Shown here: in pieces, positions 1 through 64,000 of the stretch
Layout of the letters: each line of letters opens with the position of its first letter
Numbering within the stretch: the stretch's first letter is position 1
Source of the DNA: Dolomedes plantarius
Lineage: Eukaryota; Arthropoda; Arachnida; Araneae; Dolomedidae
DNA: 64,000 nt
NCBI GenBank assembly: GCA_907164885.2
Contig: OU015503.1
Coordinates: 129,492,877-129,556,876 of the forward strand
Reading direction: 5' to 3'
Notes under the pieces: generated by a model
What the model saw: only the letters and a program-made list of their open reading frames with translations
What the model was told of the DNA's origin: nothing
The model's database searches: none
Made by a program: the position numbers and the translations under genes

Positions 1-116
1 AATAATTTTACAGAGGAAACACCTCTGGGAAGGTCTTTTTTCTAGTGTTATTGACTAGAACAATCATTTCACTAGACATGCATTCATTGGAAGTATAGAC
101 TGCATGGAGTGCTTAC

Positions 117-197
117 CTTATACGTATCCCGAAACTTGTCAATTTCTCTATGAATAAGAGACTTTTTGTCTTCTTCTAAGTCCATTTCATCTAATTC
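117..197 (-). CDS. RBM25: RBM25 exon 10
   Basis: A 27-codon exon from a TTTCTAG acceptor to a GTAAGC donor. It encodes ELDEMDLEEDKKSLIHREID followed by KFRDTYK, the conserved block that precedes the long charged region of RBM25. The gene continues past position 1. Confidence 0.94.
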
Positions 198-3100
198 CTA
201 GAAAGAAAAACATTTTTTCAAAAAACAAATTATTCAATTATGCATTTATTTCCTGCCTGTAATCTGCAGATTTTTGAATTGCTTGATGCTGATCACAGAC
301 CACAGCATATTATGCATTTTTTTTTCTTTTCTTAGGACTAAGGGGGCGTAACATTGCCTTACAATGGATTCCCAGTCATGGTGGTCTCTCCGAAAACAAT
401 ATAGCAGACAGACTGGCACAGAGTTACATCAACCAAGTTTGCTAACTGACTATCTTACTGTGAAGAGAATTTTTAAATCTAACATCAAATCATGTTGGTG
501 GGTCTCTATGGAGAGTCTGTCAGTCAAATACCCTCCTTCCTGAGGTCTCCTGTTCCCCCTGGCCTACTCAGAGCTGTGAGCAAAATGAACTTTCGGCTCA
601 AAACAACCTTTACCATATTGGTCTGGTGGCTTCAACGATATGACTGGCGCCCACCTCTGTGTTGCCCAGAATTCAGATATGCGGATGATGTTCATACTGC
701 TTTTCTTGTTTCAAGACTTTATTGGGATGCCCAACAGATGGTGTAACTTGACCAAACTATGGCATAGGGGGAAAAAAAATTTCCTGAAAACTAGTACCTA
801 ATATACAGGGTGTTTCAAAAAGAATCATTCGATTTAAAAAAATCATAACTATTCATCTTTTAATCCATTTTGATCGAATAATGTATAGGCAGAAAGTGGG
901 AAATCTCAAGTTTCACGCAGCTGCCAACAAGTAGCGCTAACGCTCTTCATTCACCCGCTGCCACTTCAGTGTTTGTAAAGATGGCAACTGCACTACAGAA
1001 ATCATTTTGTGTTCTACACTTTGCGAATTGTGAATCCGTAACAACTGTTCAGAATGATTTTTGTCGTCAAAACCCTGGTTGATTGAAGTTCCTACCTCTC
1101 AAAGCATTAGGTGATGGTATAAACAATTCCAAGACACGAGTTGTCTGTACACATAACAGCCGTGGAAGCAGTGTAATGCAGACATGCTCGCAAAAGTTTG
1201 GGACGAATTTGCCTACCATATAGACATATGTCGTGCATACAAAGGTGGGCATATTGAGCACCTTTAATTTGGTTTGTAAAAAACTTTAGGATTAGCCATG
1301 TAATATAAAATTAATTTTAAGTTTCTAAGGTCAATATTTTTCATAATACACTCATTTCAAATTAGGTGATTCTTTTTTAAACACCCTGTACTTTCTATTG
1401 ACAATGACAGATGGGTGCATAGTCTGAGAAACTATTTCATCACAGAATGACACACTGGGAGTTACATCGATGGCTCATCATTTTGTAAATGTAGTATCTG
1501 AAGTTTTGACCAACAATTTGTAAAAAGATCAAAAGGAAATAAGTCAAATTAAATGCATGTACAGGGCTTCAATCCACTCTTTTGTCAGCCATTAATACAA
1601 CTTTTGAAAATATTATCCCATTGCAAGCTCTTTAATCAAAATTAAAGGTAAACATTTTAATTGCATCATAAAATAGTTACATTCTTTAGCAGTACTAGAT
1701 GTAATAAAAGCGAGAATGTAAGCTGATAATACACCATCACAGAACACGGGAAAACAAAAAATTAGGATTGGCAAATTCACAGTTGGTAACTAGACTTGAA
1801 GAGCATGAAGCTACAACCTTCACTGAAGAATCAAGCAAACTGGAGAGATGTACATTCATTTTGAATACAAAAGCAGTAACTACTGCTATATCCACTTTTT
1901 CATGGGTGCTGCAAAGTTGATTCTCTTAGTCTAATGGTTTACATAGTTCATAATTTCCAATGTGATCCAATGTGAATGGTCTTCTTTAAATGTCAATACA
2001 CAACATGTTGAGTGAGCTTGCTGAATAGAAGTCATTCAGTGGTAACAATCAAAGTTAACTTTCACAAATTTTATTAGTACACAGTAATACACTGCAGCAG
2101 ATAACAGGCAGGAAATTACAATGATTTAAAATGAAATAACACACTTTCAAAGATTATAACTTCAATAACAGTAGATTATAGAGTAGCAGCTGCAGCTTGC
2201 ATGTCATTTAAACTAAGAATACCTGGAAAAAAAAACTTCAAAATGACCAGTTTTTAATTTCCAGTTTTTTTTCAAGTCAAAATGACCAGTTTTTAAGCAC
2301 TATTGTAACTAAGAATTGTCAATAAAAATTAAAACAAATTTACTGAACTAGCTAAAAACTCAATACTGACTGACTAACTGGTTGCAATCTTTAAAGTTTC
2401 ACTCTCACTTTCAGAAAGAGGGAGTCAATTTAACTTCTAGCTTTTTGAGTCAAAAGTAAAAGACATTTCACAGCATAAGAACAGATACTTACATTCTTTT
2501 TTAATCTCTCATAATCTATACGAGGCTTGGGACTCATATTTTCAGAATTTGAATTTTTGTCAGGCTGGTGAGATGACATCACAGGTGACGCAACATCTGA
2601 AAAAAAATTTAATTTTTCAGGGAAAACTATTCAATATTTATCAGATAAAATTCACATCGAACCACAATAAAATATTAAAATTTCTCTCAACATTTGTCAC
2701 GTTACTTATCTTTGTAACTAATTTTTAAGTCTTTCCTAAGAGGCAATACAAAAATATTTACAATTAAGGAAATATTTGATTATTTTTCAGTTCCATGGTC
2801 TCAAGTTAATTTTGCCCGAATTGTTTATTATTAAACTTTACTTTTAGGCAAAATAAGAAACTGTTATAAGTATAAAGTAAACTAAAAGCAGAAATGCTTT
2901 TGATACTGGTTATAATGAGCATATTTGGGGCTGAAGAAATGGTTTGACATTTGTAATAATCAGAAAATTGACCTGGATGATTGTTTACAGTCAATTTATA
3001 ACAAAAAAAAAAAAAGGGGGGATGGGGTCCCGCAACCTGCTAAAACACATTCCTTTTCTTTGTAGGCTGACTCTGAGTCACAAAAATTTAGAGTAATTCT

Positions 3101-6100
3101 GTATTTTGTATTTCTATTCACTCCAGCATACTTGTTGGCTATACCATGCTGAAGAGCCTATGACATAGTAGTTCTTAGCCCGTAAATGATAACATCTGTC
3201 AGAATCACTCTTAACATTAACATCCGTCCATGAGACTAAGTTGGATTTCGTGGCCCATTACTTATGTAATTTTCCAATTTTTATTTCATTTTAGCTCTGT
3301 ATTTGAGGTATTATTGATTTAGAAAATATATTTACACTTGGTTTGAATTTTAATATAACTTTGTTTAAGCTTTTAAATGCATTTTTCAGCTTTTTTTTTT
3401 TTTTTTTTTAACCATTTCTTGTCTTTAAATTGTTATAAGTCAAGAACCATTACAGATAAATGGTTCAAACTTGGAACATGTCTTTTTCAATTCTTTTACT
3501 TTTAAAAAAAAATTTACTGAATCAGAATTCAATTTTAATTTTGAAAATATTTTTTTTTAAATAAGTTACTTTTTTTAAAAAATTTTTACTCTAAATATTA
3601 TTAATTTTTTTTTAATTAATATTTTAAAAAACACTGAATCAAAATTAAAACTTATACTTCTGTTTAATATATACTGTTTTTTTTAATTCAACAATATTTC
3701 AAGTTATGATTTTAAATTGCCCCACTTTTTTTAAAAAAAACTTAAATTTTTAAAAACTTTATGAGAAGTTTTATGATGCGATTTTGTTTACAAATTATAT
3801 GGTTAACTATCACAAAAAAATTCAAAATTTTAACTCAATAAATAAAAAAAAATTTAAGATTTGTAAGATGTGACCCTAGACGGACCAAATACGTACTTTT
3901 AAAGTAATATCCGTCTCTAGAGCGGAGTGAGTATTCTTGGAATGCTAAATCTAAGGTGATAAAGTAAACAAAATTCAAAGATAAACAAACACAAACAAGG
4001 TCATCGAATAATTGAAGCATAGGTCGAACATGAGGGTTTCAAATCGATAATTACGCACCCTAGCGGGAAAAGTATGAACTCTATCCAACCGAGAGACTGA
4101 TGTTACCATTTACGGGTTAACCTGAGGGGGAGGGGGGAAGGGTGCACCCCCTGGGAGGCATGAGTGATATTTAGGAGCAGGGGGGGGGGGGAAGAAAAAA
4201 TATATAGAACTTATTTTTACAAGACTTGTGAAAACAAAAATTAAATTGAACGATTGGGTATATAACAGTTACCCTATTTCTATTACTCTTGATTTCTTAT
4301 TTTTTGACTGCAATGATATATAATAATGTATAAAGGTTTGCAACATGAGCTTCACATTGGGTTCAAATCCCGACGCTACCATGTTGTCTGCTCATAGGGA
4401 GCAATGGTGGCTCACTTAAATGGCGCTCCCATAATAAAGTGGCCAGCAAGACTTTGTGGTGGTGTTGGGTCAATGTCAAAGAGGTAAGTGCCTGCCGCAT
4501 TGAAAAAAAAAAAAAGAAATGATTGCAACATTATCAGCCTAATCCTAAATTCTACTCTTTCCCATGTAATCACTTTTTACAATAAATTTTTTGCTTTGTT
4601 ACAAGCCAGGAGGAGGGGCATACACATAAAAAAGTTTGAGAGTCACTGCTATAACAAGCCTATGTCATCTGCATATAGGATGGTAAAGAAAGTTCTCAAT
4701 GTGTCAAAAATCTCCCATCAGTGATAAGGCTTGTAATAAGCCTTATGCCTTATCAAGAGGGGGAATGTTGGGTTGCCCCCACTTTTTTTTTTTCCAGTGA
4801 TTTTCATTTATATTTTCTTTCTCTGTTTATTAGTTACTGGCTGAATACCCGTGCTTCGCTACAGAGTACATTCAAAATAAATACAACTGCCAAAGTATGC
4901 AATTAATGCCCCCCCCCCCCAAAAAAAAAAAAATTATATCTATAAAAAAAATCTTAACAGATTGTTACCAACAAAATAGTGTAGAAGAAAATATTCAAAT
5001 TAAATACAATGGTCAATGGTTGCAATTAATTCGTATGTTTAATATCCATAAAACATACTCATTTGAATTAAATTCTGTAAAAACTGCCATCTCAATCAGT
5101 CTAGTGGTTCAGTTTTATCCTTCACCACATTTTAATATTTCTTTTGTCAATTTATTACGTTCTGCACACGACGCAAAATTAATTTAAAGTATTACAAAAA
5201 GAAAAGAAACTCTGATCAGCATTTAATAAATTAAATTCTAAAAATAAATCTTTAAAAATTCGCCAAAAATCAGAAAATGGTGGTAAAGATTTGAAAAAGA
5301 TTTCATTTTAAAGGAATTATTAGGATCTTTCTCACAATATCAATTTTATAACCCTCAGATTATTATTTTAAATACAAACTTTAAAGAATGTTACAAAAAC
5401 AGCTTAAAAATTTTATTCCAAAAAAAAAATCTTAAGAATTTTTTTTCAAAAATCTTTCTTAGTTCACCCCTACACTATAAGAAGAATCGTCATGCCAAAT
5501 TTCAACCCTTTAGGTCCAGGAGTTTGGTCTGTTCGTTATCTGTCAGTCAGTCAGTTATGGAATTATTTTATATATATGATTATATTTATTTAAAGGCATG
5601 CATTTCTGGTTCATAAATGATGCAAATTTTATGAGCCATGATGTGATTGGCTAGCTTCACTGGAAAGCTGGAAGTGTTCATGAGATATTTCAGCAATTCT
5701 AGCAGTTTGGCAGGCAATGTAGCTTGTGGTATGTGAGAGGCAGCATATGAGTCTGTTATATTCTATTTTTTGCAATATTTTCAACAGGGAATGGTAATGT
5801 AACTCACCTTTATCCTCCACGGATTTATTAAGCTCTGAAGAATGCGCATTGATGAGGGACTGTAGGCTAGTCATGATAGCATTATCCCGTTGCTTGGTCA
5901 TTTCGTCCAAAGCATCGTCACTCGTCTCCCCTTCCTCTTTGCTGCTGTCTTCTTTCTCTTTGCTCTCTTTGCCATCGTCGTCTTGCAATTTGGCAAGTTT
6001 GGTGGCCTTGTACTCGTCTAACTTTTCTTTTGTTTTAGCATCCACTTTCACCTAACATGGGGTGGAAAGATTCATTAGGATCAAACAAATGCTGTTCCCA

Positions 6101-8749
6101 TCCATTTTAAATAGGATTCTACAATGGAACGTCACAGATGAAACCATGTACATGTAAAACGGATGACTTCCCTTTTCAACTGTGCAGTCAGGCAATTGGA
6201 TGCAACATAACAGATAACATTTGTTCTACAAGGTCTGTTTTCTTCAGCGCAATTGTGTAGGTAAACATTTCCATATGAATTTTAGATATTCATGCATTTT
6301 ACAAAATTTTTGCCCTCAGTTTAGGCAAGAGTTGAGAAGTAATATATTGTGTATATACTGTTATTTTTAGTTGATACACAGTAATGTATCTGACAAATAA
6401 TTTGATGGATCACAATTAATAACTGATTTAATGCTGTATTTCCTGATTTAATGCTGTAGTGCATATGTTCCTATAATTATATACTGATTTGGGATACACT
6501 CTCAGAACCTTAATTTTTTTTCTCTCTTGCATATTACATGTTTAATTGTCATTTAAAGAAAGAAAGAAAGGGCAATAAATAATTTAACTCTTGATTTGTA
6601 CATGGTCTTATAATATTTAATGATTAATGTACTAATGCCAATTTTTACAATATTAAAAATTCTTAACTTTGAAAACTTTTTTCACTCTTAAAATGCTATA
6701 ATAAAGCCCTCTGAAAGGTGCAGATTGATTTTCAAGGGTTCAAGGAGCCCTTTGAATTCTGAAAAGAGTACGATTAACTGAATTGCAAAATTTTAAAAAG
6801 AAATGGGGAAGGTCTATACTTAACCCCTTGACATATAAAGATGTCTCAGAAACGTCACGGGTTTCTCATGCCACTGACAATATTGACTTCTCTGACATGC
6901 ACATTTTACTGCATCTATGCTATGTAATATTTTAAATTTTTTTTTAACCTGTCTATCTGGCATATGGCTGATCTTCCCAAAGTGAGTATCCAACTTGGAT
7001 ACAGGCAAAAAATTGGGCATATTTTCCACTAGTAAAAAGCAATACCCTGCTAGGAGATGTCACGTGTACTCAAGAAGTGAAATGACTAGGCAGTGTAAAA
7101 AATGTCTAATACCACTACATTTACGATTTCAGGACTTTTGAGTTACTGTTAAATTTGTTATTTAATTATTCTAGTAACTTTTCCATTAGCCAGGTGCATT
7201 TGGCATTTGCTCTAACCAATATCGCCATCAGCAAGATGGAAAAGTCCCCTAACAACTCTAGAAAAACAGTTTGATAGGTAACTGATAGGCGAAATTTTGA
7301 TGAAGCATTGTCCCACACCAAATATTAGAAGATGATGATGGATCGGCAGGTATGAATCATGCGAGAGAACATGATTAAGGTCAGAGACCCAGTCAAATAA
7401 CCCCGAAATCCCCATGAATAAAAATTGGAAACTGACTAACCACAAACTACAATTGCTTTCTTCACAACTGTACAAATGATTAAGCAATTGTGATGAAGCA
7501 CCAAATGGCAAATTAATAAATATTGAGGAATGAATTTTGAATTCCTTTATTTGTTATAGTGCTTTTACCTTTTGTTTGTAATATGCCCAAAACCCAAGGA
7601 TACAAAATAAAAAGAACTTACGACTAGCTTCTTCTCTCCCAGTTCATAATCATGCAAAAGCCGCATGGCCCGCAAAGCAGATTCTGGGTCACCATACTCA
7701 CAAAATCCAAAAGCTGTGGGATGGAAAATAAAGTCATCATTTCAATGAAAAAAAAAATAGATCTTGCAAACAATTCAGACTCTTAAGAGATTCAGCATTG
7801 TCACTCCATAATATTCATAAATGCATATACCACCCACATTCTTATAGAACTCATACATATCAATACATCCCTATAAAGTGAAATCCTGATTTAACATAAC
7901 CCGTATTTAATGATTTCCTGCATATAACATCACTTTTCATTAGTCAATTAATTTCCTATACTTGAAATGTTAAAAAATCCCAGATTTAACATTATCATTT
8001 TGAAATATTTCCCGAATTTAATGTTTTTTTAAGGGGGAAAACTCAATAAAATTTTCCGAAAATTATGATGAAAAAAAAATGTTTCTTAACACAAGCAATA
8101 CTTGGAATCTCCCCTCTCTTTGTTCTTTCTTACCAACTGCAGGTGCAATATTCGAAATCCCTCCTTCCTTTAGAATGAGGAATTTAGTACGAAGAATTTA
8201 GAAAAATGATGTCTAAACAATTGTAAATGAAGAAATAAAATGAATGTTACCCAAATTAGTCTTTATTTTATGCTCAGTGTTTTGTTTTGTCTTTTTAACG
8301 TTTACCCGCATATAACGTCATTTTTTTATGGTTATTTTAAGGTCCCTTGAATAACATTAAATCGGGGTCCCAGTGCACATGTTTGTGTATACATATATAT
8401 ATGTATGTATGTATACACTCACACACATACTAAACATATCAAAATGCTTTCTAAGGAGGTATTTTGGCTCTGCTCCTAATAAAGAAAGCATAATTTGCTT
8501 TTGAAATCTGAATTTATAGTTACTTATGGAGAATATCAAGGTGTTTTGATTTGCTACAAATGTACTTATAGGAAGAAAAAAAAATACAGCCTTGTACTAT
8601 TGAAAATTGATATCTATACAAACTATACACTTTAAAATATTAATTTTAATTGATTAAAATTTCAACAAAAACATGCACTTATATTTCATTTCCAAAATTT
8701 TGTCAGAGACTAGAAAATGCGGGCACAATCAGTCTGTCATAATAAATAA

Positions 8750-8785
<36 letters not shown>

Positions 8786-9553
8786 TTATATTTTTTTTTT
8801 CACAGGGTACATTCAAAAATGAAATGAATAACTAAACAGATTAATCTGAAAAATTACTTAAAAAATTGCATACTTAAAAAATTAATAAAGTATTAAAAAT
8901 TGTTTATCTGTTCCCTCATATTTATCACATATAAGGAACTCATGCAATTAAGAAAATAAGTGCATGAGTTACTGAGGAAAGAACAAAAAAATCATACCTT
9001 GCAATTTTCCGTTGGCTCCTTGCACACGTTTCCAATTTAAAACAATGCCACACCGCTGAAATAAAGACAAATTCCTCAAATACAAAGAGTTACAACAGCA
9101 TTGGATAAGCATTGTTAGATTAAAACTATCAGTTAACCTCTAAAATTTTAGGATCTTAGATCTATATTTCATTTTACTTGTGGTTAATGTTAATTATTTT
9201 CATAATTATACATCAATTTTGTTAATTTTCGGCATTTTGCCATAATACCTACCTGTTCCCAACCTCTTAGCAAGGAAAATTGGCAACTCTTTGCATAACA
9301 TTGGCAAGAGGTTAGTATAATGGGAAAGTACCAATTATTCTTATCGATCACTTATTTCTACAGTTCGCAGTCAATTTCAGCACCCACACTCCTTTTTAAA
9401 AAGCAAAATTAACCAGGTAAAGTTAGAACAGGGACAGCACATTATTTTGTTGGAGACAAGAAAAAAGAATTTCTTTGTAGGAAAGTTGGAGAAAGTAGGA
9501 AAAAAAATAATAGGAGGAGAAATAGGATTTTTATTTAATTTATTTTTTTTTAT

Positions 9554-9584
<31 letters not shown>

Positions 9585-12500
9585 GGGTGTTTCAAATTTG
9601 ATAGAGAAATTTTTCTGAAAAAAAAAAGGTAAAATTTTACACTAAGTAAGAACAATAATGGATTGTATATAAAAAAACTTCAAAAATTTTTGAAACAGCA
9701 AATATATTGTTCAATTCACAAAAATTAATAAGTTGCAAGTGCCTCATTTACAACTAATACATTGGCCATTTCGACCCAAACCTTAAAAATAAAAAATAAA
9801 GATTTCTACTACATTACAAAAATAAAGAAAATGAGAGAAATAGGAAAAGTAATGAATAGAGAAAAAGCAGAGACCATGGTTATCTATTATTATACTATAA
9901 CCACATTATAACTTCTAGAAAATTAAGTTTGTAGTTCTATACTTTATTTTACAATTCTTTTGTAATGCAAATTAAGATTACACTTTGAGTCAATTATCCA
10001 GAATGTAAAGAAACAAGACATTTATAGGTAAAAAGCCTCTGGTACATCAATTCACTTTCAAATCAAACTTTTTTCAAAGATAAAACCAACAAGGATATAA
10101 GTAAGACAAGGTAACAATTTTCTGGCTAAAGAGTAGGATAGGAGAAAAAAAATTATAAAAAAAAAAGGGGAAATTATTTTGAAAAAAAGTCAAATATGTT
10201 GTAAACAAAAACAAATTTTGATTATGTGAATTAAAAAAACTTTAAAACTGAAAAATGTTCCATTTAGGTGCAAAGATCATTAAGTATAACATGTGCCTAG
10301 TACACAACCTACATATTGAACCACCTGTTAAAACTAAAATAGATATCTAAAAAGTAGGAAAATAAGAAATGGTGTTCCAAAAAGTAGTGAAATAAGCAAA
10401 AGTACAGACCCTATGATGTTCAACAATTTCTTAAGGTCATAACAAAATATGTTCCCAGCAATTTCTATGATGCTGTAAACACCATTTTGTAAACATTGTG
10501 AACAAAAATTAAGTTTTAGTTTGGTTTGAAGCGCTACAGCAATTTTTGCTACACAAGGGCCAATTACACTGGGACCTACTGTTTAAAACCGATTCTGACA
10601 AACCGATTTCCGAAACATCCATGCCATGAGTGGACTCTGGTATCTAATGCCAGTGCCTTAGCCATCCGGCCACAAATTAAGGCCTTAATTGCATTTAATA
10701 AGGGCATTTTGTAAAATGTGTTTGAGACACTTTCTATTTTTGTCTACATACCTTGTTAAAATGTGACACACTCAATTTTGAGTTATTCGATAACACTTCA
10801 TAATTTTAAATATTAAAGAGAAAAACAGTAACAGAAGTTTCAAGTTTGCAGTTAAAAACCATGAAAACGTATAACCCCTTTTACCACAATCATAATTTTA
10901 GCTCACACATCACTGAACTGATGACATAATATACCTACATCTTCCACGAAATACTTTAGCATGAGTAAGAGTGGTATAGTTATGAAAATGAAAACTAGCA
11001 CAGAATGTAAAGTGAAATAAAAACAAAAAAATTTTATAAATATGCATATTAAAACTAAAAAAAAATCCTTCCAAAATACTTAACACTTCACAGACCCCGT
11101 AAGATTATTATAAACATGATAAAAACACTTTAAAAACTTTGAAAACAAAAACCACAACAAATAAAAGTATTAAAGCCCCTCAAAAATTATTTAAATGTTT
11201 TATTTCTGAAGTTCAAACTTAAAAATATTTGACTATTAAAATTACAATCTTTTAATTATTTCTACTAAAATATCAACTTCTTGAAATCATAATAATAAAT
11301 TTTAAAAAGTTACAACTCTTCTTCACATTTAAATGTTCAGAACGGGAAGGTGAGAGCAATAATATCAAATAAATGTTCTCACTCTGACCCAAATGCAATT
11401 AAAAAAAAAGTGTCCCCACATACGCTCGTTGACAGAAAAATTGAAAATTTTAGAATTGCAACTCCAAAAAAGGTACTTTAAGGACTGGCAAGTTGTTTGC
11501 CACTTGTCCATGATGACATTCGCACTACAAAAATAATGACCCTAAATGTAAAACATATTTAGTATTCACCCTTCACTACAGAAACCCTGTCTAGCACGGA
11601 ACCCATTACAAGCTAAATAATCTATTTGTTCCAACTGTTTTACAGTACCTGTAATATTTGCCGTACTAAAGTGTCAGGAGCTCTGTCTGTTATGTTACCC
11701 ACAAATACAGTCACAGGTGGTCCTTTAGGAAGGTCAGGCTGTTGTTCCACATTGTTCTGAAAATTTACAATACCACACTACGATCAAAGAAACAGAAGAT
11801 TTATTATTTTCAAACTGCCAAGCACAGACTTTACAAGAAAATTCACAGACAGAAATGAATACTTACCAACTTACTCGGATTTTACATTTTTTAAATATGT
11901 TTTCATGATGATTTTGACTCAATTTAAATTCAACAAAACACTTTATAACTTTTAACTTTGCTATAGGGTCATGGAGAGCATCATGTCATGAGAAAAAAAA
12001 ACAACAAGGATAGTGTTGCATGAAAAAATAAGGGTATAAATAATTCCTCAAAAGCCTAGAATGGATAAAGACTGATGGGGATGCGTTCTCACAACCCACG
12101 GACCAGCTGCATATTTTTCGAGGATTCCAATTCAAGTTCCTACCGAAATATTGAACACGTGGGGGATTCAAAAACTATCACATGCGAATTCTAACTGAAA
12201 AGAAGCAGAAAAGAAGAACTAATTCTTCTTTTCTGCTACCTAATCCCACAAGTTTCCTCTTTACCAACAAATCTGGGAGTTCTGCGGGTTAAAAATCCTC
12301 AGCCGCTATTATGTCTCTTCAGGCTCGTTATTCAGAGTATGCTGATGTTATAGAAGCAATAAACATGCCATCAGGATCCACGACTGTCATCCGGGTTAAT
12401 CCCATGGTCCCTGCATTTCAAAGCCGCACATTATCTCCCAACAAAGGGAATGCAGCAAGAGATAGTCAGAGACTTGGTGTATTTTAGGGAGATCCCCATG

Positions 12501-15500
12501 TAACTGCGAGAGAAGGCAGTCGTGTTTTTTAAGCTCCTGTGGGAGGCTAATAGGGTCCCGGAGCATACTGTTAAATCCCTCTGCACTTAAGTTAAAATTC
12601 ATTTCATTCTGTTGTACTAGTTTAATGTTAATTTGTTTTGTGTCTTTGTTATTAAATCTGTTAAGTTTAAGCTTTGGCCTTATCATTCACAACTAGGACT
12701 TTATTCTTAGACACGATTTTATTAATTTTAAAAAGCATGAGAGAATAGCCTACTACGATGCCACAAGACACACCATAAACAATTTCAAAATGTAAAATTC
12801 GACTAAACTGGATTTGCAGAAGAAATAAAAATATATTCATAAGCACCTACAGCAAAAGAGAAAGTATGCTGAATAGTATAAAAAAATATTCAGAGTGCTA
12901 AGGCTTTCAATATTATCTAAAACAGATAAAACCAAAAAACCTTAACATTTCAAATCAATTTTATTCGTTTAAAAATGTAAAAATATCTTGAGGTCTCGCA
13001 AAAAAATTTATATTTCAATTAAAATATTTATTCACTTTCTTAAAAAATTGAGCTTGCTATCCTATACATCTTGAGGTTATACAAAATAAATAGGTAAAAT
13101 TTCATATTCAATATCTTAAAAAAAAAAAAAAAAAAAAAAAAAGAAGGCTTTATCAAATATATTCTGAGGTTATACTTTACACCAATACTACTACCTATAA
13201 AAAATTCAAATTAATAATGGGTAATATAAAACAGATACAATAGAACCTCGTTACAGCGAACCCCATATATAACGAACTCTCGGATATAGCAAACAAAAAT
13301 TTTGGTCCCACCTTTTACCTATTGCATTTAATGCTAATTTATCCTTTTATAGCAAACCTCCGAAATCTTAAGAATCAGCTACAACGAACCTTTTTTCAGT
13401 CGACTACTGAATTTTTTATTTTTAAACTTTTTAAGAATGTTCAAGAAGATAATGAAAATTTACCTATCGCAATGTGGATAGAAAAGCACAAAATTTCACC
13501 ACTCTCAGATTGTGACATGCAATTGTTCGAAACATGTGATGATGAAGTCATTACATATGAAAATCCGACCGATGAAGATATTGTGGAAGAAATTAAAACG
13601 AATCATTCTGAAACTGAAAATTCTGCATCTGATGCTGATGAAGAGGATCATATAAATGACGAAATCCCCACCATCTCGGATGTTACAGCAGCGATGTGTC
13701 ATTAATAAGTTTTTGTCTACACAAACAGTGGAAGAAAGAGTATTGAAGTCATTTGATGTATTGGACAAAAAAAATTCATAAAATGTTTTTGAAATCAGCA
13801 TCACGTCAGCAGAAGATTACAGATTTTTTCTGTATCAAAACAGTGAGCAACAATTAAAGGTAAAATGAATTTATTTCCATATGTCTTCATTTTTAGTTAA
13901 GGTGACTTGACTGCCTACATTGAAAATGTCATTTGACTATTTTTGTCAATTTTATTTTTTGCAAGAATCATGTAATTCAATCTTTTCTCTCTTCAAAACC
14001 GTTTCGATTTTAATTGTATATCAATTAGAAGCAGAGTTATAGCTATTTTAAAAAACATCGTCTGCTTCAAAAGTGAACCGGAAGTTTTGTTTTGAAACCG
14101 GAAGTTACCGTAAATTGCAGCTTCTAGCTAATTTGTATACGATTTTTTTCCCTAATTGATAATTAATATGTGCCATAATGTTGCTAGTGCACAGCAATTA
14201 CTTTTCTGCAGTTATTTAATTGATTTCTATTTTAAATGTTGGCAACTTTGTCATTCACTCTAGCGTTTGTTTACATCGCGTAGCGTGGGTTTCATTAGAC
14301 TTTTTATTGGTGTTTTTTTGTTAGTAATTCTCTCATTTTACTACCAAATTTTGTTTAAAATTATATCATAACTTGTTGTGATGGGTCATTGTAAAAGTTA
14401 CCGCTCAAAAAAGCGAAAGTTCAGCGGAAATCGCTTTACAAATCCACCTGCAAACTGTGATGTTGAGCACGATCGTGACACAACTTCAGTCGCAAATACA
14501 GCAATGATTACTGCTAGTTCCTCAAAACTGGAAGGTAGTAAACAGATCTTTTCATCTGCTACTTCTACTGAAGATAAATCTGAACTGTTTGGAAACCGTA
14601 TAATCAATATAACAACATTGATGTCAGTGTTTTCAGTATTATGTTGCCCTGAATGCTATAGTAATGAATTGTGTTTATCAGAAGATTCAAGGTTTGGTTT
14701 ACTTTCAAACTTTTGCGTAAAGTGCAAGAATTGCAATTTTTCAAAAGGATTTACATCTACAATAAAAGATAATAACAAGAATCAGATAAACACTACTTGT
14801 TTATGCATTAAGGCTGGTAGGAAAAGGTTATACTGCAGGAAAAACTGTTCTGCATGTTGGATTTACTTTTCTTACCAAAGTATCCTTTAGAAAACATGAA
14901 ATGAAAATAAAGCAGATTGTATGTAAAGCTGCCAAGGAAAGTATGGTGAGTGCTGCAAATGAAATTAAAAATCTTAAAGGTTCAACGGCAAGTATCACAA
15001 GCTGTGGTGTGACGATGGATGGTACCTGGCAGAAATGCAGTTACTCATCCCTCAATGGCTGTGTAAGTTGCATATCAGTTAACACCGGAAAGATATTAGA
15101 TATTGAAATACTGTCACATTTCTGCAGGATATGCAACAAAACTTCAAAATCTGTTTTATCTGATAGTGCACATGTTTGTAAGAATCACCAGGGCTCATCT
15201 TCGAGCATGGTAACCATTGGAGCATATCACATATTTGAACAGTCAGAAAATCTGAGGAAGCTACGCTATACGGATTATTATGGCGATGGCAACTGTAAAG
15301 CTTATGAAGCTGTAAAAAATATATATGGTGCTAATACGGTTACCAAATTAGAGTGCATAGGACATGTGCAAAAGAGAGTTGGTAATCGTCTTAGGAAGTT
15401 GAAAAAGTCTACAAAGGGTCTTGGGGGAAAAGGAAAGATAACTGATAAATTTATTGATAAATTACAAAACTATTATGGCATTGCAATTCGTAGTAATGTT

Positions 15501-18500
15501 GGTAATTTATCAAGCATGCAATCTGCAGTCATCGCAGCATTTTATCATTGCTGTTCTTGCAGTGAACATGCTATGCACGGCCAATGCCCCCCTGGATCTG
15601 ATAGTTGGTGTAAATATCAGCGATCAAAATCGCTAGGTAAAAATACTGATAAAGCCACTGGACTTCCTCAAAATATAATAAATTGTTATGCCAGTGTACA
15701 TGCAGCTATGTGATAAGAAGTTATTGAGAAAGTGTCTACATGGCATGACACAAAATGCCAACGAATGCTTCAATGGTGTGTTATGGAATATAGTTCCGAA
15801 GCAAAACTTTGTAGAACTTCAAACACTGCAATTGGGTGCGTACATAGCTGTTCTTCAGTTTAACAGTGGTTCACAAGGCCTTTTGAGAGTGTTAAAACAT
15901 CTGAACATAAATGCTGGTACATTTTTACTAAATGGCCTAAAGCTTTTTGATTATCAGCGCGTTAAGGACTCAAGAAGACACTCTTTGGCATCTACTAAAA
16001 CTCAGAGAAAAATATTACTAGCTCGCCGTAAGAAAAAAGGCTTGCAGTATGAAGAAAAAGTGGGATTAGCTTATAAGTGTGGTGAATTTTAGCTTGTTTT
16101 ATAAAGAAAAAGTATATTTTTACAGTGACAAAAAACTTTAAATGCTTTTTTCTCAGAATTATGTTTTTTAGCACAAATCTCTACCGTTATCATCTCACAT
16201 AATTATGCATATAATTTGATGAAATTTTCAGGAAATGTTTTAGATGCTATTGTTAATGAAATGGCCTACAATAATTGATGTATAATAAATAGTTTTTTAT
16301 TTGGGGCTGTTTTTATAAGGAAAGGAATGACGAATCGGGAAAATTTTCATATTGGAACATAAAATTGTCTGTATTATTTTTGCATTTTAAAATTTCTCTT
16401 AGATTATAGGCTATTTTGAAGAAAACTGTCATATGTATCATGTGTGAGAAGGAAATTAAGATAGTAATATTATAATTTTGTGCAGAGTGATAAGCATTTT
16501 GGCTAAATTTCATTAAAAATTACTTGAAATTGACCAATTTATAAAAAAGTATGGTATTTACAGGTAAGTTTTTGTTCATTTTTTAATTTTTAAATGCTAT
16601 TTTATCATAAAAGACAAAAAAAGTCTGTAAAAAAGGGTTTTTAAAAAAATTGGCTCCGAACGTAGGCAGTCACTTTAATTTTAATTAATATTGTGTCAGT
16701 TTAATGTAATCGTCTTTAGTCAATTTAATTTATTAATGATTATTTTTAATATTTTATTTTTTTATACATCATTATTGAATACACATAGCAACTGAGTTAT
16801 ACATGTTGTGAATCTCTTAACATTTTTCTTAATGGTTCAGATATAGCGAACAAAACCTTTGGTCCCTTGAAGTTCATTATAACAGGGTTCGATTGTATAT
16901 AGAAAGAGAAAAAGAAAATTCATATGAAAAACTCTCTATTTGTTACAAAAACAACTATCTCTGTAATCCCAAAATTTCCTGTAAAATTATTTTTTCAATT
17001 TTAGAGGTAAGAAGTCAATTTGACTCCTTGGTCTATCAAGAACAGGCTCTGAGAAACAACGTAAGCATCCCTACATTTTCTTTCCCTGTATGAGCCAAAT
17101 TTGTTTCTCTGCCAAGGCATCCATACATATGATACAACTGAACCCCTACAATATGTTTATGATTTGATCAAACGGCCTTTAAGTGGATTAGTTTTTAAAT
17201 GCCTTACAATTCTCCTTACTTCATATTTCTTGTAAGTGCTCTGGGTGTTCATTTTTTTCATGGTCATTTTCTGGTGCTGTGGCATAGGAATAGGTGCTGG
17301 CATTGTCATGGCCACAGGAGCCATCATCTGAAAAAGATAAATATCAATTAATATTAACTAAGATATCTCCTACTCCAGATTCTTTAGAAAAAATAGCAGG
17401 AAGATGAAAAATTATTTATACATATATAAAAAGGGTGGTGAAAGCTTTATTTTTTCATTATTATTTATAACTAGGTAGTACCCGTCAAACTTGACGGTAA
17501 AATACAAATCATTAAAAAAAGTATTATTAAAAATACAATAATAAACAGAAATTAAAAACATTATCATCATAATAGAATGCTTTACAAAAAATCACAGGAA
17601 AGCCACATGTGAGCACATGAAAGCCACGCGTGTTGGCAATTTTGAAATATTCAATTAAACACTCTTAAAAATTTAAGAAAACTTTGTGGTTATGTTAGGT
17701 ATTTGTTTTGAAAAGCACTCTACCGTACAGACAGTTTTGAACATATCACTACGCATGCATCGAGTTTGCAACTTTCCGAAAATACTAAATTTGACATTGT
17801 AATATCTGGTTAAAATAGATATATTATATGGTTAAAATATAAATTTATATATATTAAAAAAAATAATATAATGAAAAACTGTTTTACTGTGAAAAAAATT
17901 ATCCAATTTAATTTTTCTTAAATTAACAACGATGAATGAATCACGGTGAATGAATGAATCACTTATGTTTACATTTTAAAGTAGAGTATATAAAATGAAT
18001 ACTTGTTATTAATTTAATTGAGACACTATGATAATGCGAAAGGTGGCGGAAAAGATATAATTCTCTAATGAATATGAAAATCACAGCAAAAAAATGTTAT
18101 AATGAAAGGATATGAGAACAGTTTTAAACGGTGGCGAACTGTTTTGAAATTGTTATAACCGTTTATTACAGCCGTCTATAAATCGAAAGAAAGTTGATTT
18201 GTGTCGATATTACATTGTTTCTAATAAATTTTTGGGGTTTAGATAGCAAATAATCTTTTTTAACATTACTTTTAACTTGTTAAGCCTAACTCATAAAACA
18301 AAATGGATGCCATAGGCTGATATATTTATGAAGTGGTCGCTCCAGAAGCATTCATGACAGATACATACATACACAGACCACAGCAACTATTAGGAGAATG
18401 AGAAGATAATGAAACTTGATTATATGATCAAAATATGCTTAAGAACTTTTTAAAACAGCAAATATATTGGTCAGTTTACAATTTCACTGCATAAAATATT

Positions 18501-21500
18501 ATGTAGGTCATATGTAGCAGGTAAGCCACATATTTGCTATTTATTGACCCATATTTTCATCCATATATCTTGTAAAAGACTAAAAAGCTATGAACCCTGA
18601 ATATATTAGTAAATACAGAATGTCTAATTTTCAAACAGTACAGGCAAATAATTTCTTCAGAGTTCCATAATTAAGTTTCTTAAATATCATATACAATTTT
18701 TTTTTAATATAGCAGTTACAGCACATATGATTCCTTTACTTTTACAGAATTTTTATTCTTCAGCAAGCATATGCTCTAGAACATTACAAAAAAATTGTGT
18801 GAAAACTGAAAACTCTTCACTTGCAAAATGCCAGCACACTAAATGAACAATGCTGCTTTCCTTATAACCTGGTTTTATTGTATGAACAGATAATATTTAT
18901 ATTTTTTACTCTAGAATTATGTTTCAAATATCATATTAGAGGCTTTATTCTAACAGGGGGGGGGGGGTTAAGCTTGAAAGGGAAAGTGTAAACCTTCACT
19001 GAGTACCTAGTTTAAGATAAATCAGAGACACTGAATTCCATCCATTTAACAAAACATGTCAAAGAAAATTAGGTGAGTGTAATACAATCTATATATATAA
19101 AAAGTTCTGTAACTGACTGACTGACTGACAGATAATGCACAGACAAAACAGCTGGACTAAAGGGTTGACATTTTGCATGGCAATTCTTATAGTGTAGGGG
19201 TATACTAAGAAAGATTTTTGAAAAATTCTTATTTCTTTTAAATTAAATTTTTAAGCTGTTTTTGTAATATCCTTTAAAGTTTGCATTTAAAATAATAATC
19301 TGAGGGTTATAAAATTTATAACACGAGAAAGATCCTAAAAATTCCTTTAAAATGAAATCTTTACCTCCATTTTCTGATTTTTGGTGAATTTTAAAGGTTC
19401 ATTTTTAGAATTTAATTTATTAAATGCTGATCACGTGGTTTCTTTTCTTTTTGTGATACTTTAAATTAACTTTGCATCACGTACATAACAACAAAATAAA
19501 TTGACAATTTTTTTTTCTTGCTAATGTGGCAGACGATTGGACATTATCCAAAAAAATATTAAAATACAGTAAAATAAATGTTCTTCAAACTGTACTATAT
19601 TCTTTAGTAGGTTCTACTAGATTTAACTTGAATATTTTCTTCTACATTATTTTGTCTATAAAAATATCCATAATGATTTTTTTATAAATATATATTTCTT
19701 TTGGCATTAATTGCATACGTTGAGCATTGTATTTATTATAGATATATTTTTTTGTTTTTTGGCATTAATTGCATACATTGACCATTGTATTTAATTTGAA
19801 TGTACTCCGTAGCGAAGCACGGGTATTCAGCTAGCGTATGTGTATATATATATATATATCTTTATATATAAAAGGCAAAGTCTGTGTGTGTGTGACCGAG
19901 TTTTTGTCTGCTCGTGGCACGGCGCAAAGACAGCTTGTCGGACAGTCTTGAGATTCAACACGAAGATGCCCCCTGAGGTCTCATTATGCACCTCGAAGCC
20001 CTTTTTTCGATTTTTTAATTAGATTTTCCGTAATTAAATATTTAGTCGCGATTTGGAGCTCCCGGACGAGTAAAAGCTCCGTAAATCCTAATGTATCCGT
20101 CCAAATTTTTTTTTTTGGACGAGCCTATACAGGAAAGATGACACTATACGGAAATCACAATTAAAATTGTCTGTCTTAATTTATTGATTAATTGTGATTT
20201 TTTTTCGATTGCTTGTACGCACCCGTTTTTCGGAAAAAAAATGCGATTTTGGCCGCGACCCTTTTTTCCAAATTGTCGAATCGATACGTAAATGTCATTA
20301 CATTTTTACGAAATTTTTATCTCAGAGACCCTAGACATCACAGTTTCGAAAGCCAGAACCAAAATTAATTTACAAATTGTAGTTATTTTTTAATAATTTA
20401 TTTTATGATTCGGAAACTCTTGCGAGAAATCTCATTTTGGAGATTTCGTTCTTCAATTCCGGACGAAGGTAAAGCAGGGGAAAATGGGCGTGTCTTTTTC
20501 GACGTCAAGCATGTGATGTGTTGGGGCGTTTGTTTTCTATGAGGGATTGGGTGGTTAAAGGAAATCGATTACTATTGCAGTGATAATCGATTAAAAAATC
20601 GCATTTAGTAATGCCGTAATTGTTTTGGCCAACACTTAGTTAATATCATATAATTTGTGGTGTGTTTGTGGAAAAAATCTATGAAGATTTCAAAGAATTT
20701 CAGCATGTGGACGATGTGACATATTCGCTTTCAAAGAAATCGATTACTATTTCAGTGATATTCGATTAAAAAATAAAATTTCCTAATGCCTTATTTTTTT
20801 TGGAAACAGTTACTTATTCTCATATAACTTGCGCTTTGTTGTTTGAAAAAATGTGTGAAGAATTTAAACAATGACTTCATTTGTTTAGTAGTTTTGATTT
20901 GTTTAATAATTTTATTTTATTGAACAGGAATTTGTACGTTTTAAGTAATCCTATGTCAAAAATTTTGCCAAAATGTGCCAGAAAGGATTAAATTTATATG
21001 GGTAAAATAATGTATCGTGGTGAGGAAAAGGATGACAGCGACGCCCATTAACAAAGAGTTAAGGCTACTAAAATTTGGTAATTACATTACCCGAGCAACG
21101 CCGGGACGGGTACAGCTAGTATATACATAAAACCCAAATTCTTATATTTTGGGGATCTCATTTCTTGTCTGATTAAAAGAAAATTTCCTTATTATTTGCA
21201 ACCACCGGTTTTCAATAAATTCTCATGAGTAAGGTGAAGATACCCAACTGAACAAAGACTTCCTGAAGTACCTGAGATTATGTCGCCCAAAAATTTGAAC
21301 AATCACCAATGAAAGCTTGTGAGAGTTTCAAAAGAAATTTGCACCATTCTACAATGATTTTAAAAAAGCTTGAATTTTAATATTATGAGAATGAATGAAT
21401 AAAAATACCATTCAATGAAATAAAAATAATCCGTAAAAACTCATTTAAAAACAGAAAATATCCAAAAAAAGTACAGACCCTGAACTTTCAACAGAATTTT

Positions 21501-24500
21501 ACCCAAGGATCCTTAAAAAATAATACAGACCGACTACAAAAAGCTCCATTCCAAAGCAACACATATAAGTCATGGCCAATCATTAAACTGAGTACAGACA
21601 TGGAAACTAGCAACAAAATTCTAAAAATAGTTAAAGTATTACTTACTGGTGCAGGCATCATTCCAACAGTCATTGGAATCATTCCACCTAAACAAAAAAG
21701 AAATTATCAATTAATTTATTATTTTTTTTTATAAGTATCACAGCACAAAAAGAATTACTTTAAAAATTTAATGTAATGGCAATACTTTGTCAGAAATATA
21801 TTTATGCCTAAAATAAGTCTCTGATGATTCTGAAAGCATAATTTCAAATCTATACTTCTACCAAGAGATGTAGTACATCAGAAAAATTAGTCAAAATTGA
21901 TGTCTTTAACCAATAACAAGGACATGAACTTACAATAGGATGGATTTCTAACATTTAAATAGACTGAAATTTTTAGGTTTTGTCATACCATACATCCTTT
22001 TTAAACTTCAGAGTTAACCACAATTAGCACACTGAAGTTTACTTTAGAACTTATCTACACTGAGTGACCAATTTATTATGACCATTTAAGAATTTTATGC
22101 AAATTAGTTACATTAGTTAAGTCATGCTATTGCTGCTAGAGGGTGAGATTGGTACAAAAAGGGATTGCTCGGTGATTATAAAGACAGACTTATGAAGGAA
22201 TGGGTAGAAAACATGTTTTAATGGACTTTGTACTAGTTGAGTCAGTATCAGCAAAACTGCTTTGCTTATGATTGACAGTTGTTTCCCATGTGTACAAATA
22301 GGGGAGTACCAAACAAAAAAAACAAAAAAAATAGGTCTAAACATAAAGCGTGTGATCATCAATGTCGGCTACTAGGTGCTCCAGCTGAAAGGAGAGTTCA
22401 CTCCAACAGAAGGGAAACAGTATGTCAAATTACTGTTAATCAGGGATCAATGGCCTCTCGACATACTGTTTACCATGTTGGATATGGAAGCTGATGGCCC
22501 CTTCGAAAGCCTTTGCTATCTACAACTGAGATCAAACACCTCTCTTTTGCACATTATGCACTAATGGCTTGAAGAGCATGGCAGGAACTTCACCTTGCTT
22601 AGTTAGCCTCCACACCGATCTCAATCGAATATGTAGGATGAAGTTCAAAAGGGCATCAGGCAGATGAATCAACATCAAATCTTAGAGAACTGGTAAGTGC
22701 AGTTCATTAGACATGGATTCAGATTCATCAAGCCGCCAACCGATATTTTCATAGAGAATCACAGCAGAACTAAGGTCAAAAGGTGGCCCAATGATGTACT
22801 AAGTAGGCAGTTAAAATAAATTGGCTACTTAGTGAATACTCGTTTGGAAAAAAAAAAAACCTCTTATTTATCTTTTTTTGGTGGGAAAATCCAGTGAATA
22901 AAGGTATTAAGTAAGGAGTCATTCCATGTGAAATGAGCAAATCAGCTGTGGCTGACATATCACAGATTTTAATGAAATTCTATATTTAAGTAGATAACAT
23001 ATACTTATAAGCATATGGAAAACACAGACACAGACAGAAATGGAAATACAAACACAGACAGAACTTTTCCAACATTTGCCACCATGAATTAGATTTTGGT
23101 TTAAATGCAGAATGGCACTTTTTTGCCACAAGCCATGGAAAAAGTGCATGCGATGGCATTGATGAAACTAGCAAAAGAGTAGCCACAAGGGCAAGTTTAC
23201 ATAGAGCTTATGAAAACCAAATTCTACATCCAACAGACCTTTTCTACTTCTGCAGTACTGCTATTTCAAACATAAAGTTCTTTTATGTACTATCATTGTT
23301 ATGTGCCACTTCCTAATTGCACATCTAAAATCCTTGTTTCCTACTTATCTCAGTCAAGACTAAAAGGAGGAAAGATTTTTAAAAAGTAAATTTTGATACC
23401 AAACCCAAGCCAAAATTCCCTTTTATCATTTGTATTTTAATGAAAATACCAGTTCCTTCTATCTCATCAACAGGAAGATTCTACAAAATTGAACAAATAA
23501 CTTTTAATCAGATCGAAGAAGCATATCAAAAGAAATAGGCTGAAAGTTGTGGATGAAGCATAATTTTCCCGTAAGTCATTCCAATCACTCTTTCTTCACA
23601 CAACACACATATATATACTTGTACAATAATAATTATACCAAAAATGAAAAATACAATATGTTAAAACTGGATTTTAAAACTTTTCTTAAAACATTATACT
23701 TTTTTTTAACTTATACCCCCTGGCCGAAATAACTCCAGACCAGGTCCATAGATGCCACAGTAAGCAGAGGAATGTTGCTCTGGTTTACAATGGTACTACA
23801 AGGGTCAGAGTCTAACTTGGCCGTGTGCCACCACAATTTTGTCCAAGCAACCCCTAGGGCAGCACTTCTTAAACTTTTTTCATTCATGACCACTTTTTAA
23901 TCAGAGTTTTTTTGCGACCCCAGGAAATAAGGATACAAAGATAAATATTTTCTTAAAAATGATTTATTTCTTTGGTAAACAATATACAGATGAAAAACAG
24001 TAGTAAATAAAATAAAATATGTCCTAGATACTCGTGGTGGGCGACAAGAATTAAATTTATATATCCGAATTAAATTTTCACGACCCCAAAATGTTTTGCA
24101 TTTGGGGTCGCAACCGACAGTTTAAGAAACGCTGCCCTAGGGACAACATCTGGAAGGTTTGTACATTCCTCCACCCACTGACATCATGGAAGGAACTTCT
24201 TTTCTATGGATTTAATGTGCTCATATTAGGCCTAGACATAAAGGTATTCAATGGTGTTCATCAGGATTCAAACCAGGCACCCTCATCTGAAGCACAACAT
24301 ACTACCACTAGGGTACCTCAGGTCTCTACTGAAGTTAAAGCTGTCAATATCAAGTTCAGAAAAGTAATATCTTCCAATGACGCTATGCAATTTCATGTGG
24401 TATATTACCTATAAAATTCATGATTGCAATACATTCTATATAAATTAAATTAATAAAAGCAAAACTTCTCTTACCCATTGGAGGTACGGCATAGGGTGGC

Positions 24501-27500
24501 GGCATCATCGGTGGCACAGGGGGCATACCAGGCATTGGTAAGGGGGGTCCTGGTGGAAATGACATCTTCGGCACAGCTTTGATGAATTTCAGTGGAAAAA
24601 ACTGGAAATAAAACTTGGAAATAAATACATACTAAAGCATACACAAGTTTACACTTTTTAAGTATAACAGACCAGAAATTCTATACAAACACAAAAGAAA
24701 GTTTATGATTCAGCCATTTAAGAATAGGAAGTACATCAGAGAAAAATCCTTTGTATGTAAGTTACGATCGTTACATAAGGCCTTTATATCTTTGAAAAAC
24801 ATCAAAATTTACTACATTTTAATTTAAAAAAAGCTCCTTATTAAAAATCAATTGCCTCAAATAACAGCTTAAGGTGCCCTTGCAACTTAATTGCTCGGGC
24901 TGTTAGAATTATAAACAAGACAGTTCAAAGAGGCACATAAAATTCTTTTTACAGCTCAAGTGAAATCATAATATTGGGTGGGTGTATAAGATATAAACAT
25001 GAAATTTATATACTTGTGTACCTTTCACAAAAAAAGTAAGACTTCATCTGTAAACAGTCTAAATTATAATTTTGCAAAATAAGAAAACTATATCTCGAAC
25101 TTTTGATCATTGCCACTGCTTGTCATGTTTGCTTCTCTTTTAAAACTGTTTAAAGACAAACTAAGAAGGGGGATCTTTTGCATAACAGGAACTATCAAAA
25201 TTTAGAAAGAAATGCCTGAATTTGTTTATTTCCATAAAAACTGAATGAGTAATGAGTAAATGCAATGAGTAAAAAAAGTAAATGAGCAATGAGTAAAAAA
25301 AATAACTTACAAACTGTCAACTGACTCCTCAGCTTTCGAAATTTTGAATATTTGAATAATTAAAATATAAATCACTTATTAAAATTTTGAGTTTGGGTTT
25401 AAAAGAAAAACACTAATTTCAACACTTAAATACATATAGAAAGTCAAATGATTTTTGACATACAGAAATAATTACAAACATTTTAAAAACACAATAAAGA
25501 ATAAGAAATAGTATTAAAAGAGAAAAGAGATCAACAAAAATAATTAGAGACTAAAGCACTGGGTTTAAAATTTTAGTGAAACTTTCAAAAAATGGTGAGG
25601 AACTCTGAAGCATTTAATGAAATATTATACTGTCTAACCAGAAACATGACAAAACATATGCATGGATTAAATAGAAAAAGAAAATTAGTGTCAGTAGGTG
25701 AAAGAAAAATAATTTAATATTAACATACCCTATTACTACTACTTAGCCAATGTGCAATATGACTACTCTTAATAATTCTTCCTGTCAACAGAGTACAAGC
25801 AATGGTAAACATTTATATAAAATGAAATGCAGGCATGAGCTAATCTGAACCGTGAAAACATGACATGCTTTAAAAGCAAGAAACACAAAATATACTAAAG
25901 CACACAGTTCTTCTAAAAATCTAATCACAGATTTAAACAAATGCAAAGTCAAGGCACACTTTAAGAAATCACACCAAATGTAATCAACATATCTTCTTAG
26001 AAACAATAAAAAAAATTGGAATTTTCATATTATAACTGAAACTTAGCCACTTGGCGAGACAGCATCAAATATGTGCCATTATACAATTTTGCTTGTTAAT
26101 AAGTTACGTTTTGAGCTAATTTTTTGCAATTATGGTGAAAATTTGGGATTTGCCTCAAATGAAAGATGCAATCTTTTTATCATATTCATGGGATTTTACC
26201 CACTCAGCAGATCTGTCAGAACGGCTACAACATACTGAATCGACCATGTGCTTACAATGCAATGTTAAAGGTTGTGAAAAAATCAAGAACCAATTCCCCA
26301 GTTTTCGATTGCTATACTCATGATTATTTTTTGTACATATCTATTTTGTCTTTAGTATGCAATTTTTACTAATATCTAAAATTATTTTAATTGAAATCAT
26401 GTTCTTTACCTGCCTTATTTTATTATCTATGCATTTTCCACAAATCTGTGTTTTTTTTTAATGTGACTGTGCAAAACACTGCCACAAGTAAAATATGGCA
26501 CTGGCATGCTGATGTTACGCCAAGTGTAAAAAGATGCCATATTTCAGTTACAATATGCAAGTACCAAAATTTTTTACAATTTTTCTTCAAATTTCCAGGA
26601 AAAATATCTTATAATCAATAAACTTGAAACCTCTTCTTTTCATATTTGAGATCTTCAAAAGCCTTTTTCTTTTATAATATTCTCTTTATACACTGTCAAT
26701 ACTTTTTTTTAATATACAAGTAGGTTGCTGATGGCCAAAAAAAATTCAGACTTCAACTATTACAATTTTTTTTCTTATATGTTGCATTGCTATTATATAC
26801 TGTAAATAATAGCTCTGGGGATTTGTGACCATATAAAGCTCAACATCCAAAAATTGATACCTAAACATTGCAAATATTTCTTTATTTTCAACAGTTATAA
26901 CATATCTGGTCTTGAAAAGAAAAATAAAAAGTAGTAATTGATGACAGGGAATGCTCATTTATAATGACTGTGCATTCAATTTTTTTTTTACATATAAAAA
27001 TTTTTAATTAGAAAACTTATATTCCTTAGAATTATATTTGTTATAGGAAAATATGAAAATATTCCTAGAATTATATATTATTAATACTCATTGTAGGATA
27101 TGAACAGAATAAAATACTCTTAAAGTTCTATGACAAATGTTAATAGAAATATAATTGAATATTAATTCATGATACACTTATTCACAGAACAGAAGAGATG
27201 GGATGTTTCAAAAACAGCAATACACAAAATTTAGAATCCACGTAAAATTTAAGGTTTATGGACATCACTACTACAAAGATTTAATAAGAAAACAATTTGC
27301 AATTTTTCTCATCAGGTTAAACAAATTACTTTTTCAAACAAATTTTAGTTGTTTCAATACAGCATTTATCAATTATTTAGCATTTTTTGCAAAAATGAAT
27401 TATCCCATTATTTTGAGCTCTACACCCTGGCATTTCAAGAGGGAAAAAAAAATTCAGATACTTGGCAAAGGCCATGGAACCAAATGTTGGATAATACAGT

Positions 27501-30500
27501 GAATGAGGGATGACCCTACAAGAGTAGACCTCTAATAAGGAACTTGGGAGTCTAAGATTCAGATTCTTCTGTGTCCGATTATATCTGTCAGCATCATTGT
27601 TACTAATATAATTTTTTTAAACCAACCACAGACCTTAACAATTTCATGACTAATCATCAGATTGGTTAAAATTTTTGTGAGTAATGCTGACACCGATGCA
27701 TATAATGGAACAGCACTTTATTGATGAAAGAACTAAAGAACAATTTTTTTTTCTTGTCCAGTGAATTTCTGATAATAAGTGTACATTAATATAGTGAAAT
27801 TTTCTGAATGTTACACAGAATAAGTATTATAATTAGACATGAATCAATAGATGAAAATGAACGTATCCTTTACGATCCTTTCCATAATACAGGAATATTT
27901 ATGCAATCTTAAAATGAGGGGGTCCCAAACCACATTTCAAAAATTTGAGAAATAAGGGATGTTAAATGAGTAATCATACAGAAACAAACATACAAAATTT
28001 AAAAATAAATACTCACACTAAAGTAATGATGACAATATTTTTATTTCATTCATAAATAAATACATAAATAATTATGGGACTCGCTTCAAAAATTTAAATT
28101 GTCTTACCTAAACATATCTATCGACAAATTTTATCTGTTGTTTGTTTTTCACATTTAATTTTCAATGCATATAGCTCCCAATTCCAAATGTGTTATTTCC
28201 AATAAATATAACATTTGTAGATCAAGATGTACCAAATTCAAGTTCATTGAAGTTATTCATTGAATTTTTCCAAATTTTCACTGCTTTATTTATTCATAAG
28301 TTCTCATTATTCTTAAAACCTTCACTTTTTTATAAATATACAAAAACTTTCTTTCCTCAGAGATTAATATAGATATCCTGTTCTCATATTTTATGAATAA
28401 ATTTTATTATACAATTTAAGTTTCTAAAAACAAAACTTAAGAATGTGATAATATTCACAGAATTTTCTTAAATGTAATCTTATACAACAGCAAACTAGCC
28501 ACAATTTGTACACTGTGTTTAGCTCAGATAACACACAGTACAATAGCAATACATCGTTTAGATAAAATGAAAAAGATCACAAGGTTGATTCATGCCACTT
28601 AAAAATGACAATCATTCAGTGGACAACACAGATCTTAATTATACAAGCATTTATCCAAAATGTGATAAACTAATATACATAATATATACATATATTAGCA
28701 GCAGCATATAGAATGATTGCATCATTTCCTTAAAGTACAGGAAAAAGAAGAGGGTTATACCCACGTCAAAGCAGAATATCAACAAATTATACAAATGAAT
28801 ATACGAAAGAGACAAGTATATACACTGGAAAAATCTTTGTTTCTACTTAAAATGAAAATAAAAATCTACAAACACAAATGGAAAACCAAATACTTGAAAA
28901 TACATTACCTGTTGCTGAAAGGTGTTTAAAAGAAAAAAAAAAAAGTGACATCAAGCACACAATTAGAAATACTGCGAAGCAAGTGAGAGAGTGCAAACAC
29001 CACAAATAGGTAATAAGCATGCATAGAAACCAGGAAGCACAACCGCTGACTGTTAATCTAAGAACACAAAGCAAGGCAACAGATGTAACCCTTACCACAC
29101 AACTGGAAATAAAGTTGGTCAGGTGACTGGATACTTGTTATTCCTCTATTTCCTAGCAAAGTTTGGTTTGTTATTAAACGTGATAAGTCAAATCACCTTT
29201 GTTTATCAAAACATTTTTACTGCTTTTTTGTTCGCACCCTCACCACCAACTAATGTAGCATTAACATGAAAAGCATAACCTCTACACAATCAGGTAAAGT
29301 ATTAAACATGTTATATATAAAATTTAGAAGTGTCATTTATCTAAGAACCTACAGAACTAACCTTCTCAAACTATTTTTTAAATTACTAATAAACAGAAGG
29401 TACTGCAAAAATCTAGGATGGGAATAAGCTCTAATATAAATCCCTTTTCAATGGCAATCAAGTATTTAAATAGATTTTTTAAAAAATTGGGTATCATCTA
29501 TACCAAATCATAAAAAAAATTCTGAAAATAGGTATCAACCTTCAATAAATTGTACAGAATGAAAAAAAAATGTTCAAGGAACTATTATATCATCAACAAG
29601 CTAAAAAATAGCTAAAAACTAGAACTTGATACAGGTATTTCTGTTTGCTAGTCCTAAACCTAAACTAGGTGAAAAAACAGATTGAATTTGATATTTATAA
29701 TCATTCATAAAAGGTTCTAAAATGAATGATTCAAAATAACCAGGAAGTTCCAATGAAAACTTTAAAAATATTTCTATGTAAAAACTTAAACACAAGGAGT
29801 CATATAAAAGGTAAAATAAAATAAATCTGCTTTAAAAAAAGGATTTAATTGCTGCCACACAAAAACCTTCAAATTACTAATTAAATATACAACCATTGAT
29901 TCAAAGGAACAATTCCTTTTCATTTAACTATTATTTTAGCACTCATAAAATTATTCTGCTTTTGTAAATTACACAAAAAATTTCTATGATGCATTTCAGA
30001 GCAATACTTATTGACAAGAGGCTGATAATTTCAAGAATTTTCCAAAAGGTTAATTAAAGGTTAATTTGTAAAGGTTATTTTTTTTTTAATTAATTCCAAT
30101 GTATTTCACTGTAATTTAAGACATCTTTTACAGATAACTGTACTATATACCAGTAGAGTACCTTCATACTGAGAATGATGACATGTACATGGACGAAAGA
30201 ACAGTGACGAAAATACTCATGTGGAACAGCCATGTATTTACCAAATTTATAGTTGCTACATTTTAGCAGGTTTCAGTGATAATACTCACATGTAACTTAG
30301 GTTAAATCTGCCTTAGGATACTGATTGAAGTAAGGTTTCATAGGTGAATTACTTATCGATTATTAGTACCAAATATTCCACTTATACTCAGTGATTATGT
30401 TTTCATGAGCTTTTGGCTTTCTAGAGATTTGGGAATTCCTAAATTTGCAATTTATTTCTTGAGATTGTCCATTTCGGATATTTTCAAAAATCTAAAAATA

Positions 30501-33500
30501 TTTAGTTTAAAAAAGGGCAATTTTAATTTGAAAAAAATAAGAGACAGAATAAATCATCCAAATTGAAACTAGATATCATTGGGTCTTTTTATTTTTGCTT
30601 TTATTTTAATATTTTAATGATACTGAAAAACTAATTCACCTTTCAATTATACTGTATTTATTATACAATGTTGTTATACATTTGGGGAAATTAATACATA
30701 AGGCAGGTAAGGTAGGTTTCAAAACAGAAATTTATTAAATACAAACCATAGAATAATTGTTATATACAGTATAATCAATACCAAAATCAAATTTAGAGTG
30801 ACTGGCTGTAGTATAAAACATTCAATTAAAATTCAAATGTTTACTGTGTTTTATTTTACTTGAAAATATGAATAAAATAACTGCTACAATACTACTTAAT
30901 TTTAAATTCCTTCCTTAGGAATTCTTAAAATAAAAATTATCAGAATTTTCTCAAACTTAAAAAAAAATTTTTTTGGGGAGAATCAGAATTCCAAAATATA
31001 AAGAACTAAAATTCTTGAGATTCAGACAGAGATTTTCTGGTAAAACCTCAAGATTTCTTGCCATGGGATTCATGAGCACAATCATAACCCACATTTGAAA
31101 GTATTAGTATAAAAGAGTATACATGATAAATATCATTAGAATACCCAAGAACAGCAGTTACTTGACAGTTTCTGAAATTCATTTTCTCAATACAATTCTT
31201 GAACTATCTAATGTACTGCATTTTACAAGAAACCTCAAATGTACAGTTTAAATCATTTGTCATTAAAAAAAAAAGACCTAAACAAATAGCTTCTTAGAGT
31301 AATTAAAAGCTTAAAAAAAACTTACTAAATTGTTAATTACTTTGTGTTAATGAAAATCCATTTTGAATAGTCTTAGATAAACACCCACATTAGATATAAA
31401 ATCCATTATGAATAATTGTCTAAATATAACATAAGTGTAACATTTTAAAATGAAAATTTATACCTCATTAAGTAGTTTAATCTTTCCTTTTTTTGAATAA
31501 TATGCTTTTTTAAATTAAGAAATCAAAAGCAATCTGTTTTTCTTTTGCTCTACAGTATTCCTACTGGTTAAGCACAATTCAACCTCCCCCTTACATTATT
31601 TTGAGAATGTCTCTCCCTCATATATTTAATTTATGCAGATAAACGAAAATGGATCTGAAAACCCTTTATAAGCCTTATTTATCAAAGTTATTATTACATC
31701 ATTGATAAAATGAAAATAAATGTATTGTTTCACTTTTATTAATGCTTCTGAAGTCACTGTAAGGTATACTTTAAAATTTAATCAGAAATAAATGAGATGT
31801 TCCAATATTTATGGATAAAGTTTTTTAATAAATATTTTCCTTAAAATAAAACACTAACCCAAAGGAATCTGATACATGGAAAGAATATTTGTAATTATTA
31901 AAGTGCAAACATTTTGTTTTTCAACAAACTTACTGTATGTTTTAAACATTCAAATAATCTAAAAGAAAATTATGAAATAGAGATTTTTGAAGTTATTTCA
32001 CTTGTTTCAAGAGCATGAAATCTAGCAATGTTAATTCCAGACACTTAATGACAATAAGTGAATTATTTATACAACATATATGAAATGGATGATAAACTCA
32101 AACTACTAAAACATTTTATAAAAAGTTGAGGGCCAAAAGAAATTTAATCTTAATTTTTTTTAATAATCCTTTTCTTTAACAGCACTTTAAAATAATGCAG
32201 AAAGGCTTGATACCACCTCTGACGGTAAAAAAGGAAGCCCAACACTTGTCACTACTCTCCCTCTTTTTAACTCCATAATGCAGCAGGATAGGTTTCAGAA
32301 AAATATAAACAGCACCATAGAACTTATTTCATACAAGTTTAAAAGCATTATAACTGAACACAGATAATTTTTCACCTACTACTAACTTAATAAACTGAAA
32401 AATTATTAATGGCCCTTAAAATGTAGCAATGGGAGACATGACAATGAGTCTCCCAGTATTTCACTATATATCAAAAAAATAATAAATAACCACATATTAA
32501 AAATAATAAAGTTACATCAGGATAAAATATGTTAATGTACACTATTTGTAAATAGAAATTATTTACAAAAATCTTTATACTATATGTAATTAAAATTTTA
32601 AATTATTTAACATGTCCGCTGCCACTAAAATTGACATATCCATCCTCAGATGCCGACGTTTCTATGGTGTTCATAACTTATCTTAGTCGACTGTCGTTCC
32701 AGAGTGTCGCCGGCATACGAGGTAGCGCCATGTTGACGCACTAGAGCGTCAGTGGCAGTGAACGTGTTAATACCTTTATAATCATTTTACTACAAAAAGT
32801 AAACATTTTAAGTTATTTAGTATGTAAATAAATATATAGTTATATTAATGAATTATATTAAAACAAAGTATTTAAATAAGAGGTGCCACAAGAAAAATTA
32901 TAAGTTTGGAGTATCACTATTAGAAAGTGGTTTAAAAACAATGCGAGTCATATTCCTTGTTTAAACCAATATAAGTAAGCCCAAAAGGAAAAAAATACTT
33001 CATATTTAAGTAAAGTTAAAACTGGAGAAAAAAATTAATGAAAGTGAAATTCTTTAAACATTTGAAATAAAAGTCAACATGTATGTCATTCAGATAAATA
33101 ATTTTCCACTTTATAGATGCAAAAATTTCTTCGCCAATAACTTTTCAATGACAATTAAGAGATGGAGATAGTAAAAGTAAAATTTTAATGTCTTTATCAT
33201 GCAGAATAAGTAAACTTCGCTAGAAAGACACAAGCCAAAAAAATTTTCAAACAGGACTTGTACTCATTTACAGAAATCAAAAATAAGGACTTCTTAAGGA
33301 CTTGTGGAAGCATTTTTAAGGAGCTCAAAAACTATAACGTTTTATTTCCAAAGTACAGACAAAAGTACAAAGTTCCAAAGTACATTTGCTTATTAGAATA
33401 GAATTGTAACCTTAGGATGATTTCCCCCAAAATATCAGCTTTATGAATCCATGATATTGACCATCATATTACTAAGATACTTTTACATGTTTAAATACTT

Positions 33501-34396
33501 TATAGTGAATCATTGGAGCAAACCATTAGTATTTTATTTTTAAAGTTGGAGGGAAGGGGGCAAGACAGATGAAATAAGTGCTATCATGAATAACAATATA
33601 CAAAAAAAATAAACACAAAAAGTATTTGCATTTTATCAAAGCCAATCGTTGAAAGTCAAGATTAACTGAATAATAACTACATTTTAAAGACATATACGTA
33701 AAAAAAAGTACACAAAAATACTTTTTACAGGCTCTTAAAACAGATACTGAAAATAAAGAGTTTTTAAGGCCAAACATAGAAGAAAATTCTGATCTTGACC
33801 AATATTAGGTCAAATGATCCTTAACACCAGCCTTTTATCATTAAAAGGCTATTCTTAAATGATGCAGGAAGGGTATATTTTTCACGGCATTGGCAAACCA
33901 AAAGGCACATACGAGAACATTCATCAAATGCAACAAACCAAAAAAAAAAGCAAAAACCCACAAACTCAGGATACCAAGTTTTTCAAAAGCGCAAATTCTG
34001 AAAGATATGAAAATCTTAAAACACTTTAAAACTATTAGTTAAAAAATGTCAAGCATTCAAACAATCTGTCACTCATGAGTCTGAGAAATTCAATTTAGCA
34101 CATCAAATGAACTAATGTCAAAAAGAATAAGAAAGGCATATAAATTGAAGAGAACTTTTAAAACAGAGTTTATAACAATCCGTTAAAGCTATCACATCAA
34201 TTTTATTAAAACATCAATATTTGTTAATCAACATATCTACTACTTTTTTAGATTCAATGTAAAAACAAAAAATTCATTTATAAGTATGCATTTAAATAAA
34301 ATTTTAAATCAGCATAGTGCCATTTTTAGAATCCAGGTTTTCGATAGGACTAATGATGCAAATGTAAATTTTAAGTGGTATAAAACAGATATACTA

Positions 34397-34450
<54 letters not shown>

Positions 34451-37400
34451 TATATATATGTATATAGTAGCCAGATATCTTAGTGCATATACTTCTTAAT
34501 GTACCAAAGAAGCATTTATTAACATAATAAAAATAAATTTTAGAGATATACTTCTGTATTATTGAGCATAACTTAACATCTGGGGAAATTCAAATCACTC
34601 AGCAACACAGCCGATCACTATGGGAATTCTATTAAAAACAAGAGTGAGTCATAACTTCATAAAACTATTTTTTTTATGTATATTCAGTTTTGCTCCTGTC
34701 CAGCCCACAACACTGCATAATAGACACACAACAAAATTACTTTGTTATGCAAATTTTGGTTTTTTTAATTTTACTTTTCTGTTAGCCGGACATATTTGGA
34801 GTGTTTGCTTTTCAAATATTGCCATTGATGTGGATGAAAAGCCACCATCTTAGAGCAATGCAATCAGTAAAATAAAACACAGTATATGTGAATCATGCAT
34901 GAGAACCTGAAGTTTGGAAACTCAATTGAATAACCCCGAAGGCAGCAAATACACATGTATAAAACTTGAAACTTAATTGGACACCAAAAAATATTCGCTT
35001 TTTACCAAAAGATTAAGCAATTGCAAGGAAGCACTAAATGGTGATATAAAACACATTGAAGAATAGCACGCCACCCTATCTGTGGCAACAAAGAAGGGTA
35101 AGACATTTTTAAGGACATTAAAGAATTTTGGTTCCCTATGTACATATTTACTTGATGATTAAAATTCCTGTTTACTTATATATTTTGTTCATTTACTCAC
35201 ATTAATGATGAAAGTTAAAGTCAATAAACAATTAACCCCGAAATGCTACTTGTGAATTTTATTTTGCAATTTTCCTTCTGCCTTACTGACGAAAAAGTGC
35301 CCAAAATAGTTTTACTAGCAGCAACTCCTGATGGGTAATTGAAAAAAGTTAAGTTAGATACTTTTAAATATATTGATATAAAAAATCTGTTAGACTTACA
35401 AAACACTGATGCAAAAGGAAAAGTATGCATTAGTGTCATTCAAAATGGAGGGTCACCTAGAAAAAAAAGTCATTTCAAACTTTACTGAAAATTGAAAGAC
35501 CTCTGTATAACATATAGAGGGATGACAGTTATGATAAAATGGACCTCAGCTGCCATATTGAAATAATATCGCTATGCTTTTAAGGCCTTCGGGCCTATTT
35601 TATGATTTTTAGTCTGAAATCTGTATATTTCATGGACAAAAATCACCAAACTTGATAAAATCATAGAAGAGAGCTTTCTGTTTTGCTAAAAGTTTTTAAA
35701 AAACAATTTACTACCACATCATACTCACAATAAAGAGGTTATAAATGCTTCACCCTGTCAATTATACCCACTCTTGCTACATTGCCATGAAGGAATTTGT
35801 TTACATAAGACTTCTTTAAAAACTTTTACTAAAATTATGTATAAACAAAACTTATTTGATGCTTAACACATAGATATCAAATGCCTAGTGTTTTAACTAT
35901 ACATTTTACACATTTATTCACTTTTACAGCTTTACTTTTGAGAACTTTTTCCTTGGGTATTTGTTGATAAATTGTAACTATACAATCTTCATTAAAATAT
36001 TAATTTAAAAAAAGTGTTCGAGCTTGTTGACTGTAAAATTGACTAAAAACAAAGTTCTTTCAAACTTGGTTTTGAATAAACTTGACAATCAACAGTATAT
36101 TTAGCCTGCTTTCCTGATATCTTTAGTTAATTATTTAAAGTTTTATTTATGGATGGAATGTCTAGATATATCATCTTTTAAATTCAAGTTTATTAAAAGT
36201 ATTTCGTAAAACATTACAATTTGATACTCTATTTCACATTTCTGTATATTTAACCAGGTTTTATTTTGGGGATAAAGAGGAGGAAATGAAGTGATTCTAG
36301 CATAACTTAACTGATAAGGGAGTGGACATGCATTCTTTCAGAGGATCAGCATACTTACCTTGCATGTTGAAGGATGCAGATTTTGATCTATGTGGATCAA
36401 TTCTTTTGTGATTGAACCTGATAAAGTTAGCATTTGGCACAGAGTTACACCAAAAAAAAATAATCAAACCAAGATGATATAGCAGCCAAATAGTTAAAAT
36501 AAATATAACTTAGCCCCCTAAATGAGCTATCAACAACTACTTCCAAATGTGTTTATTTAATACAAAAATATTTATATGAAAACAATTTCTCTCTCTGAGA
36601 TACTTTGCAAATAAATTCTTATCAATGTTAACTCTATCCTTTTTTGAGACTGAAACTAATAAAACACAGACTTCAATATCTGCTTCTGGGTTCCAGAAAA
36701 ATAAAGATTATTGTATGTACACGATTACATTTCACAGTTCCCTTTTACAATGCACAGAATTCAACTTTAGAGGTTATTAAAATATTGAAGTTAATTCTGA
36801 AAAGCACTGATTGAATTAAATGACTTAACAAGATAAATATTTTTTTTTCAAATGAAATCTCTTACCTAATTTGTCCTCCTTCAATTTAACAAAGGACTTT
36901 CACAACATAAATATTAGTGATAGAATATGAAAGTTTGAGTGAAAAAAGGAACTAAACCATATTCTCTTGTTTATCCTATCAATACATAAACATTCATAAT
37001 AATAATGCTGCATTTCTTTAGCTGATTACTTAACATACACAAATTTGCATAAGAAAACTTTTTTAAATTTCATATTCATTCACCATAATGTAATTCATTT
37101 TTCACAAGCAGTCATTTGTGATACAAAGAAAATATTCAAATGTTTTATGAAATTAAATATGAATTAAAAAAAAATGAATAACTATAGTGGAAAATTAAAC
37201 ACTTTTTAATAATTCTTACATGCAGGGCTAGAATTAAGATTCCGGCTGTATAACAAATAAAACCAAATTACCATAACTACCAGCAAAATTTTTCACAGAT
37301 ACAGTAATCATTTATTTATTAAAACTCATGAATACATGCATATGTATCATGCGCTATAATATGTATGACAACAAATTTTTCAAACATATGCACTTTAAAA

Positions 37401-38749
37401 AGCTTAAATAAAAGTTCTTACATGTGGAGGCATATGGAAGAGTTAACAGCCTTAATTAACTAAAGAGTAAACAAGATATTTAATGTCGATACATAGAATG
37501 CTAATTTATATACTACTAATCAAATATCTCAATTACAGTCAAAAGAATCAAACTCTACAAAACAGACTAAGTACCGAAATAAACAAAAAGCAAAGTAATA
37601 CAATATCTTTAAAAATAAGTAAGATAAAAAAACTTACTAACCATGTAACTACTAATTGGAATAAGTGTTATCCTCTTTAATGGTTTTCCATCTAGAAGAA
37701 AACAGACACAAATGTACATCATTACATGTGATATTACAAAATGTTCGATGTAAAAATTTGACGTCACTTTAGAAGTAGTTTACTGATCATGTGATTTGCA
37801 ATTTTAATGTCACTCATATTACACTATGTAGCTCGTTAACATTTCCCAAAAAAGAATAAAAATTAGAAGCAAATATCATGTTTGTAAATCAATGATTCCC
37901 AATATGTTGAGGCCATTAGACTATTTATATGAATAACAAAAAACCACTTCAAACTAAACACATGCAATATTTATGAGACAGATTCTTCAACAAGATGATT
38001 ACCCTTCATTAGAACAAAATGCGTTTGCAATAATCAGAATACAATGGATCATTTAAAACGATTAAGCTAAAACAGTACTTTCATCGGCCATTAATAAGGC
38101 TTACCTGGAAAAGCTAAATGAAATGTATAAGTTCCAGGTGTTGATTAATTTCTTATAAGAGAGCATAAACTATAATATGCTGTTAAGAGTTCAATAACCA
38201 ATAATCCTTGCGTAAAAAACTGCGAATTACTCAAAAAATAAACTTAGCTTCTCAGCTCATACGATACAGAATTCGATCAGTACCTTCAGCCGTTAATTCT
38301 CTTAGATTATAGCATAATATAGAGAGCCTGTATATGATTCTAGAAACAATTATGTTGCCACTAATAGATGGCGCTACATTCGTTGAGATCGGGGTATTGC
38401 TAAGAAAATGTGATTTCATAAATATATTGGTAGTGCAAAATTGATAACAACTGTAATAAACCAATCAACAATTTAATGTGATGAATTGCAGTAAAAAAAT
38501 AACAGACAAAACAATCACTGATTCGACGTCATTTTGAAAAGCAAATTAGAGTCATTGCTTTATGCCAAAGGATAATTTTAACCATTCATCTTATCTTGTT
38601 ACTTTTAAGCATGCGCAAACAATCTTAACAGGTTTCTTTACAGTTCTACCGAGGCTTTATAACAAATAAATCAAAACGTAGGTATCATCCATACAAATGA
38701 ATTACATTTTATCAAGTAATACCTTCATATTGGTCTTGCGGCGACCCAT
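117..38749 (-). CDS. RBM25: RNA-binding protein 25 (RBM25), ten exons, 3' end outside window
   Basis: RBM25 is a nuclear splicing regulator associated with U1 snRNP; it has an N-terminal proline-rich part, one RRM, a glutamate/arginine-rich middle and a C-terminal PWI domain. Exons on the minus strand: 38749-38723, 24601-24475, 21687-21647, 17327-17220, 11756-11649, 9055-8998, 7713-7622, 6051-5808, 2596-2493, 197-117. Every intron is GT-AG and all joins keep frame, giving 330 codons. Recognisable blocks: MSFPPGPPLPMPGMPPVPP start, RRM RNP2-like TVFVGNI, WKRVQGANGKLQ, RNP1-like FGFCEY, LRAMRLLHDYELGEKKLV, KVDAKTKEKLDEYK, and DKFRDTYK at the left edge. The charged region and PWI domain lie beyond position 1. 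The family assignment is very secure; the first exon is the least certain part. Confidence 0.95.
348..738 (+). pseudogene. Non-LTR retrotransposon RNase H remnant
   Basis: From 359 one frame reads LQWIPSHGGLSENNIADRLA, a clear RNase H segment (WIPSH, then N-x-IAD) of the kind at the C-terminus of EN-RT-RNase H retrotransposon polyproteins. It stops at 443. A second frame (492-746) carries a likely continuation, including a decayed Cys-rich tail region. Frame breaks show it is dead. It lies antisense to RBM25. Confidence 0.75.
806..1388 (+). mobile_element. Internally deleted mariner-type element (DUF4817 class)
   Basis: Inverted ends CAGGGTGTTTCAAAAAGAAT and, at the right, TTCTTTTTTAAACACCCTG, flanked by TA. 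Around 980-1,070 a frame starts MATALQKSFCVLHFANCESV, like the HTH N-terminus of DUF4817-class mariner transposases. Near 1,200 VWDEFAYHIDICRAYKGGHI followed by EHL and a stop resembles their C-terminus. The catalytic middle is gone, so this is a non-autonomous deletion derivative. Confidence 0.8.
2493..2596 (-). CDS. RBM25: RBM25 exon 9
   Basis: A 104-nt exon from a TTTTTTCAG acceptor to a GTAAGT donor. It reads VASPVMSSHQPDKNSNSENM then SPKPRIDYERLKKN. It is weakly conserved in composition but in frame with both neighbours. Confidence 0.85.
4345..4514 (+). repeat. tRNA-derived SINE-like unit with poly-A tail
   Basis: GGGTTCAAATCCCGACGCTA at 4,359 is a clean tRNA T-arm/B-box with its stem partner. 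About 120 bp of unrelated body follows and an A-rich tail starts near 4,503. The A-box half is degenerate or missing. The direction of the tail supports plus orientation. Confidence 0.55.
4837..5579 (-). mobile_element. Non-autonomous Helitron, copy 1
   Basis: On the minus strand it begins A|TCATATATATAAAA and ends after AGCGAAGCACGGGTATTCAG with CCAG|T, a one-base change from CTAG. It matches the element at 19,088-19,834 over nearly its whole length, including the run of ACTGACTG repeats near the 5' end. It carries no coding sequence. Confidence 0.8.
5808..6051 (-). CDS. RBM25: RBM25 exon 8, post-RRM acidic linker
   Basis: A 244-nt exon with a TTAG acceptor and a GTGAGT donor. It begins VKVDAKTKEKLDEYKATKLA, the conserved segment right after the RRM, then an acidic Lys/Glu/Ser stretch, then DDALDEMTKQRDNAIMTSLQ and LINAHSSELN. 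It leaves one base of the next codon. Confidence 0.95.
6052..7621. other. RBM25 intron 7
   Basis: AT-rich intron. One copy of a dispersed repeat lies at 7,330-7,535; nothing else is recognised. Confidence 0.75.
7330..7535 (+). repeat. Dispersed repeat, copy A
   Basis: Shares an ordered set of words with 34,885-35,075: TGAATCATGC, AATAACCCCGAA, GATTAAGCAATTG and AAGCAC-x-AAATGG, at similar spacing. No tRNA promoter, inverted ends or coding sequence was seen. Confidence 0.5.
7622..7713 (-). CDS. RBM25: RBM25 exon 7, RRM RNP1 and helix 2
   Basis: A 92-nt exon from a CCCACAG acceptor to a GTAAGT donor. It encodes FGFCEYGDPESALRAM then RLLHDYELGEKKLV. FGFCEY is the RNP1-type strand of the RRM. 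It exits in phase 0. Confidence 0.95.
7714..8997. other. RBM25 intron 6
   Basis: Contains a probable pogo/Tigger-like MITE (7,872-8,376) and a TA microsatellite near 8,752-8,780. Otherwise AT-rich intron. Confidence 0.7.
7872..8376. mobile_element. Probable pogo/Tigger-like MITE
   Basis: The left end GTGAAATCCTGATTTAACAT and the right end ATTAAATCGGGGTCCCAGTG are imperfect inverted repeats. Internal words (ATATAACGTCATTTT, TAACATCACTTTTCAT) repeat the theme, as in Tigger-type non-autonomous elements. No coding sequence is present. Confidence 0.4.
8998..9055 (-). CDS. RBM25: RBM25 exon 6, RRM beta-2 region
   Basis: A 58-nt exon from a TTTATTTCAG acceptor to a GTATGA donor. It encodes RCGIVLNWKRVQGANGKLQ, very characteristic of RBM25, and leaves one base of the next codon. 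Confidence 0.95.
9056..11648. other. RBM25 intron 5
   Basis: AT-rich, with a T-run followed by about 25 G at 9,541-9,588 and a tRNA-like segment at 10,530-10,690. Nothing else is recognised. Confidence 0.7.
10530..10690 (-). repeat. tRNA-like (SINE-head) sequence
   Basis: On the minus strand GGCCGGATGGCTAAGGCACT resembles the 5' part and A-box of a long-variable-arm tRNA. The B-box is degenerate and the rest does not fold as a tRNA by eye. Probably the head of an old SINE. Confidence 0.35.
11649..11756 (-). CDS. RBM25: RBM25 exon 5, RRM beta-1/alpha-1
   Basis: A 36-codon phase-0 exon with a TTTTCAG acceptor and a GTACTG donor. It encodes KGPPVTVFVGNITDRAPDTL then VRQILQ, the first RRM strand with the RNP2-type motif (VFVGNI) and helix 1. 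Confidence 0.95.
12204..12237. repeat. Perfect 15-bp hairpin
   Basis: AGCAGAAAAGAAGAA, loop CTAA, then its exact reverse complement. Function unknown. Confidence 0.7.
13436..13780 (+). pseudogene. Tigger-like transposase C-terminal remnant
   Basis: The frame includes DDEVITYENPTDEDIVEEI and, in a continuing frame, EERVLKSFDVLDKK, typical of the acidic C-terminal region after the DDE domain of Tigger/pogo transposases. The N-terminal CENPB-type DNA-binding part and the catalytic core are absent, and the frame shifts after 13,705. Not functional. Confidence 0.65.
13899..16676 (+). mobile_element. Mutator-like DNA transposon nested in the Tigger copy
   Basis: The ends are imperfect inverted repeats: left AAGGTGACTTGACTGCCTAC, right GTAGGCAGTCACTTT. 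The flanks (ATTTTTAGTT and ATTTTAATTA) may be a decayed 9-10 bp target duplication. It encodes one Mutator-like transposase broken by two frameshifts. Confidence 0.8.
14378..16092 (+). pseudogene. Mutator-like transposase, two frameshifts
   Basis: Three overlapping frames form one protein of about 570 codons. 14,378-14,890 begins MMGHCKSYRSKKRKFSGNRF and has Cys pairs (CCPEC, CVKCKNC) of a zinc-ribbon-like N-terminus. After a one-base loss near 14,800 the frame continues through 14,901-15,713 with VTMDGTWQKCSYSS, YYGDGNCKAYEAV and ECIGHVQKRVGNRLRKLKK, characteristic of the arthropod Mutator-like transposase domain, where the acidic residues in DGTW and GDGN are probable catalytic ones. A second shift near 15,690 leads to LCDKKLLRKCLHGMTQNANE (15,688-16,092), the conserved CLHGxTQNANE block. 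Family identity is strong; activity is unlikely because of the shifts. Confidence 0.85.
17220..17327 (-). CDS. RBM25: RBM25 exon 4
   Basis: A 108-nt, 36-codon exon from a TTTTTCAG acceptor to a GTAAGG donor. It reads MMAPVAMTMPAPIPMPQHQK and ends in a basic Lys/Met stretch with STYKKYE. It is phase 0 on both sides and lies just before the RRM. Confidence 0.88.
17471..18331 (-). mobile_element. Non-autonomous Helitron with hairpin 3' end
   Basis: On the minus strand the 3' end reads CCGTCAAGTTTGACGG, a perfect short hairpin, then GTACTAC and CTAG|T. This is the Helitron terminus. The 5' end (TCATAAATATATCAGCC, 18,331) is a guess. No coding sequence. Confidence 0.55.
19088..19834 (+). mobile_element. 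Non-autonomous Helitron, copy 2
   Basis: Starts A|TCTATATATATAAAA and ends CGAAGCACGGGTATTCAG then CTAG. Same family as 4837-5579 in the opposite orientation. No ORF and no target duplication, as expected of Helitrons. Confidence 0.85.
19859..21119 (+). mobile_element. Non-autonomous Helitron, second family
   Basis: Starts A|TCTTTATATATAAAAGG and ends CGAGCAACGCCGGGACGGGT then ACAGCTAG|T, with a GC hairpin just inside. It lies only 24 bp after the first Helitron. A word near CGATTACTATT-CAGTGAT occurs twice inside (about 20,565 and 20,741). Confidence 0.8.
21647..21687 (-). CDS. RBM25: RBM25 exon 3
   Basis: A 41-nt exon between a GTTTAG acceptor and a GTAAGT donor. It completes the split Gly codon and reads GMIPMTVGMMPAP, continuing the Pro/Met-rich region. 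It exits in phase 0. Confidence 0.88.
22057..22834 (+). mobile_element. Tc1/mariner-like non-autonomous element
   Basis: The left end CACTGAGTGACCAATTTATT after TA and the right end AATAAATTGGCTACTTAGTG are inverted repeats of about 20 bp with a few mismatches. The interior is less AT-rich than the intron and has short open frames, but no transposase motif was recognised. Confidence 0.65.
23860..24134. mobile_element. hAT-type MITE with perfect 8-bp target duplication
   Basis: The 275-bp element runs from CAGCACTTCTTAAACTTTT to CAGTTTAAGAAACGCTG. It is flanked on both sides by CCCTAGGG, an exact 8-bp duplication. Internal GCGACCCC / GGGGTCGC words are also inverted. This is the typical hAT MITE layout. 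Confidence 0.92.
24475..24601 (-). CDS. RBM25: RBM25 exon 2, proline/methionine-rich N-terminus
   Basis: The acceptor TTTCCAG ends at 24602 and the donor GTAAGAG begins at 24474. After 12 codons comes the conserved start MSFPPGPPLPMPGMPPVPP at 24565, followed by MMPPPYAVPPM and a split glycine codon. This Pro/Met composition matches the RBM25 N-terminus. Confidence 0.92.
32611..32766. mobile_element. piggyBac-like MITE with TTAA target sites
   Basis: The 156-bp element is flanked by TTAA on both sides. The ends CATGTCCGCTGCCACT and, inward from the right, CACGTTCACTGCCACTGACG are inverted repeats. The GC-richer body stands out from the AT-rich intron. Confidence 0.8.
34398..34460. repeat. 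(TG)n(TA)n microsatellite
   Basis: A short GTGTGTG followed by more than twenty AT repeats. Confidence 0.9.
34885..35075 (+). repeat. Dispersed repeat, copy B
   Basis: Diverged counterpart of 7,330-7,535 (shared TGAATCATGC, AATAACCCCGAA, GATTAAGCAATTG). Same orientation, no coding sequence. Confidence 0.5.
38723..38749 (-). CDS. RBM25: RBM25 exon 1 (in-frame N-terminal extension)
   Basis: Reads MGRRKTNMK and ends at a GTATTA donor. The ATG has a favourable context (A at -3, G at +4), and an in-frame TGA lies nine codons upstream, so it is the first ATG of this frame. Joining the AAG end to the acceptor at 24601 gives FFPLKFIKAVPK before the conserved MSFPP start, with no stop. This could be coding, or it could be a 5' leader exon with the real start at 24565. 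No other host gene fits this exon on the minus strand. Confidence 0.6.
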
Positions 38750-39026
38750 CTTCCGCAACAATAAGGACAGCTGAATTCAGTCCGGAAAAGCTTACTCCAT
38801 GGCGAGGGTAATTCCGGGCTGAAAAGCAACTTTAACCTCGAGACTTATCCCTCGAGACTTTTCCCTCGAGACTTGTTAGGCAGCGCGCATCTTGCTTGAA
38901 AAATGGACCGATTATGGTCGCTCACCGGCAGATGGCGCGACATGTAACAGAGGCGCCGATTTTTCATATGGACACGTGTTTATGAAAATTATTTTACAAA
39001 TTTTAAAATTTATTATATGCACAGAT
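38750..39026. promoter_or_regulatory. Divergent promoter interval between RBM25 and THAP exon
   Basis: The 277 bp between two head-to-head ATGs must hold both transcription starts if both genes are active. It is richer in G+C than its surroundings. It contains three near-tandem copies of CCTCGAGACTT (38,836-38,874), each centred on the palindrome CTCGAG. No TATA box is evident. A bidirectional promoter is an inference. Confidence 0.55.
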
Positions 39027-39134
39027 ATGCTGACATGCTTTACACCTGGTTGTATTAGTGGCTTAAAACGATCAGCCTTAAAAAGAAACAAAGAAACTGG
39101 ACAGAGAAATCCTAGTTTGTTTACTGCTCCTAAG
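39027..39134 (+). CDS. First exon of a THAP-domain protein
   Basis: A 36-codon open segment beginning MLTCFTPGCISGLKRS and ending with RNPSLFTAPK at a good donor (GTAAGAAC). The start matches the THAP zinc-finger N-terminus: the C-x4-C pair (CFTPGC), then the short basic stretch and the SLF-x-APK motif. The next THAP exon (with the conserved W, the C-x2-H pair and the AVPTIF motif) was not found before the transposon-rich region, so the gene is distant, broken by insertions, or a remnant. THAP domains occur in host DNA-binding proteins and in P-element-type transposases; this exon alone cannot separate them. Confidence 0.6.
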
Positions 39135-39207
39135 GTAAGAACATTACTATTGTTTTGTTTTAATATAAGATGTATAATAGTGAGAGAAAAATCTTGGCGT
39201 TTCAACA

Positions 39208-39254
39208 CGAAGGGCGTTTCAACACTGTTGAATTATCAGCTTTAAAATTCAATT
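39208..39254 (+). repeat. 47-bp direct repeat, copy 1
   Basis: Identical to 39,927-39,973; starts CGAAGGGCGTTTCAACACTG. Confidence 0.9.
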
Positions 39255-39803
39255 TAGAAGTTTTTAGAAGTCATTAATATTCTAGAAATTGCAATAATCA
39301 AAACACTAAATTTGAATAATAATAAATTAATTTTTCAAGTGATAAAAGAAATTTATACTGGTCCTCCTATGACAGTAGTAGGTTGCAATGAGCAACATAA
39401 CATTAATTTAATTCAAAATGTTATTAACTTTTTCCTCATTACGCGCATGCATTTTATATGCAAACAAGAAAATAAAAATTCTCAACTCTGCGCTAATGTT
39501 AAAAAATTAAGAAAACAATCAAAATTGTAAATCACATTATTTATTATAAAATTTAAGCTTTTATATTATATTACTTTTGAATTGAATTATTCTACTCATT
39601 TAATAATTTAACTGAATATCTTTTATTATACCACTAAGAATAACTCTGATATTAAATCTAATTGCATTTCTATTCAATTTGTAAAGTTATTCTCTTGTCA
39701 ATGTCAATGAATAATGTAAATATCTGTAAAACCTGCCATGTATAATTTTTTGTTCAAATTTATCTCTAGTAAATTCTATATCAAGCATTTAATTTTTATT
39801 TTA

Positions 39804-39870
39804 CTAGGGGCTTCGCTCCTAGGCTCGCTACCCTCGCTCCTCTGTTATGGCTAATAGCGAGATACATAGG
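39804..39870 (-). mobile_element. Helitron-type 3' terminus
   Basis: On the minus strand AGGAGCGAAGCCCCTAG|T with adjacent GC hairpin words (GCGAGGGTAGCGAGCC). The extent to the right is not defined. Confidence 0.4.
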
Positions 39871-39926
39871 GATGATTCTCGGGCGATGTAACAGCTTCCA
39901 TCCATTTACTGTTGTCACCCTTAATG

Positions 39927-39973
39927 CGAAGGGCGTTTCAACACTGTTGAATTATCAGCTTTAAAATTCAATT
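39927..39973 (+). repeat. 47-bp direct repeat, copy 2
   Basis: Identical to 39,208-39,254. A Helitron-type end lies between the two copies. Confidence 0.9.
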
Positions 39974-41384
39974 AAAAACCGAAAATTTAAGATATAGACT
40001 TGAAATAAGGTTTATATGAGTAAGAAAGCTTTCAGCTTCCAGATGATGTAAATATTTTCTTTGTAAGATAAAAACTCGAGGAGCATCGATATTACATCCA
40101 CAAAGGGGACGATATTTCTTGAAAAGCTGTGTTTCATTTTTTGATGAAAATATTAGTCTGTTTTAAAATATTTTTAGACAAGAAGAAACTATCACCACAG
40201 CTCCCCCACGCTTTCGCGTATCGGCTATAAACCAGTCATCTGACAGCAACCCCGCCGGCCCGACACGGAAAATTCGGCAAAATTAAACCGCCTCTCAGTC
40301 AGAATCCCGTAGACAATAACAAAAACCACTCCTATTAATGACAATCGCTAGTCTGAACAAAATTTTTTAAAAAAAAACTAGCCCACAAAAAGCCGAGTAA
40401 ATACAAATACATCACCAACAATAATTTGTTAGTAGAGGTATAATAACCTGAAAAAGTTCCGTACCTGTTCCCGTTCCACCTTTAATCACCCATAATTTTT
40501 TTTTTCCACAGAAATTCTTAACACATTGTGAAAGGGAAACAATGATACATTAAATTCTACACAGTAATACAATAATACAGTCTACTATACAATAAATGGG
40601 GAAAAACTTCTGTCAGCTTAACAAAATAGTTCCCCATGACTATAATCATAGTACAATATAAATTTGTAATAGAATTGTAGTGCACAACACTTAGAATTTC
40701 CGTGACAATTCTAACCATAATTACAACAAGTGCAAATTATCATATAATTAACAAGACCAATAGTGCACAATTATATTAATTTCAAAATGTTTCAAACAAT
40801 AATTGCATCACTACTTCGACGCATTATAATAATTTAAACATTAGTGCTTTTGTGCGGCACCCAAATTATAACACAATAAACACGTGAATACCAGGATGGG
40901 AGAAAACATTTAAATTATAGAGCCGTTGGTGTAGTAAATTATTTAAATTATGAACTTTTCTTTTAAAGAAGGGGACCTTAGTTATTTTTTTATCCATAAC
41001 ACCATTTATTAGCGACGAATTCCTCCCTCAACCAACTGCTAGGGGCTGTACCGTTGTGCTAACTTCCTCGACAACTAAAATTTGTACTTTCACTTATACA
41101 CATAGTATAAGCACATTGCTCAACTAATTACTATCTTACTATTAACAGCTGAAGGTAAACAATTGTTAGTTAGCAGACACGGGGACGGGCTAATCTCGCG
41201 AACCGAGCATAGCAGGATATCGCGACTGGTACCGATATACGCGGACGGCCGAGACGCGTGCACTGATGCTATCCTCAACTTTCAAAAATTTAAACTTTTA
41301 TAATTATTCAATTAAAACTGCCGAACTCAATAGCAGAAAAAGTTGACATTCCGGGTGGGCCAGCTCCTTTCCGTTTCTCAAAGT

Positions 41385-41465
41385 TCCGTCGGTGGCTCAG
41401 AGGTATCTCTCCTGACGTCTAATCCTAAGGTCCCGGTTTCGAAACCAGCCGCCGTCGGGTGCAAG
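41385..41465 (+). repeat. tRNA-like SINE head
   Basis: A-box-like GGTGGCTCAGAGGTA and B-box-like CCCGGTTTCGAAACCAG lie at tRNA spacing. The fold is imperfect and the downstream AAGAACATA repeats suggest a SINE body, not a functional tRNA. Confidence 0.45.
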
Positions 41466-41724
41466 AACATATTAGAAGAACATAATTGAAATCCACAAGA
41501 ACATAATTGAAATAAATTTCAAGTACCAGAAATAATTTTAGTTTTAGGAAAGGAGAAGTTAAAGCCTTTAGAATTTTTTTCTAATTCAATGAGCTTTTTT
41601 GTTTAAAATGCAAAATTTGAAAAAGGAAATTTTAAATAATTATTTTTTTTAAATCTAATATATTTTTAAAAGGGAATAAACAGTTTTTAATCTTTAAGAT
41701 ATAAAGCCATTTCATTTTAAATCA

Positions 41725-41758
41725 AAAAAAGCAACACATCGGGTTGCCACTCAGCTAG
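41725..41758 (+). mobile_element. Helitron-type 3' terminus
   Basis: Ends ACATCGGGTTGCCACTCAG then CTAG|T. The 5' end was not identified; the tRNA-like sequence at 41,385 may lie inside. Confidence 0.4.
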
Positions 41759-42683
41759 TTTCTAAATAAACAACGCAAGTATTCAATAATTAAAACAATT
41801 TAATAATTCCCATTGTATTTAATTTTGTTTTAGGGCCATACTTAAATTTAATTAAAAGTCCCCTTATCATGTTGATTAGCAGCAGTGCAGCTCCTAGACT
41901 AAGTATATTGATTGGATACACAAATAGAAATTACATTTGTACTGACTGTATTTTGATATCAATTGTAGCAAATTTCAGAATGTGCACTTCACCCACCAAA
42001 TCCCGGAATAAGCAGTAGTTTTTGTAAGTGTTTGCTCCTATTTGTATATTTCTTTTCTTAGTAGATACCATGTTAATTTGCTATGCCTGACTAAGTATGT
42101 TGTTTAAAGTTTAAATATACCCAGTGACAGCCATTAAGCCTATTACGTTGACAATTTGTCAGCGAAGCCCTTGTAACATTTTATGAAGTCTTACAGCGAA
42201 AGGCGCAATCCTAAAATACCATGACTTTAATTCGTAACAAGTATTAACTTTAAATAAAAGCTGTTTATTTTCAAATAATTACGCATTTCATATACAAGAC
42301 TATTTTTTTTTTTTTTTTTTTTGCTCGTCTGAGACTGCAAAACAACTCGTAATACCCAATTTCCATACGGTAACTACAAATTTGACGAATTCTACATATT
42401 TTAATTTACAAAGTAATCAAAAAATTGACAAGTTTACAATTTCAAAATTATTTTAAACAAACTTTTACACGATTCAAACATATTTAAATCAGGTACAGCA
42501 CCAGAGACCCCCTGTGGAAACAACCAATAGTGAAGTAAAAGTATTAAATTGTTTAGTAGCATTTAAATTAATATAAATAGCTAATTATATATATTTTTTT
42601 ACAAGTACTAGGTGACAAATAAGCATTAAATATTATGAAAACAACTAACATACCGTTTCTAGTAGAATAGTTCCACACGACAT

Positions 42684-42755
42684 CAGCTAGGCCCGAACCC
42701 GGTGCCTCACCCATATAATAACAGCGAAGGTCCAAACCACTGCGCCAGCAACTTC
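42684..42755 (-). repeat. tRNA-like sequence (SINE head or tRNA pseudogene)
   Basis: Minus strand: A-box TGCTGGCGCAGTGGTTTGGA and B-box GCACCGGGTTCGGGCCTAGC at about 30 nt spacing. The acceptor ends do not pair convincingly. Confidence 0.5.
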
Positions 42756-42979
42756 GATCACATATACAACTAAAAGGTCTTATAACGAACATACCAGCAA
42801 ATGGCACAGTTAATTGGTTAAATTTAGCTAAAAATAATCAGTGTCTAACAATTAAAGGAGGCAATAAATCCCAAGATATTTGTTTTTAATAAGAATCATA
42901 GTTAAATTTTTCCCAAAAAATGCCAGTTTCATATTATTTTTCAGTAGTTAAGTACCATAACGCACCATTAAATTAGAAC

Positions 42980-42981
42980 TA

Positions 42982-43009
<28 letters not shown>
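42980..43009. repeat. (TTTA)n and nearby (TA)n microsatellites
   Basis: About seven TTTA units; a TA tract follows at 43,207-43,234. Confidence 0.85.
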
Positions 43010-43012
<3 letters not shown>

Positions 43013-43205
43013 TATTCTACGGACATAAGTAGTATTGAGATGTAAGTAGATATTAGATATAAGTAATATTGAGGTATATACTATTACCAAATAAGTTGAA
43101 TACACATAAGTTATTCATTAATACATAGAATTTGAATCATTAGAATTATAAAGTCGAATGTAATAAATCCGACACTTAACAAGAACTGTAGACAATTTTG
43201 CATAA

Positions 43206-43236
<31 letters not shown>

Positions 43237-43361
43237 TTACAAGCACAAAGCCCAGGCAAGGGAGCGTACAAACCAGCAACTAACTATCAAGACTCTGATA
43301 AGTTATACAGTGTAAACAATATAAATAACTTTGCCTAAATAAAAGAGTTAAAACCACCTAG

Positions 43362-44024
43362 TTATTGTTTCATTATTGAGTTTGTACACACAGCAACACC
43401 AAGAGGAAGAAAGAAGAAATGGGAAAGCAAAACGAGAAAATCAAACAGGAAAAGGATAATGCTGGTCCAAAAGCACCGAGACAATTTTGCATATATATTT
43501 TTTACAATAAAAATCGTTAAAAATCTTTTCCTATCCCAGTTTAGAGCATTAAAAGGTGAGTTCTGTATTGTATTAAGTCCGGGCATTGAAATAAAAAATG
43601 TTCTACAGTTTGTAAAGATTGGCAAGTGCACTGATCAGATTTGTTGTGGTAACTGCCAAAGGCACCATGACCTGTGATGGCTTGAAATGAATCTTTCTTT
43701 CTTGACTTGACTATAAATTTCTTTGACCACTCTGCCCTTCGTGCTGGTGTCCCAACAATCCTGCCACCTTCTCATTTCTTCCTTTTTTAATAAATTTTTG
43801 ATTTTGTTTCTTGTCCATTTGTATTTATGATTGATGTTCGCTAATTTCGTAGCCTCTTTCGCTGTTGCATCCGCTTCTTCGTTCTCCTTAATTCCAATGT
43901 GTGCTTTTACCCGGTGAAATTTGATTACTAATTTATTATCTATAATTTTCTGTTTGATATCATTTATTATATCTCCTTTATCGTTTAATGTGTTAAGTGC
44001 ATCTAATGCACTACGAGAATCCAT
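43362..44024 (-). pseudogene. RNase H domain and Cys-rich tail of non-LTR pol
   Basis: Begins MDSRSALDALNTLNDKGDII (the catalytic D in DSRSAL), then FHRVKAHIGIKENEEADATA, the H-x-GI-x-NEEAD motif of RNase H. A break near 43,635 moves to a frame with TNCRTFFISMPGLN, matching the Cys-rich tail. The first RNase H acidic residue lies in the broken sequence just upstream (44,025-44,147), which has three near-copies of TAATATATAATCTAT. Confidence 0.8.
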
Positions 44025-44147
44025 GTAAAGATCACCCTTTTTGATATATGTACTTAATATATAATCTATTGCCGTAATATATAATCTATCGCGTTCTTAA
44101 TATATAATCTATCGCGTGTAATTCTGCTGTATGGGAGTTGGTACCTT

Positions 44148-45487
44148 CTATTCTTTCCATGATCTTCTTCTGAATATTTTCGTTCTCGTAAACCACCACT
44201 CCAGAACCCGTTTTCTGATCCTTTTTTGATCCATCAGTATATATTCTAATATTTGACTTGGTCCGAGTTGTTTATCCCACTCAAATCTGACCAATTCATT
44301 CACTTTCCTAATATTTCTAGTTCTAGTGCATGTATTATTAATATTGTAATTATATCCATTAATTTCAATTCCCTTTTTGTTATCATAAAGATTAAATAAT
44401 TGTTTAATTGTATTAGCTTTAAGGTTTAATGGCACACACCCTGCCAGCACATTTAATGCATCGGTAGACACCGTTTTATAGCATTTAGTGATGAATAATA
44501 GATAGGGTCTCTGTATTTGCTTTAATTTACTATTGATTTTTCCATAGTCTCTATACCACACTTCTGCAGCATACAGTATGATTTTTTTTCAATTATTGTT
44601 TTATAAATTTCCTTTATTATCTCAGGCTTGGCTCCCCAAGTTTTTTTAGATATTCTATTTAACTTGTAAAATAGTCCCAGAGCTTTCTCGTTAATCTTTC
44701 CTAAGTGTCCCATAAAGTTGAGTTTAATGTCAACGAACGCTCCCAAATATTTAATTTCTTTTTGATAGTTAATAGTGTCATCTCCGATTTTAATGGTTGG
44801 TTTTCTGGCGATTTGACCTCTGCTAGGGACAATGGTGTAGCAACACTTCTCAATATTGATTTTCAATTTATTTTTGGCTATCCAGTCATGACATTGGCCT
44901 AGAGCTTCCGCAGCATAATTAGTAAATCTATATACAACAGGTGAGTTGATCAATATAATTAGGTCATCAGCAAATGCTTGAATCTTGACATTTCCTTTAT
45001 TGTTGAATTCGGTAAGCAAGTCATTAATGAATACAAGTCAGAATGTTGGACCCAGTGAAGAACCCTGCGGTACGCCGATATTATAATTGAACCCCTTTTT
45101 CGTAATTATTTTTCTGTCAGTCAGATAACTTATCAATATACCCATCAAATTTTTTCCAGATTAAGACTTTTTAGTTTGTTGATAAGGATATTTTTTGACA
45201 GTATTAAAGGCGTTCTGTATGTCGAGTGATATAATGCAAGTATGATTCTTGTTTTCTTTATTTTCCTTAATATCTGTTAATATTTTGTAAAAGGCATGAG
45301 AAGTGCTGGTGTCTCTTCTGAACCCATACTGTTTATCAGATAGTTCCATTTTAGTTTCTAATAGAATGATCAGTCTATTTGTTAATATTTTGTCCAATAT
45401 TTTACCCATTACGGGCAATAGACACATGGGCCTGTAAGAGCCAGCCTTCTTTAAATCTTTGTTTGGTTTCGGGAAATAAACGACCAC
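44148..45487 (-). pseudogene. Reverse transcriptase of non-LTR retrotransposon
   Basis: Three consecutive frames. 45,487-45,161: VVYFPKPNKDLKKAGSYRPM, CLLPVMGKILDKIL, DKQYGFRRDTSTSHAF and the motif-A region SLDIQNAFNTV. 45,019-44,522: motif-C AFADDLIILI and KYLGAFVD. 44,561-44,148: thumb region up to RKVNELVRFEWDKQL. These are the ordered RT motifs 1-7 of the family. Frameshifts near 45,150 and 44,560 make it inactive. Confidence 0.88.
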
Positions 45488-45579
45488 CGTTTTTTTCCAT
45501 TTTTCTGGAAAGTATTGCTCTTTTAAACATCTGTTAAACAGGTACTTTATTAAATTTTTATTACTTTTATAGACCTCTT

Positions 45580-45981
45580 TTATAATGTTGATTGTAAACC
45601 CGGGGCCTTATCTTTAGTGATAGTACCTATTATGTAGTGAATTTCATTGATAGTAATATCATTATAACTTTGATTCTCTGTAGTCCCTGAGCTCATATGT
45701 TCTTGTGTCTCCTCTATATTACTGTTATTGTATTCCTGCTCATATTTAAAATGATGTAAGGTAAGAGCTTCTTGAATGTCATCAAATTCTTCCAGAAGTT
45801 CTCCTTCCTCCTTTTGAATTGCCTCTAGGGCTTTTACTTTCTGCTCCCTCACCAAGCTTTTTATTTTACCATGCGGATCTTTTATGGTTAGGCTTTCTAA
45901 ATAGTCTTTGAACGCTTTTTTCCTAGTCCTTTTAATATTTCTCATATATAACGCTTTTTCTTTTTTATAAATTAATTTCAA
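45580..45981 (-). pseudogene. Linker between endonuclease and RT
   Basis: A 133-codon frame, Lys/Glu-rich, with IHYIIGTITKDKAPG near its end. KDKAPG is the conserved KAPG motif that opens the RT domain in this group. It shifts frame just before the next RT block. Confidence 0.75.
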
Positions 45982-46399
45982 TTTATTTCTCTCTATAATA
46001 TTTTGTTCTTTTTAAGCTCTTTTCCTTAGTGCTCTATTAGCCTCTAAATCTCTGGTCCACCAAGTAGCTTGATTTTTATCTCTTTTCATAATCTTCTTTC
46101 TGTGTCTTACGCATAACTGTGTCGTAATTGTATTTATATCGTCAACAATTTCATCAATAGTTTTTTCACTTTTATTTTCTGCTACTTTTCTTATTTCACT
46201 TTTTAATTCTAACTAATGTAGCTGTCTAATATTGCTCTTTTTGGTTGTATAAGTTGTTTCCTTATTCATGATTTCAAACACACGGTGTAAATAACTTCGT
46301 CTATGACATTCCAGTTTTTTATTCTCTCCTCCTCTAAGCCAATGGCAATAGTTAAATCAGGCCCAAACGGACCATCATAAGTGGGGAGACTCTCTGGGC

Positions 46400-46512
46400 T
46401 GTTTCGAATTATAGCTTTCTTGTTAATCTGATTACCTCTTCTCCCCTTCTATCTGTAGGTCTGTTTCCCCAAATGAAGGACTTCGCATTTAGATCGCCCA
46501 TTATGATAATTT
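46400..46512 (-). pseudogene. C-terminal part of apurinic-type endonuclease
   Basis: Reads IMGDLNAKSFIWGNRPTDRR then GEEVIRLTRKL and a stop. GDLNAKS-x2-WG is the conserved GDFNAxxxxWG block of the non-LTR endonuclease. Confidence 0.75.
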
Positions 46513-46529
46513 TGTTGTTTAATTATTTA

Positions 46530-47128
46530 ATTGGGTCCATTGTGGTTCCATTCGGTCAGTCTCTGCGCTCTCTTGCCCAGGCAAGACGAGCAGCCCGATG
46601 GCGAGTATAGAGCAATGGTACTCTCGTAGGTCGACTACTCCCGAAACCCATTCGGTGAAGCGAGCGTTGCACAGTCCGTTTGCTGACTGTACGACTGGCA
46701 CCGTCATTAAACTGGGTGGTAATTTGAGCTAATGTTTGGCTTCGCTGGCTACGTACAATATATCTGAGCCGTCTCTCACCACGCACTGTCAAGGCTAATT
46801 GTCCTTTGCAGTTTGCCCGATCGCTAGTTTTTTTTCACCATCCATGTATTCTTGGTATACTCTTGACACTGTCGACCTTGAAAATCCTAGCTGTCTGACG
46901 ATTTCGGAAATTGAATGGCCCATGCGTCGCGCACCTACGATTTGTCCGCGATCGAAGGCGTCTAAATCAGGCAGTTTACCCATACTGGCAATTCCAACAA
47001 CTAATTCAGAACAACCACAGTACGAGCTATATATGCAGTTACCACAGCGCCCTCACTTGCGCATACATGATGCGCAGCGCTACACAATTTGCATAGGCTT
47101 TGCTACCCCTAATTCAGTGGCACTTCAG
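46530..47128 (-). mobile_element. Truncated Tc1-type transposon with HTH region
   Basis: The 5' end abuts TA at 47,129. The minus strand encodes MGKLPDLDAFDRGQIVGARR with SISEIVRQLGFSRSTVSRVY (first HTH, 46,983-46,795), then a frame with SQTLAQITTQFNDG and SKRTVQRSLHRMGF (second HTH, 46,792-46,556) and LAWARERRD. The catalytic DDE part is absent; the sequence ends where the non-LTR element starts. Confidence 0.8.

Positions 47129-47130
<2 letters not shown>

Positions 47131-47162
<32 letters not shown>
47131..47162. repeat. (TA)n(TG)n microsatellite
   Basis: A compound dinucleotide tract exactly between the Tc1 end and the LTR. Confidence 0.9.
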
Positions 47163-47164
<2 letters not shown>

Positions 47165-47403
47165 AGCACAGAGACACGGACACAGGCTCGATATGAAACG
47201 TTTAATGATATCCAAATCTAGTCTAGGGGCAATATTTACAGAGGGGCAGCATTTACAGTTTGAAAATTAAGGGGGAAAGTTCGCGTCTCTTGCTCAGTCA
47301 TATCCTAACAACCGTTCAGCGGCGTTTCTCCATCGAGTCGTTATCGTCTCCATCGGGCGCTATCGTTGGTTCAAGTCGGCGCATGCGACATCTCCACATC
47401 GCA
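47163..47403 (-). repeat. 3' LTR of the retrotransposon
   Basis: Near-identical to 51,069-51,319 for most of its length; it carries small indels (for example, it lacks the CTCATGGCGGA stretch and the segment around CGGCTAACTCCTCGC). Confidence 0.88.
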
Positions 47404-47879
47404 CTCGGTTCATCCTGGCGGGACAGCAGGTATGTGGACAGAACAGACAGTAACTACAAAAAAAATAATAAAAAGAAAGAGAGAGAAACGAAAGTAGAAG
47501 AAATGTTCTCCGAAAATCCTCTCCACAAACACACCGACAAAGTCGCTTGGACGGTCTCATTTGCATCAGTTGACATGAAAAGAAAATTTTCATCACAGGT
47601 GTAACGACGAGATGGAGTTGGCACCCCATCAAAGCCAGCATCCAAAGCACGTGCAGGTAACATCATATTAGCAGCGTGTCGACGTCACGTTTTCAAACAT
47701 CACAAGTTCATCATCATTTGTTAGCATCACAATTGAAAAAATAAGATGTCGTCCAATCGAACAGTTCAGAGTGTCTTAGAGATTCAGTTCAGAAATGAAT
47801 TTGAAAGGAATGAAGATTGTTCTTGAATAATATATGGATTAAACACAAAAAGTAATGTTCAAATAATATAATGAAGGTA

Positions 47880-48240
47880 CTATGACGACCATTTTTTCAT
47901 GTAATCACTGGCCGTAGACGTTAGGTTTGGTCCATCATGTGACCCGACTTTTTCAACTTGGTATCTGTCATTCGGAAGCACTTTGTAAATTATATCTGGG
48001 TCGCAGTTTTTGTCCAGTGCCAAATTGGCTACAAGATCACCAATGTTATAAATCGATGGCGATTTGCGATGTTTATCAAAGTTTTTCTTGTCACTCACTT
48101 GTAACTTCTCAATGTTTTTCCTAGCTTGAATACGTAGCTCGTTTCTGTCATTAATCATATTATTCACTTAATATTTGTTTAATTTTAAGGTCTTCCTTGT
48201 TTTTCATTTTTATGCCAATTAATCGTTCGAAGGGAGTATA
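47880..48240 (-). pseudogene. Integrase C-terminal tail
   Basis: Starts YTPFERLIGIKMKNKED directly after the myosin-like DDELQLTDATK. It then shifts frame near 48,165 to INDRNELRIQARKNIEKLQV, with YNIGDLVANLALDKN, KVLPNDRYQVEKVGSHDGPN and DYMKKW near the end. These are the TPFE-x-L-x-G, R-x3-Y-x2-GDLV and terminal YMKxW motifs that close Ty3-type pol proteins. The catalytic DDE core is absent. Confidence 0.82.
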
Positions 48241-49498
48241 TTTGGTAGCATCAGTTAACTGTAATTCATCATCAAGTTCTTCAATTTGGTGTTTTTGCTC
48301 TTCCAACTTGCCTTCAAGAATACATTTAGGTTTCTCCAATTCTGAAGTCCTTTGACAATTAACTAATTCATTTAATTCAGCTTGGAAATGTTTCTTAGTC
48401 TTTTCAAGTTCTTCAACCTCTGACTGAAATTTTTTCTTTGATTTATCCAGTTTTACGTGAACAATTTGCATATAATCTAATTAATTTGTGGTGCAGTATA
48501 CCAATATCTTTGGAAATCGCCTTCTTTTGTTCTTCTAACAAAGCAAAAGTATATGCTTCCTCTTCAGCTTTCTTTTTATATTCTGCAATCTGGACATTGG
48601 CAATAGCTAACTTTTTCTCCAAGTATTTTCTTGCTTCTACTGCTTCCTCAACGTGCTCATGTAAACTTTCACGTTCACTTTCAAGCTTGCCTTTAGTCTT
48701 CTCTAGAGCAATTTTAGCTTTTTGCACTGAATCTAACTGTTCCTTTAATTTTTCAGTGGCTACTGTATGTTTCTGCTTTAAATCACGAATCTGATTTTGG
48801 TGTGCAGTAGTTTCGACTTCCAAGTTCCTCTTTAAAATATTGAGTTTTTCCTCCAATTTAGTTCGCAAAGCTTGTTGTGTAGCTGTTGAATCCATAGAAT
48901 CAAGAAGTTTATTCCTCATAGCTTCTAAATCCTCACTTAAGTTTCTTTTCTGCTTTTCAGACATTGCTAAATCTTCTTGTAACTGAATCAATTGAGATTC
49001 CAAAGCTTTTTGTTTCTTTTCAGCTTCTTTGGCTTGAGCATTCAGTTCATCCTTAACTAACCGAGATTCTTCCACTTCTCGCTGAAAATCTTTCAACTGA
49101 CTCTGCAATGTTTCGAGTTGGTGGGTTTGGTCAGTAATCATTGTAGCCTCGCTACATGAATCGTGAAGCCCATGAAGATCAACACTGTTTATCGTTATTG
49201 GATAAGACATATAATTAGTTGGTGTAGGGACATGTAAGGCGTCATTAGGTGGAGTAGTTTCCAAAGAATTTGCAGTTTTAGGACATTCTGAATAGATGTG
49301 TCCGAAATTTTGACAGCCATAAAATCTTTTTCCGCGGTCTCGATTGTGCCATTCAGAACTTTTGTGTCCTTGCATGCCGCAAGAGTAGCATGTAACCATA
49401 GGAGTGTTTCCAAGACAGAAATTGTCTTTTTTAACACTAGTTTTATCATCAAATTTCACAAATGGCTTTTTGTAATTACCAGTTGAACATTTTTTCAT
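48241..49498 (-). CDS. Zinc knuckles, protease stub and myosin II rod-like coiled coil, fused
   Basis: A 351-codon open frame (49,498-48,443), continuing after a shift in 48,471-48,160. Residues 37-72 carry two CCHC-type knuckles, each with a Cys replaced (CYSCGMQGHKSSEW; FYGCQNFGHIYSEC). Residues 101-124 (INSVDLHGLHDSCSEATMI) look like a retropepsin start with the catalytic D-T/S-G changed to DSCS. From about residue 127 the sequence is a long coiled coil with specific non-muscle myosin II rod blocks: KDFQREVEESRLVKDEL, LESQLIQLQEDLA, DSMDSTATQQALRTKLEEKL, NILKRNLEVETTAHQNQIRD, VEARKYLEKKLA, and in the next frame KLEEQKHQIEELDDELQ. The joins to retroviral-type sequence are in frame. Compared with myosin, the first block comes from near the rod C-terminus and precedes blocks that normally lie upstream of it. 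Whether the fusion is expressed is unknown. Confidence 0.8.
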
Positions 49499-50479
49499 AG
49501 ATTTTCAATTTATCTTTTAATGCACTAATGGTTTTACAATCATAAAGAAGGATCTTATTAGGGTAAGTATCTGGAATTTCGCCTATAAAATATTCAATTA
49601 CAGAGCATTCATCAACGTTACCTCTAGCACCGATTTGTCTCAGTTCGACCAAATATTCTGACAGTGTATCATGTGGTTTCAATTTGCGCTGTTGCAAGGC
49701 TTGGTGTATTTGGATGCTATTAATCGTATCGGAGAATTCATCCAAGAGAGTTTGTTTCAACTCATTCCACCACGAGTTAATACCACGAAGAGATCTTATT
49801 AAATTTAACGCGGAACCCAAAGGACATTTTTTCGCAAATATGACTTGATGGACAGGATTCTTAATCTCATACAATGAAAAAAAACTTCTATTTCTAAAAT
49901 GAAACTTTCAATAGGCACGTCGTCCTTTCCAGTAAACGGCCTAATTAATTGCACCAGGTCTTTCAACGAAAAGGGGGAACGAAACGAATCTGCCGGACTA
50001 TGCAATAAATTCTGTTTACTTCCGTTTTGTTCAGGGTGAAAATTCAATCGAGCTGGTGAGTCAGCGTTTTTGGGCGAAAACGATTTTTCACTGACGTGTG
50101 TTTTGTCTTCAGTGGAATCGTCATCTGACTCATATTCCGAAGTGAGTCTTTCCAGCAGTGAAAAGTCACACAATGAATGTAAAATTGTATCGACACATTG
50201 CTTAATATCAGCAGAAAAATTTAAGGACAACAAGTTGCAGACAGACGTTAATTCTTGCAAGTTAAAATCATGAGAGAGTGATTTTTTCTTTTCGTCAATA
50301 TCAAAAGTTGCAAGATCAAAACCAGAAAATTCACGTAAATGCTTACGATTCAATCGACCGTCATCGGATCCAAAAATTAATTGATGTAACAGTTTGACGC
50401 TTTTAGTGGAACCTTTTTTCAATGCGTCGCGAATATGTGGAATTTCTTGCAAGGTTTTCATGATTTTAAGTTTAACCAC
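49476..50479 (-). pseudogene. Retrotransposon gag
   Basis: The first frame (50,479-49,805) begins MVKLKIMKTLQEIPHIRDAL and contains FSLKDLVQLIRPFTGKDDVP with IESFILEIEVFF. A one-base loss in a T8 run (A8 on plus, about 49,876) shifts to the second frame (49,874-49,476): VHQVIFAKKCPLGSALNLI, WWNELKQTLLDEFSD, LSEYLVELRQIGARGN. This is the capsid-like Retrotrans_gag fold region (W-x-ELKQTLLDEF and YLVELRQIG). A further shift at an A6 run (about 49,490) joins the zinc-knuckle frame. Both breaks sit in homopolymers, so sequencing error or programmed shifting cannot be excluded. Confidence 0.82.
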
Positions 50480-50569
50480 ACCAATATTATCATACGAAAA
50501 TTTTCAAAACAATAGAATTTTATAGTTCAATATAACGTCCAGTAGAAATAGTTCTTCAAAATAGCACGA

Positions 50570-50800
50570 AAAAATTCTTTTAAATAGCACAAATATTATA
50601 ATCAGTAGAAACATCAAAATTCCTCAAAGTAACACAAACTTTTAAATCTTCTAAAACAAAAATTCTTCAAAACCTTCAAATTCTTTTAAATAGCATAAAT
50701 ATTATAATGAGCAAAAACATCAAAATTCGTCAAAATAACACAAACTTTTAAATCTTCTAAAACATCAAAATTCTTCAAAACCATCAAAACGAATGTGTTA
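50570..50800 (-). repeat. About 112-bp tandem duplication in the retroelement leader
   Basis: Two adjacent copies share AAATTCTTTTAAATAGCA, AATATTATAAT, AACATCAAAATTC and ACACAAACTTTTAAATCTTC in order. Confidence 0.8.
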
Positions 50801-51048
50801 TTCATTAAAATAGGTGCAAGTATTTGTTAATCAGTCAAAATTAGAGCAAATTCTTTCATCGAGTGCGTTGAAATATACATATACATCAAACCGAAAGTGA
50901 TCTCAGAGCAGTTGGTAAGTACTTTGAAAAATTAATCAACGAAAACGAAAGTACTCACAGAACGGGTCAGGACAATATCATCAGATGTAGAGGCAGTCAA
51001 ACAGCATCAAGACCACACCAGTTTCCCTAGATGTTGAAGTTCGAAATT

Positions 51049-51066
51049 GCATCGGTCGAGCACCCA
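51049..51066 (-). promoter_or_regulatory. Candidate primer-binding site
   Basis: TGGGTGCTCGACCGATGC begins two bases after the 5' LTR in sense. It starts with TGG as required to pair with a tRNA CCA end. The tRNA was not identified. Confidence 0.45.
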
Positions 51067-51068
51067 TG

Positions 51069-51319
51069 TGAGCACAGAGACAGGGACACAGGCTCGATAT
51101 GAAACGTTTAATGATATCTAAATCTAGTCTAGGGGCAATATTTACAGAGGGGCAGCATTTACAGTTTGAAAATTAAGGGGGAAAGTTCCTCATGGCGGAC
51201 GCGTCTCTTGCTCAGTCATATCCTAACATCCGTTCAGCGGCGTTTCTCCATCGCGGCTAACTCCTCGCTTCGCCACAGAGGGCGCTATCGTTCGTTGAAG
51301 TCGGCATCTCCACATCGCA
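51069..51319 (-). repeat. 5' LTR of the retrotransposon
   Basis: In sense it starts TGCGATGTGGAGATG and ends CTCTGTGCTCA. Direct repeat of 47,163-47,403. Confidence 0.88.
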
Positions 51320-52266
51320 TAGAAACATCCTCTCATTACCATGTTTTCATGAACTCGCTTTCTTGTTTGTCCAGTAGAAATCTTGCGATCGATTTTTAAC
51401 TCACTTCCCGACTAGCTAGACATTCGAAACTTTTAGAATAGCTCGGAGCACGATGACAATGCCTTCTTTTGAGACTTTTAGCCATCTGTAAGCAGAATTT
51501 GAATTCATTTTCAGTTCATTTTGTTTTGTAGACTGGTGCAGCCATCTGTCGGCCGGGACGGGAACGAAAACTTAAACGCGAGTTAACTCCCAATTAACTT
51601 TATCTTCTTTCAAGTTGATGGGATAATTCATCAAAAAAAATTTTTTTAAGTATTTATTAATACATAGAATTGTCAAGTTTATAGGATTCAACAGAAAATT
51701 TAAAAACACGGTATATAAAAAGTTCTTTTTATTTTAAATTTAAACTCATTTAGTGTTAGGTCTAGGATTATATAATTTTAGGCTATGAAAAAAAGTTCGC
51801 CGGACATTTTTGAATGGGGGACAATTGCTCTACTGCTCCCCCCCCCTCCCTTGGAGCCGCCGTTGTTTTACGTATTACTTACTTGAAACTTGTGGAATAT
51901 GCAGAACAGTAACATTGTTCCTTGAAGTCCACAGTCAAAAGAAAGAATAGCAAAGCCATTCTTACCTTCCACTGTGGATTTCAAAATGCCGTCTGTTTCC
52001 GTTTTATTGCTATTAATACATTACAAATTACAATATCCCTCTCTCTATCATACCAGAGATTAGGATTTCAATTAAAGCCCATCGTAACAATTCTTGGGCT
52101 TTAATTGAACAAACAATCGAAAACTCGGAAAAGCGGCAACAATTTTTCACTTTAACTAAACTTATATGCAACTGATAATGCGGATAATTTGGCAAGTCAA
52201 ATAACCATGCCAACATTGCTGCCACAACAACCATGCCTGATAAGACCACGAGGACTGCCATTCTAT
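51320..52266. other. Interval between LTR element and Harbinger element
   Basis: No gene is recognised. Contains a C-run near 51,838-51,851 and the hairpin at 52,067-52,109. Confidence 0.5.
52067..52109. repeat. 15-bp perfect inverted repeat, 13-nt loop
   Basis: Arms TTCAATTAAAGCCCA and its exact reverse complement TGGGCTTTAATTGAA. Role unknown; possibly a small transposon end pair. Confidence 0.75.
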
Positions 52267-52498
52267 GCCCGGCCGCACACCGAATGCAACAAAACATTGC
52301 GCAACGTTTCTGTCGCTAGGCGTTGCACAACCAAAATGTTTTATCGTGGAAAATTTCGACTCGCAACGCCAGGTTGATTTGATATTACAACATTAGTAAG
52401 TAAGAACACGGGAGTCGAAGAGGTCTGCAGTATTTTGTTCTCTGTTGAGGGAAGTGTTCAATTTTGGGAAAGTAGTTTGGTCATACTTGTGGGTGATA

Positions 52499-53123
52499 TG
52501 GCAAGTGAGGAAGCAGAAGTAGCTATTCTTTTGTGGCAATTTATACAATTTTCGGATGAAAAACCAGAAAGAAGCTGTTGGATTCGTCCAATCAATAAAA
52601 AAAGAGACATTGACAGTTTTTTTAAAGAACTTAGAAATGACCCATGTATTGGCGCCGATCACTCGATTTCAAAGTCAAAAAAATGGAGAGCTTACAAGTG
52701 AGCAGCCTGCCGACTGAAAAACATACTTCAAGAATTCAAAGTTGTTTATTTTCAAGTATTTCAAGATATATATTTTCATATTTTTCAAGAATCACAAATA
52801 ATCTAAGAATTCCGCTTACAACGGCCATGATATACATACACTACATTCAAGTGTTCCAAGTTAACTACTTGATTTAATTTCTCGCCACAAGGGGGAGTCA
52901 AAGGCGAGACAAAATCGCTGACGTCAACAAAACAAGACAAATGCGTCAGCACATCTGGAAAGGAGCGAACAACCCAGATAAGTTTTACAATTATTGTAGG
53001 TTAAGCATACCTACGTTTGATTATCTCTTGGGACTTGTTGAAGACAAGATTCGGAAAAAAAAACACCAACTACCGGAAGAGTATACCTTCAGAAGAAAGG
53101 CTTTTAGTAACATTACGGAATAA
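52499..53123 (+). pseudogene. Harbinger transposase N-terminal remnant
   Basis: First part (52,499-52,700): MASEEAEVAILLWQFIQF and CWIRPINKKRDIDSFFKELR. Second part (about 52,938-53,123): NNPDKFYNYCRLSIPTFDYL then LGLVEDKIRKKKHQLPEE. Both match the region upstream of the DDE domain in PIF/Harbinger transposases (W-x-x-P-[IL]-N and F-x-NY-x-R[ML]S-x2-TFD-x-LL). A spacer and a stop separate them, and the nuclease core is lost. Confidence 0.7.
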
Positions 53124-53472
53124 CTTTTAATAACATTGTTGAATAACAAAAACTTTTTGTTTTGTAAACGTATTACTATAAAAAGCAGTAACAAAAGAAA
53201 GAAAAATATATAGCTAAGTATATACTTTTAAATCTAAGAAAAACATAACTTATAAAATATTTAAAAAAATCAATTAAAAAGAATGTAACCGCAATTTTTT
53301 TTTCTCCTTTTACCAATTTTGCCGCTCTGGACAGATGCCCCGTTTGCGTCCCCCTAGATCTGACCCTGAGTGACGCAACCCTATTTTTCTTTCTTAACAA
53401 TATCTTAAAAAATGGGGGTGTCTGGATTACTTGAGGGCAAGGTTTATTCGATTAAATGTGATAAATTGGTGT

Positions 53473-53610
53473 GGTACATACCTGGAATATTCAATTCTTC
53501 AGCTATATCTTGCCAAATTTTATTTATAACATCTTGGTTGCGGTAGTCCTTCGCTCTAAAATCAAAAATTTCTATTCTTGCGTGGACAAGAACTATCAGC
53601 ATCAACCTCC
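53473..53610 (-). pseudogene. Harbinger-associated MADF-domain exon
   Basis: Reads IFDFRAKDYRNQDVINKIWQ then DIAEELNIP, ending at a GTATGT donor. This is the MADF (SANT/Myb-like) pattern of the second Harbinger protein, thought to help DNA binding and nuclear import. Further exons are not seen. Confidence 0.65.
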
Positions 53611-53885
53611 ATCTATTTTTTATATGCAAAAATCCTCAACACGGAGCATTAATGAAAATAAAATGGGCCCGCACATGCGCAGATGAAATGTTTCACCAGC
53701 TGTGTCGAGAAGCATACACTTTTGTTGCAGCAACATTTCCGAAATGACGCGACGTGTATCAAAACAATGTTGCATCCGGTGTGCAGCACTCTCCTTTGAT
53801 TACATTGCAGGCGATGCGTCGGACACAGATAGCTAGAAACAGAAACGTTGCGCAATGTTTTGTTGCATTCGGTGTGTGGCCAGGC

Positions 53886-54322
53886 TCTCTGAGGACGTAA
53901 CGGCACCGGGCCGAATCAAAGTTCCTCAGCATGCGCATTTCAATATGACAAGCAGAAGTTTGTGATCCTCTCCATGCGATGGTTCACGGATCTCTTTCGA
54001 TTTTCTACCAAACAATCAGTTTCTTCCTGTTTGCCAGTTGGTAACATGCTTGTACAATTCGACAAAACTGCGTAAGAAGGCAATGCAGTTCAACTCCAAC
54101 TTCCCGTTGTTTTATAGGCATTCAAAAATATTCAGGCGACCATCACAGTACTGGTGGGAGGGGTTTGCAGACAAGACATTGGACCCATTTGGAAGAAGGA
54201 GGAGCTGTAAACATGTCAACGCCTCGATTTTACCTGAATGTACCCATGTTCCTATATCACGATTGTGGCATCGGAAAGTTTGCTGTGTTAAGATTATCCC
54301 CTTTTGAAGTTCAGCTGTGGGG
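53886..54322. other. Interval between Harbinger and hAT elements
   Basis: GC-richer than average, with short open frames on the plus strand, but no recognised family. It continues after the hAT insertion at 56,936 because the target duplication joins the two sides. Confidence 0.45.
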
Positions 54323-56927
54323 CAGGGGCGGATCTAGGGGGGCGGGCTGGGGGGATGGTCATGTTTCTTAATTTAGAGAAAGAACTCAAGATTACAAGAA
54401 GCAAAGAAAATAAAGTAACAAATAATATGTAGCGCTAGTGCCAACTTTTGGGGAAAGAAACGTTAAGTTTAAACGTGCTTGTTGATTAGAAGTGCGACAG
54501 TGCAGTGCATTTCGCTTGAAGGTCAAGTCTAGTGTACAAATATAGATACGCGATCGCCGCGCCCCATCACCAGTCGCACCAAGATCCCTTTCCCTGCCGT
54601 CGCACAGCGTGCGTGACACAAAGACAGGTTCAGTGTGTGTTGACTTGTGGTTATTGAATAACGGGTCGCGTACTAAAGGAAATTCAAACCCAAAACGAAG
54701 GAAATTTCAGAGAACTGGTGCGTTTTCGTATCGAATCAGGAGATAAGAATCTCAGCAAACACCTCCAGTCAGCATGCGCTAATGCAATGTACTCTAGTAA
54801 AAGGATTCAAAATGAATTAATATACTGTTGCGGAAATTGAAGTCCGAAATGTCATACTGGAACGAATCAAAGCTGCAAAATACTATAGCATATTATTTGA
54901 TGAAACAACAGATGCTGCTCATGATTCACAACTGACGTTTTCCACACGCTACTGCTACGAAGGAAATGTTTATGTAGATTTCCTGGACTTTGTGGATTCC
55001 AGAAAACCCGTTGAAGCTTTTACACATGAAGAAGACTTAACTTATTTAAGTGAACCCTCCTTGACTGGTGAAGTGATAGGAAGTACTGTGATTGGATTAA
55101 TAAAAAAAATAACAGAAAACTGTGTAGGAATAGCCACTGATGGATGTAGTAGTATGGTGTCTGAGGTAAAGGGAACAGTAAATGCTGTGAAACGTTGTGC
55201 TGTCAACGCCACCCATTGCCCGTACTTAAACCATGCTTTGAATTTGACACTGACAAAGGCCTCTAAGGTTCAAGAGGTCAGAAGTGCAGTCGACACCATA
55301 AAAACAGTTATTTCTTTTTTTACAGCAAGCCCAAAGAGAAACCCTGTCTTAAAACAAAAATTAGGCAGACAGCTTATAGGGCTCTGCCAAACAAGATGGG
55401 TGGAACGCCACGATAGTATTCATTTGTTTTGTTCAAGCCTTCCAAAAATCCATGAAGTTGTAAGAACTTGAAAAGAAAGCGAAGCAGCTACCAAAGCACT
55501 GTCTCTTTTAAATAATATAAGCACTAGTTTTTTCATAGTTTCCATAGCGTCTCTAGCAGACATATTAGCTATCACTCTTCCTCTTAGCCGGCTATTCCAA
55601 AAAAAGAGCATTGACCAAAAAGAAGCTCTTCAATCTACTTGTTCTACCTTGGAACAGAGTGTGAAGAGTTTTTCCATGATGTATATCTTGTAGCAACAGG
55701 TTTAGCTGAAGATATGGGTACGGAGGTGTCTTTGCCTCGTATTGCTCAAAGGCAAAAAAAACCGAACCAACCCCAACATTGTCGAGCTTGAGGAATTCTA
55801 CGGAGTAACAATTTACATTCCTATATTATACAGGATAATTTAAGATATCAAAGATAGATTCCCCGAGGACATTATGAAACTCCTTGAACTATCAATCCTG
55901 ATACCCACTTCGGTTGTTAAAATGTCCCAAACAAACCTAAGAGAATCAGCTAAGGTCTTGTTTTCTAGATTTCAGTTTGCTGTGGGGAACATTTCATGTC
56001 ATAGTGGAGCTGTTTTTAGCAATGAAGTTGCCCTGTGGCAAACCAAATGGTTAAATCAGCAACCAAAGACAAAAAATGAAGAAATTCCAGAAACAGACAT
56101 GGAAACTCTCACCAAGTGTGACAAAGAGGTTTATCCTGCAATACACGAATTGATGAAGATTTTTGCAACTCTGCCGGTTAGCACAGCTACTGCCGAGAGG
56201 TCCTTTTCAACCCTTCGAAGGTTGAAGGACTGGATGAGAACAACCATGAGAGAGGATAGACATTAGCACTGCTAAACATTCACAGAGGAATTGCGGACAA
56301 AGTTGATGCAAAAAAAGTCGTTGCTAGAAAAGGAAGTTGGACTTTGTTGTTTAGGCCAAAACTTGTTTTTGTCACCTCAAACCTTCATAAAATTGTCCAA
56401 ATATCAGTTTCTTTTATATCACAGCTTGGACAAAGGGAGCAGTGTATTTTACTTTATTAAATATAACATATTAAAAGTTTTTAATAGGTTGAATTAGATT
56501 TATAAATACTGTCTTTACGTAATATATCCTGATATGATCCTTTGTCCTCAACAGTTTAAGATTTTGTAACATTTAAGTTAATTAGGTCTGAAATTATTTA
56601 CATAACTATAACATTATGAAAAATGTACCAAGATGTTTATTAATTAAAATAAAAATCCAAATGTATCGTATTTGAATAAAATGCCATGGTTTTCATGTTA
56701 CATTGGGAGAGAATGTTTAAAATAATATTTTAAGGTGCTTTTGAGGCACTTAAAATAGCCTAGGAAGAAGTTTTCAAGCACTGTATATTTTCTGGGGGAG
56801 GCCCCTCGGTTCCTCCGCTGAGCCACTGCCCCCTTGTGATCTAGAGGGCAGTGGCTGAGCAGGGGATATTCCATAACCTCCGGGTGGAAGACAGTCCCCC
56901 CTTGAAAATCGGCTGGATCTGCCCATG
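54323..56927 (+). mobile_element. hAT transposon with perfect 8-bp target duplication
   Basis: The left end CAGGGGCGGATCTAGG and the right end GGATCTGCCCATG are inverted. CTGTGGGG flanks the element on both sides (54,315-54,322 and 56,928-56,935). The 2.6-kb interior holds a broken hAT transposase. Confidence 0.9.
54690..56310 (+). pseudogene. hAT transposase (ZMYM1/52-kDa repressor-like), broken
   Basis: Successive frames: about 54,700 GNFRELVRFRIESGDKNLSK; 54,850-54,990 SILFDETTDAAHDSQL in a shifted frame; 54,992-55,471 CVGIATDGCSSMVSEVKGTV, LNHALNLTLTKAS and LCQTRWVERHDSIHLF; then 55,874-56,266 with IFATLPVSTATAERSFSTLR and RLKDWMRTTM. These are in order the DETTD and ATDG acidic motifs, the C-x2-H/RW insertion region and the hAT C-terminal dimerisation region. 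Stops or shifts occur near 54,835, 55,471, 55,690 and 56,266. A dead copy of a plausible single ORF. Confidence 0.85.
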
Positions 56928-56935
56928 CTGTGGGG

Positions 56936-57626
56936 TGCCTGGCATCTAAAATATATTTCACAAGCGTCGTAAAGTATAGAAAGGTTTTCATTTTACAAAA
57001 GAGACGCGAATTATTCAATTTTTTGGCGAAAAAACCCGTCTTAAAATAAAGTCTGATAGAGTCGAGGATTGTAAGATTTCTCAGGTCTCGGAATAAATGA
57101 CTCGATTTCGACACTTTTCCACCGTCCAAAATAACTTCCTTCTTTTGAAAATGTGCCGAATTTTATTTATCAGCCCACTTTCACAGGTCGGACGCCGTGA
57201 GTTGTTCCCGGAATGCCACGTGTTCGTCGTCAAGGATATTACATTTTAGTCCGGCAGGTCTTGTGTCCTGTGTCGGGAACGATCGCCAACGGAGTTTCCA
57301 CGTGTGTTCGAGAAAATAGAAAAATCTTCGACGAAGCGAATCTGCACTGATTTTCGTAAAAGTTAGATATATTCTAATCCGATGACTTTGAACTGGAAGA
57401 AATATCGCGATTTTTACAATGAAACCAGAATTCCTCCCACCGGAGGACTGACCTCAATGATAACAGAGATGCGAAATCAGACTGTATTTTATTCCATTCT
57501 CATGAATAACTTCCATCTTGCCTCTTGGACTGTACTTTGGGAAATTGACTCTCCGCAATTAGTATACAATGCATCGGAACTAAAAACCAGAACATTCGAG
57601 AGAACTCTTGAACATCCTAGAGCATA
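56936..57626. other. Interval between the two hAT elements
   Basis: Moderately GC-rich, with an 81-codon plus-strand frame (57,382-57,627) of unknown nature. Nothing else is recognised. Confidence 0.4.
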
Positions 57627-58782
57627 GGTTGTTAAACTGTGGTCCGCGAAACAATTTTGACATTAACTTTACATCCCTCAACTTTTCACTTTTAATCAAA
57701 TAACTCATTTAATAAAAATCCTACATGGTCGAGACTTTTTGTATTTGTTGTTATTTAACTAGTTATTAGCATAACTAAACAATAATTAGTAAAAAAAAAT
57801 ATTTTATTCAACTGCAAATACGGAAATATAAATAAAATAAGGCATTTTTTTGCATTGTTGTGACTATTGCGCGGCGCGGGAACACGTAGCTATATATAGA
57901 CTGGTGACTCAGGTGGATCGTTGGCTAAAAATTGGATTTACACTGAAACAAAATATAGATGAAAGCGACTCAGATAATGGAGCATCAACCTTAAAATCCA
58001 ACTAGAAACGTAAAATTAAAAAATATCGTGATGAGTATTTATCATTTGGATTATATTATATATGCAATAAAGATGTGGAAAGACCTGTCTGAAACACGAC
58101 ATATTTTCGTTGAACATTTAATGGCTCTAAAAAAAAGGTTTAGGAATTATTTTTCCAGTCCTGATTCTGACAATAACTGGATTAGAGATCCATTCAACAT
58201 GGAAGTTACTAATGCCAAACATTTATCTGTACTTGAACAAGATATTCATTTGATTCCGCTCTGCACAACATATTTATGTGAACAGACTTTTTCGGTACTG
58301 TTATGCATGAAATCAAAGTATAGAAACAAACACAATGTAGAAACAGACCTTAGAATAAAACTTTTCAACATAGAGCCCGACATTGTGGTTCTGGTTTCAA
58401 GAAAACAACTGCACCCATCTCATTAAGTGCGAATTATTTACACAAAACATATAATAAGATCTATTTAGACCAATATTTGACCAATAAATGTTTGTATGAG
58501 TTTAATGTATTATGCTATGCAACTTTTTTAATTCTTTTTACTGCTTTCTTTTATTAATTTTATGTTTTTTATTTTATATCCTAATAAAAATGTTCATCTC
58601 TATAAATGTTCAAGATCATTTATTAAAATAACATTTTTACCAATATTTATTATAACGTAGTGCCTATGAGATTAAGTCTCAAGAACGACGTAAAATGCCT
58701 AGGGTTGGGAGGGGGTCCGCAAAAAAAATGTTGTTCAAAAGGGGGTCTTCGGACTACATAAGTTTAAGAAGGATTTGCGCCA
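57627..58782 (+). mobile_element. Decayed ZBED5-like hAT element
   Basis: The left end has CATAGGTTGTTAAACTGTGG and TCCGCGAAAC, typical of hAT ends. The right end TACATAAGTTTAAGAAGG is a weak inverted match. The interior contains a transposase C-terminus. No target duplication is visible. Confidence 0.6.
58037..58426 (+). pseudogene. ZBED5/FAM200-like hAT transposase C-terminus
   Basis: Reads HLMALKKRFRNYFSSPDSD, NNWIRDPFNMEV, IPLCTTYLCEQTFSVLLCMK and SKYRNKHNVETDLR, then a KQLHPSH end. This is the C-terminal pattern of ZBED5/FAM200-type hAT proteins (TTYLCE-x-x-FS and K-x-KYRN-x-L-x-VE-x-DLR). The N-terminal two-thirds, including catalytic residues, is deleted. Confidence 0.8.
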
Positions 58783-59755
58783 AGGACTTTTAAAGGATTA
58801 AAAGGATGTAAATAAGAACGTAACTGAAAACTTTGGGAAAAAAAAAATGCTGAAGATTTAATTTTCTATTTAATTTGAATAATGATTTCAGGGAAAGTGA
58901 TAGTAATAAAATAAAAATAAAAATTGAGTAAAACTTCTAAAGGTAAGTTAATATTTGTGAAGTGCTTTTAAAAGTGAAGAGTATTTTAATTGAGTTATAT
59001 TTTGATAATAAATATTATAAGTGTGTTTTAGCGTATTGGATATCATTTTATTGATATTATGTGTTTTAAATTTGGTAATAGTAGAATTGTGCTAATAAAG
59101 TTGAATAAATATGAGTAAATTAACATATTTTAACAATTAAAGGATGACTTAAAGTTTTGAACAAAGTATGAATCATTTTAACATGTTTTCTTCATATGGT
59201 TCAGAGTTATTAAGTTGATTACAGAAAAGATGATGAATAATAAAAAATGAGAGAGAAAATTGAACTTTGATAATATAACTATGTGTTGGTAAGTTAATTC
59301 CATACTTTTAAGATCTAATTTACTATTTTGATATATTTTAGTAATCTCATTTATTGTCTATTTTAGTTCCATTAAGTGATTTTTGACATTTTCAGTTTGT
59401 TATTGATTTTTTTAATGTGCTATGAGATTTTAAGTGGTGTAAATAATTGAAGAAGAAACTCAAATTTAGAATGATTATATTTTTTAGTGATTTAGTATGT
59501 CATGTTGTTTTGTGCGCAGATAAGAAAATAATATTTAGTGTCCCTTTTAGTGATTTAATGCTTTCATTTTTATCTTACATTATTGTGGTACTAATTCTTT
59601 CAAAGATTTGGACTTTGAGTGTGTAATAAGCACCGAGAGTGTGTTTATTAAACAAGAACTGAGAGCTTTTAATATAAACTCAGATAAAAAGTTTGATTGG
59701 AAATAAAACAAATTCTCTCAGGTACCAGAAATTTATTTAGTGTATTTTTGAAATA
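58783..59755. other. Non-coding interval
   Basis: AT-rich with no recognised feature. Confidence 0.6.
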
Positions 59756-61250
59756 CACTAGTTATCAAAAATTAAGGAAAAATCACAAAAAGAGGGATAA
59801 CACGTCCGAAACTAGGCCAATCTGTTTAAAATTTGAATATGTCGTTAAGTAAAAGGTGCTGAACAATACTACATTATGAAAAATAGTGGCGCTGCAGTCG
59901 GAATACGTCATTTGCGAGGAGCATAAAAGTGCATGTCTCAGAGCAAGGCGGCAATTGTATCTGCGAGACTGAGATTAGACGTCTGGCATAGCCAAATTGT
60001 AACAATCACCTCCAGTCATCATTTGACCGAAGAACTGCGATGGCGAGCTATTGGGAGACTAGAGGCAGGTCAAAGTCAGACAGAAGTGGCCAGATGGCTA
60101 AATGTGAGTCTGTCTGTGGTTCATAGACTTTGGCAACAATTTCTAACCACGGATTCGGCATCCAGGATGTTCAGCCAAGGACGGCCATACGCTACGACGA
60201 GTGCCGATGACCGATATTTGTCATTATGCGCACGAAGGAATAGAACCGCAACTCCGTCTGCAGATCCTCCCTCGCTGCAAGCTCCGGAAGGTTGGTATCA
60301 CCGTCAACCGTGCGTAGAAGGCTTCACGAAGGTGGTATTTTTGCGAGACGACCAGCCTTTTGCGTCCCGCTCACGTCACGCCATAGGCGGGAACGCTTGC
60401 AGTGGGCACGTAAATATGTCCACTGGAAGCATGATCAATGGAAGGCTGTTCTCTTTACGGATGAGTCGAGGTTCAGCCTCCAAAGCGATAGTAGGCGTAT
60501 TTTGATTTGGAGAGAACCTGGAACTCGTATTCATCCATCACACATCCGTGAAAGAGATGCACACGGATCAGGTAGTGTCTGTGTTTGGGGTGGTATCTCT
60601 ATGGGTGGACGCACAGACCTCCATGTCTTTCCCCTTGGAAATGTGAATGCTCACACCTATAGAGATGACATCCTTGATGCTTATGTGCGCCCTTGTGCCG
60701 GGGCAATAGGTGATGCTTTCGTGCTACAGGACGATAACGCGAGACCGCACAGGGCTCGCATCGGGGATGCTTATCTTGAGCAGGAATCAATTCAGCGCAT
60801 GGAGTGGCCAGCTCGATCACCGGACCTGAATCCTATCGAGCACGTTTGGGACGCTTTTGGACGACGTATAGCTGCTCTCAATCCTCCTCCTAGGACCCTA
60901 GCCACGCTTTCAACTGCTTTACAAGAGCAATGATTCTCACTTCCTACCGCATAATTCATAGACCGCATAATTGACAGCATCACACATCGCTGTATGTGCT
61001 GTATTGCTTCTCGGGGGGATCATACGCCATATTAAAGGTACTTTTCCTATACCAAACTGACACATCCGATATGTTCATTGTATACATATGCTAGTTTCTA
61101 TAACACCATAGATGTCTGGCGATTTCTTTTTATGCTGTTTTATACCTACCTATGTGTTGTATAATGTGTATATGTTTCATAAAATTCTACGCTTATCTTT
61201 TTGAATAATCGCTATTTTTGTGACTCTTCCTTAATTTTTGATAGCCAATG
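59756..61250 (+). mobile_element. Nearly complete Tc1-type transposon
   Basis: 1,495 bp flanked by TA on both sides. Left end CACTAGTTATCAAAAATTAA, right end TTAATTTTTGATAGCCAATG, an inverted pair. It contains one transposase gene with a single frameshift. Confidence 0.92.
59933..60933 (+). pseudogene. Tc1 transposase, DD34E, one frameshift
   Basis: The N-terminal frame starts MSQSKAAIVSARLRLDVWHS and holds the first HTH (LRWRAIGRLEAGQSQTEVAR, WLNVSLSVVHRLW). Near 60,262 a one-base indel moves into the frame of 60,292-60,933: SPSTVRRRLHEGG (second HTH), WARKYVHWKHDQWKAVLFTD with ESRFSL, VCVWGGISMGG, VLQDDNARPHRAR and SPDLNPIEHVWDAFGRR. The catalytic residues are D in FTDES, D in DDNARPH and E in PIEHVW, with exactly 34 residues between the last two. 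All three are intact. Apart from the frameshift it looks full length. Confidence 0.92.
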
Positions 61251-63554
61251 TATTTTAATGTTCTTTATCTCATCATGACTGTTTTGGTGGTTTTGGATAT
61301 TTGATGGGCCTTAATTAAGTAAAGATTGATGATTACTTGTATCCGGATACTCTCGAAATAAACCCAGACCATATCTTCAAGATAAGACCAGGCCATCGAT
61401 TCAAAATAAAACCAAGAAGACAAACTGGAATTCCTCACATGTGTGTTAGATAAGATCCCGTGTTTCCCTACTACGAAGTTTTATATTTTGGACTCTGAAT
61501 TTACCCTATATTAGCCTAAGATTACCTGAAAGTGTACGCTTCTAATTGAATATTGACCGAGAGATGTGAGGTACGCCAACTGCAACAATAGGATTAAATT
61601 GTAGAGAAAATTACCTAAGTGCAGAGTCTCGCTTCACATTGATCAAATTAATGAAAACGATTTAAGTCAAAACCAGTTCCTTCCAATAACATGCTACCAA
61701 TAACCCAACTATGATATAATTCCTAATGATCCTACAAAATCCTGAATTCCAAACCGCCTACGACCAATCCAAACGAATGGTAGCTCTGAATATAATGAGT
61801 TTCCGAGGACCTCTGTGGAGCCAGTTGTCACACCGCAGACTGCCACTAATGAAAACCTGTGCTAAGTTCACTGCTACAAAAGTACAAATCCATTTTTCCC
61901 AAGATAAATATGATGTTGTTGAGTGTTATTGGTTGAATTGAAGACAACTTTTGAAAGAATTATTTTAAACCTGCATTTTCCCTAGTTATTTGAAATGTTT
62001 ATTACCTCACCTTAGTTTGTTGGCTGTGCTGAACTGTATTTTTACATTTTAGTTCATGGTGCATTTTGAAAAGTCATTATAAGTATGCCTCCGAAGATAT
62101 TTACCAAAAATTTTAACAATTGTATTTCCTGCGTATCATGAAGCATAACCCTAGTTTTGACAGATCTTTTGATTAATATGCTCCTAATCCAACCATAGTA
62201 ATTTAAATGCAATTCAGACAAGCTGTCCTCACAATTTAAAATAGAAAACCCCATAATTGATAAATTATAGTACAATTTGAATTATACCCTGAATAACGAC
62301 AAACCTCATGAACTCAGAGATCCATTTCCTTCTGATTTTACTTCTTTGGTGCCTAACACCCTTGACTTCCCTTTAGGTGATTAAACTTTGCGTGTCGTCC
62401 AAATAAATTAAATTAATTTTTTAAAAAAACCTATCTTGCTTAAACTTTCTATTAGAAACCTGTTATGTGTGAAATTTCTGGATCGCACGAGTAAAACAAC
62501 CGAATGTGACAACTCTAATTCTTTTGCCTTTTTAATTTCTCTCCTTCTTGAAGCCTCTGTCCTATCACCCCCTCTACTTACATTTTTAGAGGCCATCCCA
62601 GTTGCCTGTTAACTTTATAAACTCCCTTATACTTTTCAGTCACTCAAGGTGCTGAATTAAATAAATACTTAGATTATGCAATGACCAAAGACAAACCATG
62701 GGATGACCACTCCTTGCCCTCCCTCTTCCTTCGGTTCTCTGTTGTCTCATGTCTTCCACCCACTGGAATTCATGAGTGAACAGATTACTTTTTTTCTCTT
62801 GGTTTGGCTTTGGTAACCTTTTCCTTTTTCTGGGTTCAGTGATAGACAACTGAATTCCTTTTGAGCCCCTGCCAACCTGGAGTTTCATTCTCGTGCACTA
62901 TACGCAACCAATTTTGTATTTCCTATGACCTACCAATGCGAGGTTATAGTTTTACCACACAGACACACACAAACACCTTACACAAGTACATATTTTTGAA
63001 AGCAATTGTTGTGATATATTGTATTCCATAATAAAGTATTATGTTTTACATTCCATTTTAAGTGCCCATTGAAATTTTGTTGTGAATATTAGAGTACTGT
63101 CATGATCATCCTAACATAATAACTTAAATGTATTAAAATCTCCATATTTTATTTTGTGAAATGTTATATAGCTTTTATGTCATAATTGTGAATTTCTACT
63201 TACAATTGCTTAACGAGGACTATGCGGAGGAGGCTGAAGTATTGAGGTTTTTGTGTATATTATATGTCACATTATTAGTTAATAATATCAACATCTAGTG
63301 TTCCTATTTTTGTAATATGTTGTGATTTAAGGTTGTAAAAGAATAATTGTTTTGTGATATTTTCATGACTTGTGCGGACACGCAAGAGTGATAACTAGGC
63401 AAAATTTATAGACTTAAATTCCTAAATCAAAATTTCATTTTCATACGCGGTTCTCACCTGATGGAGAGCCTTGCTAAGGGAGCCGGCCTCTCTCGCAAGT
63501 CTTTTCCGGACGGGGGGGGGGGAAATTGAAACAATAAAATTTTATTTTCATTTA
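61251..63554. other. Non-coding interval
   Basis: No gene or repeat is recognised. Short open frames have no family match by eye. A G-run follows CCGGCCTCTCTCGCAAG near 63,484-63,520. Confidence 0.55.
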
Positions 63555-64000
63555 CACTCATGTCCATAATTAAGGATAATTCAGAATCATACGGAAATCG
63601 AAATCTAAAGTAAAAATTTCACCTGTAGAATTATCACACACATCTTCAAGAATAATAAGTCAATTACAGGAAGCCACCAGATGACGCCGATAGTACGTCA
63701 CAATGACGAGAGTGTAAGAGTATATAAGGAATGGTGGCAAAGAAGTAAAATTGTTCACAAGCGTTCTGTAAGCCGCTCAGTGCCATAACCGAATAGTTAT
63801 GACACAGAGGACGCATGTGGATAATTTTTTACGTGGTAGCATTATCGGCCGCCTGGAATGTGGGCGTACTCAGATGGAAGTATCCGAGGAACTTGAAATT
63901 GCCTAAAGTGTCATCTCTAGGCTTTGGCAACGATTCCAAGAGGATGGAAATGTCAGTAGACGTTACAGTACAATAGACGTTACAGTACATGCTGAACAGT
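63555..64000 (+). mobile_element. Second Tc1-type transposon, cut by window edge
   Basis: After TA the end reads CACTCATGTCCATAATTAAG, similar in plan to the end at 59,756. The transposase begins at 63,799. Confidence 0.75.
63799..64000 (+). pseudogene. Tc1 transposase N-terminus, partial
   Basis: ATG at 63,799 reads MTQRTHVDNFLRGSIIGRLE then CGRTQMEVSEELEIA, a stop (TAA near 63,904), and SVISRLWQRFQEDGNVSRR. This is the first HTH region of a Tc1 transposase with an in-frame stop. It runs off the window. It differs in sequence from the 59,756 element, so it is a related family, not a recent copy. Confidence 0.75.

Follow-up and report, generated by a model that had tools for sequence, protein, structure and literature searches.

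Structure and boundaries of the element

The window analysed here is the whole 64,000-nt stretch of Dolomedes plantarius DNA. On its minus strand, from about 51,319 to 47,161, lies an element bounded by an LTR pair, and host coding sequence is present between the two LTRs, as seen from a match to PF01576 together with the LTR alignment. The features that delimit the element are as follows.

51067..51319, minus strand: 5' LTR, 253 nt, starting with TGCGATGTGG and ending with CTCACA; found by BLAST against the 3' copy, the alignment edges being TG / CA
51049..51066, minus strand: primer binding site-like stretch TGGGTGCTCGACCGATGC, directly after the 5' LTR; assigned by its position and its leading TGG
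47161..47403, minus strand: 3' LTR, 243 nt, starting with TGCGATGTGG and ending with CTCACA, then passing into a (CA)n(TA)n tract; found by BLAST

The direct copies at the two ends of the element are a real LTR pair, and TG...CA termini are present. BLAST aligned them with identity in 219 of 262 columns, 28 of which were gap columns; mismatches occupied 15 of the 234 paired columns overall and 2 positions in the last 122 nt. A second alignment, in which the ends were less exact, gave 18 mismatches in 222 paired columns. The difference was concentrated in one strongly diverged block of ~25 nt, plus gaps of 9 and 12 nt, and this block and the gaps may stem from recombination between LTR variants. 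Immediately 3' of the 5' LTR, where a primer site would stand, is TGGGTGCTCGACC, and the stretch at 51049..51066 may resemble the complement of a proline tRNA 3' end; no tRNA gene was found within the window. A target-site duplication was absent, with TTCTA before the element and CACAC after it, the 3' side being a microsatellite. That microsatellite is abutted by a Tc1-like transposon remnant (46519-47135; HTH_23 and weak Tc3-type HTH matches), which was apparently inserted at a TA. The leader before gag contains an 87-nt repeat (50572-50764), 93% alike, in copies 106 nt apart.

No Rfam match reached the gathering score between 46,000 and 52,500, and no second copy of the element of at least 60 nt was found within the window. 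Searches for relatives yielded 47, 4, and 12 pattern stretches in viral contig collections and 225 in a genome contig collection, none of which was confirmed; this was expected, because these collections consist of viral, bacterial, and archaeal sequence.

Gag and the remnants of the polyprotein

Between the LTRs, the following parts of the element were recognized outside the rod.

49808..50479, minus strand: gag, first part; an ORF with no Pfam match, called gag by position only; the frame changes near its 3' end
49479..49874, minus strand: gag, second part, a 132-aa ORF; PF03732 (Retrotrans_gag), E=1e-4; the frame changes again at its 3' end
49247..49441, minus strand: zinc knuckle region of gag; PF00098 (zf-CCHC), E=5.6e-5
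49130..49200, minus strand: protease-like start ITINSVDLHGLHDSC, cut off after ~20 residues; assigned by motif
48163..48240, minus strand: stretch like the end of an integrase core, YTPFERLIG..., in frame with rod piece D; assigned by motif
47883..48167, minus strand: rest of the polyprotein tail, a 95-aa ORF in a further frame

A retroviral-type gag with a zinc knuckle is present. The second part of gag scored 22.9 bits with PF03732, slightly under the cut-off of 24.1, and the zinc knuckle piece alone scored 23.5 bits with PF00098, over the cut-off of 20.8; on the whole 351-aa ORF the latter model fell below its cut-off (E=0.004, 17.6 bits). The preliminary description had placed zinc knuckles, a protease-like start, a long coiled coil, and an integrase tail in one open frame. 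The zinc knuckle does run into the coiled coil, within the 351-aa frame (49,498-48,443, minus strand). The single frame was not upheld, as the 351-aa frame stops within the rod, and the end of the rod and YTPFERLIG sit in a 103-aa frame (48,471-48,160).

The reading of ITINSVDLHGLHDSC as a protease-like start and of YTPFERLIG as integrase-tail-like goes by motif, and neither label was confirmed by the searches, Pfam being empty for both and PDB giving nothing or chance-level matches. The protease-like piece matched nothing in Pfam or PDB, the integrase-like end (48163..48240) matched nothing in Pfam, and the 95-aa tail ORF had no Pfam or NCBIfam match and one chance-level PDB match (E=2.4). 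Across five ORFs, Pfam returned 0 matches to protease, reverse transcriptase, RNase H, or integrase. Going by these motifs, a Ty3-type label is likely; since there are no pol domains in Ty3 order, we file the element as a Ty3-like derivative and not as a Ty3 member. Four frame changes were counted, two in gag, one in the rod near 48,470, and one in the tail. One of the two sites in gag may be a programmed shift. Such a shift would not be expected inside the rod, and for that reason the copy is taken as broken; it looks dead.

Identity of the rod

The rod measures 883 nt (49,123 to 48,241) and lies between the zinc knuckle side and the integrase-tail-like end. The 351-aa ORF matched the Pfam model Myosin_tail_1 (PF01576) with E=5.9e-45. 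As a control, the 214-residue rod stretch was shuffled in a way that preserves heptad phase and keeps the composition of each heptad position; none of nine shuffles matched PF01576, while the real stretch gave 1.8e-44. In NCBIfam, whose models are bacterial and archaeal, the best other long coiled coil was SMC, with 28.5 bits. The PF01576 score and the shuffle control bear out the earlier claim that the match to myosin is specific rather than generic, and a generic coiled coil is rejected by that control and by the PDB and Pfam scores.

The type of myosin was judged from 17 PDB sequences listed as matches to the rod ORF. Among them, five full-length non-muscle/smooth chains scored 91.2 to 105.9 bits, whereas the muscle myosin chains scored 39.8 bits or less. 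The entries 8u95 and 7kog, which we take to be insect muscle myosin, reached 26 and 24.7 bits, respectively. The smooth-muscle fragment 1i84 (1,184 residues) scored only 25.8 bits because most of the matched rod lies beyond its end. The PDB matches listed included no non-muscle chain from an arthropod. According to the passages seen of PMC3912159, muscle and non-muscle myosin II can be separated by sequence only with homologs from near relatives. A muscle myosin donor is disfavoured by the PDB scores; as far as alignment scores go, the closest affinity of the rod is with the non-muscle/smooth clade, and a donor of the "zipper type", as previously proposed, may be regarded as well supported rather than proven.

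Four rod pieces in permuted order

Placed on the Myosin-11 sequence and on the PF01576 profile, the rod resolves into the following pieces, given in element order.

48959..49123, minus strand: rod piece A; Myosin-11 about 1645-1699, natively the last of the four; PF01576 positions 797-857
48689..48958, minus strand: rod piece B; Myosin-11 about 1138-1227, natively the first; PF01576 positions 292-393
48479..48688, minus strand: rod piece C, first part; Myosin-11 about 1340-1409; PF01576 positions 489-560; then a frame break
48418..48453, minus strand: rod piece C, continued in the other frame; Myosin-11 about 1417-1428; a short stretch, placed with the least security
48241..48417, minus strand: rod piece D; Myosin-11 about 1499-1562, lacking 5 residues; PF01576 positions 681-715

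Judged by these placements, the rod is a mosaic in which the element order A-B-C-D stands against a native order of B-C-D-A. The single myosin II rod segment originally proposed was therefore wrong in detail, there being four pieces with the native order broken. A contiguous single segment is rejected by the profile placing, the scores of piece A, and the jumping alignment. PF01576 matched 9 of 10 overlapping rod pieces, the exception (48,319-48,471) being the one over the frame break and the C-D join, and its places in element order were 797-857, 292-393, 489-560, and 681-715. The corresponding Myosin-11 places from PDB were 1643-1705 for A, 1336-1404 for C, and 1497-1581 and 1529-1559 for D; the start of B at 1138 is our own reading inside a matched Myosin-11 stretch, 1079-1271.

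One result speaks against the permutation: the best single stretch reported by HMMER, the same 1079-1271, took A and B collinearly with a 7-residue gap. This collinear reading is disfavoured, because piece A alone scored far higher at its 3' rod place than just upstream of B, with 51.8 versus 1.4 bits in Myosin-10 and 46.4 versus 6.1 bits in Myosin-11. A jumping alignment of the 351-aa ORF, for which a provisional zipper stretch served as the reference, reached 481 with a backward jump and 362 without it, and 20 heptad shuffles gave 114-182. Identities to this zipper stretch were 29/58 for A, 45/90 for B, and 33/72 for C in the 351-aa ORF, and 10/12 for C and 31/59 for D in the 103-aa ORF. Piece D was identical to Myosin-11 at 10 of 19 and 19 of 31 residues in its two parts. 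When a 31-residue query over the A-B join was searched, no myosin was among the matches listed, an outcome that two half-matches meeting at this point could explain.

Of its 12 residues, the second part of C shared 6 with Myosin-11 1417-1428 and 1 with the stretch that would be collinear with D. It received no phmmer score of its own, since the D-side match began only at residue 17. In the Pfam alignment, residues 10-78 of the 103-aa ORF, most of this part of C among them, were assigned together to D (643-716). Because the part consists of 12 residues and Pfam joins it with D, the C-D join is the one whose place and offset are least secure.

Reading frame and heptad register at the joins

All five joins were in frame, those from protease to A, from A to B, and from B to C in one frame and those from C to D and from D to the tail in the other. 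If joins were random, this would occur in 1 of 243 cases, a figure to be read with the first three joins partly selected, because the preliminary description had picked out a long ORF.

Repeats of 7 and 28 residues make up the myosin rod. The residue offset changed by 112 (4x28) at the B-C join and by 70 (10x7) at the C-D join, values on which Myosin-11 and the provisional zipper stretch agree. At the A-B join the change was 562, which is no multiple of 7, and the hydropathy phase was equal on both sides; register at this join is thus read from hydropathy alone, and the difference would need two single-residue register shifts in the donor along the way from one place to the other. Further on, in the second half of B, the phase was ambiguous between two neighbours. 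The three rod-to-rod joins therefore appear to be in heptad register, which would be produced either by similarity-guided transfer between rod repeats or by selection for a continuous coil. Self-similarity of the rod DNA was 0.318 at a lag of 84 nt and 0.322 at 168 nt, versus 0.313 over all in-frame lags. With values hardly above the in-frame background, the data do not support a nucleotide repeat signal guiding the jumps.

Divergence and constraint

The divergence of the rod was compared over 183 positions with human Myosin-11 and the provisional zipper sequence. These two sequences agreed at 96 of the 183 positions, and the element keeps 66 of those 96. Identity of the rod was 87/183 to Myosin-11 and 91/183 to zipper, against 96/183 between these two, so that by this measure the rod seems hardly outside ordinary divergence and the excess is modest. 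There was no stop codon in 284 rod codons. In random-mutation runs at assumed divergences, 20-25 percent unconstrained residue change gave 4 to 6 expected stops and a probability of none of 0.004-0.017, whereas at 5-10 percent change the probability of no stop was 0.09-0.33, which is unremarkable. The open rod and the milder divergence of the LTRs hint that the chimera is older than the present insertion and was once translated, a hint that depends on an assumed ordinary donor and on the provisional zipper sequence.

Origin of the chimera

The previous suggestion that an LTR element captured a non-muscle myosin II rod and lost most of pol is well supported. We consider it probable that an LTR retrotransposon, non-autonomous and by now dead, transduced parts of a host mRNA for the non-muscle myosin II heavy chain through template switching in reverse transcription, a reading based on one element copy. 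That the donor was a processed mRNA is likely, though unproven: between the rod pieces there was no intron-like or poly(A) stretch, inside them no non-coding stretch was seen, and, as regards intron loss, each piece (165 to 271 nt) could fit in one exon.

For this to happen, myosin mRNA would have been packaged together with the element RNA. During minus-strand synthesis, the reverse transcriptase would have departed from the element RNA close to where the integrase region ends, continued on the myosin rod message at the end of D, made two forward skips within that message (D to C and C to B), switched to stretch A, further 3' on the same or a second myosin RNA, and finally returned to the element RNA just inside the protease. 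Because the rod consists of 7- and 28-residue repeats, transfers by local similarity would tend to preserve both frame and register. The resulting chimera could have been mobilised by enzymes supplied in trans, since its LTRs, putative primer site, gag, and both ends were kept, and a Gag-rod fusion protein may perhaps once have been made. Passages of PMC5408686 describe the packaging of cellular mRNA in LTR particles and switching guided by microsimilarity, with several switches possible in theory. Against template switching, five transfers within a single cycle are many.

A two-stage history is compatible with template switching, and we regard it as a possibility to be held tentatively. A longer rod piece would have been captured at first, and internal deletions between repeats together with one rearrangement would have followed while the chimera replicated. 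The B-C and C-D joins fit this as simple forward losses of whole heptads, and the retention of 66 of 96 conserved positions, set against LTR differences of 2/122 at the end and 15/234 overall, suggests that the chimera may predate the insertion. A backward step is still needed to bring A before B, and no intermediate copy is known; furthermore, the excess divergence of the rod is modest (87/183 and 91/183 versus 96/183), and the LTRs are strongly different in one block.

We also considered whether the element stems from a non-autonomous LTR lineage that replicated through many rounds with a Gag-myosin-rod fusion in frame, selection maintaining an open rod in register. Candidate roles for such a fusion would be, for example, Gag multimerising, myosin filament poisoning, or particle carriage along actomyosin. 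The five in-frame joins, three rod joins apparently in register, 0 stops in 284 codons, changes at 30 of 96 conserved positions, and a divergence of the LTRs that seems lower than that of the rod all fit this idea. It is nonetheless rather unlikely, its odds being lowered because the distance of the rod from human and fly hardly exceeds that between the human and fly sequences.

A circular myosin RNA as the donor would require fewer events, since a back-splice would link A at its end with B at its start, exon skipping would remove the stretches separating B, C, and D, and two template switches would suffice. A-B-C-D is indeed a rotation of the native B-C-D-A, and the passages available of PMC5408686 mention retrocopies in mouse that derive from circRNA and are flanked by LTR sequence. 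Joins at exon boundaries need not hold the heptad register, which the three rod joins nevertheless appear to do, and we judge this origin unlikely.

The donor might instead have been a divergent host myosin paralogue whose rod was already unusual. Arachnid genome duplication left duplicates of genes, and a donor of this kind, for example such a duplicate, would explain 30 of 96 conserved positions changed with 0 stops in 284 rod codons. We know of no precedent for a permuted rod in a working myosin, which makes a paralogous donor quite improbable.

It is very improbable that a LINE-made processed myosin pseudogene or DNA recombination placed the rod in an already integrated element: a single copy was seen and there is no target duplication around the element, but there is also no poly(A) or duplication around the rod, pol is absent between the two sides, and five joins are in frame. 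An assembly chimera, which the microsatellite at the 3' LTR end might invite, is extremely improbable given that there is no N in 47,001-51,500, that GC is 0.27-0.38 over nine measured stretches, and that random misassembly would not give in-frame, apparently in-register joins.

Comparison with known elements

The captured rod is like the non-muscle (zipper-type) myosin II rod in sequence and heptad pattern; unlike it, it has no motor, its pieces are out of order, D lacks 5 residues, and there is one frame break. In transducing retroviruses, host coding sequence replaces viral genes in frame with gag. The element likewise has host coding sequence in place of element genes and in frame with gag, but contains no recognisable pol or envelope and is not a virus on present evidence. 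Maize Bs1 carries fragments of three different genes, whereas here one gene is permuted, in an animal. The likeness to Bs1 is that of an LTR element with copies of host gene fragments, as given in passages of PMC5408686.

The preliminary description knew of no described arthropod element of this kind. In general terms that statement fails, since LTR-mediated retrocopies are reported for mosquito, Drosophila, and the moth Plutella in the parts seen of PMC5408686, PMC8277862, and PMC9674220. The first two of these, citing Tan et al. 2016, list LTR-mediated retrocopies in mosquito, Drosophila, zebrafish, and chicken, and a passage of PMC8277862 cites the Drosophila family CG17604_r as amplified by its own LTR retrotransposon. 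As far as these citing papers allow a comparison, the retrocopies of Tan et al. 2016 resemble our element in having host mRNA sequence in an LTR element, ascribed to template switching; they differ in that here permuted pieces of one message, in frame with gag, occupy the place of almost the whole of pol. The moth case, Pxyfem of Plutella xylostella, is attributed in passages of PMC9674220 to switching of an mRNA template in LTR particles. It is similarly an arthropod case with partial host cDNA beside gag-like LTR sequence, with ATTT shared at the switch point; unlike our element, Pxyfem yields silencing RNA, occurs in tandem clusters, and has no gag fusion, and the passages of PMC9674220 describe no intact flanking LTR pair. 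Template switching between LTR elements is reported for wheat relatives in a passage of PMC1950507. By contrast, the text available of PMC11675541 ties lepidopteran retrocopies mainly to non-LTR elements. Among the matches listed from the open-licence literature, there was no myosin or spider case of an LTR-mediated retrocopy. Retroelement capture of host genes is thus already known, arthropods included, and what we take to be new is a permuted, phased mosaic of one structural gene replacing pol.

The element may be valued as a readable record of several reverse-transcription jumps, in which the phased rod repeats let each landing be placed. It can be used to test whether template switching follows sequence similarity, reading frame, or repeat register. 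If siblings exist, it would be the equivalent, in an animal, of a transducing retroelement whose cargo is structural and neither enzymatic nor regulatory.

Other elements in the window

Several further mobile elements lie in the window. A reverse transcriptase fragment of a separate retroelement is found at 44525-45019 (RVT_1, E=1.4e-8). Inverted arms of 53 nt (52267-52319 and 53833-53885), 92% complementary and 1,513 nt apart, stand ~950 nt beyond the 5' LTR and possibly mark a DNA transposon. A Tc1/mariner-type transposase is located at 60292-60930 (DDE_3, E=1.1e-14), and a Mutator-like transposase at 14901-15710 (PF20700, E=2.7e-45). The Mutator-like gene is enclosed by three pairs of inverted arms (4837-5555 and 19116-19834), which are 60 to 134 nt long, 78 to 91% complementary, and ~14 kb apart.
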